Shown here piece after piece: positions 1 to 46,353 of a stretch of DNA of 46,353 nt. Below the pieces are notes generated by a model. The model had not been told where the DNA came from. It worked only from the letters and a program-made list of their open reading frames with translations, and did not search any database. The position numbers and the translations under genes were made by a program. Numbering within the stretch: the stretch's first letter is position 1; each line of letters opens with the position of its first letter. The DNA is from Oscillospiraceae bacterium (lineage in GTDB: Bacteria > Bacillota > Clostridia > Oscillospirales > Ruminococcaceae), in the NCBI GenBank assembly GCA_017472965.1, contig JAFUNR010000054.1, positions 1-46,353 of the forward strand, written 5' to 3'.

Positions 1-3000
1 GCCTTCTCCTGTCCACACCACAACACCGCCGGCTTTAGCCAGATCTACTCCTTCAAAGCCTTCAATGTTCATATAGTAATTCAGGTAGATTACGCTTTCC
101 ACCGATACCGACCATGTCTTTTTGCTGATCTCGCCGGTGGGAACGGAAGTATCAGTATACGGCTCCCATGTGATATTGCAGTTTACCCAGCTGTCGCCGT
201 TGCCGTCAAGGATCCCCCTTGCTTCGGCTGTCCATGTGGCGTTACCGGCGGGGTACCAGGCGGTGGCGGTTACATCGCGGAACGGCGTGACGGGGGCATT
301 ATACTGGCCGTCAACTGTGGGGGCATCTCCCTCGAACCGGATCGTTTTCAGTGCACCGCAGCCCCAGAAGGCTTCGGATTTGATGTTGGTGACCCCTGCC
401 GGAATCGTGATCTCTGTCAGACCGGTATCTCTGAAAGCATAGGTATCGATGGCGGTCAGACTCTGCGGCAGGCTCACCGTCTGCAGATTCGTACAGCATT
501 CAAAGCAGCTGAAGGGAATTTCGGTAACGCCCTCCGGCACCGTGATATGGCGCACGCCCTCGCACCAGGCAAACGCCGCATCACCGATGGTCAGGTTTTC
601 GGAAAGGATCGTGATGGTTTCGATCTGGAAACACCGCCAGAAAGCACTTGCGCCGATGCTTTTCACGCTGGCGGGAATAGTCAGTTCTTTCAGCCCACGG
701 CAGTCGTTGAACGCAGAATCACCGATGCTTTCCACCGTATCCGGAATGCTGATCTCTTTGAGGCCTGTCCAGTAAAAAGCGCCCTCTCCAATGGTTTTCA
801 GCCCCTTCGGCAATGTGACCTTTTCAAGATAGTGCATCTCCGTGAAAGCATAATCTCCGATGGCAGTGACATCCTTGCCGAGCACGACCTCCCGCGGATA
901 TTCAAAACACTCAAAGAAGTAATCGCCGATATAGGTGATACCATCGCCGATGATGATCTTTTTGACCGCCTTGCTGTCGACATAAGCCCATAAACCACTG
1001 CCGGGTCTGCCGTAGCTCTGCCGGGTATCCGGCAATCTGCCGGTGCCGGTAAAGACCATCTCGCCGCTGCCCTTCCAAAGCACCCAGTTGATGGTGGAGT
1101 TTTCGCCGGTCACGCCGCTGTCCAGAATTTCATCCTCCGCATCACAGCGGGTGCATTCACCCATGGTGAAATCATGACCGATGGCGGACAGGATCCGGTT
1201 GCTCTTCTTACCGCAGCCTTTTGCACAGAGGATATAACCGGCGCCGGTTTCCGTGCAGGTGGGTTCGGTCGTCACCACAAGGTCTTCATTATTAAAAACA
1301 CAGTAGTGCACGGCTATCACATCCGCCGAGGCGGTCAGCGGCAGCCCGGCACAGCCGGTGTCCCATGTATACGAGGCACTCACCGGCAGCTCAAACGGAT
1401 CGGGGATATTCACCCGGCCGTTTGCATCAACGGAAAGCGTCTGCGTCGTTCCGTCTTTCATCGTAACGGTGAAATCGGAAACACGGCTGAAATCAACATC
1501 GCCCAGCAGCTTTACAAGGCTGCACGCAAAGCTGCTGCCGATACTCTCAAATTTCAACTCGCCGACCGATTGCCTGTCGGCATAGCCGACAGGACCCGGC
1601 GCCACAGCGGAAAGATCCAGCGTCGTAATCGCATTGAGACTGCAATTCAGGTGCTTCAGGCTGCTCTTGCCGGAAAGATCCAGCACGGTCAGCTCGTTGC
1701 CGGCACAATAAAGCTCCGCAAGTGCCGAAGCACCGGAAAGCTTGAGCTCGGTCAGATCGCACTGATTGCAGGAAAGGACAGTAAGTGCTTCCAGCCCGCC
1801 GGCATCCAACCGCGTCAGCTTGTTGTAATCGGCTATGAGCTGCTGCAAGGCAGGCGCACCGGAAAGCTCCAGCGCTTCCAGCTTATTGTTGCCGCAATCC
1901 AGATAGGTCAGTGCGGGATGGCTGCCGAGAATCAGCTCCTCCAGCACGTCGTCGCCACAGGAGAGGTGCTTCAGCGCGCTCAAGGCCGAAACATCCAGCG
2001 AAGTCAGCTGATTTTTGCTGACATCCAGTGTTTTCAGAGCGGTCAGGCCGGAAAGCTCCGCTTCGGTCAGCTCATTGGACGGGAGGAGCAGGCTTTCCAG
2101 ACCGGGATGAGCCTCCAAATGCAGGTCATTCAGACTCTTCAGCCCGCAGGCGATCAGGCTGATCTTCTTCAGTCCGGAAAGGTACTCCACGCCCTTCCAG
2201 TTTTCCACGGGCTTCGAGTTGAGCGAAAACTCCGTGATCGCCGCCACCTGCTCCTGTGTCAGCCAGCCGTTTTCTTCAAAATCACGCGCGGCGAAGAACG
2301 CCAGAATGGCAGGATCAGGGAAGTTGATGCTGTTGAGCAGCAGATGCCCGTCCAGAGAAAGCTGCGCGGGATATCCGTTGAAGGTACCTTCCTTGCGGGT
2401 CTCGAAATAGCCCAGCTTTTCCAGCGCAGGGCTGTTATTGAAAGAAAACGAGGTCAGACCGTTGTTGTTATCCACCACATGGGATTCTTTGTAAAGCAGG
2501 CTGCCCACATCCGTATCACTGCCCAGCAGGAACCAGTCGCGGCCTTCGTAACCGCTGACAGGCCCGGTTGCATTGGAAACATACGGATCGTTCCATGTGA
2601 CATCCACCGCAAACCATTCGCTGCCGATCTGCACATTATTCCACATATGCAAACCGCCGGAATCATAAGTGCTGCTTCTGCCAAGGCCCTCTTCCAGTAC
2701 ACAGGGGATGCCGATCTCATCGCAAAGCACCTTGAATGCGCGGGAGTAAGCCTCGCACACGGGTCCGGTACTGCCGTAGTTGCCCAGCAGGGCGCTGGTG
2801 CACTCCCACGCCGATTCGGGCGCAACGGAAAGATCGTCATTGTAGGCATTGTTCAGGACCAGCCAGTCGTTCAGATAGCCCACCTTTTCCACATCGGTAC
2901 CATCGGCGGGAAAATCACCGCCGAGGATCGTCTGCACGGCGGTATCCACCTGCGCCGCCGTCTGCAGGATCACCTCCGCCGTGGGGTATTCCGGACAGCG

Positions 3001-3828
3001 GATATCATAGTCGTAATCCTCGATATGCAGATAGAAGAAAACATCCATGGTGTACGGCACTTCGAAACTGCCGTCTTCATAGACACAGATATCGCGCCAT
3101 GTGCTTTCGCCGGTGTAATACGGACCGGAAAGCCAGAAAACCTCCGGATGATCCCGGTCGAACGCCGTCAAGGCCGCATACAACTGTTCTCTGTACGCGG
3201 CGGTGTTGGCCGCCACTTCCTCCTCATAGGCCGCCTCGGCTGCGGCATAAAGCTCATCATAAGTAAGGCCGGCCCCGCAATTCTGCGAAATATTACCCTC
3301 TATTGTGAATTTGACCGCGTAATCGCCCTGGCCCACATCCCATGTATCCTGCAGCGGCTGCACCAGAGCGCTTTCCGCGGTAAAAGCACTCTGCTGCTCC
3401 AGCCATTCATAGAACGGCGCATACAGCTCGCCGCCGTCCACGCGATCAAACCAGCGGATGTACTCGCCTTCTTTCAAAGCAGGCTGCGTCATCGCAAAGG
3501 TCGATACCGGTTCAAGCTGTTCATAAGTGCGCGGGGTGCTGCCCTCAACACTGGCGATCAGCTTGCGCTGCGGGGCGCTTTCTGCCGCAGGCATTTCCTC
3601 CGTCGGCGCCTTATCAATGGCATCGGCTGCAGCCAGATCCTCATTTACAGGAACATCCTGCTCGGAGAACTCTTCTGCTGCAGTATTCTCTGCCGCCACA
3701 GTCTGCGCAGCAGGGATTTTCGCCGCAGCGTCGGCATACAGGCTCTGCGCCGCAGCCGCCGGCAGCTGCGCAAAACACAGCACCGCGCACAGCAGCAGAC
3801 TCAAAAGCCGTTGCATTTTCTTTTTCAT
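1..3828 (-). CDS. Secreted BspA-type leucine-rich repeat protein with transglutaminase-like core (partial, 3' end missing)
   Basis: An open frame of 1276 codons runs from an ATG at 3828 off the left edge with no stop. AGGAGG at 3834-3839 lies 5 bases upstream of that ATG. Residues 1-30 are a Sec signal peptide (MKKK, then a Leu/Ala-rich core, then AAAAQS). Residues about 300-430 resemble a transglutaminase-like cysteine-protease fold: Cys358 in VCEAYSRAF, a His near 393 in HMWNN and an Asp near 409 in DVTWND would form the triad. Residues about 540-755 are repeats of the LxxLxLSxxxALxxLxCxxNxL kind. Residues about 960-1150 are BspA-type repeats (IGDYAF, SIGDSAF, SIGASAF). BspA-type proteins are cell-surface or secreted adhesins in gut bacteria. 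The missing C-terminus should carry the anchor or more repeats. Function as adhesin or protein cross-linking/peptidase enzyme is inferred. Confidence 0.88.
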   Translation of the reverse strand, partial: MKKKMQRLLSLLLCAVLCFAQLPAAAAQSLYADAAAKIPAAQTVAAENTAAEEFSEQDVPVNEDLAAADAIDKAPTEEMPAAESAPQRKLIASVEGSTPRTYEQLEPVSTFAMTQPALKEGEYIRWFDRVDGGELYAPFYEWLEQQSAFTAESALVQPLQDTWDVGQGDYAVKFTIEGNISQNCGAGLTYDELYAAAEAAYEEEVAANTAAYREQLYAALTAFDRDHPEVFWLSGPYYTGESTWRDICVYEDGSFEVPYTMDVFFYLHIEDYDYDIRCPEYPTAEVILQTAAQVDTAVQTILGGDFPADGTDVEKVGYLNDWLVLNNAYNDDLSVAPESAWECTSALLGNYGSTGPVCEAYSRAFKVLCDEIGIPCVLEEGLGRSSTYDSGGLHMWNNVQIGSEWFAVDVTWNDPYVSNATGPVSGYEGRDWFLLGSDTDVGSLLYKESHVVDNNNGLTSFSFNNSPALEKLGYFETRKEGTFNGYPAQLSLDGHLLLNSINFPDPAILAFFAARDFEENGWLTQEQVAAITEFSLNSKPVENWKGVEYLSGLKKISLIACGLKSLNDLHLEAHPGLESLLLPSNELTEAELSGLTALKTLDVSKNQLTSLDVSALSALKHLSCGDDVLEELILGSHPALTYLDCGNNKLEALELSGAPALQQLIADYNKLTRLDAGGLEALTVLSCNQCDLTELKLSGASALAELYCAGNELTVLDLSGKSSLKHLNCSLNAITTLDLSAVAPGPVGYADRQSVGELKFESIGSSFACSLVKLLGDVDFSRVSDFTVTMKDGTTQTLSVDANGRVNIPDPFELPVSASYTWDTGCAGLPLTASADVIAVHYCVFNNEDLVVTTEPTCTETGAGYILCAKGCGKKSNRILSAIGHDFTMGECTRCDAEDEILDSGVTGENSTINWVLWKGSGEMVFTGTGRLPDTRQSYGRPGSGLWAYVDSKAVKKIIIGDGITYIGDYFFECFEYPREVVLGKDVTAIGDYAFTEMHYLEKVTLPKGLKTIGEGAFYWTGLKEISIPDTVESIGDSAFNDCRGLKELTIPASVKSIGASAFWRCFQIETITILSENLTIGDAAFAWCEGVRHITVPEGVTEIPFSCFECCTNLQTVSLPQSLTAIDTYAFRDTGLTEITIPAGVTNIKSEAFWGCGALKTIRFEGDAPTVDGQYNAPVTPFRDVTATAWYPAGNATWTAEARGILDGNGDSWVNCNITWEPYTDTSVPTGEISKKTWSVSVESVIYLNYYMNIEGFEGVDLAKAGGVVVWTGEG

Positions 3829-3881
3829 AAAAACCTCCTGATCCGGGCCTGTTCCGTCACAAGCCGCCGACATACGGTTTT

Positions 3882-3890
3882 AGTATAGCA
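3882..3890 (-). promoter_or_regulatory. Possible extended -10 promoter of the LRR protein gene
   Basis: On the minus strand TATACT (3882-3887) is preceded by TG one base away, an extended -10 element, about 54 bases before the LRR start codon. No good -35 box is visible. Confidence 0.35.
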
Positions 3891-3910
3891 CAATCTGTCG
3901 GACAATGCTA

Positions 3911-3939
3911 TTGTCTTTTTCGCTTGAACAAGGTATAAT
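3911..3939 (+). promoter_or_regulatory. Promoter of the deacetylase gene
   Basis: TTGTCT (3911-3916), a 17-base spacer and a perfect TATAAT (3934-3939) lie 49 bases upstream of the chosen start at 3988. Confidence 0.65.
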
Positions 3940-3987
3940 CTATATAATGTTTCATCAAAATCAAACAGAATGTCGGAAGGTATCTGT

Positions 3988-4890
3988 ATGGACCGTTATC
4001 TGATCATCAACGCCGACGATTTCGGCGCATTTCAAAGCGGCGTTGCCGCCGTGACCGAACTGCTGACCTGCGGGGAAAGCGCATTGACCTCCTCCACGGT
4101 GATGGCCTGTGCCCCGTGGGCAGCACAGGCCTGCCGTTTTGCCGCCGCAAACCCGCAGCTGGGCATTGGCGTGCATCTGACCCTGACCAGCGAATGGAAC
4201 AACCTGCGCTGGGCGCCGGTGGCGCAGGGATGCACCGCATCTTTGCGGGACGAAGAGGGCTATATGTGGCATACCACCCCGGAGGTGGAGCGCCATGCCG
4301 TGCTGGACGAGGTGCGTGCCGAGCTGCGTGCACAGGTGGATCGCTGCCGCCGTCTGGGCATGACGGCACCCTCTCACATGGACAACCACATGGGCTCGCT
4401 TTACGGCATCGCCACCGGCCGGTGGGAGCTGCTGGGCACCGTGCTGGAGCTTGCCGCCGGGCTGCGGCTGGGCTTCCGGCTGCCGGCATCCATCAAGGAT
4501 ATCGCCTTTGGCAACACCATGCTGGGCATCGGCACCGAGGCGGAAGCCACCCGCGCCGCTGCAGCGCAGGCGGTGGAATTTGCCGCCGCAAACGGTGTGG
4601 CGCTGCCCGACCATCTGCTGCCCAACGAGTGGGGCGGCCCGCAGGACGAAAGCTACGAGAATTTCCGCGAATACCTGTATGACCATTACGCCAATATCCC
4701 CGCGGGGGTGACCGAGACCTATCTGCATCCCGCGCTGGAAAGCGAGGAGCTGAAAGCTGCCTGCGGTACATGGCAGAAACGCGTATGGGAATACCGCATC
4801 ATGCGCGACCCCGCCACAAAGCAGCACATTGAAGCCCACGGCATCAAGCTAATCAACTACCGGGAGCTTTCCCGTATGAAAGGGTTTTGA
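3988..4890 (+). CDS. ChbG/YdjC-family carbohydrate deacetylase
   Basis: A 300-residue cytosolic protein of the YdjC/ChbG/HpnK family. These are metal-dependent deacetylases of N-acetylated sugars such as chitobiose. The N-terminal NADDFG motif (Asp10, Asp11), VHLTLTSEW and SHMDNHMG supply the Asp/His residues expected at the metal site. An upstream in-frame ATG at 3970 has no ribosome site. GGAAGG at 3975-3980 lies 7 bases before the ATG at 3988, so that start is preferred. It has its own promoter and no obvious operon partner. The substrate cannot be read from the sequence; a diacetylchitobiose-like or host-glycan amino sugar is the family expectation. Confidence 0.85.
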   Translation: MDRYLIINADDFGAFQSGVAAVTELLTCGESALTSSTVMACAPWAAQACRFAAANPQLGIGVHLTLTSEWNNLRWAPVAQGCTASLRDEEGYMWHTTPEVERHAVLDEVRAELRAQVDRCRRLGMTAPSHMDNHMGSLYGIATGRWELLGTVLELAAGLRLGFRLPASIKDIAFGNTMLGIGTEAEATRAAAAQAVEFAAANGVALPDHLLPNEWGGPQDESYENFREYLYDHYANIPAGVTETYLHPALESEELKAACGTWQKRVWEYRIMRDPATKQHIEAHGIKLINYRELSRMKGF

Positions 4891-4909
4891 GCCCGCAGCC
4901 CCTTCCCCA

Positions 4910-4937
4910 TTGTATTTTTTGAAAAACAAGGTATAAT
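4910..4937 (+). promoter_or_regulatory. Promoter of the Lar-like gene
   Basis: TTGTAT (4910-4915), a 16-base spacer and TATAAT (4932-4937), 30 bases before the start codon at 4968. Confidence 0.55.
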
Positions 4938-4967
4938 AAAAAGCATCACACACAAGGAGAACCCGTT

Positions 4968-5192
4968 ATGGACGCTTTGGACGCTATCGAACTGTATGAC
5001 TGCCCGCTGTGCAACGGCCCCGCCCTGCTGGAAGAAGAGGATGGCTGGTGTCTGCACGTCATCTGTCTGGACTGCGGCTGCAGCACGGTGAACACCGGCT
5101 TTGCCAACGAAGAGGAACGGCTGAAGGCCGCACAGAAATCCGCCGATCTGTGGAACATGGGCAAGGTGATCGCCTGCGGCCCGGGGGAATAA
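4968..5192 (+). CDS. Small Lar-like zinc-ribbon protein
   Basis: A 74-residue protein with two CxxC pairs (Cys12/Cys15 and Cys33/Cys36) and a C-terminal helix ending in LWNMG. This is the layout of the Lar restriction-alleviation family, small zinc ribbons often found on phages and in gut Firmicutes. AAGGAG precedes the ATG at about 8 bases. Lar of E. coli modulates type I restriction, but no restriction system is visible here, so that role should not be assumed. A strong terminator follows directly, so it is probably a single-gene transcript. Confidence 0.6.
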   Translation: MDALDAIELYDCPLCNGPALLEEEDGWCLHVICLDCGCSTVNTGFANEEERLKAAQKSADLWNMGKVIACGPGE

Positions 5193-5219
5193 ATCCCGCG
5201 TGCCTGTGCGCTTGCTGCC

Positions 5220-5251
5220 GGAGCCGTGAAGCACGGCTCCGTTTTCGTTTT
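5220..5251 (+). terminator. Rho-independent terminator after the Lar-like gene
   Basis: Perfect 9-bp stem GGAGCCGTG/CACGGCTCC with a 3-base loop, then GTTTTCGTTTT. Confidence 0.85.
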
Positions 5252-5264
5252 GTGAGGGATCTTT

Positions 5265-5831
5265 ATGAAATATTACCACGCTTCCCCCGTTTGCGGCATC
5301 ACGCAGCTGGAACCGCGGGTATCCAATCATGGCTCGCCGCTGGTGTATGTCTCCCGAAAACGGGAGAATGTACTGGTTTATCTGAGCAACGCGGTGGAGA
5401 AATTCTGCCGCGAAGCAGGGATCGAACACTGCGGCCCGTATTACAAATGGGCCAGCTACGGCTTTGCAAAGGACGGCATTCTGCAGCTGGACGAATACTG
5501 GCCCGATGCGCTGGCGGAGACCTACGCCGGCATCGGCGGGTATATCTACACCGTCAGTCAAAGCGATGCGCTGCAGCCCATGCAGGATATTCCCGATGCC
5601 TTTTGCTCAGCGCTGCCGCTGGTGGCAACAGGCTGCGAATACATTCCCGATGCGCTGACCGCCATTCTGCAGGCAGAGGCCGCCGGGCTGCTTCGCATAC
5701 GCCGGTATGAACAGCTGGGCGAAAACACGCTGCGCTGGCTGGAAAGGGTGATCCCGCAGGACTACGAAACCAACGCCGCACACCCGGAATACCGGGCATT
5801 TCTGAAAGCGAAATTTCCCCGGTTTTTCTGA
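5265..5831 (+). CDS. Hypothetical protein, 188 aa
   Basis: No signal peptide or membrane segment. It starts MKYYHASPVCGITQLEPR with HGSPLVYVSRKRENVLVYL a little later. A YHAS or HGS opening followed by a VYVS strand is seen in some ADP-ribosyltransferase-fold proteins, but I cannot identify a complete active site and do not assign that function. The ribosome site is GAGGG at 5254-5258, 6 bases before the ATG. The gene lies just behind the terminator of the Lar-like gene with no clear promoter of its own, so it may depend on read-through. Confidence 0.7.
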   Translation: MKYYHASPVCGITQLEPRVSNHGSPLVYVSRKRENVLVYLSNAVEKFCREAGIEHCGPYYKWASYGFAKDGILQLDEYWPDALAETYAGIGGYIYTVSQSDALQPMQDIPDAFCSALPLVATGCEYIPDALTAILQAEAAGLLRIRRYEQLGENTLRWLERVIPQDYETNAAHPEYRAFLKAKFPRFF

Positions 5832-5862
5832 TGTTTCCGCACTCCAAACACTGTTTTTTGCA

Positions 5863-5924
5863 ATAAAAAGGCCGCCGCTTTGGCAGGCATCCCTTCCGGA
5901 TGTCCTTCCTTAAGCGGCGGTCTT
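5863..5924 (-). terminator. Terminator between the hypothetical gene and amidohydrolase 1
   Basis: Stem CCGCCGCTT (5872-5880) with AAGCGGCGG (5912-5920) and an inner GCATCC/GGATGT hairpin. On the minus strand the stem is followed by CCTTTTTATT, so it mainly ends amidohydrolase 1. On the plus strand the tail is weaker (TCTTTA). Confidence 0.75.
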
Positions 5925-5930
5925 TATGCG

Positions 5931-7142
5931 TTATTGATCCAATCCGTAAAAGCGCACGGGGTTATCCCACAGCATAGCCCTTGCCCAGCGCTTGGCCTGT
6001 GCAAGGGTCAGGGTGCCGTCGGCCACCTTATCGGCAAGCGCCAGCGCCATGGTGCGGTCCATCAGCCTGCGGTGACCGTAAACGCTTTCGTAGTGCCAGT
6101 AATCCGCGCCGAAGCCCATGACCTTGTTCATGGGTACAAGATCCACGATCCGGCAAATGGCATCGCGGGCAAGCTGCTCGCTGATCAGATACACCCAGCA
6201 CAGATCGATGCAGACATTGGGATGGGTCTTTGCCAGCAGCAAAGAGGAATTCACATACGGATACCCCAGATGGAACAGATCAAAGCGGTTTCGGGGATGG
6301 GCTTCGATCAGGGGGATGAGGTGCTCGGGCGAAAGGGCGCGGAAATCCCCCCAGTAGCCGGTGTGAACGGATACCGGCAGATCGTGCACGGCACAGCGCT
6401 GCAGCAGCAGCTCCACAAAATACCAGCACAGCTCGGGACAGAATTCCCGTACCCCGCCCAGCCAGTCATCCAGTGCCTGCTGCACCTGTGCGGGTGTCGC
6501 CGCCGTATAGGGCGTATCCACCCGCAGCTTGACGGCACGCCCACCCTGCAGCGCAAGAGCGATGAATTCATCTGCCTGCTGTTCCAGATCGGCCAGGGTT
6601 TCGGGCCGGCGCAGAAAGCCGTGCTCCTGTGCCATAGGCGGCACATAGTACATGGGCACATACCGGCAGCGGCCGCCCAGCTGCTGCACACGGACAGTTG
6701 CCGGAAAGCTGCTGACCATGGCATACCGGATGCGGCTTGCCGCCAGCGCACGCTCGCATACACCGGGCGTGTTGCCGTTTTGCAGCAGCTGTGAAGCCTT
6801 CTCAAAGGAAGCCTTGTCCAGCTTATCTATGCCGCAGTGTTTTTTCAGCGAAATACACAGGGCGCGGTAATAGGAGGTCGTTTCGATTGCCTGCAGGTAC
6901 GGCTGAAGCACCGCCCACTTCTGCGCGGCAGCGGCTTCGCTGCCGAATACGATGCCATATTCCTCTGCACGCATTCCCGCATTCAGCAGATCCTGCCCGC
7001 AGTATTCTCCCAGCAGCACGGCGACATCCATCGGCATGGCCAGACGGGTATCCTCCGGGTGCAGATGCTCGTGGCAATCCACCACTTCCATATGTGAAAT
7101 ATACCGGTGCAGCCTGCGGTACGCCCATATGCGCTTCAGCAT
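5931..7142 (-). CDS. Amidohydrolase-superfamily TIM-barrel hydrolase 1
   Basis: 403 residues, cytosolic. VDCHEHLH near the N-terminus gives the HxH metal site (His24, His26). SVHTGYWGDF near residue 259, FHLGYP and GFGADYWH supply the later His and Asp ligands, as in the Amidohydro_2 group. That group includes sugar-acid lactonases and decarboxylases, and is related to uronate isomerases. The in-frame region upstream of 7142 is part of the leader. The ATG at 7142 follows AAGGAG and a promoter. It is clearly paralogous to the protein at 15678-16901; both share the blocks HTGYW-DFR, FDLFHLGYPYV and the YGHR segment. Substrate unknown; a sugar lactone or other small carboxylate is an inference. 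Confidence 0.8.
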   Translation of the reverse strand: MLKRIWAYRRLHRYISHMEVVDCHEHLHPEDTRLAMPMDVAVLLGEYCGQDLLNAGMRAEEYGIVFGSEAAAAQKWAVLQPYLQAIETTSYYRALCISLKKHCGIDKLDKASFEKASQLLQNGNTPGVCERALAASRIRYAMVSSFPATVRVQQLGGRCRYVPMYYVPPMAQEHGFLRRPETLADLEQQADEFIALALQGGRAVKLRVDTPYTAATPAQVQQALDDWLGGVREFCPELCWYFVELLLQRCAVHDLPVSVHTGYWGDFRALSPEHLIPLIEAHPRNRFDLFHLGYPYVNSSLLLAKTHPNVCIDLCWVYLISEQLARDAICRIVDLVPMNKVMGFGADYWHYESVYGHRRLMDRTMALALADKVADGTLTLAQAKRWARAMLWDNPVRFYGLDQ

Positions 7143-7173
7143 AGATCCATCTCCTTGTTTTTTCCTCACCATA

Positions 7174-7202
7174 TCTATATCATACCAGGCAGCCGTTGTC
7201 AA
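7174..7202 (-). promoter_or_regulatory. Promoter of amidohydrolase 1
   Basis: On the minus strand: TTGACA (7197-7202), 17-base spacer, TATAGA (7174-7179), about 31 bases before the start codon. Confidence 0.7.
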
Positions 7203-7215
7203 CGCTGCGCAAATG

Positions 7216-7270
7216 AAAAAAGGAGCCTTGCGGCACAAGAGGTTTCTCTTGCACGGCAGGCTCCGTTTTT
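7216..7270 (-). terminator. Terminator after secG
   Basis: GGAGCCT (7222-7228) pairs with AGGCTCC (7258-7264), with an inner CAAGAG/CTCTTG hairpin. A-rich on the left and T-rich on the right, so it can work in both directions; for secG the tail is TTTTTTCATTT. Confidence 0.8.
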
Positions 7271-7290
7271 CATTTTCGCTCAGGCGCTGA

Positions 7291-7536
7291 TTACTTGAGC
7301 AGGCCAAACACGCTGACGAGCACGACCAGAACGGCAAAGGCGATGCCGAAATACTTGGTCAGCTTGGCATACAGCGCATCGTTGCCGCGGGCACGACCCT
7401 CGGTCATGTTGCCCATATCGCCGCCGATGGCACCGGACAGACCACGGCCCTTGGGGTTCTGGACAGTAACCAGCAGAATCAGAAAGGCGCTGCACAGGAT
7501 CAGGATGCCGCCAAAAATATAAGTCAGAACGCTCAT
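7291..7536 (-). CDS. secG: Preprotein translocase subunit SecG
   Basis: 81 residues with two hydrophobic segments (about 4-24 and 59-80) separated by a polar loop containing VQNPKGRGLSGAIGG. This NPKG(R)GL signature loop is typical of SecG. SecG is an accessory membrane subunit of the SecYEG channel. GGAGGG lies before the ATG at 7536. The upstream in-frame ATG at 7566 falls inside the promoter/leader and is not used. Own promoter and terminator, so likely monocistronic. Confidence 0.93.
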   Translation of the reverse strand: MSVLTYIFGGILILCSAFLILLVTVQNPKGRGLSGAIGGDMGNMTEGRARGNDALYAKLTKYFGIAFAVLVVLVSVFGLLK

Positions 7537-7568
7537 TGTATTCCCTCCAAATGTAGATAGCTTCAAAT

Positions 7569-7596
7569 ATTATACCGCATTTTTCAAAAAAAGCAA
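7569..7596 (-). promoter_or_regulatory. Promoter of secG
   Basis: On the minus strand TTGCTT (7591-7596), 16-base spacer, TATAAT (7569-7574), 32 bases before the secG start. Confidence 0.65.
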
Positions 7597-7617
7597 TGCT
7601 TTTTGCGAGATTCCTTT

Positions 7618-7669
7618 GAAAAAAGCGCACAAATCCGGCGTTTTTCACCGCTGCGGCAGCAATTGTGCG
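7618..7669 (-). terminator. Terminator after the parC-like gene
   Basis: On the minus strand CGCACAA and TTGTGCG form an outer stem around a smaller CGGTG/CGCCG hairpin, followed by C and a run of six T. Confidence 0.6.
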
Positions 7670-7672
7670 GCA

Positions 7673-9925
7673 TCAGCCCTCAAAAGTGGTCTGCTCCACC
7701 AGATCCTCCTGCCGAAGGATAGCGCCCGCCGCAGGCAGGCTGCGCACACGGTAGCGGTGGGGATTGGCCAGCTCCAGCCCGGCAGCAGTGCATACCTTTT
7801 CGATGCGGTGGTTCTTTTTCAGTGTGATCACGCTGACACCGGCAGAGTTCTTGGTGGTTTTGGCGGATATCTGGGCGGTGCCGAACAGCAGCAGCCTGCC
7901 GGCGCTGGTACGGATGGCCATCTCGCACTCCTCGCCGATCTGGCACAGATACACCAGCTTTTCCTTATCGCTGTAGGCGTTGACCAGCTTTTTCCGGTTG
8001 GTCTTGGTGGCGTAGCTTTCCAGCGGCACCTTGGCCACCTTGCCGCTTTCAAAGAAGAACAGCATATGACCGGAATAATCGGTGGTAAGCGCCATATAAA
8101 GCGGGATCTCGCCCTCGTCAAAGCCCAGCCGTGCGGGAATGTATTCGCCCAGTTCACTGGCCTTGCAGGCATCCAGATCGTTGACGCGGCATTTGTATAC
8201 CTGCTGACGGTCGGTAAAGAACAGCAGCTCGGCGCGGTTGGTGGTCTCCAGCTGGCAGCGCACCTCGTCGCCCTCCTTCAGCTTCTGCTCACCGCTCATG
8301 CGCAGCGACTGCGGGGTGATCTTTTTGAAATAGCCCTCCTGCGTATAGAAAACGAACACGGGGGTATCGGGGATCTCCTCCTCACCGTTATCGTCCTCCT
8401 CCGTCTGGGTTTCGTACAGGATCTCGCAGCGGCGGGGGATGCCGTACTCCCTGATCACACGGCGCAGCTCCTCCACAATGATGGCCCGCACCTTTTTCTC
8501 GCTGCCGAGGATGTCGGTCAGGCGGGCGATCTCCGCCTCCAGATCGTCGATCTCGGTGGTGCGCTTGAGGATGTACTCCCGGTTCAGGTGGCGCAGCTTG
8601 ATCTCCGCCACATACTCGGCCTGTTCCTTATCGATGCCGAAGCCGATCATCAGGTTGGGAACGACCTCTTCCTCCTCCTCGGTCTCGCGCACGATGCGCA
8701 CTGCCTTGTCGATATCCAGCAGGATGGATTTCAGGCCCTTGAGCAGGTGCAAACGCTTCGCCTTGGCATTTTTATCGAACCAGGTGCGGCGGCGGATACA
8801 CTCGGTACGGAAGGCGATCCACTCCAGCAGGATGGCCCGCACGCCCAGCACCTGCGGCATACCGCTGATAAGCAGGTTGAAGTTGCAGCTGAAGGTATCC
8901 TCCAGCGGGGTGATGCGGAACAGCTTGGTCATCAGCTTGTCGGGATCCACGCCTTTTTTCAGATCCAGCGCCAGCTTCAGACCGTTCAGGTCGGTCTCAT
9001 CGCGCATATCGCGGATCTCGGGCAGGCGGCCGGCCTTGGCCAGCTCGCTGATCTTATCCATGATGGCCTCGATGGTGGTGGTGGGCGGGATGGCCGACAC
9101 CTCGAGAATATTCTGTTCTTTGTCAAAGTTGTATTTCGCCCGCACACGAATGCTGCCGCGGCCGGTCTCGTACACGCTTTGCAGCTCTTTTTCATCGTGC
9201 AGGATATAGCCGCCGCCCACGAAATCCGGTGCGGGCATGGTGGCGGTCAGATCGCACTCCTCATCGCGGATGAGGGCGATGGTGCTCTCGCACAGCTCGG
9301 CCAGATTGAAGGAGCAGATGTTGCTGGCCATGCCGACGGCGATGCCCAGCGTGGTGTTTGCCAGAATGGCGGGGAAGCTGACGGGCAGCAGCGAGGGTTC
9401 CTTCATGGTGGAATCGTAGTTGTCCACGAAATCCACAGTGTCTTTATCGATATCGCCGAACAGCTCGCCGGCGATGGGCTCCAGCTTGGCCTCGGTATAA
9501 CGGGGCGCAGCGTAGGCCATATCGCGGGAATAGGCCTTGCCGAAGTTGCCCTTGCTGTCCACCAGCGGAGCCAGCAGGGTCTCGTTGCCGCGGGCCATAC
9601 GCACCATCGTTTCGTAGATGGCTGCATCGCCGTGAGGGTTCAGACGCATGGTCTGGCCCACGATGTTGGCACTTTTGGTACGGCCGCCCTTGAGCAGACC
9701 CATCTGGTACATGGTGTACAGCAGCTTGCGGTGCGAAGGCTTGAAGCCATCGATCTCCGGCAGCGCGCGGCTGACGATGACCGACATGGCATAGGGCATA
9801 TAATTGCTTTCCAGTGTATCGGTGATGCCGTTTTCCAGCACGATGCCGGCATCGGCGATCTCCACATTATCTCCCAGCTGCGGGCGCACAGGCGCCGCGG
9901 CTTTGGCGGTTTTCTTTTTTGCCAT
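7673..9925 (-). CDS. parC: Type IIA topoisomerase subunit A (ParC/GyrA-like)
   Basis: 750 residues. The breakage-reunion domain is complete, with catalytic Tyr143 in AAPRYTEAKL and the Arg before it. This subunit cuts and rejoins DNA together with the ATPase subunit encoded just upstream. The canonical GyrA box is not evident in the C-terminal region, which is why topoisomerase IV is preferred over gyrase. The quinolone-contact stretch reads HGDAAIYETMVRM: Ala101 stands at the E. coli GyrA Ser83 position and Glu105 at Asp87. AAAGGGG precedes the ATG at 9925; an in-frame ATG at 9964 has no good site. The pair is ordered B then A, with a 96-base gap holding a small hairpin. Confidence 0.88.
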   Translation of the reverse strand: MAKKKTAKAAAPVRPQLGDNVEIADAGIVLENGITDTLESNYMPYAMSVIVSRALPEIDGFKPSHRKLLYTMYQMGLLKGGRTKSANIVGQTMRLNPHGDAAIYETMVRMARGNETLLAPLVDSKGNFGKAYSRDMAYAAPRYTEAKLEPIAGELFGDIDKDTVDFVDNYDSTMKEPSLLPVSFPAILANTTLGIAVGMASNICSFNLAELCESTIALIRDEECDLTATMPAPDFVGGGYILHDEKELQSVYETGRGSIRVRAKYNFDKEQNILEVSAIPPTTTIEAIMDKISELAKAGRLPEIRDMRDETDLNGLKLALDLKKGVDPDKLMTKLFRITPLEDTFSCNFNLLISGMPQVLGVRAILLEWIAFRTECIRRRTWFDKNAKAKRLHLLKGLKSILLDIDKAVRIVRETEEEEEVVPNLMIGFGIDKEQAEYVAEIKLRHLNREYILKRTTEIDDLEAEIARLTDILGSEKKVRAIIVEELRRVIREYGIPRRCEILYETQTEEDDNGEEEIPDTPVFVFYTQEGYFKKITPQSLRMSGEQKLKEGDEVRCQLETTNRAELLFFTDRQQVYKCRVNDLDACKASELGEYIPARLGFDEGEIPLYMALTTDYSGHMLFFFESGKVAKVPLESYATKTNRKKLVNAYSDKEKLVYLCQIGEECEMAIRTSAGRLLLFGTAQISAKTTKNSAGVSVITLKKNHRIEKVCTAAGLELANPHRYRVRSLPAAGAILRQEDLVEQTTFEG

Positions 9926-9979
9926 AATTGGCCCCTTTCTTTGGATGAAGGATGATTCGGACAAAGAATCGCCGCACAG

Positions 9980-10003
9980 CTTTCCCGGATCGTATCCGGA
10001 AAG
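9980..10003 (-). other. Intercistronic hairpin between the topoisomerase genes
   Basis: CTTTCC..GGAT and ATCC-GGAAAG form a stem of about 10 bp. No T-tract follows on either strand, so it is more likely an mRNA-stability element than a terminator. Confidence 0.4.
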
Positions 10004-10021
10004 CCCGGCGCACTATGCCGC

Positions 10022-11995
10022 TCAGCTCACATCCAGCTCATCCAGATATTCGTAGCCGTGGTTGGCGATATGCTCCTTACGGGCGGCCAGATCGTCGCCC
10101 AGCAGCATTTCGAACATCGCCGCGGTGCGTTTGGCATCCTCGGGCATGACCTTGATCAGGCGGCGGGTCTCGGGGTTCATGGTGGTCAGCCACATCATAT
10201 CGGGGTCATTCTCACCAAGACCCTTGGAGCGCTGGATGGTGTATTTTTCCTTGCCGATGCGGGCAAGGATATCCGCCTTTTCCGGCTCGTTATAAGCGAA
10301 ATAGGTTTTGTTTTTGGTGGTGATCTCATACAGCGGGCTTTCCGCGATATAGACATACCCCTCGTTGATCAGGGTAGGGGTCAGCCGGTACAGCATGGTC
10401 AAAATCAGAGTACGGATCTGGTAGCCGTCCACGTCGGCATCGGTACAGATGACGATCTTGCTCCAGCGCAGCAGAGAAAGATCGAACGCCGCCAGCTGGC
10501 TTTTGCCGCGGGCGGCAACCTCCACGCCGCAGCCCAGCACGCGCAGCAGATCGGTGATGATCTCGCTTTTGAAGATACGGGGGTAATCCGCCTTCAGGCA
10601 GTTGAGGATCTTGCCGCGGACGGGCATGATGGCCTGAAATTCACTGTCGCGGCTCTGCTTGACCGCGCCCATAGCCGAATCACCCTCCACGATGTACACT
10701 TCGCGCTTTGTCAGATCACGGGAGCGGCAATCCACAAATTTGGCCACGCGGTTGGCCATATCCACCTGCTTGGTCAGGTTGGATTTGACCGCCACACGGG
10801 TCTTTTCGGCCTGCTCGCGGCTGCGCATATTCACCAGCACCTGATTGCACAGGCGGTTGGCTTCCTCGGGACGCTCGATGAAGTAAACCTCCAGATCGTG
10901 CTTGAGGAATTCGGTCATAGCCACCTGCACAAAGCGGTTGGTGATGGATTTTTTGGTCTGGTTCTCGTAGCTGGTCTGGGTGGAGAAGCAGCTGGAAACA
11001 AACACAAGACAATCGCAGATATCCTTGAAGGAGATCTTTCCCTCTCCCTTTTTATACAGGCCCTTCTGCTTGAGGTAGCCGTCGATCATGCTGACAAAGG
11101 CACTCTGTACCGCCTTTTCCGGGCTGCCGCCATGCTCCAGCCAGCTGGAGTTGTGGTAATATTCCACCCGCTGCACCTTATTGGAGAAGCTGTAGGCCAC
11201 ATTCATCTTGACCTTGTATTTGGGGCGATCCTCCCGGTCGCGGCCCTCGGCAGAGGAGGAGGCCACATGCACAGGGGTGAGAACCTCCTCGCCGGTCAGC
11301 TCCTCCACATAGTCACGGATGCCGTTTTCGTAATAGTATTCGCTGGTCACACGCTTGCCGCTGCTCTCGTCATGGAAGATGAAATGCACGCCGGCGTTGA
11401 CCACGGCCTGCCGCTTGAGCATATCGCAGAAATACGCGGAAGGGACAGCGATATCGGTGAACACCTTCAGGTCAGGCTTCCAGCGCAGGGTGGAGCCGGT
11501 CTGGCGGCGGGTGGTGGGCTCCTTGTGCAGACCGCCCACATTTTCGCCGGCCTTGAAATCCAGATGGTAGTGGAAGCCGTCGCGGAAGATATCGGCGGTC
11601 ATATACTCACTGGCATACTGGGTAGCGCACAGGCCAAGGCCGTTCAGGCCCCGCGAATACTCGTAGCTTTCATCCGAGCCGTACTTGCCGCCGGCGTACA
11701 TCTCGCAGAACAGCAGCTCCCAGTTATAACGCTCCTCGTTTTTGTTGTAATCCACCGGCATGCCGCGGCCGAAATCCTGTACCTCGATGGAATCATCGGC
11801 GTATTTGGTCACCACGATCTTATCGCCGAAGCCGGCGCGCGCCTCATCGATGGAGTTGGAGACGATCTCAAAAATGGCGTGGGCACAGCCCTCGCGGTCA
11901 TCCGAGCCGAAAATAACGCCCGGGCGCTTGCGCACACGGTCGGCGCCTTTCAGCGAAGCAATGCTCTCATTGGTATATTCCGGTTTTTTTGCCAT
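10022..11995 (-). CDS. parE: Type IIA topoisomerase subunit B (ParE/GyrB-like)
   Basis: 657 residues. The GHKL ATPase domain shows EIVSNSIDEA (Asn47), DFGRGMPVD (Asp74) and RGLNGLGLCAT. The TOPRIM domain shows VEGDSAMG near 436, PVRGKILN, and DADVDG near 517, the Mg-binding acidic residues. It supplies ATP hydrolysis and the TOPRIM metal site to the subunit encoded next to it. Several normally invariant positions differ from textbook GyrB (GLNGLG for GLHGVG, DADVDGYQ for DADVDGSH), so this is a divergent clostridial type; whether it decatenates or supercoils is not decidable here. The ATG at 11995 follows a promoter about 85 bases upstream. Confidence 0.88.
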   Translation of the reverse strand: MAKKPEYTNESIASLKGADRVRKRPGVIFGSDDREGCAHAIFEIVSNSIDEARAGFGDKIVVTKYADDSIEVQDFGRGMPVDYNKNEERYNWELLFCEMYAGGKYGSDESYEYSRGLNGLGLCATQYASEYMTADIFRDGFHYHLDFKAGENVGGLHKEPTTRRQTGSTLRWKPDLKVFTDIAVPSAYFCDMLKRQAVVNAGVHFIFHDESSGKRVTSEYYYENGIRDYVEELTGEEVLTPVHVASSSAEGRDREDRPKYKVKMNVAYSFSNKVQRVEYYHNSSWLEHGGSPEKAVQSAFVSMIDGYLKQKGLYKKGEGKISFKDICDCLVFVSSCFSTQTSYENQTKKSITNRFVQVAMTEFLKHDLEVYFIERPEEANRLCNQVLVNMRSREQAEKTRVAVKSNLTKQVDMANRVAKFVDCRSRDLTKREVYIVEGDSAMGAVKQSRDSEFQAIMPVRGKILNCLKADYPRIFKSEIITDLLRVLGCGVEVAARGKSQLAAFDLSLLRWSKIVICTDADVDGYQIRTLILTMLYRLTPTLINEGYVYIAESPLYEITTKNKTYFAYNEPEKADILARIGKEKYTIQRSKGLGENDPDMMWLTTMNPETRRLIKVMPEDAKRTAAMFEMLLGDDLAARKEHIANHGYEYLDELDVS

Positions 11996-12079
11996 ATGCA
12001 GTCACTCTTTCCGTCATAAAATCGCCCGCAGCGCCCGCACGGAACGGCGCAGGGGCACAATTTGCCAATTATACTGTTG

Positions 12080-12108
12080 ATTATACCACATCTGGTGGTA
12101 AAATTCAA
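12080..12108 (-). promoter_or_regulatory. Promoter of parE-parC with palindrome in the spacer
   Basis: On the minus strand TTGAAT (12103-12108), 17-base spacer, TATAAT (12080-12085). An inverted repeat TACCAC-5-GTGGTA (12084-12100) lies in the spacer and touches the -10, a possible repressor site. Confidence 0.65.
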
Positions 12109-12134
12109 GATTGACAGTCCGGCACAGCAACTCT

Positions 12135-12162
12135 TTGCTTTTTATTCTGTTCATGGTATAAT
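12135..12162 (+). promoter_or_regulatory. Candidate promoter of AraC regulator 1
   Basis: TTGCTT (12135-12140), 16-base spacer, TATAAT (12157-12162), 34 bases before the start at 12197. It is back to back with the parE promoter. Confidence 0.5.
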
Positions 12163-12196
12163 GATTATATTATTGAAAGTGCATGGAGGCGCGGCT

Positions 12197-13072
12197 ATGC
12201 AATATTTCACCGAAATTGCCCTGCAGAAAAGCGACTTTCCCTTTGATACCGCTGTCACCGCCGGCGAAACGGTGTACCCGCAGCAGGAAGAGTATGTGCA
12301 CAATCACGATTGCCTCGAACTGATTCAGGTGCTGCATGAGGGCGGCTATCTGCTTTATGACGGCAGCAAATATCCGCTGTGCCGCGGGGATGTCTGGATC
12401 ATCAACAACCGGGATTATCATATGGCCTTCAGCACAGGCGAACTGCAGATCCGTGTGATCGTTTTTGACACCGACCTCGTCTGGAACACCGGCGGCATGG
12501 ATCACGAATATCTGAAGGCCTTTTTTGACCGCCGGAGGGATACCGTCCCTGTTCTCTGCGCCGAAGCTGTCGAAGAATACGGCATTGACCGCTGCATCGA
12601 GGCCATTGGGCAGGAATGGCGGGAAAAGCTGCCGGGTTACCGGGTGATGATCCGCGCCGAACTGCTGAAGCTGCTGGGGCTGATCTATCGCTGCTACGAA
12701 AAGAATGATCGTTTCAGTAGCGCACCTCCGCAGCGCTGGCGCAGCTATCACGCCCTGCTTCCTGTGATCGACCTCATTGACAGCAATCTGCAGCAGTGTC
12801 CTTCTCCGGCAGAGGCCGCCGCCATGGCACACATGAGTGAAAGCTACTTTGCCGCCGAATTCCGCAGGATCACACAGCTTCCCTTTTCCAGATATGTTCT
12901 TGAAAAAAGGGTGCAGAGAGCCTGCATCCTGCTGACGACCACCCGTCTTTCCATAACGGAAATCGCTCTGCAGTGCGGCTTCAACACCATCTCCTATTTC
13001 AACCGTACCTTCAAAAGCCGGCTCGGGCTTTCGCCCGGCGAATACCGCAGCCGACAGAAAAAAGCGGAATAG
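12197..13072 (+). CDS. AraC-family transcriptional regulator 1
   Basis: 291 residues. The N-terminal half is a cupin-like sensor (HNHDCLELIQVLHEGGYLLYDG, RGDVWIINNRDYH). The C-terminal 100 residues hold two helix-turn-helix motifs of the AraC/XylS type, ending with ITEIALQCGFNTISYFNRTFKSRLGLSPGEYR. GGAGG at 12185-12189 lies 7 bases before the ATG at 12197; the open frame upstream crosses the promoter and is not used. The gene precedes the UroD/MtaA-like gene by 86 bases on the same strand, so that gene is its most likely target. Confidence 0.9.
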   Translation: MQYFTEIALQKSDFPFDTAVTAGETVYPQQEEYVHNHDCLELIQVLHEGGYLLYDGSKYPLCRGDVWIINNRDYHMAFSTGELQIRVIVFDTDLVWNTGGMDHEYLKAFFDRRRDTVPVLCAEAVEEYGIDRCIEAIGQEWREKLPGYRVMIRAELLKLLGLIYRCYEKNDRFSSAPPQRWRSYHALLPVIDLIDSNLQQCPSPAEAAAMAHMSESYFAAEFRRITQLPFSRYVLEKRVQRACILLTTTRLSITEIALQCGFNTISYFNRTFKSRLGLSPGEYRSRQKKAE

Positions 13073-13158
13073 TGCAAGAAAATCATAGCCCCGGTAAAGT
13101 TTTTTCTCGGCCGGCATGGTAAACTGGTCACAAAAGCTATCAAAGGGGAGTGATACCT

Positions 13159-14202
13159 ATGACCACCATCGAGCAAAGGAAACAGCGCTGGAACGATTTT
13201 TACCGCGCTGACGGCGAAACCAAAGTATTGTTCCATGTCAAATTCAACCCGCCGTATTCCGCTCAGTTTGCCAAATTGCTGCCGGAATGCAAACAGGAGC
13301 GCATCGATTTCACCTGGCGCCACTACCTTGAGGATCTGGAGCGCAGTACCTGGCTGGAAGACGATTATATTCCCAATTTTCTTTTGGTGACCGGCACCGA
13401 GTTGTATGCTGAAGCTCTGGGCAGTCAGGTCTTTTGCCCCAAAGATCACTGGGAATGGCCTCGCGCCGAACCCATTATTTTCTCACCGCAGGATGCGGAA
13501 AAGGTCCGTTTCCCCAAGCTGGAGGATTCCACTCTGATGCTGTATTTTGATATAGCGGATGAGCTGCAGCGGCGTGGCGGCAAGGATGTGCTTTTCAATC
13601 TGCCCAATATGCTGTGCCCCATGGATATCGTAGCACAGCTGTGGGAAAAGACGGATCTGTATCTGACCATGATCGATGAACCCGAAGTGATTCTTGAACT
13701 TTCCGAAAAGATCCGAACCTTCTTTTTGTCTTTCACCGATGAGTGGTTCCACCGCTATGGCACCGAATTCATCGGCCACTATCCTTTCTATTATATGAAT
13801 GGCGGCATTTCCATAACAGTGGACGAGATCGGCACCATCAGCAGTGATATGTACCGCCAATTCTTTGAAAAAGATCTGGATATCATCGCTCGCCGGTATG
13901 GTGGCATGGGCATCCACTGCTGTGCCGATTCCCGTCATCAGTGGGATAACCTGAGCCGTATCCCCGGTCTGCGTATGCTGAACATCGTGCGGCCGGAAAA
14001 AACGCTGCGGGAGGCCTACTCCTATTTCAAGGATATCGCCGCTCTGTGGCCGGAAAAAATGGAGGGCGGCGTTCCCGAGCCGATGGTCAACCCGGCAAAG
14101 GAAAGCCTGCCCGCAGGCTGCCGGCTCGTGCTGACAGAGAACGCCAGCACCCGGGACGAAGCCCTGCGCATCGCCGAGCAGCTGCACCGGAAATACCGCT
14201 GA
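13159..14202 (+). CDS. UroD/MtaA-like methyltransferase-family protein 1
   Basis: 347 residues with the overall pattern of the uroporphyrinogen decarboxylase superfamily, whose MtaA/CmuA branch uses zinc held by H-x-C...C to transfer methyl groups from corrinoid proteins. GIHCCADSRHQWDN near residue 250 gives H-C-C, and the Cys in PAGCRLVLTEN about 70 residues later could be the third ligand. AAAGGGGAG lies 8 bases before the ATG at 13159; a GTG three codons upstream overlaps that site. No corrinoid protein or substrate methyltransferase is encoded in the window, so the methyl donor and acceptor are unknown. Heme synthesis is unlikely because the flanking genes are catabolic. Confidence 0.75.
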   Translation: MTTIEQRKQRWNDFYRADGETKVLFHVKFNPPYSAQFAKLLPECKQERIDFTWRHYLEDLERSTWLEDDYIPNFLLVTGTELYAEALGSQVFCPKDHWEWPRAEPIIFSPQDAEKVRFPKLEDSTLMLYFDIADELQRRGGKDVLFNLPNMLCPMDIVAQLWEKTDLYLTMIDEPEVILELSEKIRTFFLSFTDEWFHRYGTEFIGHYPFYYMNGGISITVDEIGTISSDMYRQFFEKDLDIIARRYGGMGIHCCADSRHQWDNLSRIPGLRMLNIVRPEKTLREAYSYFKDIAALWPEKMEGGVPEPMVNPAKESLPAGCRLVLTENASTRDEALRIAEQLHRKYR

Positions 14203-14261
14203 TATACGGCGCGGCTCTTTGTGCAAAGCATCGGGTTTACCAGGCAAATATGTACCGACAA

Positions 14262-14295
14262 AACGGGTGGGAAGCCGTTGAGCCTCCCACCCGTT
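14262..14295. terminator. Bidirectional terminator between UroD-like 1 and the beta-propeller gene
   Basis: AACGGGTGGGA pairs with TCCCACCCGTT across a 12-base loop. It lies between converging genes, and CCTTTTGTTG follows on the plus strand. Confidence 0.8.
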
Positions 14296-14319
14296 CCTTT
14301 TGTTGTTCATTTCACTGCC

Positions 14320-15627
14320 CTATTCCAGCGCATTCAGATCAAAGCTGGCATACATACAGTCCAGTGAGCCTTCCGTCCAGAAGATCTCCACCAGATCGGA
14401 GGGCTGCGCCCCGTGATTGACCTTGTTGCCAAACACGCGGTAGGAGAATGTTCCGGTGCGTTCCAGAATTTTATACGGCGGCCGGCGGGGATCGTCGGCC
14501 TTTTTTATAAAGAATGCCATTCTGGAAAGGCCGTTTTCTGCGGGAGCGACCCGCGCCCACACCAGATACAGCTCCCCGTTTGCCGCGGTGTGGATGAAGC
14601 CGTTATAGGAAAGATTCCATTCACCGCCCTCTTCCGCACGGTCCATCACCGTTCTTTCCTTCATCTCGCCGCCGGAGAACCGGTACAGGCACAGTTCACT
14701 GACCATCGGCACACCGGGGAAGAACCGGTCCCGCATATAATCCACGGAAATATTTCTCTCGTGCGCCATAAACAGCATATCCCCGCCGGCATCATAGCGG
14801 CAATCCAAATTATCGACCGTGCCGCAGGTATCGGCTGTGCTGCAGACCACCACCGACGGACGAAGCTCCTCCCGCGTGATATCCAGGCTGTAATTCAGAT
14901 ACACCGTCCGGAACACATAGTCAAAGTCGCTCGTCCTCCGATTGTATTCAAGCCACTCTTCGTTGGGTTCGATGATATCCTGCATTGCAAAAAGGTAAGT
15001 CTCGCCGTTCTTCATTGCAATGTTGTGGTAGCAGCCCCGCTCGGGAAATTCCAGTGCACCGGCATGGATGGGGCGCAGATTTGTATCTGTCAGGGAATAG
15101 ACATGCTTCTCCTCCGGATAGTGGATATTGGTAAAAAACAGATCGCCGTTCACGGTATCCACACAGCTGCTGCGATAGGCATGACTTTTGAACGGATAGT
15201 CAGGCTTATCCCACGGGATCTCCCGTACTTCGATCAGATTTACGCCGCCAGAAATATCAAATACACACACAACGGGCGTACAGGGAGCCAAAAATGTGCG
15301 CTGATCTTTGGGGTAACGCGCTTTCGGCGGATTCAGCGTCATCAGCAGCCTGTCATTGCCGGCATAAAGAAGATGTCCAGCATCCATCTGGTATGCATTT
15401 TCATCCGACCAGACAAGCTGCCATTCGCCGCCGTCATGCTTTTCATACAGCATGGGATACACATTGCACATTCCCTCGCGGTCCGTCAGCCGCTGGGCCG
15501 TGCTGAAAAAGACCCGGTCGCCCACCCGAAGAAGGTGCGATGCCTGATAGTCGTGCGTTGGACAGTTGCTGTCCCACGGATTCAGACTGCAGATTTTTTC
15601 CAAGCCTGCTTCCGTTTTCCGGCTCAT
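14320..15627 (-). CDS. Cytosolic beta-propeller-like protein
   Basis: 435 residues without signal peptide. The sequence is a run of short beta-strand repeats (GDRVFFSTA, GNDRLLMTL, NGDLFFTNI, GETYLFAM, GGDMLFMAH, NGELYLVWA), consistent with a propeller of about six to seven blades. Conserved-looking His, Tyr and Trp residues (GCYHNIA, FIHTAANG) could form a pocket. I cannot place it in a known family; propeller-type polysaccharide lyases and sialidase-like hydrolases are the nearest analogies. The start at 15627 follows AAGGAG by 7 bases. It lies 50 bases downstream of amidohydrolase 2 on the same strand, so the two are likely cotranscribed and act on one substrate. Confidence 0.7.
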   Translation of the reverse strand: MSRKTEAGLEKICSLNPWDSNCPTHDYQASHLLRVGDRVFFSTAQRLTDREGMCNVYPMLYEKHDGGEWQLVWSDENAYQMDAGHLLYAGNDRLLMTLNPPKARYPKDQRTFLAPCTPVVCVFDISGGVNLIEVREIPWDKPDYPFKSHAYRSSCVDTVNGDLFFTNIHYPEEKHVYSLTDTNLRPIHAGALEFPERGCYHNIAMKNGETYLFAMQDIIEPNEEWLEYNRRTSDFDYVFRTVYLNYSLDITREELRPSVVVCSTADTCGTVDNLDCRYDAGGDMLFMAHERNISVDYMRDRFFPGVPMVSELCLYRFSGGEMKERTVMDRAEEGGEWNLSYNGFIHTAANGELYLVWARVAPAENGLSRMAFFIKKADDPRRPPYKILERTGTFSYRVFGNKVNHGAQPSDLVEIFWTEGSLDCMYASFDLNALE

Positions 15628-15677
15628 TGCAGATCTCCTTTTCTCAAAAAGCGATACAGTTTCCACGGCAATATATT

Positions 15678-16901
15678 TTACACATTATAGAACTCCGCAG
15701 GATTATCCACCAGCATGGACCTTGCCCACAGCTTTGCTTTTTCCAGACTGAGGGTGCCGTCGGACACCTTGGCCACCAGCGCCGCGGACATGGTCTCGTT
15801 CATCATCATTCTGTGGCCGTATACCCGTTCGGCTTGTCTGAAATCGCCGCCGAAGCCGTGCACCTTATTCCGGGGCAGAAAATCCACGATCTGACACAGC
15901 GAATCGTACGCGAACTGCTGGGAGATAATATAGGTCCAGCAAAGATCGACACGCACATTGGCAAAGTTCTTGGCCAGCATCAGAGAGGGCTTCACATACG
16001 GATATCCCAGATGGAAAAGATCGAACCGCACATCGGGATGTCTGAAAAACAGCGGGATGTAGCCCTCGGGCGAATAACCGCGGAAATCCTCCCAGTAACC
16101 GGTATGCATCGACACCGGCAGCCCCTCTTTTGCGGCTTCATCCAGCACCAGATCCACCGTATACCAGAACAGTCTGGTGCTTCCCTGCTCTGTCTGCGAG
16201 CGCAGCAGCCTTTGCAGCTCGGCGGCGGCCTCGATATCATCCACACTCTCATACGGCATACCGAACATCAGCTTGATACCCTTGTTATCTAGCTTTTTCA
16301 GCGTGCCGATGTACCATTTCACCCGTTCACGCAGATCGGCAAGACAGGTGATTCCGTTATAGAAAAATCCCTCGTTCACCATCTGTACACCGTCCGGTAC
16401 ATCCGGTGCGCGGACGACCCGTTTCAGCAGATCTGTGTTTTCGGGAAAGCGCTGGGAATAGGGGATCAGGTCATCGTTCAGCACCACGCGGATCCCGCAG
16501 TCCTCAAATATCTTTTTATAATAGCCCGGCTGTCTGCGCGCCTGCAGCTGCGCCGAAATCTGCCGGTAATTATCCTTTGTGAGCTCCTCCACGCCAAAAT
16601 CATGCTGCAGCACAAGCTTTGTCGCCTTCATATAGGAGGTATCCTCCACATACGGATACCATTTTTCAAAAATGTTCCACTTGCGCTCCAGATCGGTATC
16701 CGGATGATAGAATTCCTCCAACTCTGCCGGCTTCATCCCGGCGGAGCTGAAATCGCACCGGTTATACTGATTGACCAGAATGGAAAAATCAACCTTTGAC
16801 TCCACTGCTTCCTTTTCATCGATGATATGCTCATGGCAATCAACGACTTTCAGGGCGCTGATGTATTCATACAGCTCCTGCTTCAACACCTCTGTATTCA
16901 T
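15678..16901 (-). CDS. Amidohydrolase-superfamily TIM-barrel hydrolase 2
   Basis: 407 residues, paralogous to the protein at 5931-7142. VDCHEHIIDE near residue 22 gives the HxH metal site. SMHTGYWEDFRG, FDLFHLGYPYV and HGFGGDF supply further His and Asp candidates. AAAGGAG precedes the ATG at 16901. No signal peptide, so it acts in the cytosol. It is first in a two-gene unit with the beta-propeller protein, under an extended -10 promoter. A lactonase or decarboxylase acting on a sugar acid is possible; the reaction is not established. Confidence 0.8.
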   Translation of the reverse strand: MNTEVLKQELYEYISALKVVDCHEHIIDEKEAVESKVDFSILVNQYNRCDFSSAGMKPAELEEFYHPDTDLERKWNIFEKWYPYVEDTSYMKATKLVLQHDFGVEELTKDNYRQISAQLQARRQPGYYKKIFEDCGIRVVLNDDLIPYSQRFPENTDLLKRVVRAPDVPDGVQMVNEGFFYNGITCLADLRERVKWYIGTLKKLDNKGIKLMFGMPYESVDDIEAAAELQRLLRSQTEQGSTRLFWYTVDLVLDEAAKEGLPVSMHTGYWEDFRGYSPEGYIPLFFRHPDVRFDLFHLGYPYVKPSLMLAKNFANVRVDLCWTYIISQQFAYDSLCQIVDFLPRNKVHGFGGDFRQAERVYGHRMMMNETMSAALVAKVSDGTLSLEKAKLWARSMLVDNPAEFYNV

Positions 16902-16962
16902 ATCGCTGTTCTCCTTTCTTTTGCCGCATCCCTCTCACCGGACAACGGTCTTTTTCACTGCA

Positions 16963-16991
16963 AGCATACCACACTCGACGGGGGAACGCAA
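16963..16991 (-). promoter_or_regulatory. Promoter of amidohydrolase 2 and the beta-propeller gene
   Basis: On the minus strand TTGCGT (16986-16991), 17-base spacer, TATGCT (16963-16968) with a TG one base upstream (extended -10). Confidence 0.6.
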
Positions 16992-17028
16992 TGCCTTTTT
17001 TACACCTTGACAGGCAGCCGAATCCTGC

Positions 17029-17057
17029 TTGACAAGCTCCCTCTTCTGAAGTAAAAT
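17029..17057 (+). promoter_or_regulatory. Promoter of MATE exporter 1
   Basis: Perfect TTGACA (17029-17034), 17-base spacer, TAAAAT (17052-17057). Confidence 0.8.
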
Positions 17058-17086
17058 TACATCATTTGTATTTACATCACTTGTAT
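17057..17086 (+). repeat. Tandem 15-bp direct repeat at the MATE 1 transcription start
   Basis: TTACATCAYTTGTAT occurs twice head to tail (17057-17071 and 17072-17086, one mismatch). It begins at the last base of the -10 box and covers the expected start of transcription. This is where a repressor would block RNA polymerase. Confidence 0.75.
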
Positions 17087-17122
17087 CGATCAGTCGATTT
17101 GATAAACCGGAGGATCAAGCCA

Positions 17123-18478
17123 ATGACAGTCTCCAACCCCATGACACAGGGCAGCCTGTGGAAAAACATTCTGCTTTTCAGCCTGCCGCTGATGATCACC
17201 AATGTGCTGCAGGTTCTGTTCAATATGGCAGATATCGCCGTGGTCGGACGCTTTGCCGGCGCTGCGGCGCTGGGCAGTGTGGGCTCCACCGCGCAGCTGG
17301 TGGCGCTTTTCACCGGTTTTCTCATCGGCGTGGGCGGCGGTATCAATGCTCTGGCGGCCCGCTATGCCGGCGCAGGCAACAACGATTCGCTGCGTGCCAC
17401 CGGCACAACGGCGGCGCTTATCAGCCTGAGCTTCGGCGTACTGGTCATGGGTGCGGGCTGCTTCGGCGCACGCTTTTTTCTGGAGCTGATGAACACCAAG
17501 TCCGAGCTCATCGACGGCGCCGTGCTGTATCTGCAGATCTATTTTCTTGGTATGCCCGCACTGGCGGCATACAACTACGGCAACGGTATGCTCAACGCCA
17601 TGGGTGAGACCCGCCGCCCGCTTTACTATCTGCTGGCCGCCGGCGTGCTGAATGTGGTTCTGAACCTGTTCTTTGTCATCGTCTGCGATATGGCGGTGGC
17701 CGGCGTGGCACTGGCCAGCATCCTTTCGCAGTATCTTTCCGCCGCACTGATCCTGGCCGATCTTTTCCGCCATCGCAGGCTTTACGGGCTGAGCTTTGCC
17801 CGCCGGTATCTGCGCGGCAAAAACGCCCGCGAGATCCTGCTGCTGGGTGTACCCGCCGGCATGCAGAATGCCATTTTCCAGATCGCAAACCTGTTTGTGC
17901 AGGCGGGTGTCAACAGCTTTGACACCGTGGTGGTGGAGGGCACCGCCGCAGCCACCAACGCCGATGCGCTGGTATATGATGTGATGGCTGCCTTTTATGT
18001 GGCCTGTGCCACCTTTATGGCGCAGAACTACGGCGCAGGCCGCAGGGATCGGGTACTGAAGAGCTATTTTGTCAGTCTTGTCTATTCCTTTGGCATCGGC
18101 ATGCTGCTGGGTGTTTCGCTGGTGGTATTCGGCAGACAGTTCCTTGCACTTTTCACCACCGAACCCGCAGTGATCGAAACCGGTCTTTACCGGCTGCAGG
18201 TGATGGGCCTTTGCTACGGCGTTTCCGCGTTTATGGATTGCACCATCGCCGCCGCACGTGGGCTGGGCAAAAGCGTGGTGCCCACCGTACTGGTGATCCT
18301 CGGCTCCTGTGTATTCCGCATTCTCTGGATCTTCACGGTGTTTGCGTATTTCCGTACCATCACCTCGCTGTATCTGCTGTATGTGTTTTCGTGGACGCTC
18401 ACCGCCATACTGGAGACCGTCTATTTTGTGCGGTGCTACCGGCAGCAGATGCGGGCGCTGGAGCCGCACAGCGCATGA
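17123..18478 (+). CDS. MATE-family multidrug/metabolite exporter 1
   Basis: 451 residues, about 12 membrane segments in two similar halves. LPLMITNVLQVLFNMADIAVVGRF near the N-terminus and GVPAGMQNAIFQIANLFVQ in the second half are typical of MATE transporters, which expel drugs or metabolites in exchange for H+ or Na+. GGAGG at 17109-17113 precedes the ATG at 17123; an earlier in-frame ATG at 17066 lies in the operator-like repeats. Own strong promoter and terminator, so monocistronic. Substrate unknown. Confidence 0.92.
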   Translation: MTVSNPMTQGSLWKNILLFSLPLMITNVLQVLFNMADIAVVGRFAGAAALGSVGSTAQLVALFTGFLIGVGGGINALAARYAGAGNNDSLRATGTTAALISLSFGVLVMGAGCFGARFFLELMNTKSELIDGAVLYLQIYFLGMPALAAYNYGNGMLNAMGETRRPLYYLLAAGVLNVVLNLFFVIVCDMAVAGVALASILSQYLSAALILADLFRHRRLYGLSFARRYLRGKNAREILLLGVPAGMQNAIFQIANLFVQAGVNSFDTVVVEGTAAATNADALVYDVMAAFYVACATFMAQNYGAGRRDRVLKSYFVSLVYSFGIGMLLGVSLVVFGRQFLALFTTEPAVIETGLYRLQVMGLCYGVSAFMDCTIAAARGLGKSVVPTVLVILGSCVFRILWIFTVFAYFRTITSLYLLYVFSWTLTAILETVYFVRCYRQQMRALEPHSA

Positions 18479-18558
18479 CGGCTGCATGAAGAGACGGGTC
18501 GCCCCGCCCTTTTCCCCCGCCTTCACAGCACACGCAAAATACCCTGTAAAGAGAAACA

Positions 18559-18597
18559 GCGTACCGCAAAAGCGTTTTCTGCGGTACGCCGTTTTTT
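18559..18597 (+). terminator. Terminator after MATE 1
   Basis: Perfect 10-bp stem GCGTACCGCA/TGCGGTACGC with an 11-base loop, then CGTTTTTT. Confidence 0.9.
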
Positions 18598-18618
18598 ACT
18601 GTATGTTTCTGTAAAAGC

Positions 18619-19662
18619 TCAGCCGTGGAATTTACGGTTTTCCTCCACGAAGGTCTCATATGCAGCAGCCAGACTTTCTGCCGGTACGGCGCTGCTGAGC
18701 GGCTTTGACGGAGACAGAATATACCCGCCTCCCCTGCTCATTTCCGTGCGAAGCCGCCGGATCTCTGCGCGCACCTGATCGGGCGTGCCCTGAACGGGAA
18801 GATACTGAACACCGAAGCCGCCCCAGAACGCAAGCCTGTCGCCGTACTGCCGCTTGGCCTCGTACGGATCCATTGCCTCCGACTGGACGCTTTCCAGTAC
18901 GTCAAGACCGATCTCGGCAAGATCCCCCAGCAAAGGAGTTACATTGCCGCACACATGGTTGATGGCGATCTTGCCGTGGTCATGCATCTTCCGGTACAGC
19001 TTTTCCAGACGGGGCTTGATGTGCCTGCGCCAGCGTTCGGGACCCATCATGCAGGAACGCTGATCGCACCAGTCATCACTGATCAGGATCGCATCCGCAG
19101 GGCTTTGCACCAGAACATCGAGGAACTGATGGAACAGATTATCCAGACCGTCCAAAATGTAATCGAAGGTATCCGGATCTTCAACGGTGATCATCAGCGC
19201 TTCTTCCGCGCCGAGCAGCCGCCACATATGCTCCCAGTAGCCTGCGCCCATGTTCAGCATGGAAAATTTGTCTTCCGGCTTGTTTTCGCCCCACCGCTTC
19301 AGCAGCTCATGCCGCTCCGGCCAGTAGAAATCCTCCAGTGTGGGCCACACATAATCCTGCGGTGCGACATTGTACATCGCGCAGCGGTCCAGATGGGCGA
19401 TTTTCTCACTGTGCGTCCAGAGACAGCCGAAGGGGTCTGTTTTCTTTGTAGGGTCATTGGGGTCGGTCTGACGCATAACGCCCCATGTATCAAAGTTGAA
19501 CGGGCCGCGATGAAGAGGGTAAAGCAGCTCTTTCTGCCATGCATCGGAGCCGTAATACTCATTCAGCGCGGCGCGGCCATCCGGCTCTGTTTCAAAGGTA
19601 TACGGCACAAAATCCGTCTCCTCGTGGCGGATCTGTGCTTTTACAATTTCTCTGAGTGTCAT
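18619..19662 (-). CDS. UroD/MtaA-like methyltransferase-family protein 2
   Basis: 347 residues of the uroporphyrinogen decarboxylase superfamily. INHVCGNVTPLLGDLAEIGLD near residue 236 is the H-x-C-G metal motif of the corrinoid-methyltransferase branch. The later position where MtaA has a third Cys reads GGGYILSPSKPL here, with Ser, so the zinc site may be incomplete or use another ligand. The start at 19662 follows AAGGA. It lies 24 bases downstream of the Gfo/Idh/MocA gene, clearly in the same operon, which suggests the two act on one substrate. No corrinoid protein is nearby. Confidence 0.78.
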   Translation of the reverse strand: MTLREIVKAQIRHEETDFVPYTFETEPDGRAALNEYYGSDAWQKELLYPLHRGPFNFDTWGVMRQTDPNDPTKKTDPFGCLWTHSEKIAHLDRCAMYNVAPQDYVWPTLEDFYWPERHELLKRWGENKPEDKFSMLNMGAGYWEHMWRLLGAEEALMITVEDPDTFDYILDGLDNLFHQFLDVLVQSPADAILISDDWCDQRSCMMGPERWRRHIKPRLEKLYRKMHDHGKIAINHVCGNVTPLLGDLAEIGLDVLESVQSEAMDPYEAKRQYGDRLAFWGGFGVQYLPVQGTPDQVRAEIRRLRTEMSRGGGYILSPSKPLSSAVPAESLAAAYETFVEENRKFHG

Positions 19663-19686
19663 GCTCGGTTTTCCTTTATGCCTTTC

Positions 19687-20820
19687 TTAAAACTCCGGAA
19701 CGATGACCGGTGCGCCGTTCTTCATGGCGGATTCGTGGGCGCAGATACCTGCGGCGGTGATGTTTCCACCCAGAGCTTCATCGATCCACGGCTTGCGCTC
19801 CTCGATGATGCTCATGATAAATTCATGCACCAGATGGGGATGCGAACCATGATGACCGCCGCCTGCACCTTTTTTCAGCGACTCCTGCGGGTTGAGCGGA
19901 TCGAAATTACCGCCCACGGTGAAAGGCCACAGCTCTTCCGGCAGGTCTGCATAATAATTGGGCATCGGCGTGATCTTCACATCAGCCGTACCGCCGCGCT
20001 TGCCATCTTCAGCCGGAATCGCTGTGGTGATATACGGATCATCCGCATCGGCAAAGCCCCACTCAAAGCTGGCATCCGAGCCATAGACATGCATGCCCTC
20101 CTGATAGACGCGGGCCGTCTCGAACAAAGAACGGGTCGCCTCACCCTTCAGGCCATTCTCAAATTCGAACAGAGCGGATTCGATGGGGAACGGATTGCCG
20201 TACTGCTCCTGCAGCCAGGGCTCCATGGTGCCTGACCCGAAGCAGTTGACCCGGCAGATGCGGGAACCGGAAAGCCCGACCATGGGGCCGATGGCATGGG
20301 TGCCATACCACATGGGAGGCAGCCCCATCCAGTAAGACGGCCAGTTGACCATATCCTGATAATGCGAGCCGCGGAAGAACTGGATCTTGCCGAACTTGCC
20401 CTCTTCCTTCATCTTTGCCGCATAAAAGTACTGGTAGGTGTACAGCGTGGTCTCCATCATCATATAGTTTTTGCCGCTGCGGCGTTTGGCGTCCACAATG
20501 CGCTGAATATCCGCAAGCGAGGTCGCCATGGGTACGGTGCAGGCACAGTGTTTGCCCGCCTCCAGCACCGCGACAGTCTGGTCTGCGTGCAGAGGGATGG
20601 GTGTCACCAGATGCACGGCATCGATGGTGGGATCGTTCAGGATCTCCTCAAAGCTGGAAGCCAGACGTACACCGCCGCCGATATACTCCGCCACATTTTT
20701 CATCACATCCGGCTTCACATCAAACAGAGTCACTTCACCAACATTGGGATGCGCTTTGTAAATTCCGGCAAAAGCACCGCCAAAACGCATTCCAACCAAA
20801 GCCACATTCAGTTTTTTCAT
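19687..20820 (-). CDS. Gfo/Idh/MocA-family oxidoreductase (EKP-less), AraC-linked
   Basis: 377 residues. N-terminal Rossmann fold (NVALVGMRFGGAFAGIYKAH, a variant of GxGxxG), then the family's C-terminal alpha/beta domain. Where most members have EKP with the catalytic lysine, this one has CTVPMA (Thr95, Val96, Pro97). GTHAIGPM (His175) matches the TH-x-x-GP element of GH109-like members. A histidine/glycine-rich stretch (GAGGGHHGSHPHLVH) lies near the C-terminus. AGGGAG precedes the ATG at 20820. First gene of a two-gene operon with UroD-like 2, divergent from AraC regulator 2. A redox-type glycosidase or epimerase is an inference. Confidence 0.85.
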   Translation of the reverse strand: MKKLNVALVGMRFGGAFAGIYKAHPNVGEVTLFDVKPDVMKNVAEYIGGGVRLASSFEEILNDPTIDAVHLVTPIPLHADQTVAVLEAGKHCACTVPMATSLADIQRIVDAKRRSGKNYMMMETTLYTYQYFYAAKMKEEGKFGKIQFFRGSHYQDMVNWPSYWMGLPPMWYGTHAIGPMVGLSGSRICRVNCFGSGTMEPWLQEQYGNPFPIESALFEFENGLKGEATRSLFETARVYQEGMHVYGSDASFEWGFADADDPYITTAIPAEDGKRGGTADVKITPMPNYYADLPEELWPFTVGGNFDPLNPQESLKKGAGGGHHGSHPHLVHEFIMSIIEERKPWIDEALGGNITAAGICAHESAMKNGAPVIVPEF

Positions 20821-20859
20821 TGCAACCGCTCCCTTTTCTTTATAATTCCGGACGTTTTC

Positions 20860-20888
20860 TTGCTGTCCTTTGTTTTTTATGATATACT
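20860..20888 (+). promoter_or_regulatory. Promoter of AraC regulator 2
   Basis: TTGCTG (20860-20865), 17-base spacer, TATACT (20883-20888), 58 bases before the start codon. Confidence 0.6.
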
Positions 20889-20946
20889 AAAAGCATCTGA
20901 ATAAAAATGTAAAAAACGGAAACAGTTTTGTAAAAAGGGGCAATTC

Positions 20947-21732
20947 ATGCTTTACAACCATCTGATCGAAAACGCCGGCCGACACATCATCGCCTGCAAC
21001 TACAACCAGCACATCCGCACCGAGCATCCCAACCGGGTATTGCCCCGGCATGATCTGATCTACATTCGCGAGGGCGAGTGGCGTATCGTACAGGACGAGA
21101 CTGAATATGCCGTGACGGCCGGGGATGTGATCCTTCTGCAGGGCGGGCACCATCATTACGGCGTTGCCCCATGTGAGAGCACCGTCAAAACGATCTTTAT
21201 CGAATTTTCATCCTGTGACGGTGACTGCCTTTTGGAAAATATGACCGTTTCGGACGGATACCATTTTCCCGTCGTGGTCCATTGCCAGAATATTCCCGGT
21301 ATACGGAATTATCTGGAAAGCGCCGTAGCCTCCTTTTGGGCGCAGAACACTTACGCCCAGCGAAAAACACCCTTTTGGCTGGAGATGATCCTGTGCGAGC
21401 TGAGCGGCGCTGCGCAGCGCAAGGATATGCTCACCGAGCAGATCATGCAGACCATCAAGAAAACGCCCGAAAGGTTTCTATCCAATCAGGAGCTGGCCGA
21501 AATGCACCACTGCTCTGTGCGGACGCTTTCCTCGCATTTTCAGAAAAGCACAGGCGAAAGCATCCATGCATGGCAGCTGAAGCTGAAATGCCAGATGGCG
21601 GAGGAGCTGATGCACCGCGAGCCGCAGATCACGCTGAAGGAGCTGGCCGCAAACTACGGCTTTTACGATGAATACCACTTCGGCAAAAGCTTTAAGAGGA
21701 TCATGGGGCACTCTCCGAAGCGCGCCCGGTAA
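20947..21732 (+). CDS. AraC-family transcriptional regulator 2
   Basis: 261 residues. Cupin-like N-terminal half (HDLIYIREGEWRIVQDE, AGDVILLQGGHHHYG) and a C-terminal double helix-turn-helix (LSNQELAEMHHCSVRTLSSHFQKSTG, then LKELAANYGFYDEYHFGKSFKRIMGHSP). AAGGGG lies 6 bases before the ATG. It is transcribed divergently from the Gfo/UroD-like operon across 126 bases, so it probably controls that operon in response to a sugar-like ligand. Confidence 0.92.
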   Translation: MLYNHLIENAGRHIIACNYNQHIRTEHPNRVLPRHDLIYIREGEWRIVQDETEYAVTAGDVILLQGGHHHYGVAPCESTVKTIFIEFSSCDGDCLLENMTVSDGYHFPVVVHCQNIPGIRNYLESAVASFWAQNTYAQRKTPFWLEMILCELSGAAQRKDMLTEQIMQTIKKTPERFLSNQELAEMHHCSVRTLSSHFQKSTGESIHAWQLKLKCQMAEELMHREPQITLKELAANYGFYDEYHFGKSFKRIMGHSPKRAR

Positions 21733-21741
21733 CGGGGCATG

Positions 21742-21780
21742 AAAAAATCTCCCGCCGCCGCAGGGGCGGGGGAGATTTTT
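21742..21780. terminator. Bidirectional terminator between AraC 2 and MATE 2
   Basis: AAAATCTCCCGCC pairs with GGCGGGGGAGATTTT; A-run on the left, T-run on the right, between converging genes. Confidence 0.88.
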
Positions 21781-21812
21781 CTTATGCTGTAATTCCAAAA
21801 GCACATCCGCAT

Positions 21813-23189
21813 TTACAGCCTGCCGCGGCTCCAGTCCATGCGCAGCAGGTAGATAAGATAGACGACCGTGCTCAGGCACCATGTGATGGGATACGCCCAC
21901 GAAATGGTGCGGAACACCGGGAAGAATTGCAGCGCCACTGTGACATACACGATGCGCACGCCGCACCAGAAGGAAAGCATGGTGACCATGGGCACCGTGC
22001 TGCGGCCCAGACCGCGCAGCGTACCCGCCGCACAGTGAGAAAACGCCAGCAGGAAAAAGAACAGCGCCGTGGTGCGCAGATGCACCGTGCCGAATTCCAC
22101 CGACATGGGCTCATCCACAAAGATGCGCAGCAGCTGCGGCGCAAAGGCATACATCGCAATGCCCATCAGCTCTGCCAGCAGCACACCGAAGCCGATGCCG
22201 AAGGCCGCGCCTTTTTTGGCGCGGTCGATTTTGCCCGCGCCCACATTCTGGCTGATAAAGGTGGGCAGCGACATGGACATGGCCGTAATGGGCAGAAAGC
22301 CGAAGCCCTCCAGCTTGGCCTGTGCGCCGTGGCCGGCCATCGCAAACGCACCGAAGCTGTTGATATTGGTCTGTACCACCACATTGCCCAGACTGATGAC
22401 GGAGTTCTGGATGCCGGAGGGCAGACCCTGCCGCAAAATCTGCGCCATGATGTGCTTATCAAAGCGCAGCTTGTGCAGATCGAAGCGGGTGACATCATCC
22501 TTGATGCGGAACATCCGCACAAGGCACAGTGCCACACTGATGCCCTGTGCAATGACAGTGGCAGCCGCCGCGCCGGTAACGCCCCAGCGGAACCCCGCCA
22601 CAAAGAGCAGATCCAGCGCCACATTGATGAGAGAGGAGATCAGCAGATAGTAAAGCGGGCGCATACTGTCGCCCAGTGCGCGCAGGATCGCCATACAGTT
22701 ATTGTACAGAATGACTGTGCAGATCCCGCCGAAATACACCCGGAAATAGGCCAGCGACTGCGGCAGCACGGTGGACGGGGTTTTCATCCAGACCAGCATC
22801 TGCGGCACAAGAAACAGACCCAGCAGCGTGGCGATCACCGACGCGAGGATACCGAACAGAAAGTTGTTGTGGATCGCCTTGGTGATATTTTCGTTATCCT
22901 TTGCACCGAAATAGCGAGAGATGACCACGCCGCCGCCCATGGCGATACCGCCGAACAGACCAATGATCAGGAAGGTGAGATTTCCGCCGCTGGATACCGC
23001 CGCAAAGGAATCGTTATCCGCAAAATTGCCGATGACCCATGCATCCGCCATGTTGTAAAACTGCTGCAGCAGCTGCCCCAGAAAAACCGGCCATGCAAAT
23101 TGCAGGATACCGCCGGCAATGGAGCCCTGTGTCAGGTCCAGCAGCTTTTTCTCTTTGACAGCCGCACCTGCGCGCAGATGAAATGACAT
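21813..23189 (-). CDS. MATE-family multidrug/metabolite exporter 2
   Basis: 458 residues, about 12 membrane segments, with LQFAWPVFLGQLLQQFYNMADAWVIGNF and GLPSGIQNSVISLGNVVVQ typical of the DinF/NorM-like MATE groups. The start at 23189 (MSFHLRAG) is chosen because upstream codons fall in a leader hairpin. The ribosome site (AGGAAAG or GAAG) is weak or distant. A terminator-like hairpin sits between promoter and start, suggesting regulation by attenuation. Substrate unknown. Confidence 0.9.
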   Translation of the reverse strand: MSFHLRAGAAVKEKKLLDLTQGSIAGGILQFAWPVFLGQLLQQFYNMADAWVIGNFADNDSFAAVSSGGNLTFLIIGLFGGIAMGGGVVISRYFGAKDNENITKAIHNNFLFGILASVIATLLGLFLVPQMLVWMKTPSTVLPQSLAYFRVYFGGICTVILYNNCMAILRALGDSMRPLYYLLISSLINVALDLLFVAGFRWGVTGAAAATVIAQGISVALCLVRMFRIKDDVTRFDLHKLRFDKHIMAQILRQGLPSGIQNSVISLGNVVVQTNINSFGAFAMAGHGAQAKLEGFGFLPITAMSMSLPTFISQNVGAGKIDRAKKGAAFGIGFGVLLAELMGIAMYAFAPQLLRIFVDEPMSVEFGTVHLRTTALFFFLLAFSHCAAGTLRGLGRSTVPMVTMLSFWCGVRIVYVTVALQFFPVFRTISWAYPITWCLSTVVYLIYLLRMDWSRGRL

Positions 23190-23215
23190 TTGTATCGCTT
23201 CTTTCCTGTGAATAT

Positions 23216-23270
23216 TTTTGAAAACAAAAAACAAGCTGCCGTGCCTTTTTGACAGAACACGGCAGCTCGT
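23216..23270 (-). promoter_or_regulatory. Leader terminator/attenuator of MATE 2
   Basis: On the minus strand a perfect 10-bp stem AGCTGCCGTG (from 23267) and CACGGCAGCT (to 23234) with a 14-base loop is followed by TTGTTTTTTGTTTTC. It begins only a few bases after the expected transcription start and ends about 45 bases before the coding start, so every MATE 2 transcript must pass through it. Confidence 0.7.
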
Positions 23271-23272
23271 TC

Positions 23273-23301
23273 ATTATAGCACACTTTACCTTTTTCAACA
23301 A
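23273..23301 (-). promoter_or_regulatory. Promoter of MATE 2
   Basis: On the minus strand TTGTTG (23296-23301), 17-base spacer, TATAAT (23273-23278) with TG one base upstream (extended -10). Confidence 0.65.
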
Positions 23302-23388
23302 GCCCTTATGCTTTCGGAGCAGGGAATTCCGTACCTGTCGCCCCGGTTTAAGCAACGGAATCGCGAAATTGTTTCGTTCGGTGCTCTC

Positions 23389-23417
23389 TTGCGCAAACGC
23401 TCCGGTTATGCTATGCT
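23389..23417 (+). promoter_or_regulatory. Promoter of the GH39 gene
   Basis: TTGCGC (23389-23394), 17-base spacer, TATGCT (23412-23417). The boxes resemble those of amidohydrolase 2. Confidence 0.5.
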
Positions 23418-23450
23418 GAACAAAACACCTGCACAGGAGGAGCGAACAGT

Positions 23451-24761
23451 ATGGCTTGCATCCGTATCGACACCGCAAAGCCCGTCAAGCCCATGAAGCC
23501 GATGCACGGCGGCGGGCAGCCTCCGCTGGGCGGCACAGGCATGGTGGGATACCTGCACTATCTGACCGAGGCCGGCATCCCGTTTTCCCGTCTGCACGAT
23601 GTGGGCGGTGCCTTCGGCGGCGGCCGCTTTGTGGATATTCCCAACATCTTCCGCGATTTTGAAGCGGATGAAAATGACCCAGCCAGCTATGATTTCACCT
23701 TTACCGATCTGCTGATCAAGGGTCTGGTGGATGCCGGTGTGGAGCCCTATTACCGGCTGGGCACCACCATCGAGAATCAGGCGTTCATCAAGGCATATCA
23801 CACCTGCCCGCCCAAAGACACCGCCAAATGGGCGCGCATCTGTGAACATATCATCCGGCATTACACCGAGGGCTGGGCCGACGGTTTTTTCTACCGCATC
23901 CGTTACTGGGAGATCTGGAACGAGCCGGAAGTACAAAATCAGATGATGTGGAACGGCACACCACAGGAATACTATCATCTGTATGATGTGACAGCAAAGC
24001 ATCTGAAAAGCTGTTTTCCCCATCTGAAGATCGGCGGCTACGCCAGCTGCGGTTTTTATGCCGCTGTTCCTGCGCAGGGTATCGTGCCGGATACCGGCCT
24101 TGCGGGCACAATCCCGCCCAGCGAGCATGAGCAGAAGCTGCTGGATTTCTTCTTCGGATTTTTTGATTACATCCGCGAGCACGGCAGTCCCATCGACTTT
24201 TTCAGCTGGCACAGTTATGCGGACACCGCCCGGGTTGCCAGAATGGATGCATGGCTGCATGAGCAGCTGCAGGCACTGGGCTACGGCGGGCTGGAGACCC
24301 ACCTGAACGAGTGGGATCCCTTCCCGACGGAATTCGGCACCGCCCACCACAGCGCCGAGATCGCCGCCATGATGATCGCCATGCAGCACGGCCACGCGGA
24401 CATCTGCTGCATCTACGATATGCGCACCAACACCGCACCTTACTGCCCGCTGTTCGATATCCGCACCCACAGACCCATCCACGGCTATTACGCACTGGCG
24501 GCCTTCAACCGGCTGTACCGGCTTGGCACACAGGTGGAAGTCCTGTGCGACACCGACGGTCTGTACACGCTGGCAGCTTCGGACGGGCAGAGGCATGCAC
24601 TGCTGCTGTCCAACCTGAGCGGCCGGAGCCTGCCGCTGCAGCTTGCCGGTGTCGACTGCACCAACGCCCGTTACTATGTACTGGATCAGGAGCGGCTGCT
24701 GGGCTGGGCCGCCAACGCCGATGTCATTGAGCCCAATGCCGTGGTGCTCATCGAATGGTAA
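23451..24761 (+). CDS. Glycoside hydrolase family 39-like (beta-xylosidase type)
   Basis: 436 residues, TIM barrel. WEIWNEPE near residue 155 carries the acid/base Glu of clan GH-A, and HLNEWDP near residue 286 the likely nucleophile Glu. SRLHDVGGAFGGGRFVDIPNIFRDF near the start is characteristic of GH39. Family members are beta-xylosidases and alpha-L-iduronidases. No signal peptide, so it would cleave imported oligosaccharides in the cytosol. It is somewhat shorter than classic GH39 xylosidases (about 500), with a reduced C-terminal beta domain. AGGAGG precedes the ATG by about 9 bases. Own promoter and terminator. Confidence 0.85.
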   Translation: MACIRIDTAKPVKPMKPMHGGGQPPLGGTGMVGYLHYLTEAGIPFSRLHDVGGAFGGGRFVDIPNIFRDFEADENDPASYDFTFTDLLIKGLVDAGVEPYYRLGTTIENQAFIKAYHTCPPKDTAKWARICEHIIRHYTEGWADGFFYRIRYWEIWNEPEVQNQMMWNGTPQEYYHLYDVTAKHLKSCFPHLKIGGYASCGFYAAVPAQGIVPDTGLAGTIPPSEHEQKLLDFFFGFFDYIREHGSPIDFFSWHSYADTARVARMDAWLHEQLQALGYGGLETHLNEWDPFPTEFGTAHHSAEIAAMMIAMQHGHADICCIYDMRTNTAPYCPLFDIRTHRPIHGYYALAAFNRLYRLGTQVEVLCDTDGLYTLAASDGQRHALLLSNLSGRSLPLQLAGVDCTNARYYVLDQERLLGWAANADVIEPNAVVLIEW

Positions 24762-24784
24762 TGTGCACATCCCCATAAAATAGC

Positions 24785-24827
24785 AAAGCGGCACTGCTCC
24801 GTTTTTTCGGAACAGTACCGCTTTTTT
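24785..24827. terminator. Terminator between GH39 and GH32 genes
   Basis: Long imperfect stem (AAAGCGG..ACTG..TCCG with CGGA..CAGT..CCGCTTT), T6 loop and a T6 tail on the plus strand. It lies between converging genes and probably serves both. Confidence 0.85.
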
Positions 24828-24870
24828 CTATAATTACACTTTTAAATAAGCTGCGGCTACGCAGCGCCGG

Positions 24871-25980
24871 TCACAGCAGTACGGTATAGATCTCCTCGCC
24901 GCCGTTGACGAAAACCTCCAGAATGTATTCATCCCGCAGGATGGCAAGCTCACGGAGCTCACCCGAGTAAACCACCGGCTCACGACCGGTGCGGGGGATG
25001 ACAAAGCCATCGGCGGTGCGCTGCACGGCGGGGTCCTCTGTTTTCAGCAGATGCTGCAGCTCTTTCACCGGGTAGCCGCGCACCACACCGTCCGCACCCA
25101 GTGTCAGCTGCCGCGGCACAGACATACAGCCGATATCTTTGGGCGCATAGTATCCCGCATAGGGCCAGCCCGGCACCCACGAGATCAGCAGGCTGCGGCC
25201 GAAAGCATCGGCAAACACCTGTCCTGCATACTGGTCGGGGCCTTTATCCACCTCGCCGGCAGCCTCCACATGGAATTTTCCGTCTGCAAGGCGGCCGTAC
25301 ATCAGTGAGAACCAGTGCTTTTCCTGCGTGCACACCGAAGCCGCCAGCAGCTGGCGGCCGTCCGGCGCATTGACCAGCGACGGGCATTCGGCAAAACGGG
25401 CATTCTCCCAACTGCTGAGGATACCGCTGTACTCCCAGTGCAGCAGGTCGGTGCTTTTATACAAAAGCAGACGCGCCTGCTTCGCCGCCTCGCTGCCGGA
25501 GGCCATGACACAGTAATATTCCCCGTCCACACAGCACACGGCGGGATCGCGGAAATCCGGGCAGCCGTCGGCAGGCCAGTGACCGATCACCGGGTTGCCC
25601 GCGTATTTTTCAAAATGGATGCCGTCGGTGGAATACGCCACACTGACGGTCTGCAGCGGTGTCGTTTCCCCTTCGGGCACATACAGCGAGGCATAGAACA
25701 GATACAGCACATCATCCTTGACGATGGCCGTGCCCGACCAGCAGCCGCAGTTATCGTAGGGCGCAGCGGGTGCAAGGGCGACGGGCAGCTCCTCCCAGCG
25801 GAGGAAATCCTTTGTTCTTGCGTGCCCCCAATACATGGCTTCTTTTCCCGGAATCTCGTGGTTGGGACAGTGCTGGTAAAAAACATGATAGTATCCGCCA
25901 AAGCAGACAAGGCCGTTCGGGTCGTTGACCCAGCCCTTCGCAGGACGGTAATGGTATTGCAGCGGCGCAGAATAATCCAT
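24871..25980 (-). CDS. Glycoside hydrolase family 32 (invertase/levanase type)
   Basis: 369 residues. The five-bladed propeller motifs are all present: WVNDPNG (nucleophile Asp20), FRDP near 143 and AECPSL near 198 (acid/base Glu). Family 32 splits terminal fructose from sucrose, inulin or levan-type oligosaccharides. No signal peptide, so cytosolic. The protein is about 100 residues shorter than usual. The propeller is intact, but the C-terminal beta-sandwich is compressed, keeping only the closing strands (YILEVFVNGGEEIYTV). The ATG at 25980 follows GAGAGGTG; upstream codons lie in the leader. Monocistronic, with a consensus promoter. Confidence 0.88.
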   Translation of the reverse strand: MDYSAPLQYHYRPAKGWVNDPNGLVCFGGYYHVFYQHCPNHEIPGKEAMYWGHARTKDFLRWEELPVALAPAAPYDNCGCWSGTAIVKDDVLYLFYASLYVPEGETTPLQTVSVAYSTDGIHFEKYAGNPVIGHWPADGCPDFRDPAVCCVDGEYYCVMASGSEAAKQARLLLYKSTDLLHWEYSGILSSWENARFAECPSLVNAPDGRQLLAASVCTQEKHWFSLMYGRLADGKFHVEAAGEVDKGPDQYAGQVFADAFGRSLLISWVPGWPYAGYYAPKDIGCMSVPRQLTLGADGVVRGYPVKELQHLLKTEDPAVQRTADGFVIPRTGREPVVYSGELRELAILRDEYILEVFVNGGEEIYTVLL

Positions 25981-26032
25981 AGCACACACCTCTCTTCCAT
26001 TTTGCAGCGGCCGGATGCCGTGCTCTGAATTT

Positions 26033-26061
26033 ATCATAAACCAACGCAGTTCCCTTGTCAA
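26033..26061 (-). promoter_or_regulatory. Promoter of the GH32 gene
   Basis: On the minus strand perfect TTGACA (26056-26061), 17-base spacer, TATGAT (26033-26038). Confidence 0.75.
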
Positions 26062-26068
26062 TCCGCAC

Positions 26069-26097
26069 TTTACAAACCCAGATCAATGTATTACAAT
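26069..26097 (+). promoter_or_regulatory. Promoter of serine hydrolase 1
   Basis: TTTACA (26069-26074), 17-base spacer, TACAAT (26092-26097), 43 bases before the start at 26140. Confidence 0.6.
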
Positions 26098-26139
26098 GAA
26101 AAAAACAGCCTGCGGGCCTCAGAAAAGGCGGTGATATCC

Positions 26140-27183
26140 ATGGATCGGAACACTCTGCGCGAAAAGCTTTCTGCCTACTGTGAGGAAAACCACATCTTCG
26201 GCGTTCTGCGGGTGACCCATCGCGACCAGATCGTCTGGCAGCAGAGCTTCGGCTATGCCGACATACGGACAAAAGAACCCTTTGACAGTACATCCATGTT
26301 CAGTTTCTATTCGCTGTCCAAGCCGTTCTGCGCCATCGGTCTGCTTTTGCTGAAGGATCGCGGTCTGGTTGATTTAGATACTCACCCCGGTGTATATGTG
26401 CCCGAGGCTGCCGCCTTTGACAGCCGCGTGACGATCCGTCACATGCTGCACCATTTAAGCGGTCTGCCGGATTTCGGTCTCATTGCCGATTTTGCTGTGA
26501 TGCACGGCGGCTATGACCACCGCCGCGTACACGAAAAGCTGGCAGCGCTTGCCGCTTACCCGCAGCTGTTTGCTCCCGGCGAAGCCGCCCAGTACGCCAA
26601 TATCAACATCCTGCTGTGCGCCCTGATCATCGAAGCCGTCACCGGCAGACCCTACGCCGATTACATGCAGGATGAGGTTTTCGCCCCGCTGGGCATGAAA
26701 ACCGCACTGGTGGATCACGCCGGACGACAGGTGGAACACCGTGTCAGCGGTCATGAGCTGACAGACGGCGTACCGGTACCGGTATCCGCCGCATACGACT
26801 GGATGCTGGGCGCGGGCGACATCATCGGCACGGTGGATGATGTCTACTGCCTGAACAGGGCCATCAAGCACCGGCTGCTGCTTTCCCCCGCCACATGGGC
26901 GGAGGCGCTGACCCCTTCGCCGCTGAATCAAATGGGTATGGGCTGTACCGTCACCGCATGGCACGGCAAGCACCGCATCACCCATAACGGCGGGCACAAG
27001 GGCTTCCGCACGCTGCACATCCAGCTGCCGGAGGAAGATTTTGACATCATCCTGCTTTCCAACAGCGGCTACGGCGATGCACGCGCCGCTCTCTCGGAGA
27101 TGGTATACGAGGCCTTTTTCGGTGCTGACGGCGCATACAGCGATACCGTCGCCATGGACATCGGCTATATCCCGCAGGTATGA
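26140..27183 (+). CDS. Beta-lactamase/PBP-fold serine hydrolase 1
   Basis: 347 residues. SLSK (Ser58, Lys61) is the active-site SxxK. QYANINILL carries the YxN, and HNGGHKG near residue 283 replaces the KTG box, as in the class C / EstB group. It lacks a signal peptide, so it is more likely a cytosolic esterase or peptidase than a secreted beta-lactamase. The start at 26140 follows GGTGAT; the upstream ATG at 26086 overlaps the promoter. The TIM-barrel gene follows after 54 bases and is likely cotranscribed, pointing to deacylation of a glycoside. Confidence 0.82.
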   Translation: MDRNTLREKLSAYCEENHIFGVLRVTHRDQIVWQQSFGYADIRTKEPFDSTSMFSFYSLSKPFCAIGLLLLKDRGLVDLDTHPGVYVPEAAAFDSRVTIRHMLHHLSGLPDFGLIADFAVMHGGYDHRRVHEKLAALAAYPQLFAPGEAAQYANINILLCALIIEAVTGRPYADYMQDEVFAPLGMKTALVDHAGRQVEHRVSGHELTDGVPVPVSAAYDWMLGAGDIIGTVDDVYCLNRAIKHRLLLSPATWAEALTPSPLNQMGMGCTVTAWHGKHRITHNGGHKGFRTLHIQLPEEDFDIILLSNSGYGDARAALSEMVYEAFFGADGAYSDTVAMDIGYIPQV

Positions 27184-27237
27184 ACCCACCGCAAAAACAC
27201 GGCATCCCGTGATGCCAAAAATAACAGGAGGCACCCT

Positions 27238-28500
27238 ATGGAACACCGCATTCTGGCACGCTACCCCATCGGCAATCCCCGCCGCCGCTGGAAACAGGAT
27301 CATTTCATCCTGTCCAATTTCTCCGCCAAAGGCAGTGACATGCGCAAAGCGATCCGCCACTGCGCCGAGGTAGGCTTCAACCTGCTGGAGCTGGGCTGGG
27401 CCAAGCCCGCACAGGCCGAGGAGGCCGTGGCGCTGTGTGAGCAGCTGGGCGTGGATCTGATCTATCAGAATATGTACCGTTACGGCGGTATGCAGCATCA
27501 CCGCTTTTACCGCAAAAACGAACTGAAGGAGCTGATCCGCGAAAAGCGTGCATGGAAACGCATCGCAGGCTACTATATCTGGGATGAGCCGCTGCTGGAC
27601 GATCAGCTGGCCGAGGCCCGCATGCTCACCGACCAGTGTCAGGAAGAAGCCCCCGACCTGCTGCCCTTTACCGTGGCCATCCCCAGCTACAACACGGAGT
27701 ACACCTGGGATAACGGCGAATTCCCTGCCTATCTGGAACGCTTTATCACCACCATCGACCCGCCCCAGCTTTCGCTGGATTACTACCCTGTAGGCATGCC
27801 GGAGCATAATGCAGAAGTACAGTTTGACCGCAGCCGTATGTGGTGCGATCTGGGACTGATGAAAAAGCTGGGCGAACAGTACGATATGCCCATCTGGTTT
27901 TACTATCAGGGTCAGAACCTGCACAAGGTCGAGCTCTTCACCTTCCCGATGATCCGCGCCATGATGTATGCAGGCGTGCTGTACGGCGCAAAGGGTCTGC
28001 AGCATTACACCGCCTGCGGCTCCATCATCGACAGCGAGGGCAACAAGGACATTTTCTTTGCGGAGCAGAAGGCCATCCACAGAGAGTTCCGCGAGCTCGG
28101 TCCCACGCTGATGGCACTGACCTGCCGCCGTGTCATCCACGATGAAAGCGTCGACCCCGGCTGCGCCGCATTCAAAGAGCTTCACAATACAGCGGAGGAA
28201 AGCGCCTGGCTGTCCGGCGCACTGCCCGCACGGGTATCCGTAGCCGAATACGAGGATGCCTACGGCAACAGCTATATGCTGGTGCTCAACCGGGATTATA
28301 CCGTTCAAAAGACAGTGGAGCTGCCGCTGAAAAAAGCAGTGCGCATCTATGAGGTGAGCAAGGAGGATGGTCTGCAGTATATTACGGCAGAAAACACCGA
28401 TGTGCTGCGCGTTACGCTGGATGCCGGCGATGCGGTGCTGCTGCGCCTGCAGGATGCCGCCGAAGCCCCCTTCACCGCAGAATACCGGCTGGTAAAATAA
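27238..28500 (+). CDS. Putative TIM-barrel glycoside hydrolase-like protein
   Basis: 420 residues, cytosolic. Barrel-like strands: GFNLLELGW, GVDLIYQN, RIAGYYIWDEP, LSLDYYPVG, PIWFYYQGQ, MYAGVLYGAKGLQHYTACG. Glu in YYIWDEP (about residue 121) sits where GH-A enzymes have a catalytic acid. The last 80 residues form a small beta domain (SYMLVLNRDYTVQKTVELPL). I do not recognise the exact family; beta-galactosidase-like enzymes of clan GH-A are the nearest guess. AGGAGG lies 6 bases before the ATG. Second gene of a unit with serine hydrolase 1. Confidence 0.7.
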   Translation: MEHRILARYPIGNPRRRWKQDHFILSNFSAKGSDMRKAIRHCAEVGFNLLELGWAKPAQAEEAVALCEQLGVDLIYQNMYRYGGMQHHRFYRKNELKELIREKRAWKRIAGYYIWDEPLLDDQLAEARMLTDQCQEEAPDLLPFTVAIPSYNTEYTWDNGEFPAYLERFITTIDPPQLSLDYYPVGMPEHNAEVQFDRSRMWCDLGLMKKLGEQYDMPIWFYYQGQNLHKVELFTFPMIRAMMYAGVLYGAKGLQHYTACGSIIDSEGNKDIFFAEQKAIHREFRELGPTLMALTCRRVIHDESVDPGCAAFKELHNTAEESAWLSGALPARVSVAEYEDAYGNSYMLVLNRDYTVQKTVELPLKKAVRIYEVSKEDGLQYITAENTDVLRVTLDAGDAVLLRLQDAAEAPFTAEYRLVK

Positions 28501-28551
28501 CACTGACCGCCGTTCTGCGGCCGTCACACCTTCCCCCTGTATATCAAATCC

Positions 28552-28616
28552 ACCGCCGGCAAATCAAACGGATTTCCATGTTTTCATGGAAAAAATCCAT
28601 TGCTTTTGCTGGCGGA
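28552..28616 (+). promoter_or_regulatory. Nested inverted repeats upstream of the Gfo operon
   Basis: An outer stem CCGCCGGCAAA / TTTGCTGGCGG (one G-U pair) encloses GGATTT...AAATCC and the palindrome TTCCATG-TTTT-CATGGAA (28574-28591). The palindrome lies directly upstream of the -35 box, a typical operator position. It could also act as a weak terminator for the preceding gene, but no T-tract follows. Confidence 0.55.
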
Positions 28617-28628
28617 TTTCGTTACTAT
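28600..28628 (+). promoter_or_regulatory. Candidate promoter of the Gfo array operon
   Basis: TTGCTT (28600-28605), 17-base spacer, TACTAT (28623-28628), about 100 bases before the first start codon. Confidence 0.5.
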
Positions 28629-28729
28629 ATAGGTGACAGACCGGCTGCTTTCCATCCCTGCGCTCTCCCCTCAAAAGGCGCAGCGTTTCTGTTTCCATGC
28701 AAAACAACACCTTCAGGAGGTATAACAAC

Positions 28730-29974
28730 ATGAAAAAGTATAAAATCGGTGTATTCGGCGCAGGCCGCGGCGTAACACTGGCGGAAAATTTCCGGCAGCT
28801 GGGCTGCGAGATCGTGGCGCTGTGCGATTTCAACGCGGAGCGTCTGGCTGCCGGTGCTGCGCAGCTGAATGCGGACGTGGCGCTGTACAGGGATTTTGAC
28901 AGCTTCATCGGACACGACATGGATGCGGTGATCCTTGCCAACTATTTCCACGAGCACGCGCCTTATGCCATCCGCTGCTTTGAAAAGGGTATCCATGTAT
29001 TCAGCGAGTGTATCTCCAACGGAACCATGGCCGAGGGCGTGGAGCTGATCCGTGCCCACGAAAAAAGCAATTGCGTGTACATGCTGGCGGAAAACTACCC
29101 CCAGATGCTGTTCAACCGGGAGATGCAGCGCATCTGTGCGGAAGGCTCACTGGGCAAGATCATGTATGCCGAGGGCGAATACAATCACCCCATCGATGTA
29201 TGGGACATCGGCTTCAAAAAGGAATATGTCTATTACGCCGACCACTGGCGCAACCATATTCCCGGCACCTATTACATTACCCATTCGCTGGGCCCCATCA
29301 TGAAGGCTACCGGCGCAACGCCGAAAAAGGTGACGGCATTCTCCATCTTCAGCCCGATCGAGGGCGATGTGCCCACCGCCAGCTATGCCGCGGACCGCAG
29401 CTCCATCATCACCACCCAGAATGATGACGGCTCGGTTTTCCGCGTGGTGGGCTGGGGACAGTTCGGCGCACATCACAACGCCTACCGCATCTGCGGCACC
29501 GACGGCCAGATCGAAAATCTGCGCGACAGCTCCCAGCGGGTGCTGCTGCGCTACAATTCCTGGAGCAAACCGGAGGGCGCACAGGAGATCTCCACCTATC
29601 TGCCCGGCTGGAACGATAAGGACGAGGAGCTGATCAAGGCAAGCGGCCACGGCGGCGGCGATTACATCACCGCGCGCATCTTTCTGGAGAGCATCGAAGC
29701 GGGCCACCAGCCCGAAATGCCCTTTGATATCCACAGCGCCGTGACCATGGCCTCCGTGGCGATTCTGGGTCACCGCAGCGTGCTTGCCGGCGGCATCCCC
29801 ATCGATATTCCCGATTTCCACACCGAGGAAGCCCGCGTACAGTACGAAAACGACCGCCAGACCCCGTTCTACGGCACGGACGGCAGCAAGCCCAGCATTC
29901 CCTGCTGCTCGCACCCCGACTTTGCCCCCGATGCCGCACAGGTGGAAAAGTTCCACGCCGTACTGCAGGGCTGA
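28730..29974 (+). CDS. Gfo/Idh/MocA-family protein A (tandem array, EKP-less)
   Basis: 414 residues. N-terminal NAD(P)-binding Rossmann fold (KIGVFGAGRG). Instead of the EKP lysine motif it has SECISNG (Glu93, Cys94, Ile95). THSLGPIMKATGA (His185) matches the TH-x-x-GP element shared with GH109-type members. GHGGGDY and a Cys-Cys pair (CCSHPDF) lie near the C-terminus. AGGAGG at 28715-28720 lies 9 bases before the ATG at 28730. First gene of a four-gene unit A-B-transporter-C. Predicted to bind NAD(H) tightly and act on a glycoside; dehydrogenase, epimerase or redox glycosidase cannot be separated from sequence. Confidence 0.87.
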   Translation: MKKYKIGVFGAGRGVTLAENFRQLGCEIVALCDFNAERLAAGAAQLNADVALYRDFDSFIGHDMDAVILANYFHEHAPYAIRCFEKGIHVFSECISNGTMAEGVELIRAHEKSNCVYMLAENYPQMLFNREMQRICAEGSLGKIMYAEGEYNHPIDVWDIGFKKEYVYYADHWRNHIPGTYYITHSLGPIMKATGATPKKVTAFSIFSPIEGDVPTASYAADRSSIITTQNDDGSVFRVVGWGQFGAHHNAYRICGTDGQIENLRDSSQRVLLRYNSWSKPEGAQEISTYLPGWNDKDEELIKASGHGGGDYITARIFLESIEAGHQPEMPFDIHSAVTMASVAILGHRSVLAGGIPIDIPDFHTEEARVQYENDRQTPFYGTDGSKPSIPCCSHPDFAPDAAQVEKFHAVLQG

Positions 29975-30068
29975 TGTCCCGGTCAGCCGGGCCTTTGCAT
30001 TATACAGATAATAGTACCGCTGTCCACTCTGCCATCCGCTTCTCAAACACTTTTCGGGAGGTCTGACT

Positions 30069-31313
30069 ATGAAAAAAATCAGGATCGGTCTGTTTGGCGC
30101 AGGCCGCGGCATCAATCTTGCCCTGAACTTCATGCTGCAGAACTGCGAAATCGTGGCGCTGTGCGATTTCAACGAAAAGCGCCTTACCGCAGGTGCTGCA
30201 CGCATCGGCCCGGGTGCGGCGCTGTACAGGGATTTTGACAGTTTCATCGAACACGACATGGATGCGGTGATCCTTGCCAACTACTTCCACGAGCACACGC
30301 CCTATGCCATCCGCTGTTTTGAAAAGGGCCTGCATGTTTTCTGCGAGTGCATCTCCAACGGCACCATGGCCGAGGGTGTGGAGCTGATCCGCGCCTTTGA
30401 AAAAAGCTCCAGCATCTATATGCTGGCAGAAAACTATCCCCAGATGCTGTTCAACCGGGAGATCAAACGCGTGTGCGATACCGGCACGCTGGGCCGACTG
30501 ATCTATGCCGAGGGCGAATACAACCATCCCCGCGACCCGTGGGAGCTCAGCTATCTGCGGGAATACAACTACTTCGAAAAGCACTGGCGCAACTACACCC
30601 CCAGCGAATACTATCTCACCCACTCACTGGGCCCCATCATGCGCGCCACCGGCGCAACACCAAAGCGGGTCTCCGCTTACACCGTCTTTGATCCTGTCAC
30701 AGAGATCTGTCCCAAGCCCAACCGGAATATCGATGTCTCTCCCTGCATCGTCACCCAGAATGACGACGGATCCATCTTCCGCTTTACCGGTTTCGGCCGA
30801 TCCGGCGGCCATCACAACGCCTACCGCGTGTGCGGCACAAAGGGCAGCATCGAAAACCTGCGCGACAATTCCGACCAGGTGCTGCTGCACTACAACGCAT
30901 GGCAGCTGCCGGAGGGCGCACAGGAGACATCCATCTATCTGCCCGACTGGAACGATAAGGACGAGGAGCTGATCAAGGCAAGCGGACATGGCGGCGGTGA
31001 TTTCATCACGGCGCGTATGTTTGTCGAGTGCATCCGGGAAGGCCGCCAGCCGGAGCACCCCTTTGATATCTACAGCGCCGTGACCATGTCCTCCGTGGGC
31101 ATCCTGGCCCACCGCTCCGTTATGGAAGGCAACCGGCCCTTCGACATCCCCGATTTCCGCAGGGAAGAGGACCGCATCCAATATGAAAACGACCGTCTGA
31201 CCCCCTTCTGGGGCACCGACGGCAGCGCCCCCAGCTACCCCTGCTGCAGCCATCCGGATTACCGCCCCACCGAGGAGCAGATGGAATCGTACTACGCCGT
31301 GCTGCAGGGCTGA
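30069..31313 (+). CDS. Gfo/Idh/MocA-family protein B (tandem array, EKP-less)
   Basis: 414 residues, close paralog of A and C. Rossmann motif RIGLFGAGRG, CECISNG in place of EKP, and THSLGPIMRATGA. It differs from A and C in the first 60 residues (ARIGPGAALY where both others have AQLNADVALY), so it is the most diverged copy at that end. At the 3' end it is nearly identical to C. GGGAGG precedes the ATG at 30069. Gap to A is 94 bases. Confidence 0.87.
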   Translation: MKKIRIGLFGAGRGINLALNFMLQNCEIVALCDFNEKRLTAGAARIGPGAALYRDFDSFIEHDMDAVILANYFHEHTPYAIRCFEKGLHVFCECISNGTMAEGVELIRAFEKSSSIYMLAENYPQMLFNREIKRVCDTGTLGRLIYAEGEYNHPRDPWELSYLREYNYFEKHWRNYTPSEYYLTHSLGPIMRATGATPKRVSAYTVFDPVTEICPKPNRNIDVSPCIVTQNDDGSIFRFTGFGRSGGHHNAYRVCGTKGSIENLRDNSDQVLLHYNAWQLPEGAQETSIYLPDWNDKDEELIKASGHGGGDFITARMFVECIREGRQPEHPFDIYSAVTMSSVGILAHRSVMEGNRPFDIPDFRREEDRIQYENDRLTPFWGTDGSAPSYPCCSHPDYRPTEEQMESYYAVLQG

Positions 31314-31424
31314 TCCGCCATCCCGCAGGGCCGCCGGCACAGCAGGCTGCTTTCACCGGGCACCCGTTGATTCTGCCGGCAGCCCCCATTCCCGTTCAGA
31401 TATAAATCATTCTCGGAGGAACGC

Positions 31425-32288
31425 ATGTATTACGCACTGATCCTTTTATCCGTTGTCATTTTCGGCGGCTGCTTTGCGCTGAATGATGTCTATCGCAAGC
31501 AGCGCGGCAGCAGCCTGCGCATCAGTCTGGAATTTTCCTTTATCAGTTCGCTGGCCGGTCTGCTGGTATTGCTGGCGGTCAACGGCTTCCGGGTGGAATT
31601 CACCTGGTTCACGCTGCTGATGGCGGTGCTTTCGGCACTGGTCAGCTTCGGCTTCACCTTCTGCGGCTTCCGCGCACTGGGCATGATCAATCTTTCGCTG
31701 TACTCGCTGTTCTCCATGCTGGGCGGCATGCTGCTGCCTTTCGTACAGGGCATCGTCTTTTACGGCGAAGGCATCACGGTAGCCAAGACGGTATGCTTTG
31801 TGCTCATCTGTGCAGCGCTGGCGCTGACAGTGGAGAAGGGCGAGCGCGGCAAGGGCTTCATCTACTATGCCGGCATCTTTGTTCTGAACGGTATGTCCGG
31901 CGTGCTTTCCAAGCTGTTCACCTCTGCCCCGTACGCCAAAACCAGCGCGGCCGGCTACTCCATTCTCGGCGCGCTGTGCTGTGTGGTGATCTCGGCTGCG
32001 CTGCTGCTGACGTTGTTCCGCCGCCAGCCGCAGCAGAGCAAAGCCACGCTTGCTTCCGTCGGTGTGGGTGCGCTGGGCGGCGCTGCCAACCGTGTGGCAA
32101 ATTATCTGCTGCTCATCGCGCTGGTGCATGTGGATGCCTCGGTGCAGTACCCCATGGTCACCGGCGGCGTGATGATCGTCTCCACCCTGATCTGCTTCTT
32201 CGGGCCGAACAAGCCCTCGAAAAAGGAGCTTCTCTCTGTGGTCATTGCATTCCTCGGAATGCTTGCACTGTTTTTGATTCCCGTATAA
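31425..32288 (+). CDS. EamA/DMT-superfamily transporter
   Basis: 287 residues, about 10 hydrophobic segments in two halves, the architecture of drug/metabolite (EamA-type) transporters and sugar permeases of the same fold. GFTFCGFRALGMINLSLYSLFSMLGGMLLPF in the first half and YPMVTGGVMIVSTLICFFGP in the second are typical helix pairs. It lies between the second and third Gfo genes, 111 bases after B and 30 before C. It therefore probably imports the substrate or exports the product of these enzymes. GGAGG precedes the ATG. Confidence 0.85.
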   Translation: MYYALILLSVVIFGGCFALNDVYRKQRGSSLRISLEFSFISSLAGLLVLLAVNGFRVEFTWFTLLMAVLSALVSFGFTFCGFRALGMINLSLYSLFSMLGGMLLPFVQGIVFYGEGITVAKTVCFVLICAALALTVEKGERGKGFIYYAGIFVLNGMSGVLSKLFTSAPYAKTSAAGYSILGALCCVVISAALLLTLFRRQPQQSKATLASVGVGALGGAANRVANYLLLIALVHVDASVQYPMVTGGVMIVSTLICFFGPNKPSKKELLSVVIAFLGMLALFLIPV

Positions 32289-32318
32289 ACAGACCGTTTT
32301 TTCAGGAGGTATGACAAC

Positions 32319-33566
32319 ATGAAACAATACAAGATCGGTGTTCTGGGCGCAGGACGCGGCATCGCACTGGCGCACAACTTCATGCTGCTGAACTGCGATA
32401 TCGTGGCTCTGTGCGATTTCAACGAGGAGCGTCTGGCTGCCGGTGCTGCGCAGCTGAATGCGGATGTGGCGCTGTACAGCGACTTTGACAGCTTCATCGA
32501 GCACGATATGGACGCGGTGATCCTTGCCAACTATTTCCACGAGCACACACCCTATGCCGTCCGCTGCTTTGAGAAGGGCCTTCATGTATTCTGCGAGTGC
32601 ATCTCCAACGGCACCATGGCCGAGGGTGTAGAGCTGATCCGCGCCCACGAAAAGAGCAGCAGCATCTTCTTTCTGGCAGAAAACTATCCCCAGATGCTGT
32701 TCAACCGGGAAATTCAGCGTGTCTGCGCCGGCGGTACGCTTGGCCGCCTGATCTATGCCGAGGGTGAATACAACCATCCCGGCGATCCGTGGGACGGCAG
32801 CTTCCGTAAGCAGTACACCTATTTTGAAAAGCACTGGCGCAACCACATCCCCAGCACCTACTACATCACCCATTCCCTTGGCCCCATCATGAAAGCCACC
32901 GACGCAACGCCCAAACGGGTCTCTGCCTACACCGTCTATGACCCCAGCGATGCCGCCATCCCCACCGCCAAAATGACCGCCGACCGCTGCCCCTGTATCG
33001 TCACCCAGAACGACGATGGCTCCATCTTCCGTCTGACCGCCTGCGGCACCTTCGGCGGGCACCACAACGCCTACCGCGTGTGCGGCACCAAGGGCAGCAT
33101 CGAAAATCTGCGCGATCTTTCCCAGCGGGTGCTGCTGCACTACAATGCATGGCAGCTGCCGGAGGGCGCAGAGGAGGTTTCCATCTATCTGCCCGACTGG
33201 AACGACAAGGATGAGGAGCTGATCAAGAGCAGCGGCCACGGCGGCGGCGACTACATCACCGCCCGTATGTTCCTGGAGTGCATCGAGGAGGGCCGTCAGC
33301 CGGAGCATCCCTTCGATATCTACAGCGCCGTGACCATGTCCTCGGTCGCCATTCTGGCGCACCGCTCTGTCATGGAAGGCAATGTTCCCTTTGACATTCC
33401 CGATTTCCACACCGAGGAAGCCCGCGCACAGTACGAAAATGACCGTCTGACCCCCTGCTGGGGCACCGACGGCACCGCCCCCAACTACCCCTGCTGCAGC
33501 CATCCGGATTACCGCCCCACCGAGGAGCAGCTTGCCCTGTACCGCAAGGATCTGGGCATTGAGTAA
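32319..33566 (+). CDS. Gfo/Idh/MocA-family protein C (tandem array, EKP-less, mosaic)
   Basis: 415 residues, paralog of A and B with KIGVLGAGRG, CECISNG and THSLGPIMKATDA. DNA comparison shows a mosaic. A 38-base stretch at 32427-32464 is identical to A (28838-28875) while B differs. A 46-base stretch at 33485-33530 is identical to B (31235-31280) while A differs. Its leader (TTCAGGAGGTATGACAACATG) is almost that of A. Last gene of the operon, followed by a strong terminator. Confidence 0.87.
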   Translation: MKQYKIGVLGAGRGIALAHNFMLLNCDIVALCDFNEERLAAGAAQLNADVALYSDFDSFIEHDMDAVILANYFHEHTPYAVRCFEKGLHVFCECISNGTMAEGVELIRAHEKSSSIFFLAENYPQMLFNREIQRVCAGGTLGRLIYAEGEYNHPGDPWDGSFRKQYTYFEKHWRNHIPSTYYITHSLGPIMKATDATPKRVSAYTVYDPSDAAIPTAKMTADRCPCIVTQNDDGSIFRLTACGTFGGHHNAYRVCGTKGSIENLRDLSQRVLLHYNAWQLPEGAEEVSIYLPDWNDKDEELIKSSGHGGGDYITARMFLECIEEGRQPEHPFDIYSAVTMSSVAILAHRSVMEGNVPFDIPDFHTEEARAQYENDRLTPCWGTDGTAPNYPCCSHPDYRPTEEQLALYRKDLGIE

Positions 33567-33593
33567 ACCCGTTCCCTGTTGATTTCCGGCTGT

Positions 33594-33638
33594 AAAAAAG
33601 CTCGCCCGGCCGCAGACACGCGGTTCGGGCGAGTTTTT
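33594..33638. terminator. Bidirectional terminator after the Gfo operon
   Basis: AAAAAAG then CTCGCCCG (33601-33608) paired with CGGGCGAG (33626-33633), then TTTTT. It separates converging genes. Confidence 0.88.
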
Positions 33639-33658
33639 GCTCTTTTTTCTTTCGTCGG

Positions 33659-34543
33659 TCAGTGCAGATCTTCCGTCGGCGCTTCATCCCGGTACTGTGC
33701 GGCAAAACGCACATAGTCGGCGCTGCAGGTATCCTCGCAGCTCTGCCACGCGGCCACACGGTCCTGCTGCGGAATGATGATCAGCATCTGACCGCGCATG
33801 CCGCCCTTGCCGAAGGCATCCCCCACGCCCACCGGATTCAATTCATAACCGCGGCTGCGCACGGTCTCCACCCACTGCTGTGAAAGGATGCGCCGTCCCT
33901 GCCATACGCCGCCATCCAGATACAGACGGCCCAGCTTCAGCATATCCTCCACACGGATGTAAAGCCCGGTGGCGCCCATGGCATGTCCCTGCGGGCAGCG
34001 GCTCCATGCGGCCTCGCGGCAGTCCAGCGGGAAGAAAAGCTCCTTCCACAAAAAGGTATCCAGCGGCACACCGGCGCGGGCTTCCACCGCACGGCTCAGC
34101 AGATAAAACGCCGCATCGGTGTAGCAATAACGGGGAGCCATATCCGCCGGGATCGGATACTGCAGCGTATACGCCAGATAATCCTCGCCGAATTCGTTGG
34201 CATCCCATCCGTCGATATCCAGAAAGCCCTCCGGCAGCGCCACCTGATGACGCAGCAGCATATCCAGCGTAGTGGAATACCATACCGGCGCACAATCGGC
34301 GGGCAGCTGATCCTTCAGCACATCGGTGATGGTCTCCTGCACCGAAAGCAGACCGCGGTCGACCAGCAGACCGACGGCGGTGACAGTGAAGGCCTTTGCC
34401 ACCGAGTACACATCCTGACAGGGATTATTCACCTTCAACGTCTTCAGCTGCGGCACGCAGTCGCCGCGCATCTCGCCCACACAAAATACATTACCGCCGC
34501 TGCGCTGTGCAAGCGCGGCAAAAGCATCCAGAAAACCGCTCAT
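33659..34543 (-). CDS. Beta-lactamase/PBP-fold serine hydrolase 2
   Basis: 294 residues. SVAK (Ser47, Lys50) is the SxxK motif. The YxN box reads YTD in RYCYTDAAFYLL, and the third box reads GKGGMRGQM. These are known variants in esterase-like members but not canonical for beta-lactamases. No signal peptide. GGAGGA lies 5 bases before the ATG at 34543. Monocistronic with its own promoter; a GC-rich hairpin (TGCCGCC-3-GGCGGCA) lies just upstream of the ribosome site. A cytosolic esterase or amidase is the best guess. Confidence 0.78.
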   Translation of the reverse strand: MSGFLDAFAALAQRSGGNVFCVGEMRGDCVPQLKTLKVNNPCQDVYSVAKAFTVTAVGLLVDRGLLSVQETITDVLKDQLPADCAPVWYSTTLDMLLRHQVALPEGFLDIDGWDANEFGEDYLAYTLQYPIPADMAPRYCYTDAAFYLLSRAVEARAGVPLDTFLWKELFFPLDCREAAWSRCPQGHAMGATGLYIRVEDMLKLGRLYLDGGVWQGRRILSQQWVETVRSRGYELNPVGVGDAFGKGGMRGQMLIIIPQQDRVAAWQSCEDTCSADYVRFAAQYRDEAPTEDLH

Positions 34544-34645
34544 AGTTCCTCCGTATCTGCCGCCGCGGGCGGCAATTTTCATTTTTGTCGATTTACAGCT
34601 GTACTTCTTTCATACTATCCGAGGAGTGATATTCTCTTCGAGGTC

Positions 34646-34674
34646 ATTATACCCTTTTTGGCCGCCGGATGCAA
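34646..34674 (-). promoter_or_regulatory. Promoter of serine hydrolase 2
   Basis: On the minus strand TTGCAT (34669-34674), 17-base spacer, TATAAT (34646-34651), with a leader of roughly 95 bases. Confidence 0.6.
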
Positions 34675-34787
34675 GCGGTTTTGCCGCTGTATGCTTTATG
34701 TGCAGGGCCTGCTTGCAATTCCAGAGGTTCTCGCCCAAACTGTTTTCCGTCAATCAAAAAAACACCGGCCATCAGGAGCGGTCCAAT

Positions 34788-34805
34788 AAAACAGTATATT
34801 GTTTT
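34788..34805. other. Possible attachment-site remnant at the left end of the mobile element
   Basis: AAAACA-GTATAT-TGTTTT, an 18-base palindrome, lies 20 bases outside the recombinase gene. Large serine recombinases usually sit next to one end of their element, and their att sites are imperfect palindromes. Composition changes here. The assignment is a guess from position. Confidence 0.3.
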
Positions 34806-34810
34806 CGGAG

Positions 34811-36917
<2,107 letters not shown>

Positions 36918-37004
36918 ATATGAATTGTCCTTTCTGTTTGGTGGTGGCAAGTTCCCAATTTGGGAACTTGCCGGATGGGAACGGAAACGAATCGAAGGGA
37001 ATGA

Positions 37005-38591
37005 TTATCGCTCCTGTTCCTTTTTGTGTTCGATTTTTCTGCCAAGTGTCTGTTCAAGATTGTGGCGAATGGTATCAAGGCGCTGTGCTTCTTCCTTGAC
37101 AGTCTGGTACTGGTTGTAAAGCTCGTTCTTCTCTTTGATGAGCTGTTCCACTTCTGTCTGCAACGCCTTGTAGCTCGGCAGCTTCTTGAGTCCCTTGGAA
37201 TCAAAATAGCGTTTGGCGGCGTTCAGAATGATGTAGTCGCTGTCATGCTCGTCACGATATTTCTGACGGGCTTTGTCATTCTTGCAGGCTTTCATTTCCT
37301 CGATCACATATCTGGTCTTGTGGTAGTTCAGCACATGATTACGAAGTTCTTTCTTTTCTGCGATTGCAGCTTCCACGGTTTTCATATCAGTGCGAATATC
37401 GCTCAGCTTCTCATGGGCGGCATCGCAAGCGTCAGCCAATGCTTCAGGAGACTCGAATCCCATTTCCTGATACAGCACAAAGGCTCGGCTGGCATTTTTG
37501 AGATTGTATTTCTTTGCCCAATTCTCGTAGCCCTTACCTTTTTCCTTTGCGGCACTCACATCCACCATGCGATTGACGGTATCACGCTCATTGATGGCTT
37601 TCTGCATAGCCGGTGCGGAATGGACGGGATCGGATTTTGCCCTCACTCGTTTTGCGTTTCTGACAAAGATGGCGAACACAGCCGCTTTATCAAAATCATC
37701 GCCCAGCTTTCTTGCCGTAATGGGCTTGGTGCGGTCGGGTGTGAGATAGGACAATCTTCCTCGGCTCTCTTTGACGGTGATGCCACGGCGGAGCAGTTTT
37801 TCTGCGAAGTCCTCAAAGCTGATTGCATCAGAAAGTGCCATGCGGATTTCTTCACGGAGCTTGTCCTTGTCAGTTTCAAACTTTGTCTGTTTGACTGGTA
37901 AGCCCTGTTCGGCAAGGGCGGCGTTTTCTTCATCCAGCGCAAGCTGTCCTTTTGTCTTTGCCCAATACTCACGTTCTGTAATTCGGGTTCGGCTTCCGTT
38001 CAGCAGATCAATCTGATACAGACCCGCATCGTGGCACATCTCCATTACTTCGGAGCGAAAGTATTCCATAGCTGCGTTGGTGCATCGGTGCTTCATGCCC
38101 GGTTGCGTGTCGCACGGTCTGTCCATATACGGCATGAACGGGACTTCCATAATTCGCAGAGAATTGATAACGATGTGTACATGAACATTGCCGCTACCGT
38201 TGTGTCCGTCGGGGTGTGTACAGACGATAGCTTGATGTCCGGGAAAATGATTTTTACAAAATTCTTCGCCTAACTGTTGTGCCATATCTACGTTCAATCC
38301 ATGGTCGGGAACATCTTTAGGGTCGAAGCTGATGATATAGTGATGACTTTTTACATCTTCCCGTTTTTGATTTTTGCCGTAGCGGAGGTTGGCTCTCAAA
38401 CAGGCAATCGCAAAATCTTCGTCACCGCAGTTCAGCGTGGAAATGCGGTAATCCTGTCTTGGGATAAGTCTGCCGTTTTCATCCAGGGTGGGCTTCATGG
38501 TAAACTCATCATGCTCAAAAGTGAGGTAGGCTTCAGCGGCGGAGTAGTAGGTATTTTTAGAGCTTATATGCTTGAACGTTGCCAACAGCAT
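37005..38591 (-). CDS. MobP-type relaxase (mobilization nuclease)
   Basis: 528 residues. The N-terminal 220 are the relaxase domain: candidate catalytic Tyr in NTYYSAAEAYLTF, HHYIISFDP, and the metal motif HPDGHNGSGNVHVHIVINS. It should nick oriT and stay on the 5' end during transfer. The remainder is long alpha-helical, with coiled coil from about 390. It starts with ATG at 38591 (a GTG sits one codon earlier) after AAGGTAGG. The start lies inside the mobC gene, overlapping it by 35 bases, so translation is coupled. Confidence 0.92.
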   Translation of the reverse strand: MLLATFKHISSKNTYYSAAEAYLTFEHDEFTMKPTLDENGRLIPRQDYRISTLNCGDEDFAIACLRANLRYGKNQKREDVKSHHYIISFDPKDVPDHGLNVDMAQQLGEEFCKNHFPGHQAIVCTHPDGHNGSGNVHVHIVINSLRIMEVPFMPYMDRPCDTQPGMKHRCTNAAMEYFRSEVMEMCHDAGLYQIDLLNGSRTRITEREYWAKTKGQLALDEENAALAEQGLPVKQTKFETDKDKLREEIRMALSDAISFEDFAEKLLRRGITVKESRGRLSYLTPDRTKPITARKLGDDFDKAAVFAIFVRNAKRVRAKSDPVHSAPAMQKAINERDTVNRMVDVSAAKEKGKGYENWAKKYNLKNASRAFVLYQEMGFESPEALADACDAAHEKLSDIRTDMKTVEAAIAEKKELRNHVLNYHKTRYVIEEMKACKNDKARQKYRDEHDSDYIILNAAKRYFDSKGLKKLPSYKALQTEVEQLIKEKNELYNQYQTVKEEAQRLDTIRHNLEQTLGRKIEHKKEQER

Positions 38592-38955
38592 CACCTACCT
38601 TTTTCATTACTTCAAATTTCAGCGTGGCGAGATCAGCGGCGGCATCCCGTAATTCCTTTGCCATGGCGGGATAGGGACTGTGCCATTCGTTGAGATGTCG
38701 GGCAATCTGATTCAGATTGTTACCGATTCTTCCATACTCAGCGGTCAGTTTGCCAACAGCAGCGAGCAGGTCATCGCTGACCAATGTTGCAACGATGGTC
38801 GGCTTGATGGTTGCACCGGAGATGGCTTCACGGATAAACTCCGATTGATTCATGTCGTAAATCTCCAGGCGATGAAGAAAGTCGGCGTGTTCTTCATCGT
38901 CCAGATGGGTTTTTACGATGTGGGTTCGCTTCGGTGTGTTGTAGGTTTTTGTCAT
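38557..38955 (-). CDS. mobC: MobC-like relaxosome accessory protein
   Basis: 132 residues. A ribbon-helix-helix-like N-terminal half (HIVKTHLDDEEHADFLHRLEIYDMNQSEFIREAISG) and the MobC signature LTAEYGRIGNNLNQIARHLNE in the C-terminal half. Such proteins bind oriT and help the relaxase open the nick site. GGAGG lies 7 bases before the ATG at 38955. First coding gene after the leader RNA and oriT candidate; overlaps the relaxase gene. Confidence 0.9.
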   Translation of the reverse strand: MTKTYNTPKRTHIVKTHLDDEEHADFLHRLEIYDMNQSEFIREAISGATIKPTIVATLVSDDLLAAVGKLTAEYGRIGNNLNQIARHLNEWHSPYPAMAKELRDAAADLATLKFEVMKKVGDAVGNVQAYKL

Positions 38956-38999
38956 TCGGTTCCTCCTTCGTTTTTTGAAAAATGAAAATCGGCGCAGCC

Positions 39000-39120
39000 G
39001 TATCGCTTCCGCATTGCGGAACAGAGCAGGGTTTGGGGAAGGCACTCCCCAACAAGATTCCATGAGGGGCAAATTGAGCGATAGGCGAAATTTGGACCCA
39101 TGGTAGAATCTTGCTCTACG
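39000..39120. other. Candidate origin of transfer (oriT)
   Basis: Three inverted repeats stand side by side just upstream of mobC: TTCCGCA-T-TGCGGAA (39007-39021), TTGGGGA-6-TCCCCAA (39033-39052), and CAAGATTCCATG (39053-39064) facing CATGG..GAATCTTG (39099-39113). oriT of MobC/MobP systems normally lies here and is rich in such repeats. The nick site itself I cannot point to. Confidence 0.5.
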
Positions 39121-39194
39121 CTACCCAGCCTTTTCGTATTCGCCGATTTTTCAGGTTCACGCATTTGGCGCTGAACGGTGTTTTGGAAAAATGA

Positions 39195-39454
39195 CAAAAC
39201 AAAAAGAGCCGATTACACAAAACATCAGAAATCGGCGGGAGCATCGCTCTCGCTTCAAAGTGATGTTCTATGTAATCGGCTCTGAAAAATCAAAGTCGGG
39301 TTCTGCTTCTTACAGCTCCCGCCAACAGAACCAATGGCGTGGTGGAGCAGTTCGGGACTTCCAGTGTACCGATACCGTGTCGGACAATTCCGACTCTCAT
39401 AAAATATGTTTGAACATTTCAATATTCAGTTTTTGCGTGGATAAACTTTCCACG
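39195..39454 (-). ncRNA. Structured leader RNA with terminator upstream of the mobilization genes
   Basis: On the minus strand the expected RNA starts at about 39454 with a 5'-terminal hairpin CGTGGA-7-TCCACG (39436-39454). Next come GTCGGA-4-TCCGAC (39379-39394), then GGTTCTG/CAGAACC (39299-39332), which shows GGCGGGAGC in its loop. Last is a long terminator stem: AGAGCCGATTACA/TGTAATCGGCTCT plus AACATCA/TGATGTT plus an inner hairpin, followed by TTTTTGTTTTG. The loop GGCGGGAGC is exactly complementary to GCTCCCGCC inside the terminator (39234-39242), so an alternative fold is available. An open frame of 114 codons on the plus strand here is rejected as chance. Confidence 0.65.
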
Positions 39455-39459
39455 ACATT

Positions 39460-39488
39460 ATTATACAAACAGCGACACCGATTGTCAA
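39460..39488 (-). promoter_or_regulatory. Consensus promoter of the mobilization leader RNA
   Basis: On the minus strand perfect TTGACA (39483-39488), 17-base spacer, perfect TATAAT (39460-39465). Confidence 0.85.
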
Positions 39489-39539
39489 GATTTGCACATA
39501 AAATGTCTGACAGCGAAGTTGTATCTTTTTTATGAGCAG

Positions 39540-39711
39540 GGGGCGGCAGCATTTTTGCTGTCGCCCCTTGATTGCCTTACAGCGGAGACGAGCGAACTTG
39601 TCAACGGCGGGCGAAGCCCGTTTATCTTGACCGTTGACATGGGCGGTCGGCTCTGCTAAGCACTAACGAAACAGGGCGACCAACTATTACGGTTGATCGC
39701 CTTTGGCTTAG
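39540..39711. repeat. Cluster of inverted repeats between the mob leader and the nitroreductase gene
   Basis: No gene seen between 39489 and 39776. It holds GGGGCGGCAGCA/TGCTGTCGCCCC (39540-39567, one mismatch); GTCAACGG/CCGTTGAC enclosing CGGGC-GAA-GCCCG (39600-39638); and CTAAGC/GCTTAG enclosing GGCGACCAAC/GTTGATCGCC (39656-39711). The last may end transcription of the nitroreductase operon, though its T-tract is poor. A single-strand origin or recombination site is also possible. Confidence 0.5.
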
Positions 39712-39776
39712 TCATTATTTAATTTTTTCGATTCCAAACAGAAATTATATCGTTCGACAAATCATTATTTTATCGA

Positions 39777-40442
39777 TTACTCCCAATCAAAATTTTCTTT
39801 TCCAGCACCGATTTCAAAATGATATTTACCAATACCGAGGTCAATACCCGAGAAGTGGCCTTCCCCTGCGGTGATGGTTACTTTGCGCCCGTCACCATTG
39901 ACCATGTAAGGCTGCTTATTCAGTGCCGTAGGAGCATACAGAAGAGCATCGACTCCATCTACAAACCATTGAGGTGCAGTTCCATTATACTGGCTTATTT
40001 CCGCTGCGGTTTTGGATTTATGCTGTACCCCCTGGGTCTGACCATAGCCGATGGCGATTACGCCATTGATGCGAACATCCTTGGTTTCCAGGTGCTTCAT
40101 GGCACCCTTGCCGCTGAACATACCGCCCACCCACCAGGTGTTCAAGCCGAGGGTCTGGGCGTACAGACACAAATCAGCACCGCAATATCCCAGTTTCTCA
40201 TCCAAATTAGAACATTCCTTGCCTGCAAGCACGATGTAGCTGTGGACAGTCTTGGTCAGCAGCATCTTTGCCATACCACCGATGCCGTCAGAATTGCCTG
40301 TAACCAGTTTCAAGTTCAGTCCGTGAGCGGCATTGTTTTCTGCGATTCTGGCATTCAGTAGTTCCACCAGATCGGCAGGAATGGGTTTATCCGTATATTT
40401 GCGAACCATGTGTCTTTGTTTAATTGCTTCTTTGATCGTCAT
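39777..40442 (-). CDS. Nitroreductase-family FMN oxidoreductase
   Basis: 221 residues. It begins TIKEAIKQRHMVRKYTDKPI, the FMN-phosphate-binding start of nitroreductases (R-x-S/V-x-R), and has LGLNTWWVGG in the middle. Family members reduce nitro groups, quinones or flavins with NAD(P)H. It is of the shorter two-domain-repeat type lacking the usual C-terminal GYP extension. AGGAGG precedes the ATG at 40442, which overlaps the stop of the upstream gene by 4 bases (ATGA), so translation is coupled. Last gene of the run. Confidence 0.85.
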   Translation of the reverse strand: MTIKEAIKQRHMVRKYTDKPIPADLVELLNARIAENNAAHGLNLKLVTGNSDGIGGMAKMLLTKTVHSYIVLAGKECSNLDEKLGYCGADLCLYAQTLGLNTWWVGGMFSGKGAMKHLETKDVRINGVIAIGYGQTQGVQHKSKTAAEISQYNGTAPQWFVDGVDALLYAPTALNKQPYMVNGDGRKVTITAGEGHFSGIDLGIGKYHFEIGAGKENFDWE

Positions 40443-41533
40443 AGTGACCTCCTATTTTTCCCTCGGGTGATAAACTCCCATTTGATCTTGAACAGTTCTC
40501 CTATAAGGAAAAACTTATACTTGGCATACAGAATTAAATCCACCGAACCAAGCATGGTGTTGCTGACCGTCATAGCAAGGTCGATCTTTGAAATTCTCCT
40601 GTGATATGCAATATACCTTGGCTTCCATACACTTGGGTCAAACTTCTTTTTGAACTGGTGTAACTTTTTGAAGTGGTAACCGGCATCCATTTTCTGAAAG
40701 ATGGCATTCAACAGCCTTTCCACAATGGTCATTCCGGTTTCTCCTGTGCCGATTCCTGCCAACGGCGCAAAGTTCAGACTGATTTCCGCAATGCCTTCTT
40801 CCCGTACTGCTCTGGCAACGGAAATGATTGCGTGTTCCATGCTGCCGGTAGGCGCATCCATCTTTCGATGCATCAGGTCTACGCAGAGCTTCTTTCCATG
40901 ATCATATGGCAGGAAGGAAAGAAATACCAGCATTGTTCCTTCAGCATCTCTGGTGATGAAGAATCGTCTGTCGTAGGGATGTTCAAAATCAATGCTTCCC
41001 ACAGCAAAATTGATTTGCCGTTCCTTGTCCTCATACCACTTCCGGGACAACTCCATGATCTCCGTTTCCAATGCGAAATCACGCTTTTTCTGCGGACAGT
41101 ATTCCTGCAAAGTAACACCACTTTTATCGCCTTTATTCACGCTTCGGCGCAAGACTGCACGGGTGCCGCCAGCAAGGGTGTACTCCGAAAGGTCAAGGAC
41201 AGCTTCTTCGCCGCACTTCATGACCGAAAGTCCCAATTCCTGCATAATGTACATCGTATCGCTGCTCACAGCAATGAAGATCGGCTTTAAGCATTGACCT
41301 TCGCAAAAGCGAAGGTATTCCTCTATCAAAGGTTTTCTGTCCTCTATCTCACATACTGGGTCGCCCAGACTCATGGCCTTTCTGCCTTTGCGCAGATAGG
41401 CAATATAACCTTGAACCTGTGATCCAAAGAAAAACTCATATTCTTCCACAAGGCTCAGATAGTTCAGAGCATCATATCCGTGTGCTTTTTGCAGAAGGTA
41501 GGCTCTATCAATTTGCTTTCTCTTTTCGCTCAT
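40439..41533 (-). CDS. MprF-like phosphatidylglycerol lysyltransferase domain protein (soluble)
   Basis: 364 residues with the pattern of the cytosolic domain of MprF (DUF2156): SLVEEYEFFFGSQVQGYIAYLRKGRKAMSLGDPVCE, AVLDLSEYTLAGGTRAVLRRSVNKGDKSGV, and ISLNFAPLAG. In MprF this GNAT-like tandem moves lysine or alanine from tRNA to phosphatidylglycerol and lowers membrane charge. The N-terminal flippase membrane region is absent, and only a short hydrophobic stretch lies near the C-terminus. The ATG at 41533 follows the upstream stop by one base, so it is translationally coupled; the in-frame ATGs further upstream lie inside the hydrolase gene. Resistance to cationic peptides is a possible role. 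Confidence 0.8.
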   Translation of the reverse strand: MSEKRKQIDRAYLLQKAHGYDALNYLSLVEEYEFFFGSQVQGYIAYLRKGRKAMSLGDPVCEIEDRKPLIEEYLRFCEGQCLKPIFIAVSSDTMYIMQELGLSVMKCGEEAVLDLSEYTLAGGTRAVLRRSVNKGDKSGVTLQEYCPQKKRDFALETEIMELSRKWYEDKERQINFAVGSIDFEHPYDRRFFITRDAEGTMLVFLSFLPYDHGKKLCVDLMHRKMDAPTGSMEHAIISVARAVREEGIAEISLNFAPLAGIGTGETGMTIVERLLNAIFQKMDAGYHFKKLHQFKKKFDPSVWKPRYIAYHRRISKIDLAMTVSNTMLGSVDLILYAKYKFFLIGELFKIKWEFITRGKNRRSL

Positions 41534-41534
41534 G

Positions 41535-42269
41535 TTATTCGCCCACCTCGCTGCCGCCATGTATTTGCTCATGGAAGAAGTCCAGAATCAAGGCAACCAT
41601 CTGATCCTGCTGTTCTTTCCAGGTGATCGTTGCCGTTCCGTCAAATCCCGGATGCCAGTAAGCGCCGAACTGATTATGATTTGCGCCCTCGATCATGACA
41701 CTGACGGAGTTCTCCGGCAGGTAGTTCAGATTTGATTCCATCATTTTATCAGGCATAACACCGTCATGCTCTGCGGTGATACGAATGGCTGATATGTCTG
41801 TATTCGACAAATCAAGAATCATCAAGGATGCTACGAAAGCGACACCCTCCAGTTTCTCCGGCTGCTCTGCGGCAATCTGGCTGATTGGCAGACCACCAAG
41901 GGAATGACCAATCAGAAACCATTTCTCAATTTCGGGGTTATCCTCCATAATCGCAAGCCCTTGCTTGGGGCCATAAACAGTCATATGCAGAGGGATATTG
42001 GGAATGATCACGGTATGACCTTCCTTGTTTAGCTGCTGGGCGATATAAGCATAGCTTCTTTCATCCGCCTTTGCACCGGGATAGATGATAAAGCCCACAT
42101 CGCTTTCCCCATAGAAATACAGATCGCCATCCACATTTTTCATTTGGTTTGCAATCTTTGCCACTTCCGGCAGGGCGGGTGTATAGATAAATGCTGCAAC
42201 GAGCAAAACAACAAGCACAACGGCAGCCACAATAAGCCATCTCTTTTTCTTTCTTTTCTTCTTATCCAT
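41535..42269 (-). CDS. Membrane-anchored alpha/beta hydrolase
   Basis: 244 residues. After a KKKRKKKR start comes one membrane segment (about 11-30), so the enzyme faces outward on a signal anchor. GHSLGGLP carries the nucleophile Ser, ITAEHDGVMP the Asp and EGANHNQFG the His of the triad. This matches the short alpha/beta hydrolase group often called dienelactone-hydrolase-like. Substrate unknown. AGGAGG is 17 bases upstream of the ATG, unusually far; no better start lies between. It sits 82 bases downstream of the aldo/keto reductase. Confidence 0.82.
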   Translation of the reverse strand: MDKKKRKKKRWLIVAAVVLVVLLVAAFIYTPALPEVAKIANQMKNVDGDLYFYGESDVGFIIYPGAKADERSYAYIAQQLNKEGHTVIIPNIPLHMTVYGPKQGLAIMEDNPEIEKWFLIGHSLGGLPISQIAAEQPEKLEGVAFVASLMILDLSNTDISAIRITAEHDGVMPDKMMESNLNYLPENSVSVMIEGANHNQFGAYWHPGFDGTATITWKEQQDQMVALILDFFHEQIHGGSEVGE

Positions 42270-42351
42270 TCGTGATTTTCGTGATGCCTCCTTTGATAAA
42301 ATGAATCCTATTGCGTGCTTTCATTGCCTTTTGCAATGTCATATCTGTTCT

Positions 42352-43281
42352 TCACTTTCTTGTCATGAAGCGGTTGACAATAGCTCCTATCCCTTTTGCC
42401 GGAGGAACACTATCGAGACGCCGCATTGTGTCTTCATCAAATCGGATATCACCTACCGCAACATTCTGCTCCAGGTGGCCAATCGATGTAGTCCCCGGAA
42501 TGATAAGCGCATTTTCGGCGTGCTGCAAAATCCACGCCAGTCCCACTTGGACCGGTGACAGCCCCATCTCTTTTGCGACAGCCTGTACCGTTTCGTCTTC
42601 TGTCACCTTCGCAGAACCGGGCAGACCACCGCCAAGAGGAAAATATGGCACCCATGCAATTCCTTCTTTTCGGCACAGGTCCAGTATGCTTTCCTGGCTG
42701 CGTGATGTAATATTGTACTGATTCTGAACACAGACGATACCGACAGGCAATGCGCTTTGCAGTTCGTTCAGGCTGACTGTAGAAAGCCCGATTTCCTCTA
42801 TCTTCCCTTCGTCACGCATTTTAATGAGTTCCGCCATCTGGTCGTCAAAATTCACCTTCTGGCTCGGCTTTAAAGGAAACGTTCCCGGTGCAATCCTGCG
42901 GAAATTAACAATTCCCAAATGATCTGTCTTGAGACTCCTGAGATTATCCTCTATGTGCTGCCTGAGTTCTTCCGGTCTCTGTGCGGGTATCATCGGCATA
43001 ATGCCATTTCCGGGCTTTGCACCGATTTTGGTTACAATTACCGCATCCGGTTCCTTGCCAATTTCATCCGCCAGACATCTGTTTGTGAATCCAGCCCCAT
43101 AAAAATCAGCCGTGTCAAAATGATTCACGCCAAGCTCGTAGGCCCTGCGAATCACCGCCCTGGCCTTAGCTTCATCCTTCAGTTTCGGTAGCTGCATGGC
43201 ACCGTATCCTACCCTGGATACCACTTTCCCGCCCATCACGTAGGTTCCACCAGGTCTGTTTTCTTTTGAAAAATTGCTCAT
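42352..43281 (-). CDS. Aldo/keto reductase
   Basis: 309 residues, NADPH-dependent (alpha/beta)8 barrel. HFDTADFYG carries the catalytic Asp and Tyr and VTKIGA the Lys. The usual catalytic His is replaced by Asn in HLGIVNFRRI, as in a known VNxR subgroup. ALIIPGTTSIGHLEQN near the end binds the cofactor phosphate. AGGAGG precedes the ATG at 43281. It lies 65 bases downstream of the ABC permease gene and may belong to the same long transcript. Confidence 0.9.
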   Translation of the reverse strand: MSNFSKENRPGGTYVMGGKVVSRVGYGAMQLPKLKDEAKARAVIRRAYELGVNHFDTADFYGAGFTNRCLADEIGKEPDAVIVTKIGAKPGNGIMPMIPAQRPEELRQHIEDNLRSLKTDHLGIVNFRRIAPGTFPLKPSQKVNFDDQMAELIKMRDEGKIEEIGLSTVSLNELQSALPVGIVCVQNQYNITSRSQESILDLCRKEGIAWVPYFPLGGGLPGSAKVTEDETVQAVAKEMGLSPVQVGLAWILQHAENALIIPGTTSIGHLEQNVAVGDIRFDEDTMRRLDSVPPAKGIGAIVNRFMTRK

Positions 43282-43346
43282 ATAAGCTTCCTCCTGTTTG
43301 CTGTTAATTATTTACACACAATCAAATACATCCTTAGCTGCTATAT

Positions 43347-44546
43347 TTACAGCGGCAGATCTTTTTTCTGGAAGCGGAATTTTCCAATCGCATAGGACAC
43401 AATAGCGATACCTGCAAGGACACAGAGCTTCCAAACGAAATCGTAGTTTACATCGCCACTACCAACGGTAGCAAGGGCCTTAATATCATAAAGGCCAACA
43501 AGCGTCAGCTTGTTGAAGATACCAAGTTCCTCGATACCAACCCCCATATTGACCATATCCTCCGAGCCAAATATTCCCAGCAGAGATGCAATGAAGCACC
43601 ACACCGCAATACCGCCGCCAAAAGCCGTAGCCTTTTTACTCTGATTAAACAGACAGCTGCCCATGTAGCACAGACCGCCAATAGCTTCAATCAGTACATA
43701 CATACCGCCGTAGAGTGCTGCATTCATGGCAATGTTGCTTTCACCTGTCAGCACCGTGGATGCTGCAATACGCACCCCACAGCCAAGCATACAGATGATA
43801 AGCGGCGCAAGAATCAGGAAAATCGCCTGTGTATTGGCAACAGCGCTTCGCTTGGTCGGTGTTGCCAGAACATAAGCCATAGAGCCGCAGTCCACTTGGC
43901 TGGCAATCAAGGAATTGCCCACGATCACAACGAAGATCAGCAGAGGAATAAGACCCATAACGGTAAAATACATCTTATTCAGCATAGAAGTTCTGTCCAT
44001 TTTTGCCATCTTATTAAACTGGTCGGCATCCATTCCCATGCCAGAGATCATAGTGGACATCATTTCATCAATGCTTAACTCTTCATCGGAGAACACGCCT
44101 TTTTCATCGCTGAGGGCATAGATGTATTCAAACTGCTCCACATAGCTGTCAACGGAACCATCCGCTTCAGTCAGCACGGCAATAGAATCTGCAAAGACAT
44201 CGGAGCTGAGTTTCAAATCCTCTGACTGGCTGCCGATCATTTCAAAAACGGTATCATAGGTACTACGATCATCGGTTTCCAGGAAGTCATCTACAGACAA
44301 TTCCGTTCCCGTCATCTGTTTATAGGCTGCCATAGCAAAAAGGTGGCTGTAAAATTGCTCCTGTGCATCCTCGATATCCACCGCAGGGGATGTGGTGGTG
44401 CCCATCATATTCATAGCGGCGGTAATCACTGTTGTGATCATACAGAAGATAAGCGTGATCACAACGGCCAGCACAAGGTTGGACTTGATATTCTGTTTCA
44501 TCAACGGAACAGAAAAGTGTTTAGCGGTTTTTGTATTATTTCCCAT
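43347..44546 (-). CDS. ABC-2-type transporter permease
   Basis: 399 residues with six or so membrane segments: one near 25-45, a long extracytoplasmic loop of about 150 residues rich in acidic residues, then five segments from about 205 (FTVMGLIPLLIFVVIVGNSLIASQ onward). This is the layout of ABC-2 exporter permeases. The start overlaps the preceding ATPase gene by 11 bases. With the two ATPases upstream it should form an exporter of peptide, lantibiotic-like or drug substrates. Confidence 0.87.
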   Translation of the reverse strand: MGNNTKTAKHFSVPLMKQNIKSNLVLAVVITLIFCMITTVITAAMNMMGTTTSPAVDIEDAQEQFYSHLFAMAAYKQMTGTELSVDDFLETDDRSTYDTVFEMIGSQSEDLKLSSDVFADSIAVLTEADGSVDSYVEQFEYIYALSDEKGVFSDEELSIDEMMSTMISGMGMDADQFNKMAKMDRTSMLNKMYFTVMGLIPLLIFVVIVGNSLIASQVDCGSMAYVLATPTKRSAVANTQAIFLILAPLIICMLGCGVRIAASTVLTGESNIAMNAALYGGMYVLIEAIGGLCYMGSCLFNQSKKATAFGGGIAVWCFIASLLGIFGSEDMVNMGVGIEELGIFNKLTLVGLYDIKALATVGSGDVNYDFVWKLCVLAGIAIVSYAIGKFRFQKKDLPL

Positions 44547-45450
44547 CGGGGGCTGCTCCTTTCTTAAACGCTTCCCGGAATTTCTTTTCCAAGGTTTCGT
44601 GTTCCTCGGAAAGCCGGGTCAGCGGATAACAATTCAACTGAACAAGCATTTTCTTGATTTGCGCAATATCTACGGTAATATTGCAGCCGGATTCCTTCTC
44701 CTGTACACAATGGGCAAAATCGCATTGTGCCATAAAGGCATCACGATCAACACCGTTTTTGAACAGAACATGGAAATGCTTTGTCGGCTCGTGGCGCATG
44801 GCATGAACATCCATAATATCAATCAGATGCCCGTCCTTGATCATGGCAGCTTTGTCGCAGACACCTTCAATTTCTTCAAAGATATGGCTGGACATGAAAA
44901 TCGTTTTGCCCTTGGCTTTTTCCTCACGAATCAGATCAAGGAACACTTCACGCATCAGCGGGTCAAGTCCGGTGGTCGGCTCGTCAAGAATCAATATCTC
45001 ACGGTCTCCCATGAGCGCTGCCACAAGTGCCGTTTTCTGTTTCATGCCTTTTGACATTCGCTTGAGATTGGCAGAGGGGTCAAGCTGAAGCAGCTTGATC
45101 AGCTTGTTCATATAAGTAAAGTCCGTAATGCCCAGATACTCCGCCTGCAGTTTCAGGAAATCCGTTCCTGTGCGAAGTCCGGGGAACGCAATCTCACCGG
45201 GAACATAGCTGACATAAGGTTTGATGGCAATAGAATTGCTCCATGCGTCCATACCCATAATCGTCGAACTGCCTGCATCCGGCTGAATGAAGCCCATCAT
45301 GGAACGGATCGTAGTGGTTTTACCGGAACCGTTGGTGCCGATGTATCCGAATACTTCTCCTTTTTTCACTTCAAGGGAAATATCAAAGATACCGTGCTCA
45401 TGACCGTAATCTTTGGTTAGATGCGCAACTTTTATCATAATATCGCTCAT
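44536..45450 (-). CDS. ABC transporter ATP-binding protein 2
   Basis: 304 residues. Walker A GTNGSGKTT, signature MSKGMKQKTA (a variant of LSGGQ), Walker B ILILDEPTTGLDP, switch His in SSHIFEEIE. The C-terminal 80 residues form an extra domain common in CcmA-type exporter ATPases. GGAGGTG precedes the ATG at 45450, which overlaps the upstream ATPase gene by 4 bases. It is a diverged duplicate of that neighbour; the pair probably works as a heterodimer with the single permease. Confidence 0.92.
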   Translation of the reverse strand: MSDIMIKVAHLTKDYGHEHGIFDISLEVKKGEVFGYIGTNGSGKTTTIRSMMGFIQPDAGSSTIMGMDAWSNSIAIKPYVSYVPGEIAFPGLRTGTDFLKLQAEYLGITDFTYMNKLIKLLQLDPSANLKRMSKGMKQKTALVAALMGDREILILDEPTTGLDPLMREVFLDLIREEKAKGKTIFMSSHIFEEIEGVCDKAAMIKDGHLIDIMDVHAMRHEPTKHFHVLFKNGVDRDAFMAQCDFAHCVQEKESGCNITVDIAQIKKMLVQLNCYPLTRLSEEHETLEKKFREAFKKGAAPDGK

Positions 45451-46353
45451 GATTGCACCTCCCCGAAGTGACGGTCATTCTTATAGAACCCCATAAAATA
45501 ATCTTCCAGCGTAAACGGAATCTCCTGGAACTCTGTCACATTCAGCGGCGTAATATCGGTCAGCAGTCGGTTGATCTGCGCTGCTTCGATCATCACTCTT
45601 GCTCGGAGCTTTTTCTCATTCCTGGAATGGAACAAATACTCCTTACACACAAACGCATCATAGCTGTCCTTATCACTGAAGGAGATGCGATAGATTTTTG
45701 TGCTTCTGTTTTTCAATTCATCTGCAACAAAATCTGCAACAATGCGCCCATCTTTGATGATAGAAATACGGTCACAGCAGGCATCAACCTCATGGAAGAT
45801 GTGAGAGGACAGCAAAATGGTTTTTCCTCTTTTTTTCTCCGATAGAATAAAATCAATAAAGTTTTGCTGCATGATAGGATCAAGGCCGGAAGTCGGTTCG
45901 TCCAGGATCAGAATGTCCGGGTCGTGCAGAAATGCCGTAACAACTGCCAGCTTTCTGCGAACACCCAGACTCATTTTCTCCACACGCATGGATGGATCAA
46001 GCTGAAATCTTTCCAGCAGTTCATTTTTGTATGCTTCATCTTTCACGCGGCGCAGCTTCATTTGCATATCCAAAAATTCTGTCCCGGTCAAGCCCTTCGG
46101 AAAAGCAATTTCACCGGGCAAATAGCCGACAGCGTTTTTTAATTCGTCGGCACAGTTCCAACTGTCACAGCCGAGAATAGAGGTGCTTCCGCTTTGCGGC
46201 TTTGAAAATCCCATCAAATGTCGGATGGTGGTTGTCTTACCGGCGCCGTTCGGGCCGAGAAATCCGTAACACATACCTTGCTCAACTTTTATGGAAACAT
46301 CAAAAACACCTCTGCCGTGACCGTAATCTTTTGTAAGATGGGACACTTCAATA
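45447..46353 (-). CDS. ABC transporter ATP-binding protein 1 (partial, 5' end missing)
   Basis: 302 codons are visible; the start lies beyond the right edge because the frame continues as I-E-V-SHLTKDYGHG. Walker A GPNGAGKTT, signature MSLGVRRKLA (a variant of LSGGQ), Walker B ILILDEPTSGLDP, switch His in SSHIFHEVD. Nearly complete, missing only a few N-terminal residues by comparison with the neighbour. First visible gene of the run. Any regulator and promoter would lie outside the window. Confidence 0.92.
   Translation of the reverse strand, partial: IEVSHLTKDYGHGRGVFDVSIKVEQGMCYGFLGPNGAGKTTTIRHLMGFSKPQSGSTSILGCDSWNCADELKNAVGYLPGEIAFPKGLTGTEFLDMQMKLRRVKDEAYKNELLERFQLDPSMRVEKMSLGVRRKLAVVTAFLHDPDILILDEPTSGLDPIMQQNFIDFILSEKKRGKTILLSSHIFHEVDACCDRISIIKDGRIVADFVADELKNRSTKIYRISFSDKDSYDAFVCKEYLFHSRNEKKLRARVMIEAAQINRLLTDITPLNVTEFQEIPFTLEDYFMGFYKNDRHFGEVQS

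Follow-up and report, generated by a model that had tools for sequence, protein, structure and literature searches.

A predicted pseudoknot-bearing leader RNA at the head of mobilization operons in Clostridia

The window, a stretch of 46,353 nt from an Oscillospiraceae bacterium, contains on its minus strand a perfect promoter followed by about 260 nt without a gene, which end in a long hairpin with a U-tract, and then the genes of a mobilization operon. Integrative mobilizable elements abound in gut bacteria; to our knowledge, the silencing and switching-on of their transfer genes are poorly known. A preliminary description had read the leader as a switch of four hairpins, in which the loop of the third would pair with the terminator and break its inner stem. 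Of this interpretation, the structured leader and its position at the head of the operon are supported, and the switch between loop and terminator is not.

The leader and its operon in the window

The region shows the following features, with the basis of each in brackets:

39488-39460, minus strand: leader promoter, TTGACA-17-TATAAT (12/12 match)
39453-39437, minus strand: H1, 5' hairpin GUGGA/UCCAC near the transcription start (window fold and covariation)
39423..39432, minus strand: conserved box AAACUGAAUA (recurrence among homologs)
39394-39379, minus strand: H2, hairpin GUCGG/CCGAC (window fold and covariation)
39371-39353, minus strand: P3, hairpin CGGUAC/GUCCCG with one mismatch in the window (window fold and covariation)
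39336..39348, minus strand: 5' strand of the predicted pseudoknot, GCUCC..GCC, partner of the H3 loop (covariation and complementarity)
39332-39299, minus strand: H3, hairpin GGUUCUG/CAGAACC, whose loop contains GGCGGGAGC at 39315-39323 (own against cross pairing)
39295-39280, minus strand: short linker hairpin CUUUGA/UCAGAG, overlapping the terminator base (by eye)
39283-39205, minus strand: leader terminator hairpin (23 standard pairs and U-tract)
39195..39204, minus strand: U-tract of the terminator (sequence)
39130-39022, minus strand: oriT-like block between leader and mobC, its name being inferred (conserved in most of 80 mobC loci)
38557..38955, minus strand: mobC, NikA-like / MobC_2 / MobC (Pfam)
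37005..38594, minus strand: relaxase PF03432 (Pfam)
36579..36950, minus strand: small ORF with no Pfam family (ORF list and Pfam)
34825..36540, minus strand: large serine recombinase with Resolvase, Recombinase, DUF4368 and Zn_ribbon_recom (Pfam)

The observation made in the preliminary description is confirmed in outline, with a perfect promoter on the minus strand (12/12), a folded leader and a long terminator with a T-tract; the promoter, the fold and the genes that follow support a structured leader which opens the mobilization operon and brings its promoter and a built-in terminator with it. Between 36000 and 43000 this promoter is the sole 12/12 match, and sites of at least 9/12 number 11 against 8.7 in shuffles, so that nothing below a perfect match is notable. 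For the leader (259 nt) the folding energy is -94.3 kcal/mol, whereas 200 shuffles give -62.6 +/- 4.7 kcal/mol and none of them is as good (z -6.7). Its minimum-energy fold contains H1, H2, P3 and the terminator hairpin, the latter with 22 of its 23 standard pairs. H3, the hairpin said to present the loop sequence, is absent from this fold (0/7 pairs, mean probability 0.01), as is the pseudoknot helix (mean probability 0.24), and forcing either one alone costs 2.5-2.9 kcal/mol (2.9 for H3); the nested-fold method cannot score the two together. The four hairpins first described become five when homologs are compared (H1, H2, P3, H3 and the terminator), plus the pseudoknot. The linker hairpin is common, not universal, among 12 members (by eye). 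An antisense ORF occupies 39191-39535, and indels in L010 seem to break its frame (by eye). In the basal 14 nt of the terminator, mean pairwise identity over 12 members is 0.69 in the 5' arm and 0.58 in the 3' arm, as if the sequence of the 5' arm itself might matter.

The element of the window appears to start near 39739, since homology with L004 begins there. The gene at 39777-40442 is co-directional with the leader and ends about 40 nt outside this suggested left end. Upstream of the promoter, at 39540-39638, there is a hairpin block which many other mobC elements also have, at a distance of about 0.4-1.5 kb before oriT; in L016, L029 and L033 small ORFs, some of them sigma-factor-like by eye, are found between this block and oriT, and in the window the leader occupies their place.

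Covariation, promoters and distribution of the leader

The sequence GGCGGGAGC of the H3 loop, which has a complement in the terminator considered below, is equally complementary to GCTCC...GCC just upstream of H3 (39348-39336), with 8/8 pairs in the window and 10 close homologs. The two strands co-vary: GCUCC/GGAGC in the window is replaced elsewhere by CAUCCC/GGGAUG, CGUUCCG/CGGAACG, ACCUCCG/CGGAGGU, CGCCACC/GGUGGCG, CACUC/GAGUG, CCUUC/GAAGG or UUGCC/GGCAA (by eye). Because the upstream strand and the H3 loop change together in diverged members, the leader is read as a pseudoknot RNA, and the conserved partner of the loop is, on this comparison, the strand just upstream, in a predicted H-type pseudoknot. 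Over 13 representatives including the window, the pseudoknot strands pair at -14.8 kcal/mol with their own partner against -11.1 kcal/mol when permuted, with 0/20,000 permutations as good, and H3 pairs at -8.4 kcal/mol with itself against -3.3 kcal/mol across members (13 members). The same 0/20,000 is found for H1, H2 and P3, in hand-picked sets of eight, nine and 12 members, respectively, the H1 set leaving out members without a clear H1. Strands and boundaries of the stems were set manually in 23 sequences, the pseudoknot and H3 being compared over 13 representatives and the antiterminator over 12. Stem covariation among homologs, on which the preliminary description had staked its proposal, is present in H1, H2, P3 and the pseudoknot; since these and H3 all covary, the upstream folds are under selection.

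Two other comparisons are weaker. The shuffle test of the pseudoknot in single sequences gives p<=0.05 in 10/23 and 0.054 in the window. Among close relatives 94.7% of cells are paired, and changes on either side occur together in four pairs (0.7 in shuffles); of the five covariation measures, one is not above shuffles. RNAalifold on 12 closer sequences draws another pairing in place of H2, and its covariation term is only -0.2. Sequences as similar as these prove little, and the diverged members decide.

In 28 homologs the best promoter matches 9 to 12 of 12 positions, and 11 or 12 in 24 of them; shuffled upstream stretches reach at least 11 in 3/2600 and at least 9 in 799/2600, so the weakest promoter (L104, with 9) means nothing alone. 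Not in the set are L072, which by eye has no consensus promoter, L120, whose 5' end is missing, L134, in which the conserved box was not found, and near-duplicates. The ACUGAAUA box is present in most members by eye, being variable in L006, L118, L123, L126 and L127, and the distance from promoter to box is 23-40 nt in 27 of the 28 homologs and 7 nt in L092. Eleven of the 28 (L103, L104, L106, L118, L119, L121, L122, L125, L127, L128 and L131) show within or adjoining the promoter spacer a LexA-like box such as CGAACAAATGTTCG, which we take to be the LexA site of Gram-positive bacteria; shuffles show it in 6/2600, and the promoter of the window has none. In L005, L007 and L008, up to about 400 nt upstream of the leader, palindromes of the type TTCTGCCCAACTTGGGCAGAA stand in rows, separated by T-rich spacers (by eye).

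A protein search with mobC gives 80 loci, eight of which contain the leader by BLASTN. The terminator as a DNA pattern (at most three mismatches) is found in 6/394 genomes of the order, and a reversed control in none. A covariance model built from 12 sequences finds the leader in 6/391 genomes of the class and in 21/394 of the order, distributed over 20 genera, the two genome samples overlapping; all three counts include the genome of the window, and among the 21 genomes G515 retains just the terminator hairpin, while some of the rest hold degenerate copies. By these matches the leader is a member of a predicted RNA family that is widespread in many Clostridia. Pattern scans of viral contigs give one homolog (L083), and further scans none; BLASTN of the leader and L106 against plasmids and phages, and of L094 against plasmids, gives no match.

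The preliminary description knew of no RNA with such an architecture, and Rfam 15 and the literature searches agree with it. At the gathering cut-offs of Rfam 15 the window has no match and 18 related loci, some of them containing only the second RNA (below) or a terminator remnant, show only tRNAs. The best sub-threshold match near the leader is SurA (18.4 bits against the 100 needed), upstream and on the other strand, and relaxed thresholds give chance-like matches or none, none of them credible. In the main text of two catalogues of structured RNAs (PMC8040213, PMC2864571), the six terms sought in each, for mobile elements or for structure, are absent. The literature searches, mostly of openly available papers and of main text, gave no earlier description, and an earlier listing may exist elsewhere. 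Leader RNAs that act in cis on a transfer operon are a known kind; this leader, its pseudoknot plan and the elements that host it appear to be undescribed.

Downstream genes and a second RNA

A relaxase or serine recombinase match in sense orientation is found within 8 kb downstream of the leader in 23 of 31 loci, and in antisense in none. Without the eight loci found through mobC, 15 of 23 show it, window included; among these 15, L111, L140, L143 and L146 show only fragments or genes running to the contig end. Neither gene is found downstream in eight of the 31 loci (L097, L108, L110, L137, L141, L147, L148 and L149), with less than 900 nt of contig left in L108 and L149. The count omits six near-duplicates of L005, L007, L008 and L072 (L085, L086, L090, L095, L114 and L115) and three loci with only the terminator hairpin (L087, L089 and L091). 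In L087 and L089, which belong to the same genome, degenerate copies of this hairpin or its 5' arm lie away from any mobilization gene seen. The relaxases which follow the leader belong to three Pfam families, PF03432 (window and L112), PF01076 (L109 and L145) and PF03389 (L096), so the leader is tied to the operon head and the recombinase, and not to one kind of relaxase.

Two relatives show other arrangements after the leader. The first ORF of L145, to which an ORF at the equivalent place in L109 is related, begins 39 nt past the terminator, with a ribosome-binding site. A gap of that length leaves no room for a promoter, so the terminator is presumably passed at times, and this placement is the best single argument that transcription would proceed past it. 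In L117/L137, which are the same locus, an unrelated terminator stands in place of the leader's own, and the gene after it has a separate promoter (10/12).

A second conserved structured block of about 100 nt starts 17-147 nt after the terminator in 20 of the 31 loci, with the sequence plan AAUGACCG...GGGAUAUGA...GGCAGGAACGACAUUC...ACGGC. Examples of this second RNA are:

L005, 3161-3263
L112, 8692-8816
L165 and L174, near 1500

Its own model finds it in 60/394 genomes of the order, often in several copies, and places one after the leader in the genome of L109; it is not found in the window by this model and has no match in Rfam. In L165 and L174 it follows a promoter directly, without the leader (by eye). 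This promoter-adjacent placement, and its position 3' of the terminator elsewhere, again suggest that the terminator is sometimes passed. An oriT function was considered for the second RNA and is thought unlikely, since the relaxases that follow it belong to three families and since promoters directly precede it in L165 and L174 (by eye). Upstream of the second RNA in L163, L167, L168 and L170, and upstream of the leader in L006, short units that look like hairpins (CAGTSGGAACAAGTGARRG or GGCTACCACTTGAGGGG) stand in series with T-rich DNA after them, resembling arrays of small terminators (by eye).

Readings of the leader and comparison with known systems

The leader probably acts in cis: within an integrative mobilizable element, it would set how much transcription passes its terminator and enters the operon of mobilization and recombinase genes. 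This reading starts from the promoter, the covarying stems, the position and the gene of L145, all seen at the sequence level; transcription of the leader, its termination, the read-through and a controlling factor are what we infer. From the strong promoter a transcript would form H1, the CUGAAUA box, H2, P3 and the H-type pseudoknot, and the polymerase would then meet a strong intrinsic terminator ahead of oriT, mobC, the relaxase and the recombinase. The pseudoknot domain would set, in cis, how often the polymerase passes this terminator, which may also shield the operon from host transcription entering from the co-directional upstream gene. The likeliest form would be antitermination in the style of canT, put or EAR, and a signal-responsive attenuator would be the second. 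The order of promoter, folded RNA, terminator and transfer operon, the exchangeable terminator and the lack of an antiterminator are consistent with the canT-like scheme.

For the attenuator or riboswitch form, a 5' leader with its own promoter, a conserved fold and an intrinsic terminator are found in the sequence. Pairing of the leader domain with the 5' arm of the terminator gives -13.3 kcal/mol for own against -12.7 kcal/mol for cross partners, with 0/12 members at p<0.05, so no conserved antiterminator exclusive with the terminator is found and a classical switch is not seen. A long antiterminator is not found either; only the short linker hairpin overlaps the terminator base.

Instead of acting in cis, the leader might be a stand-alone small RNA of about 250 nt, ending at the terminator and acting in trans on transcripts of the element or the host. 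A strong promoter with a long terminator, the lack of a conserved antiterminator, the eight of 31 loci without mobilization genes found downstream and the 10/12 promoter of the downstream gene in L137 would all fit such an RNA, but its sense-oriented placement at the operon head does not, and the L145 gene and the second RNA need read-through; this is judged unlikely. It is still less probable that the terminator is only an insulator against host transcription and the upstream folds are incidental: Tn916 has an insulating terminator, T1 (in the part of PMC11658703 considered), the neighbouring gene in the window is co-directional and the terminator is exchangeable in L117, whereas the covariation of H1, H2, P3, H3 and the pseudoknot argues that the folds have been selected.

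The kissing of the H3 loop with the terminator, breaking its inner stem, has very little probability left. The exact complementarity of GGCGGGAGC (39323-39315) to GCTCCCGCC (39242-39234), which the preliminary description had noticed, is real, with 9/9 pairs in the window and seven close relatives (8/12 rows) and p 0.002 in the window; as a conserved switch pairing it does not hold. It falls to 8/9 in L007 and L010, 7/9 in L083 and 5/9 in L094, and reaches p<=0.05 in only 4/23 sequences, window included; over 13 representatives including the window, own partners give -14.8 against -14.4 kcal/mol for cross partners; and in L117, where the unrelated terminator lacks the partner, the loop GGAGC still has its upstream partner GCUCC (by eye). 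This mechanism is therefore rejected, as its pairing is neither conserved nor covarying. The pairing may still form in leaders of the window type, although selection does not seem to keep it across the family. A role at the level of DNA, as a piece of oriT or a recombinase site with hairpins acting as single-stranded DNA, agrees with the adjoining oriT-like block, but is the least credible reading given the consensus promoter 23-40 nt ahead of the box in nearly all homologs (7 nt in L092), the fixed orientation with the U-tract on the transcript strand and the relaxases of three families.

For the preferred reading, a cis-acting leader setting read-through, the nearest known plan is that of Tn916, as given in the part of PMC11658703 considered, where canT is an orientation-specific and most likely cis-acting RNA which carries transcription through terminator T1, and T1 otherwise insulates the element from host promoters. 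Both are RNAs borne by the element, placed after an element promoter and before transfer genes, and concerned with an insulating terminator; in Tn916, however, promoter and canT lie at the opposite end and T1 comes within their reach only when the element is circular, whereas promoter, RNA and terminator of the leader are contiguous in the integrated element. Neither the leader model (R1) nor the second-RNA model (R2) matches, up to E 10, the Tn916-like element of pCF10 (identified by annotation), so the resemblance to canT is a likeness of plan and not kinship. In conAn of pLS20 an RNA component, conAn2, also starts a Gram-positive conjugation operon and is linked to terminators; compared by description, from the part of PMC8955417 considered, conAn differs in requiring the protein ConAn1 as well and in having many internal terminators as its targets. 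In the window, a simple scan calls no minus-strand terminator between 36000 and 39195; it permits only loops of 3-8, and misses the leader's own terminator too. Riboswitches and attenuators share the succession of 5' leader, structured domain, terminator and gene, but the leader has no conserved, mutually exclusive antiterminator and no Rfam match. EAR and put, as named in the parts of PMC8955417 and PMC11658703 considered, act by RNA-only antitermination, as proposed for the leader; they differ in hosts and operons, the leader matches no Rfam family, and otherwise they are set apart by description.

The leader is a specific RNA whose structure and promoter are defined and whose point of control can be tested, and it is common to elements with different relaxase families. 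If it is an antiterminator, RNA-based antitermination, as in Tn916, would reach a distinct group of elements that is itself widespread, and through the LexA-like boxes some members of the family would be linked to DNA damage as well. Only tentatively, and with the odds rather against it, the leader may represent a new class of RNA-only antiterminator, a small pseudoknot RNA by which polymerase would get past a built-in insulating terminator; together with the second RNA it would be a common transfer switch to which mobile elements of gut Clostridia have joined relaxases of at least three families, with an SOS-type promoter in one branch.

Elsewhere in the window, three successive ORFs (28697-29974, 30069-31313 and 32319-33566) show very similar N-termini (GAGRGI.LA.NF) and are apparently tandem paralogs of an oxidoreductase type (by eye).
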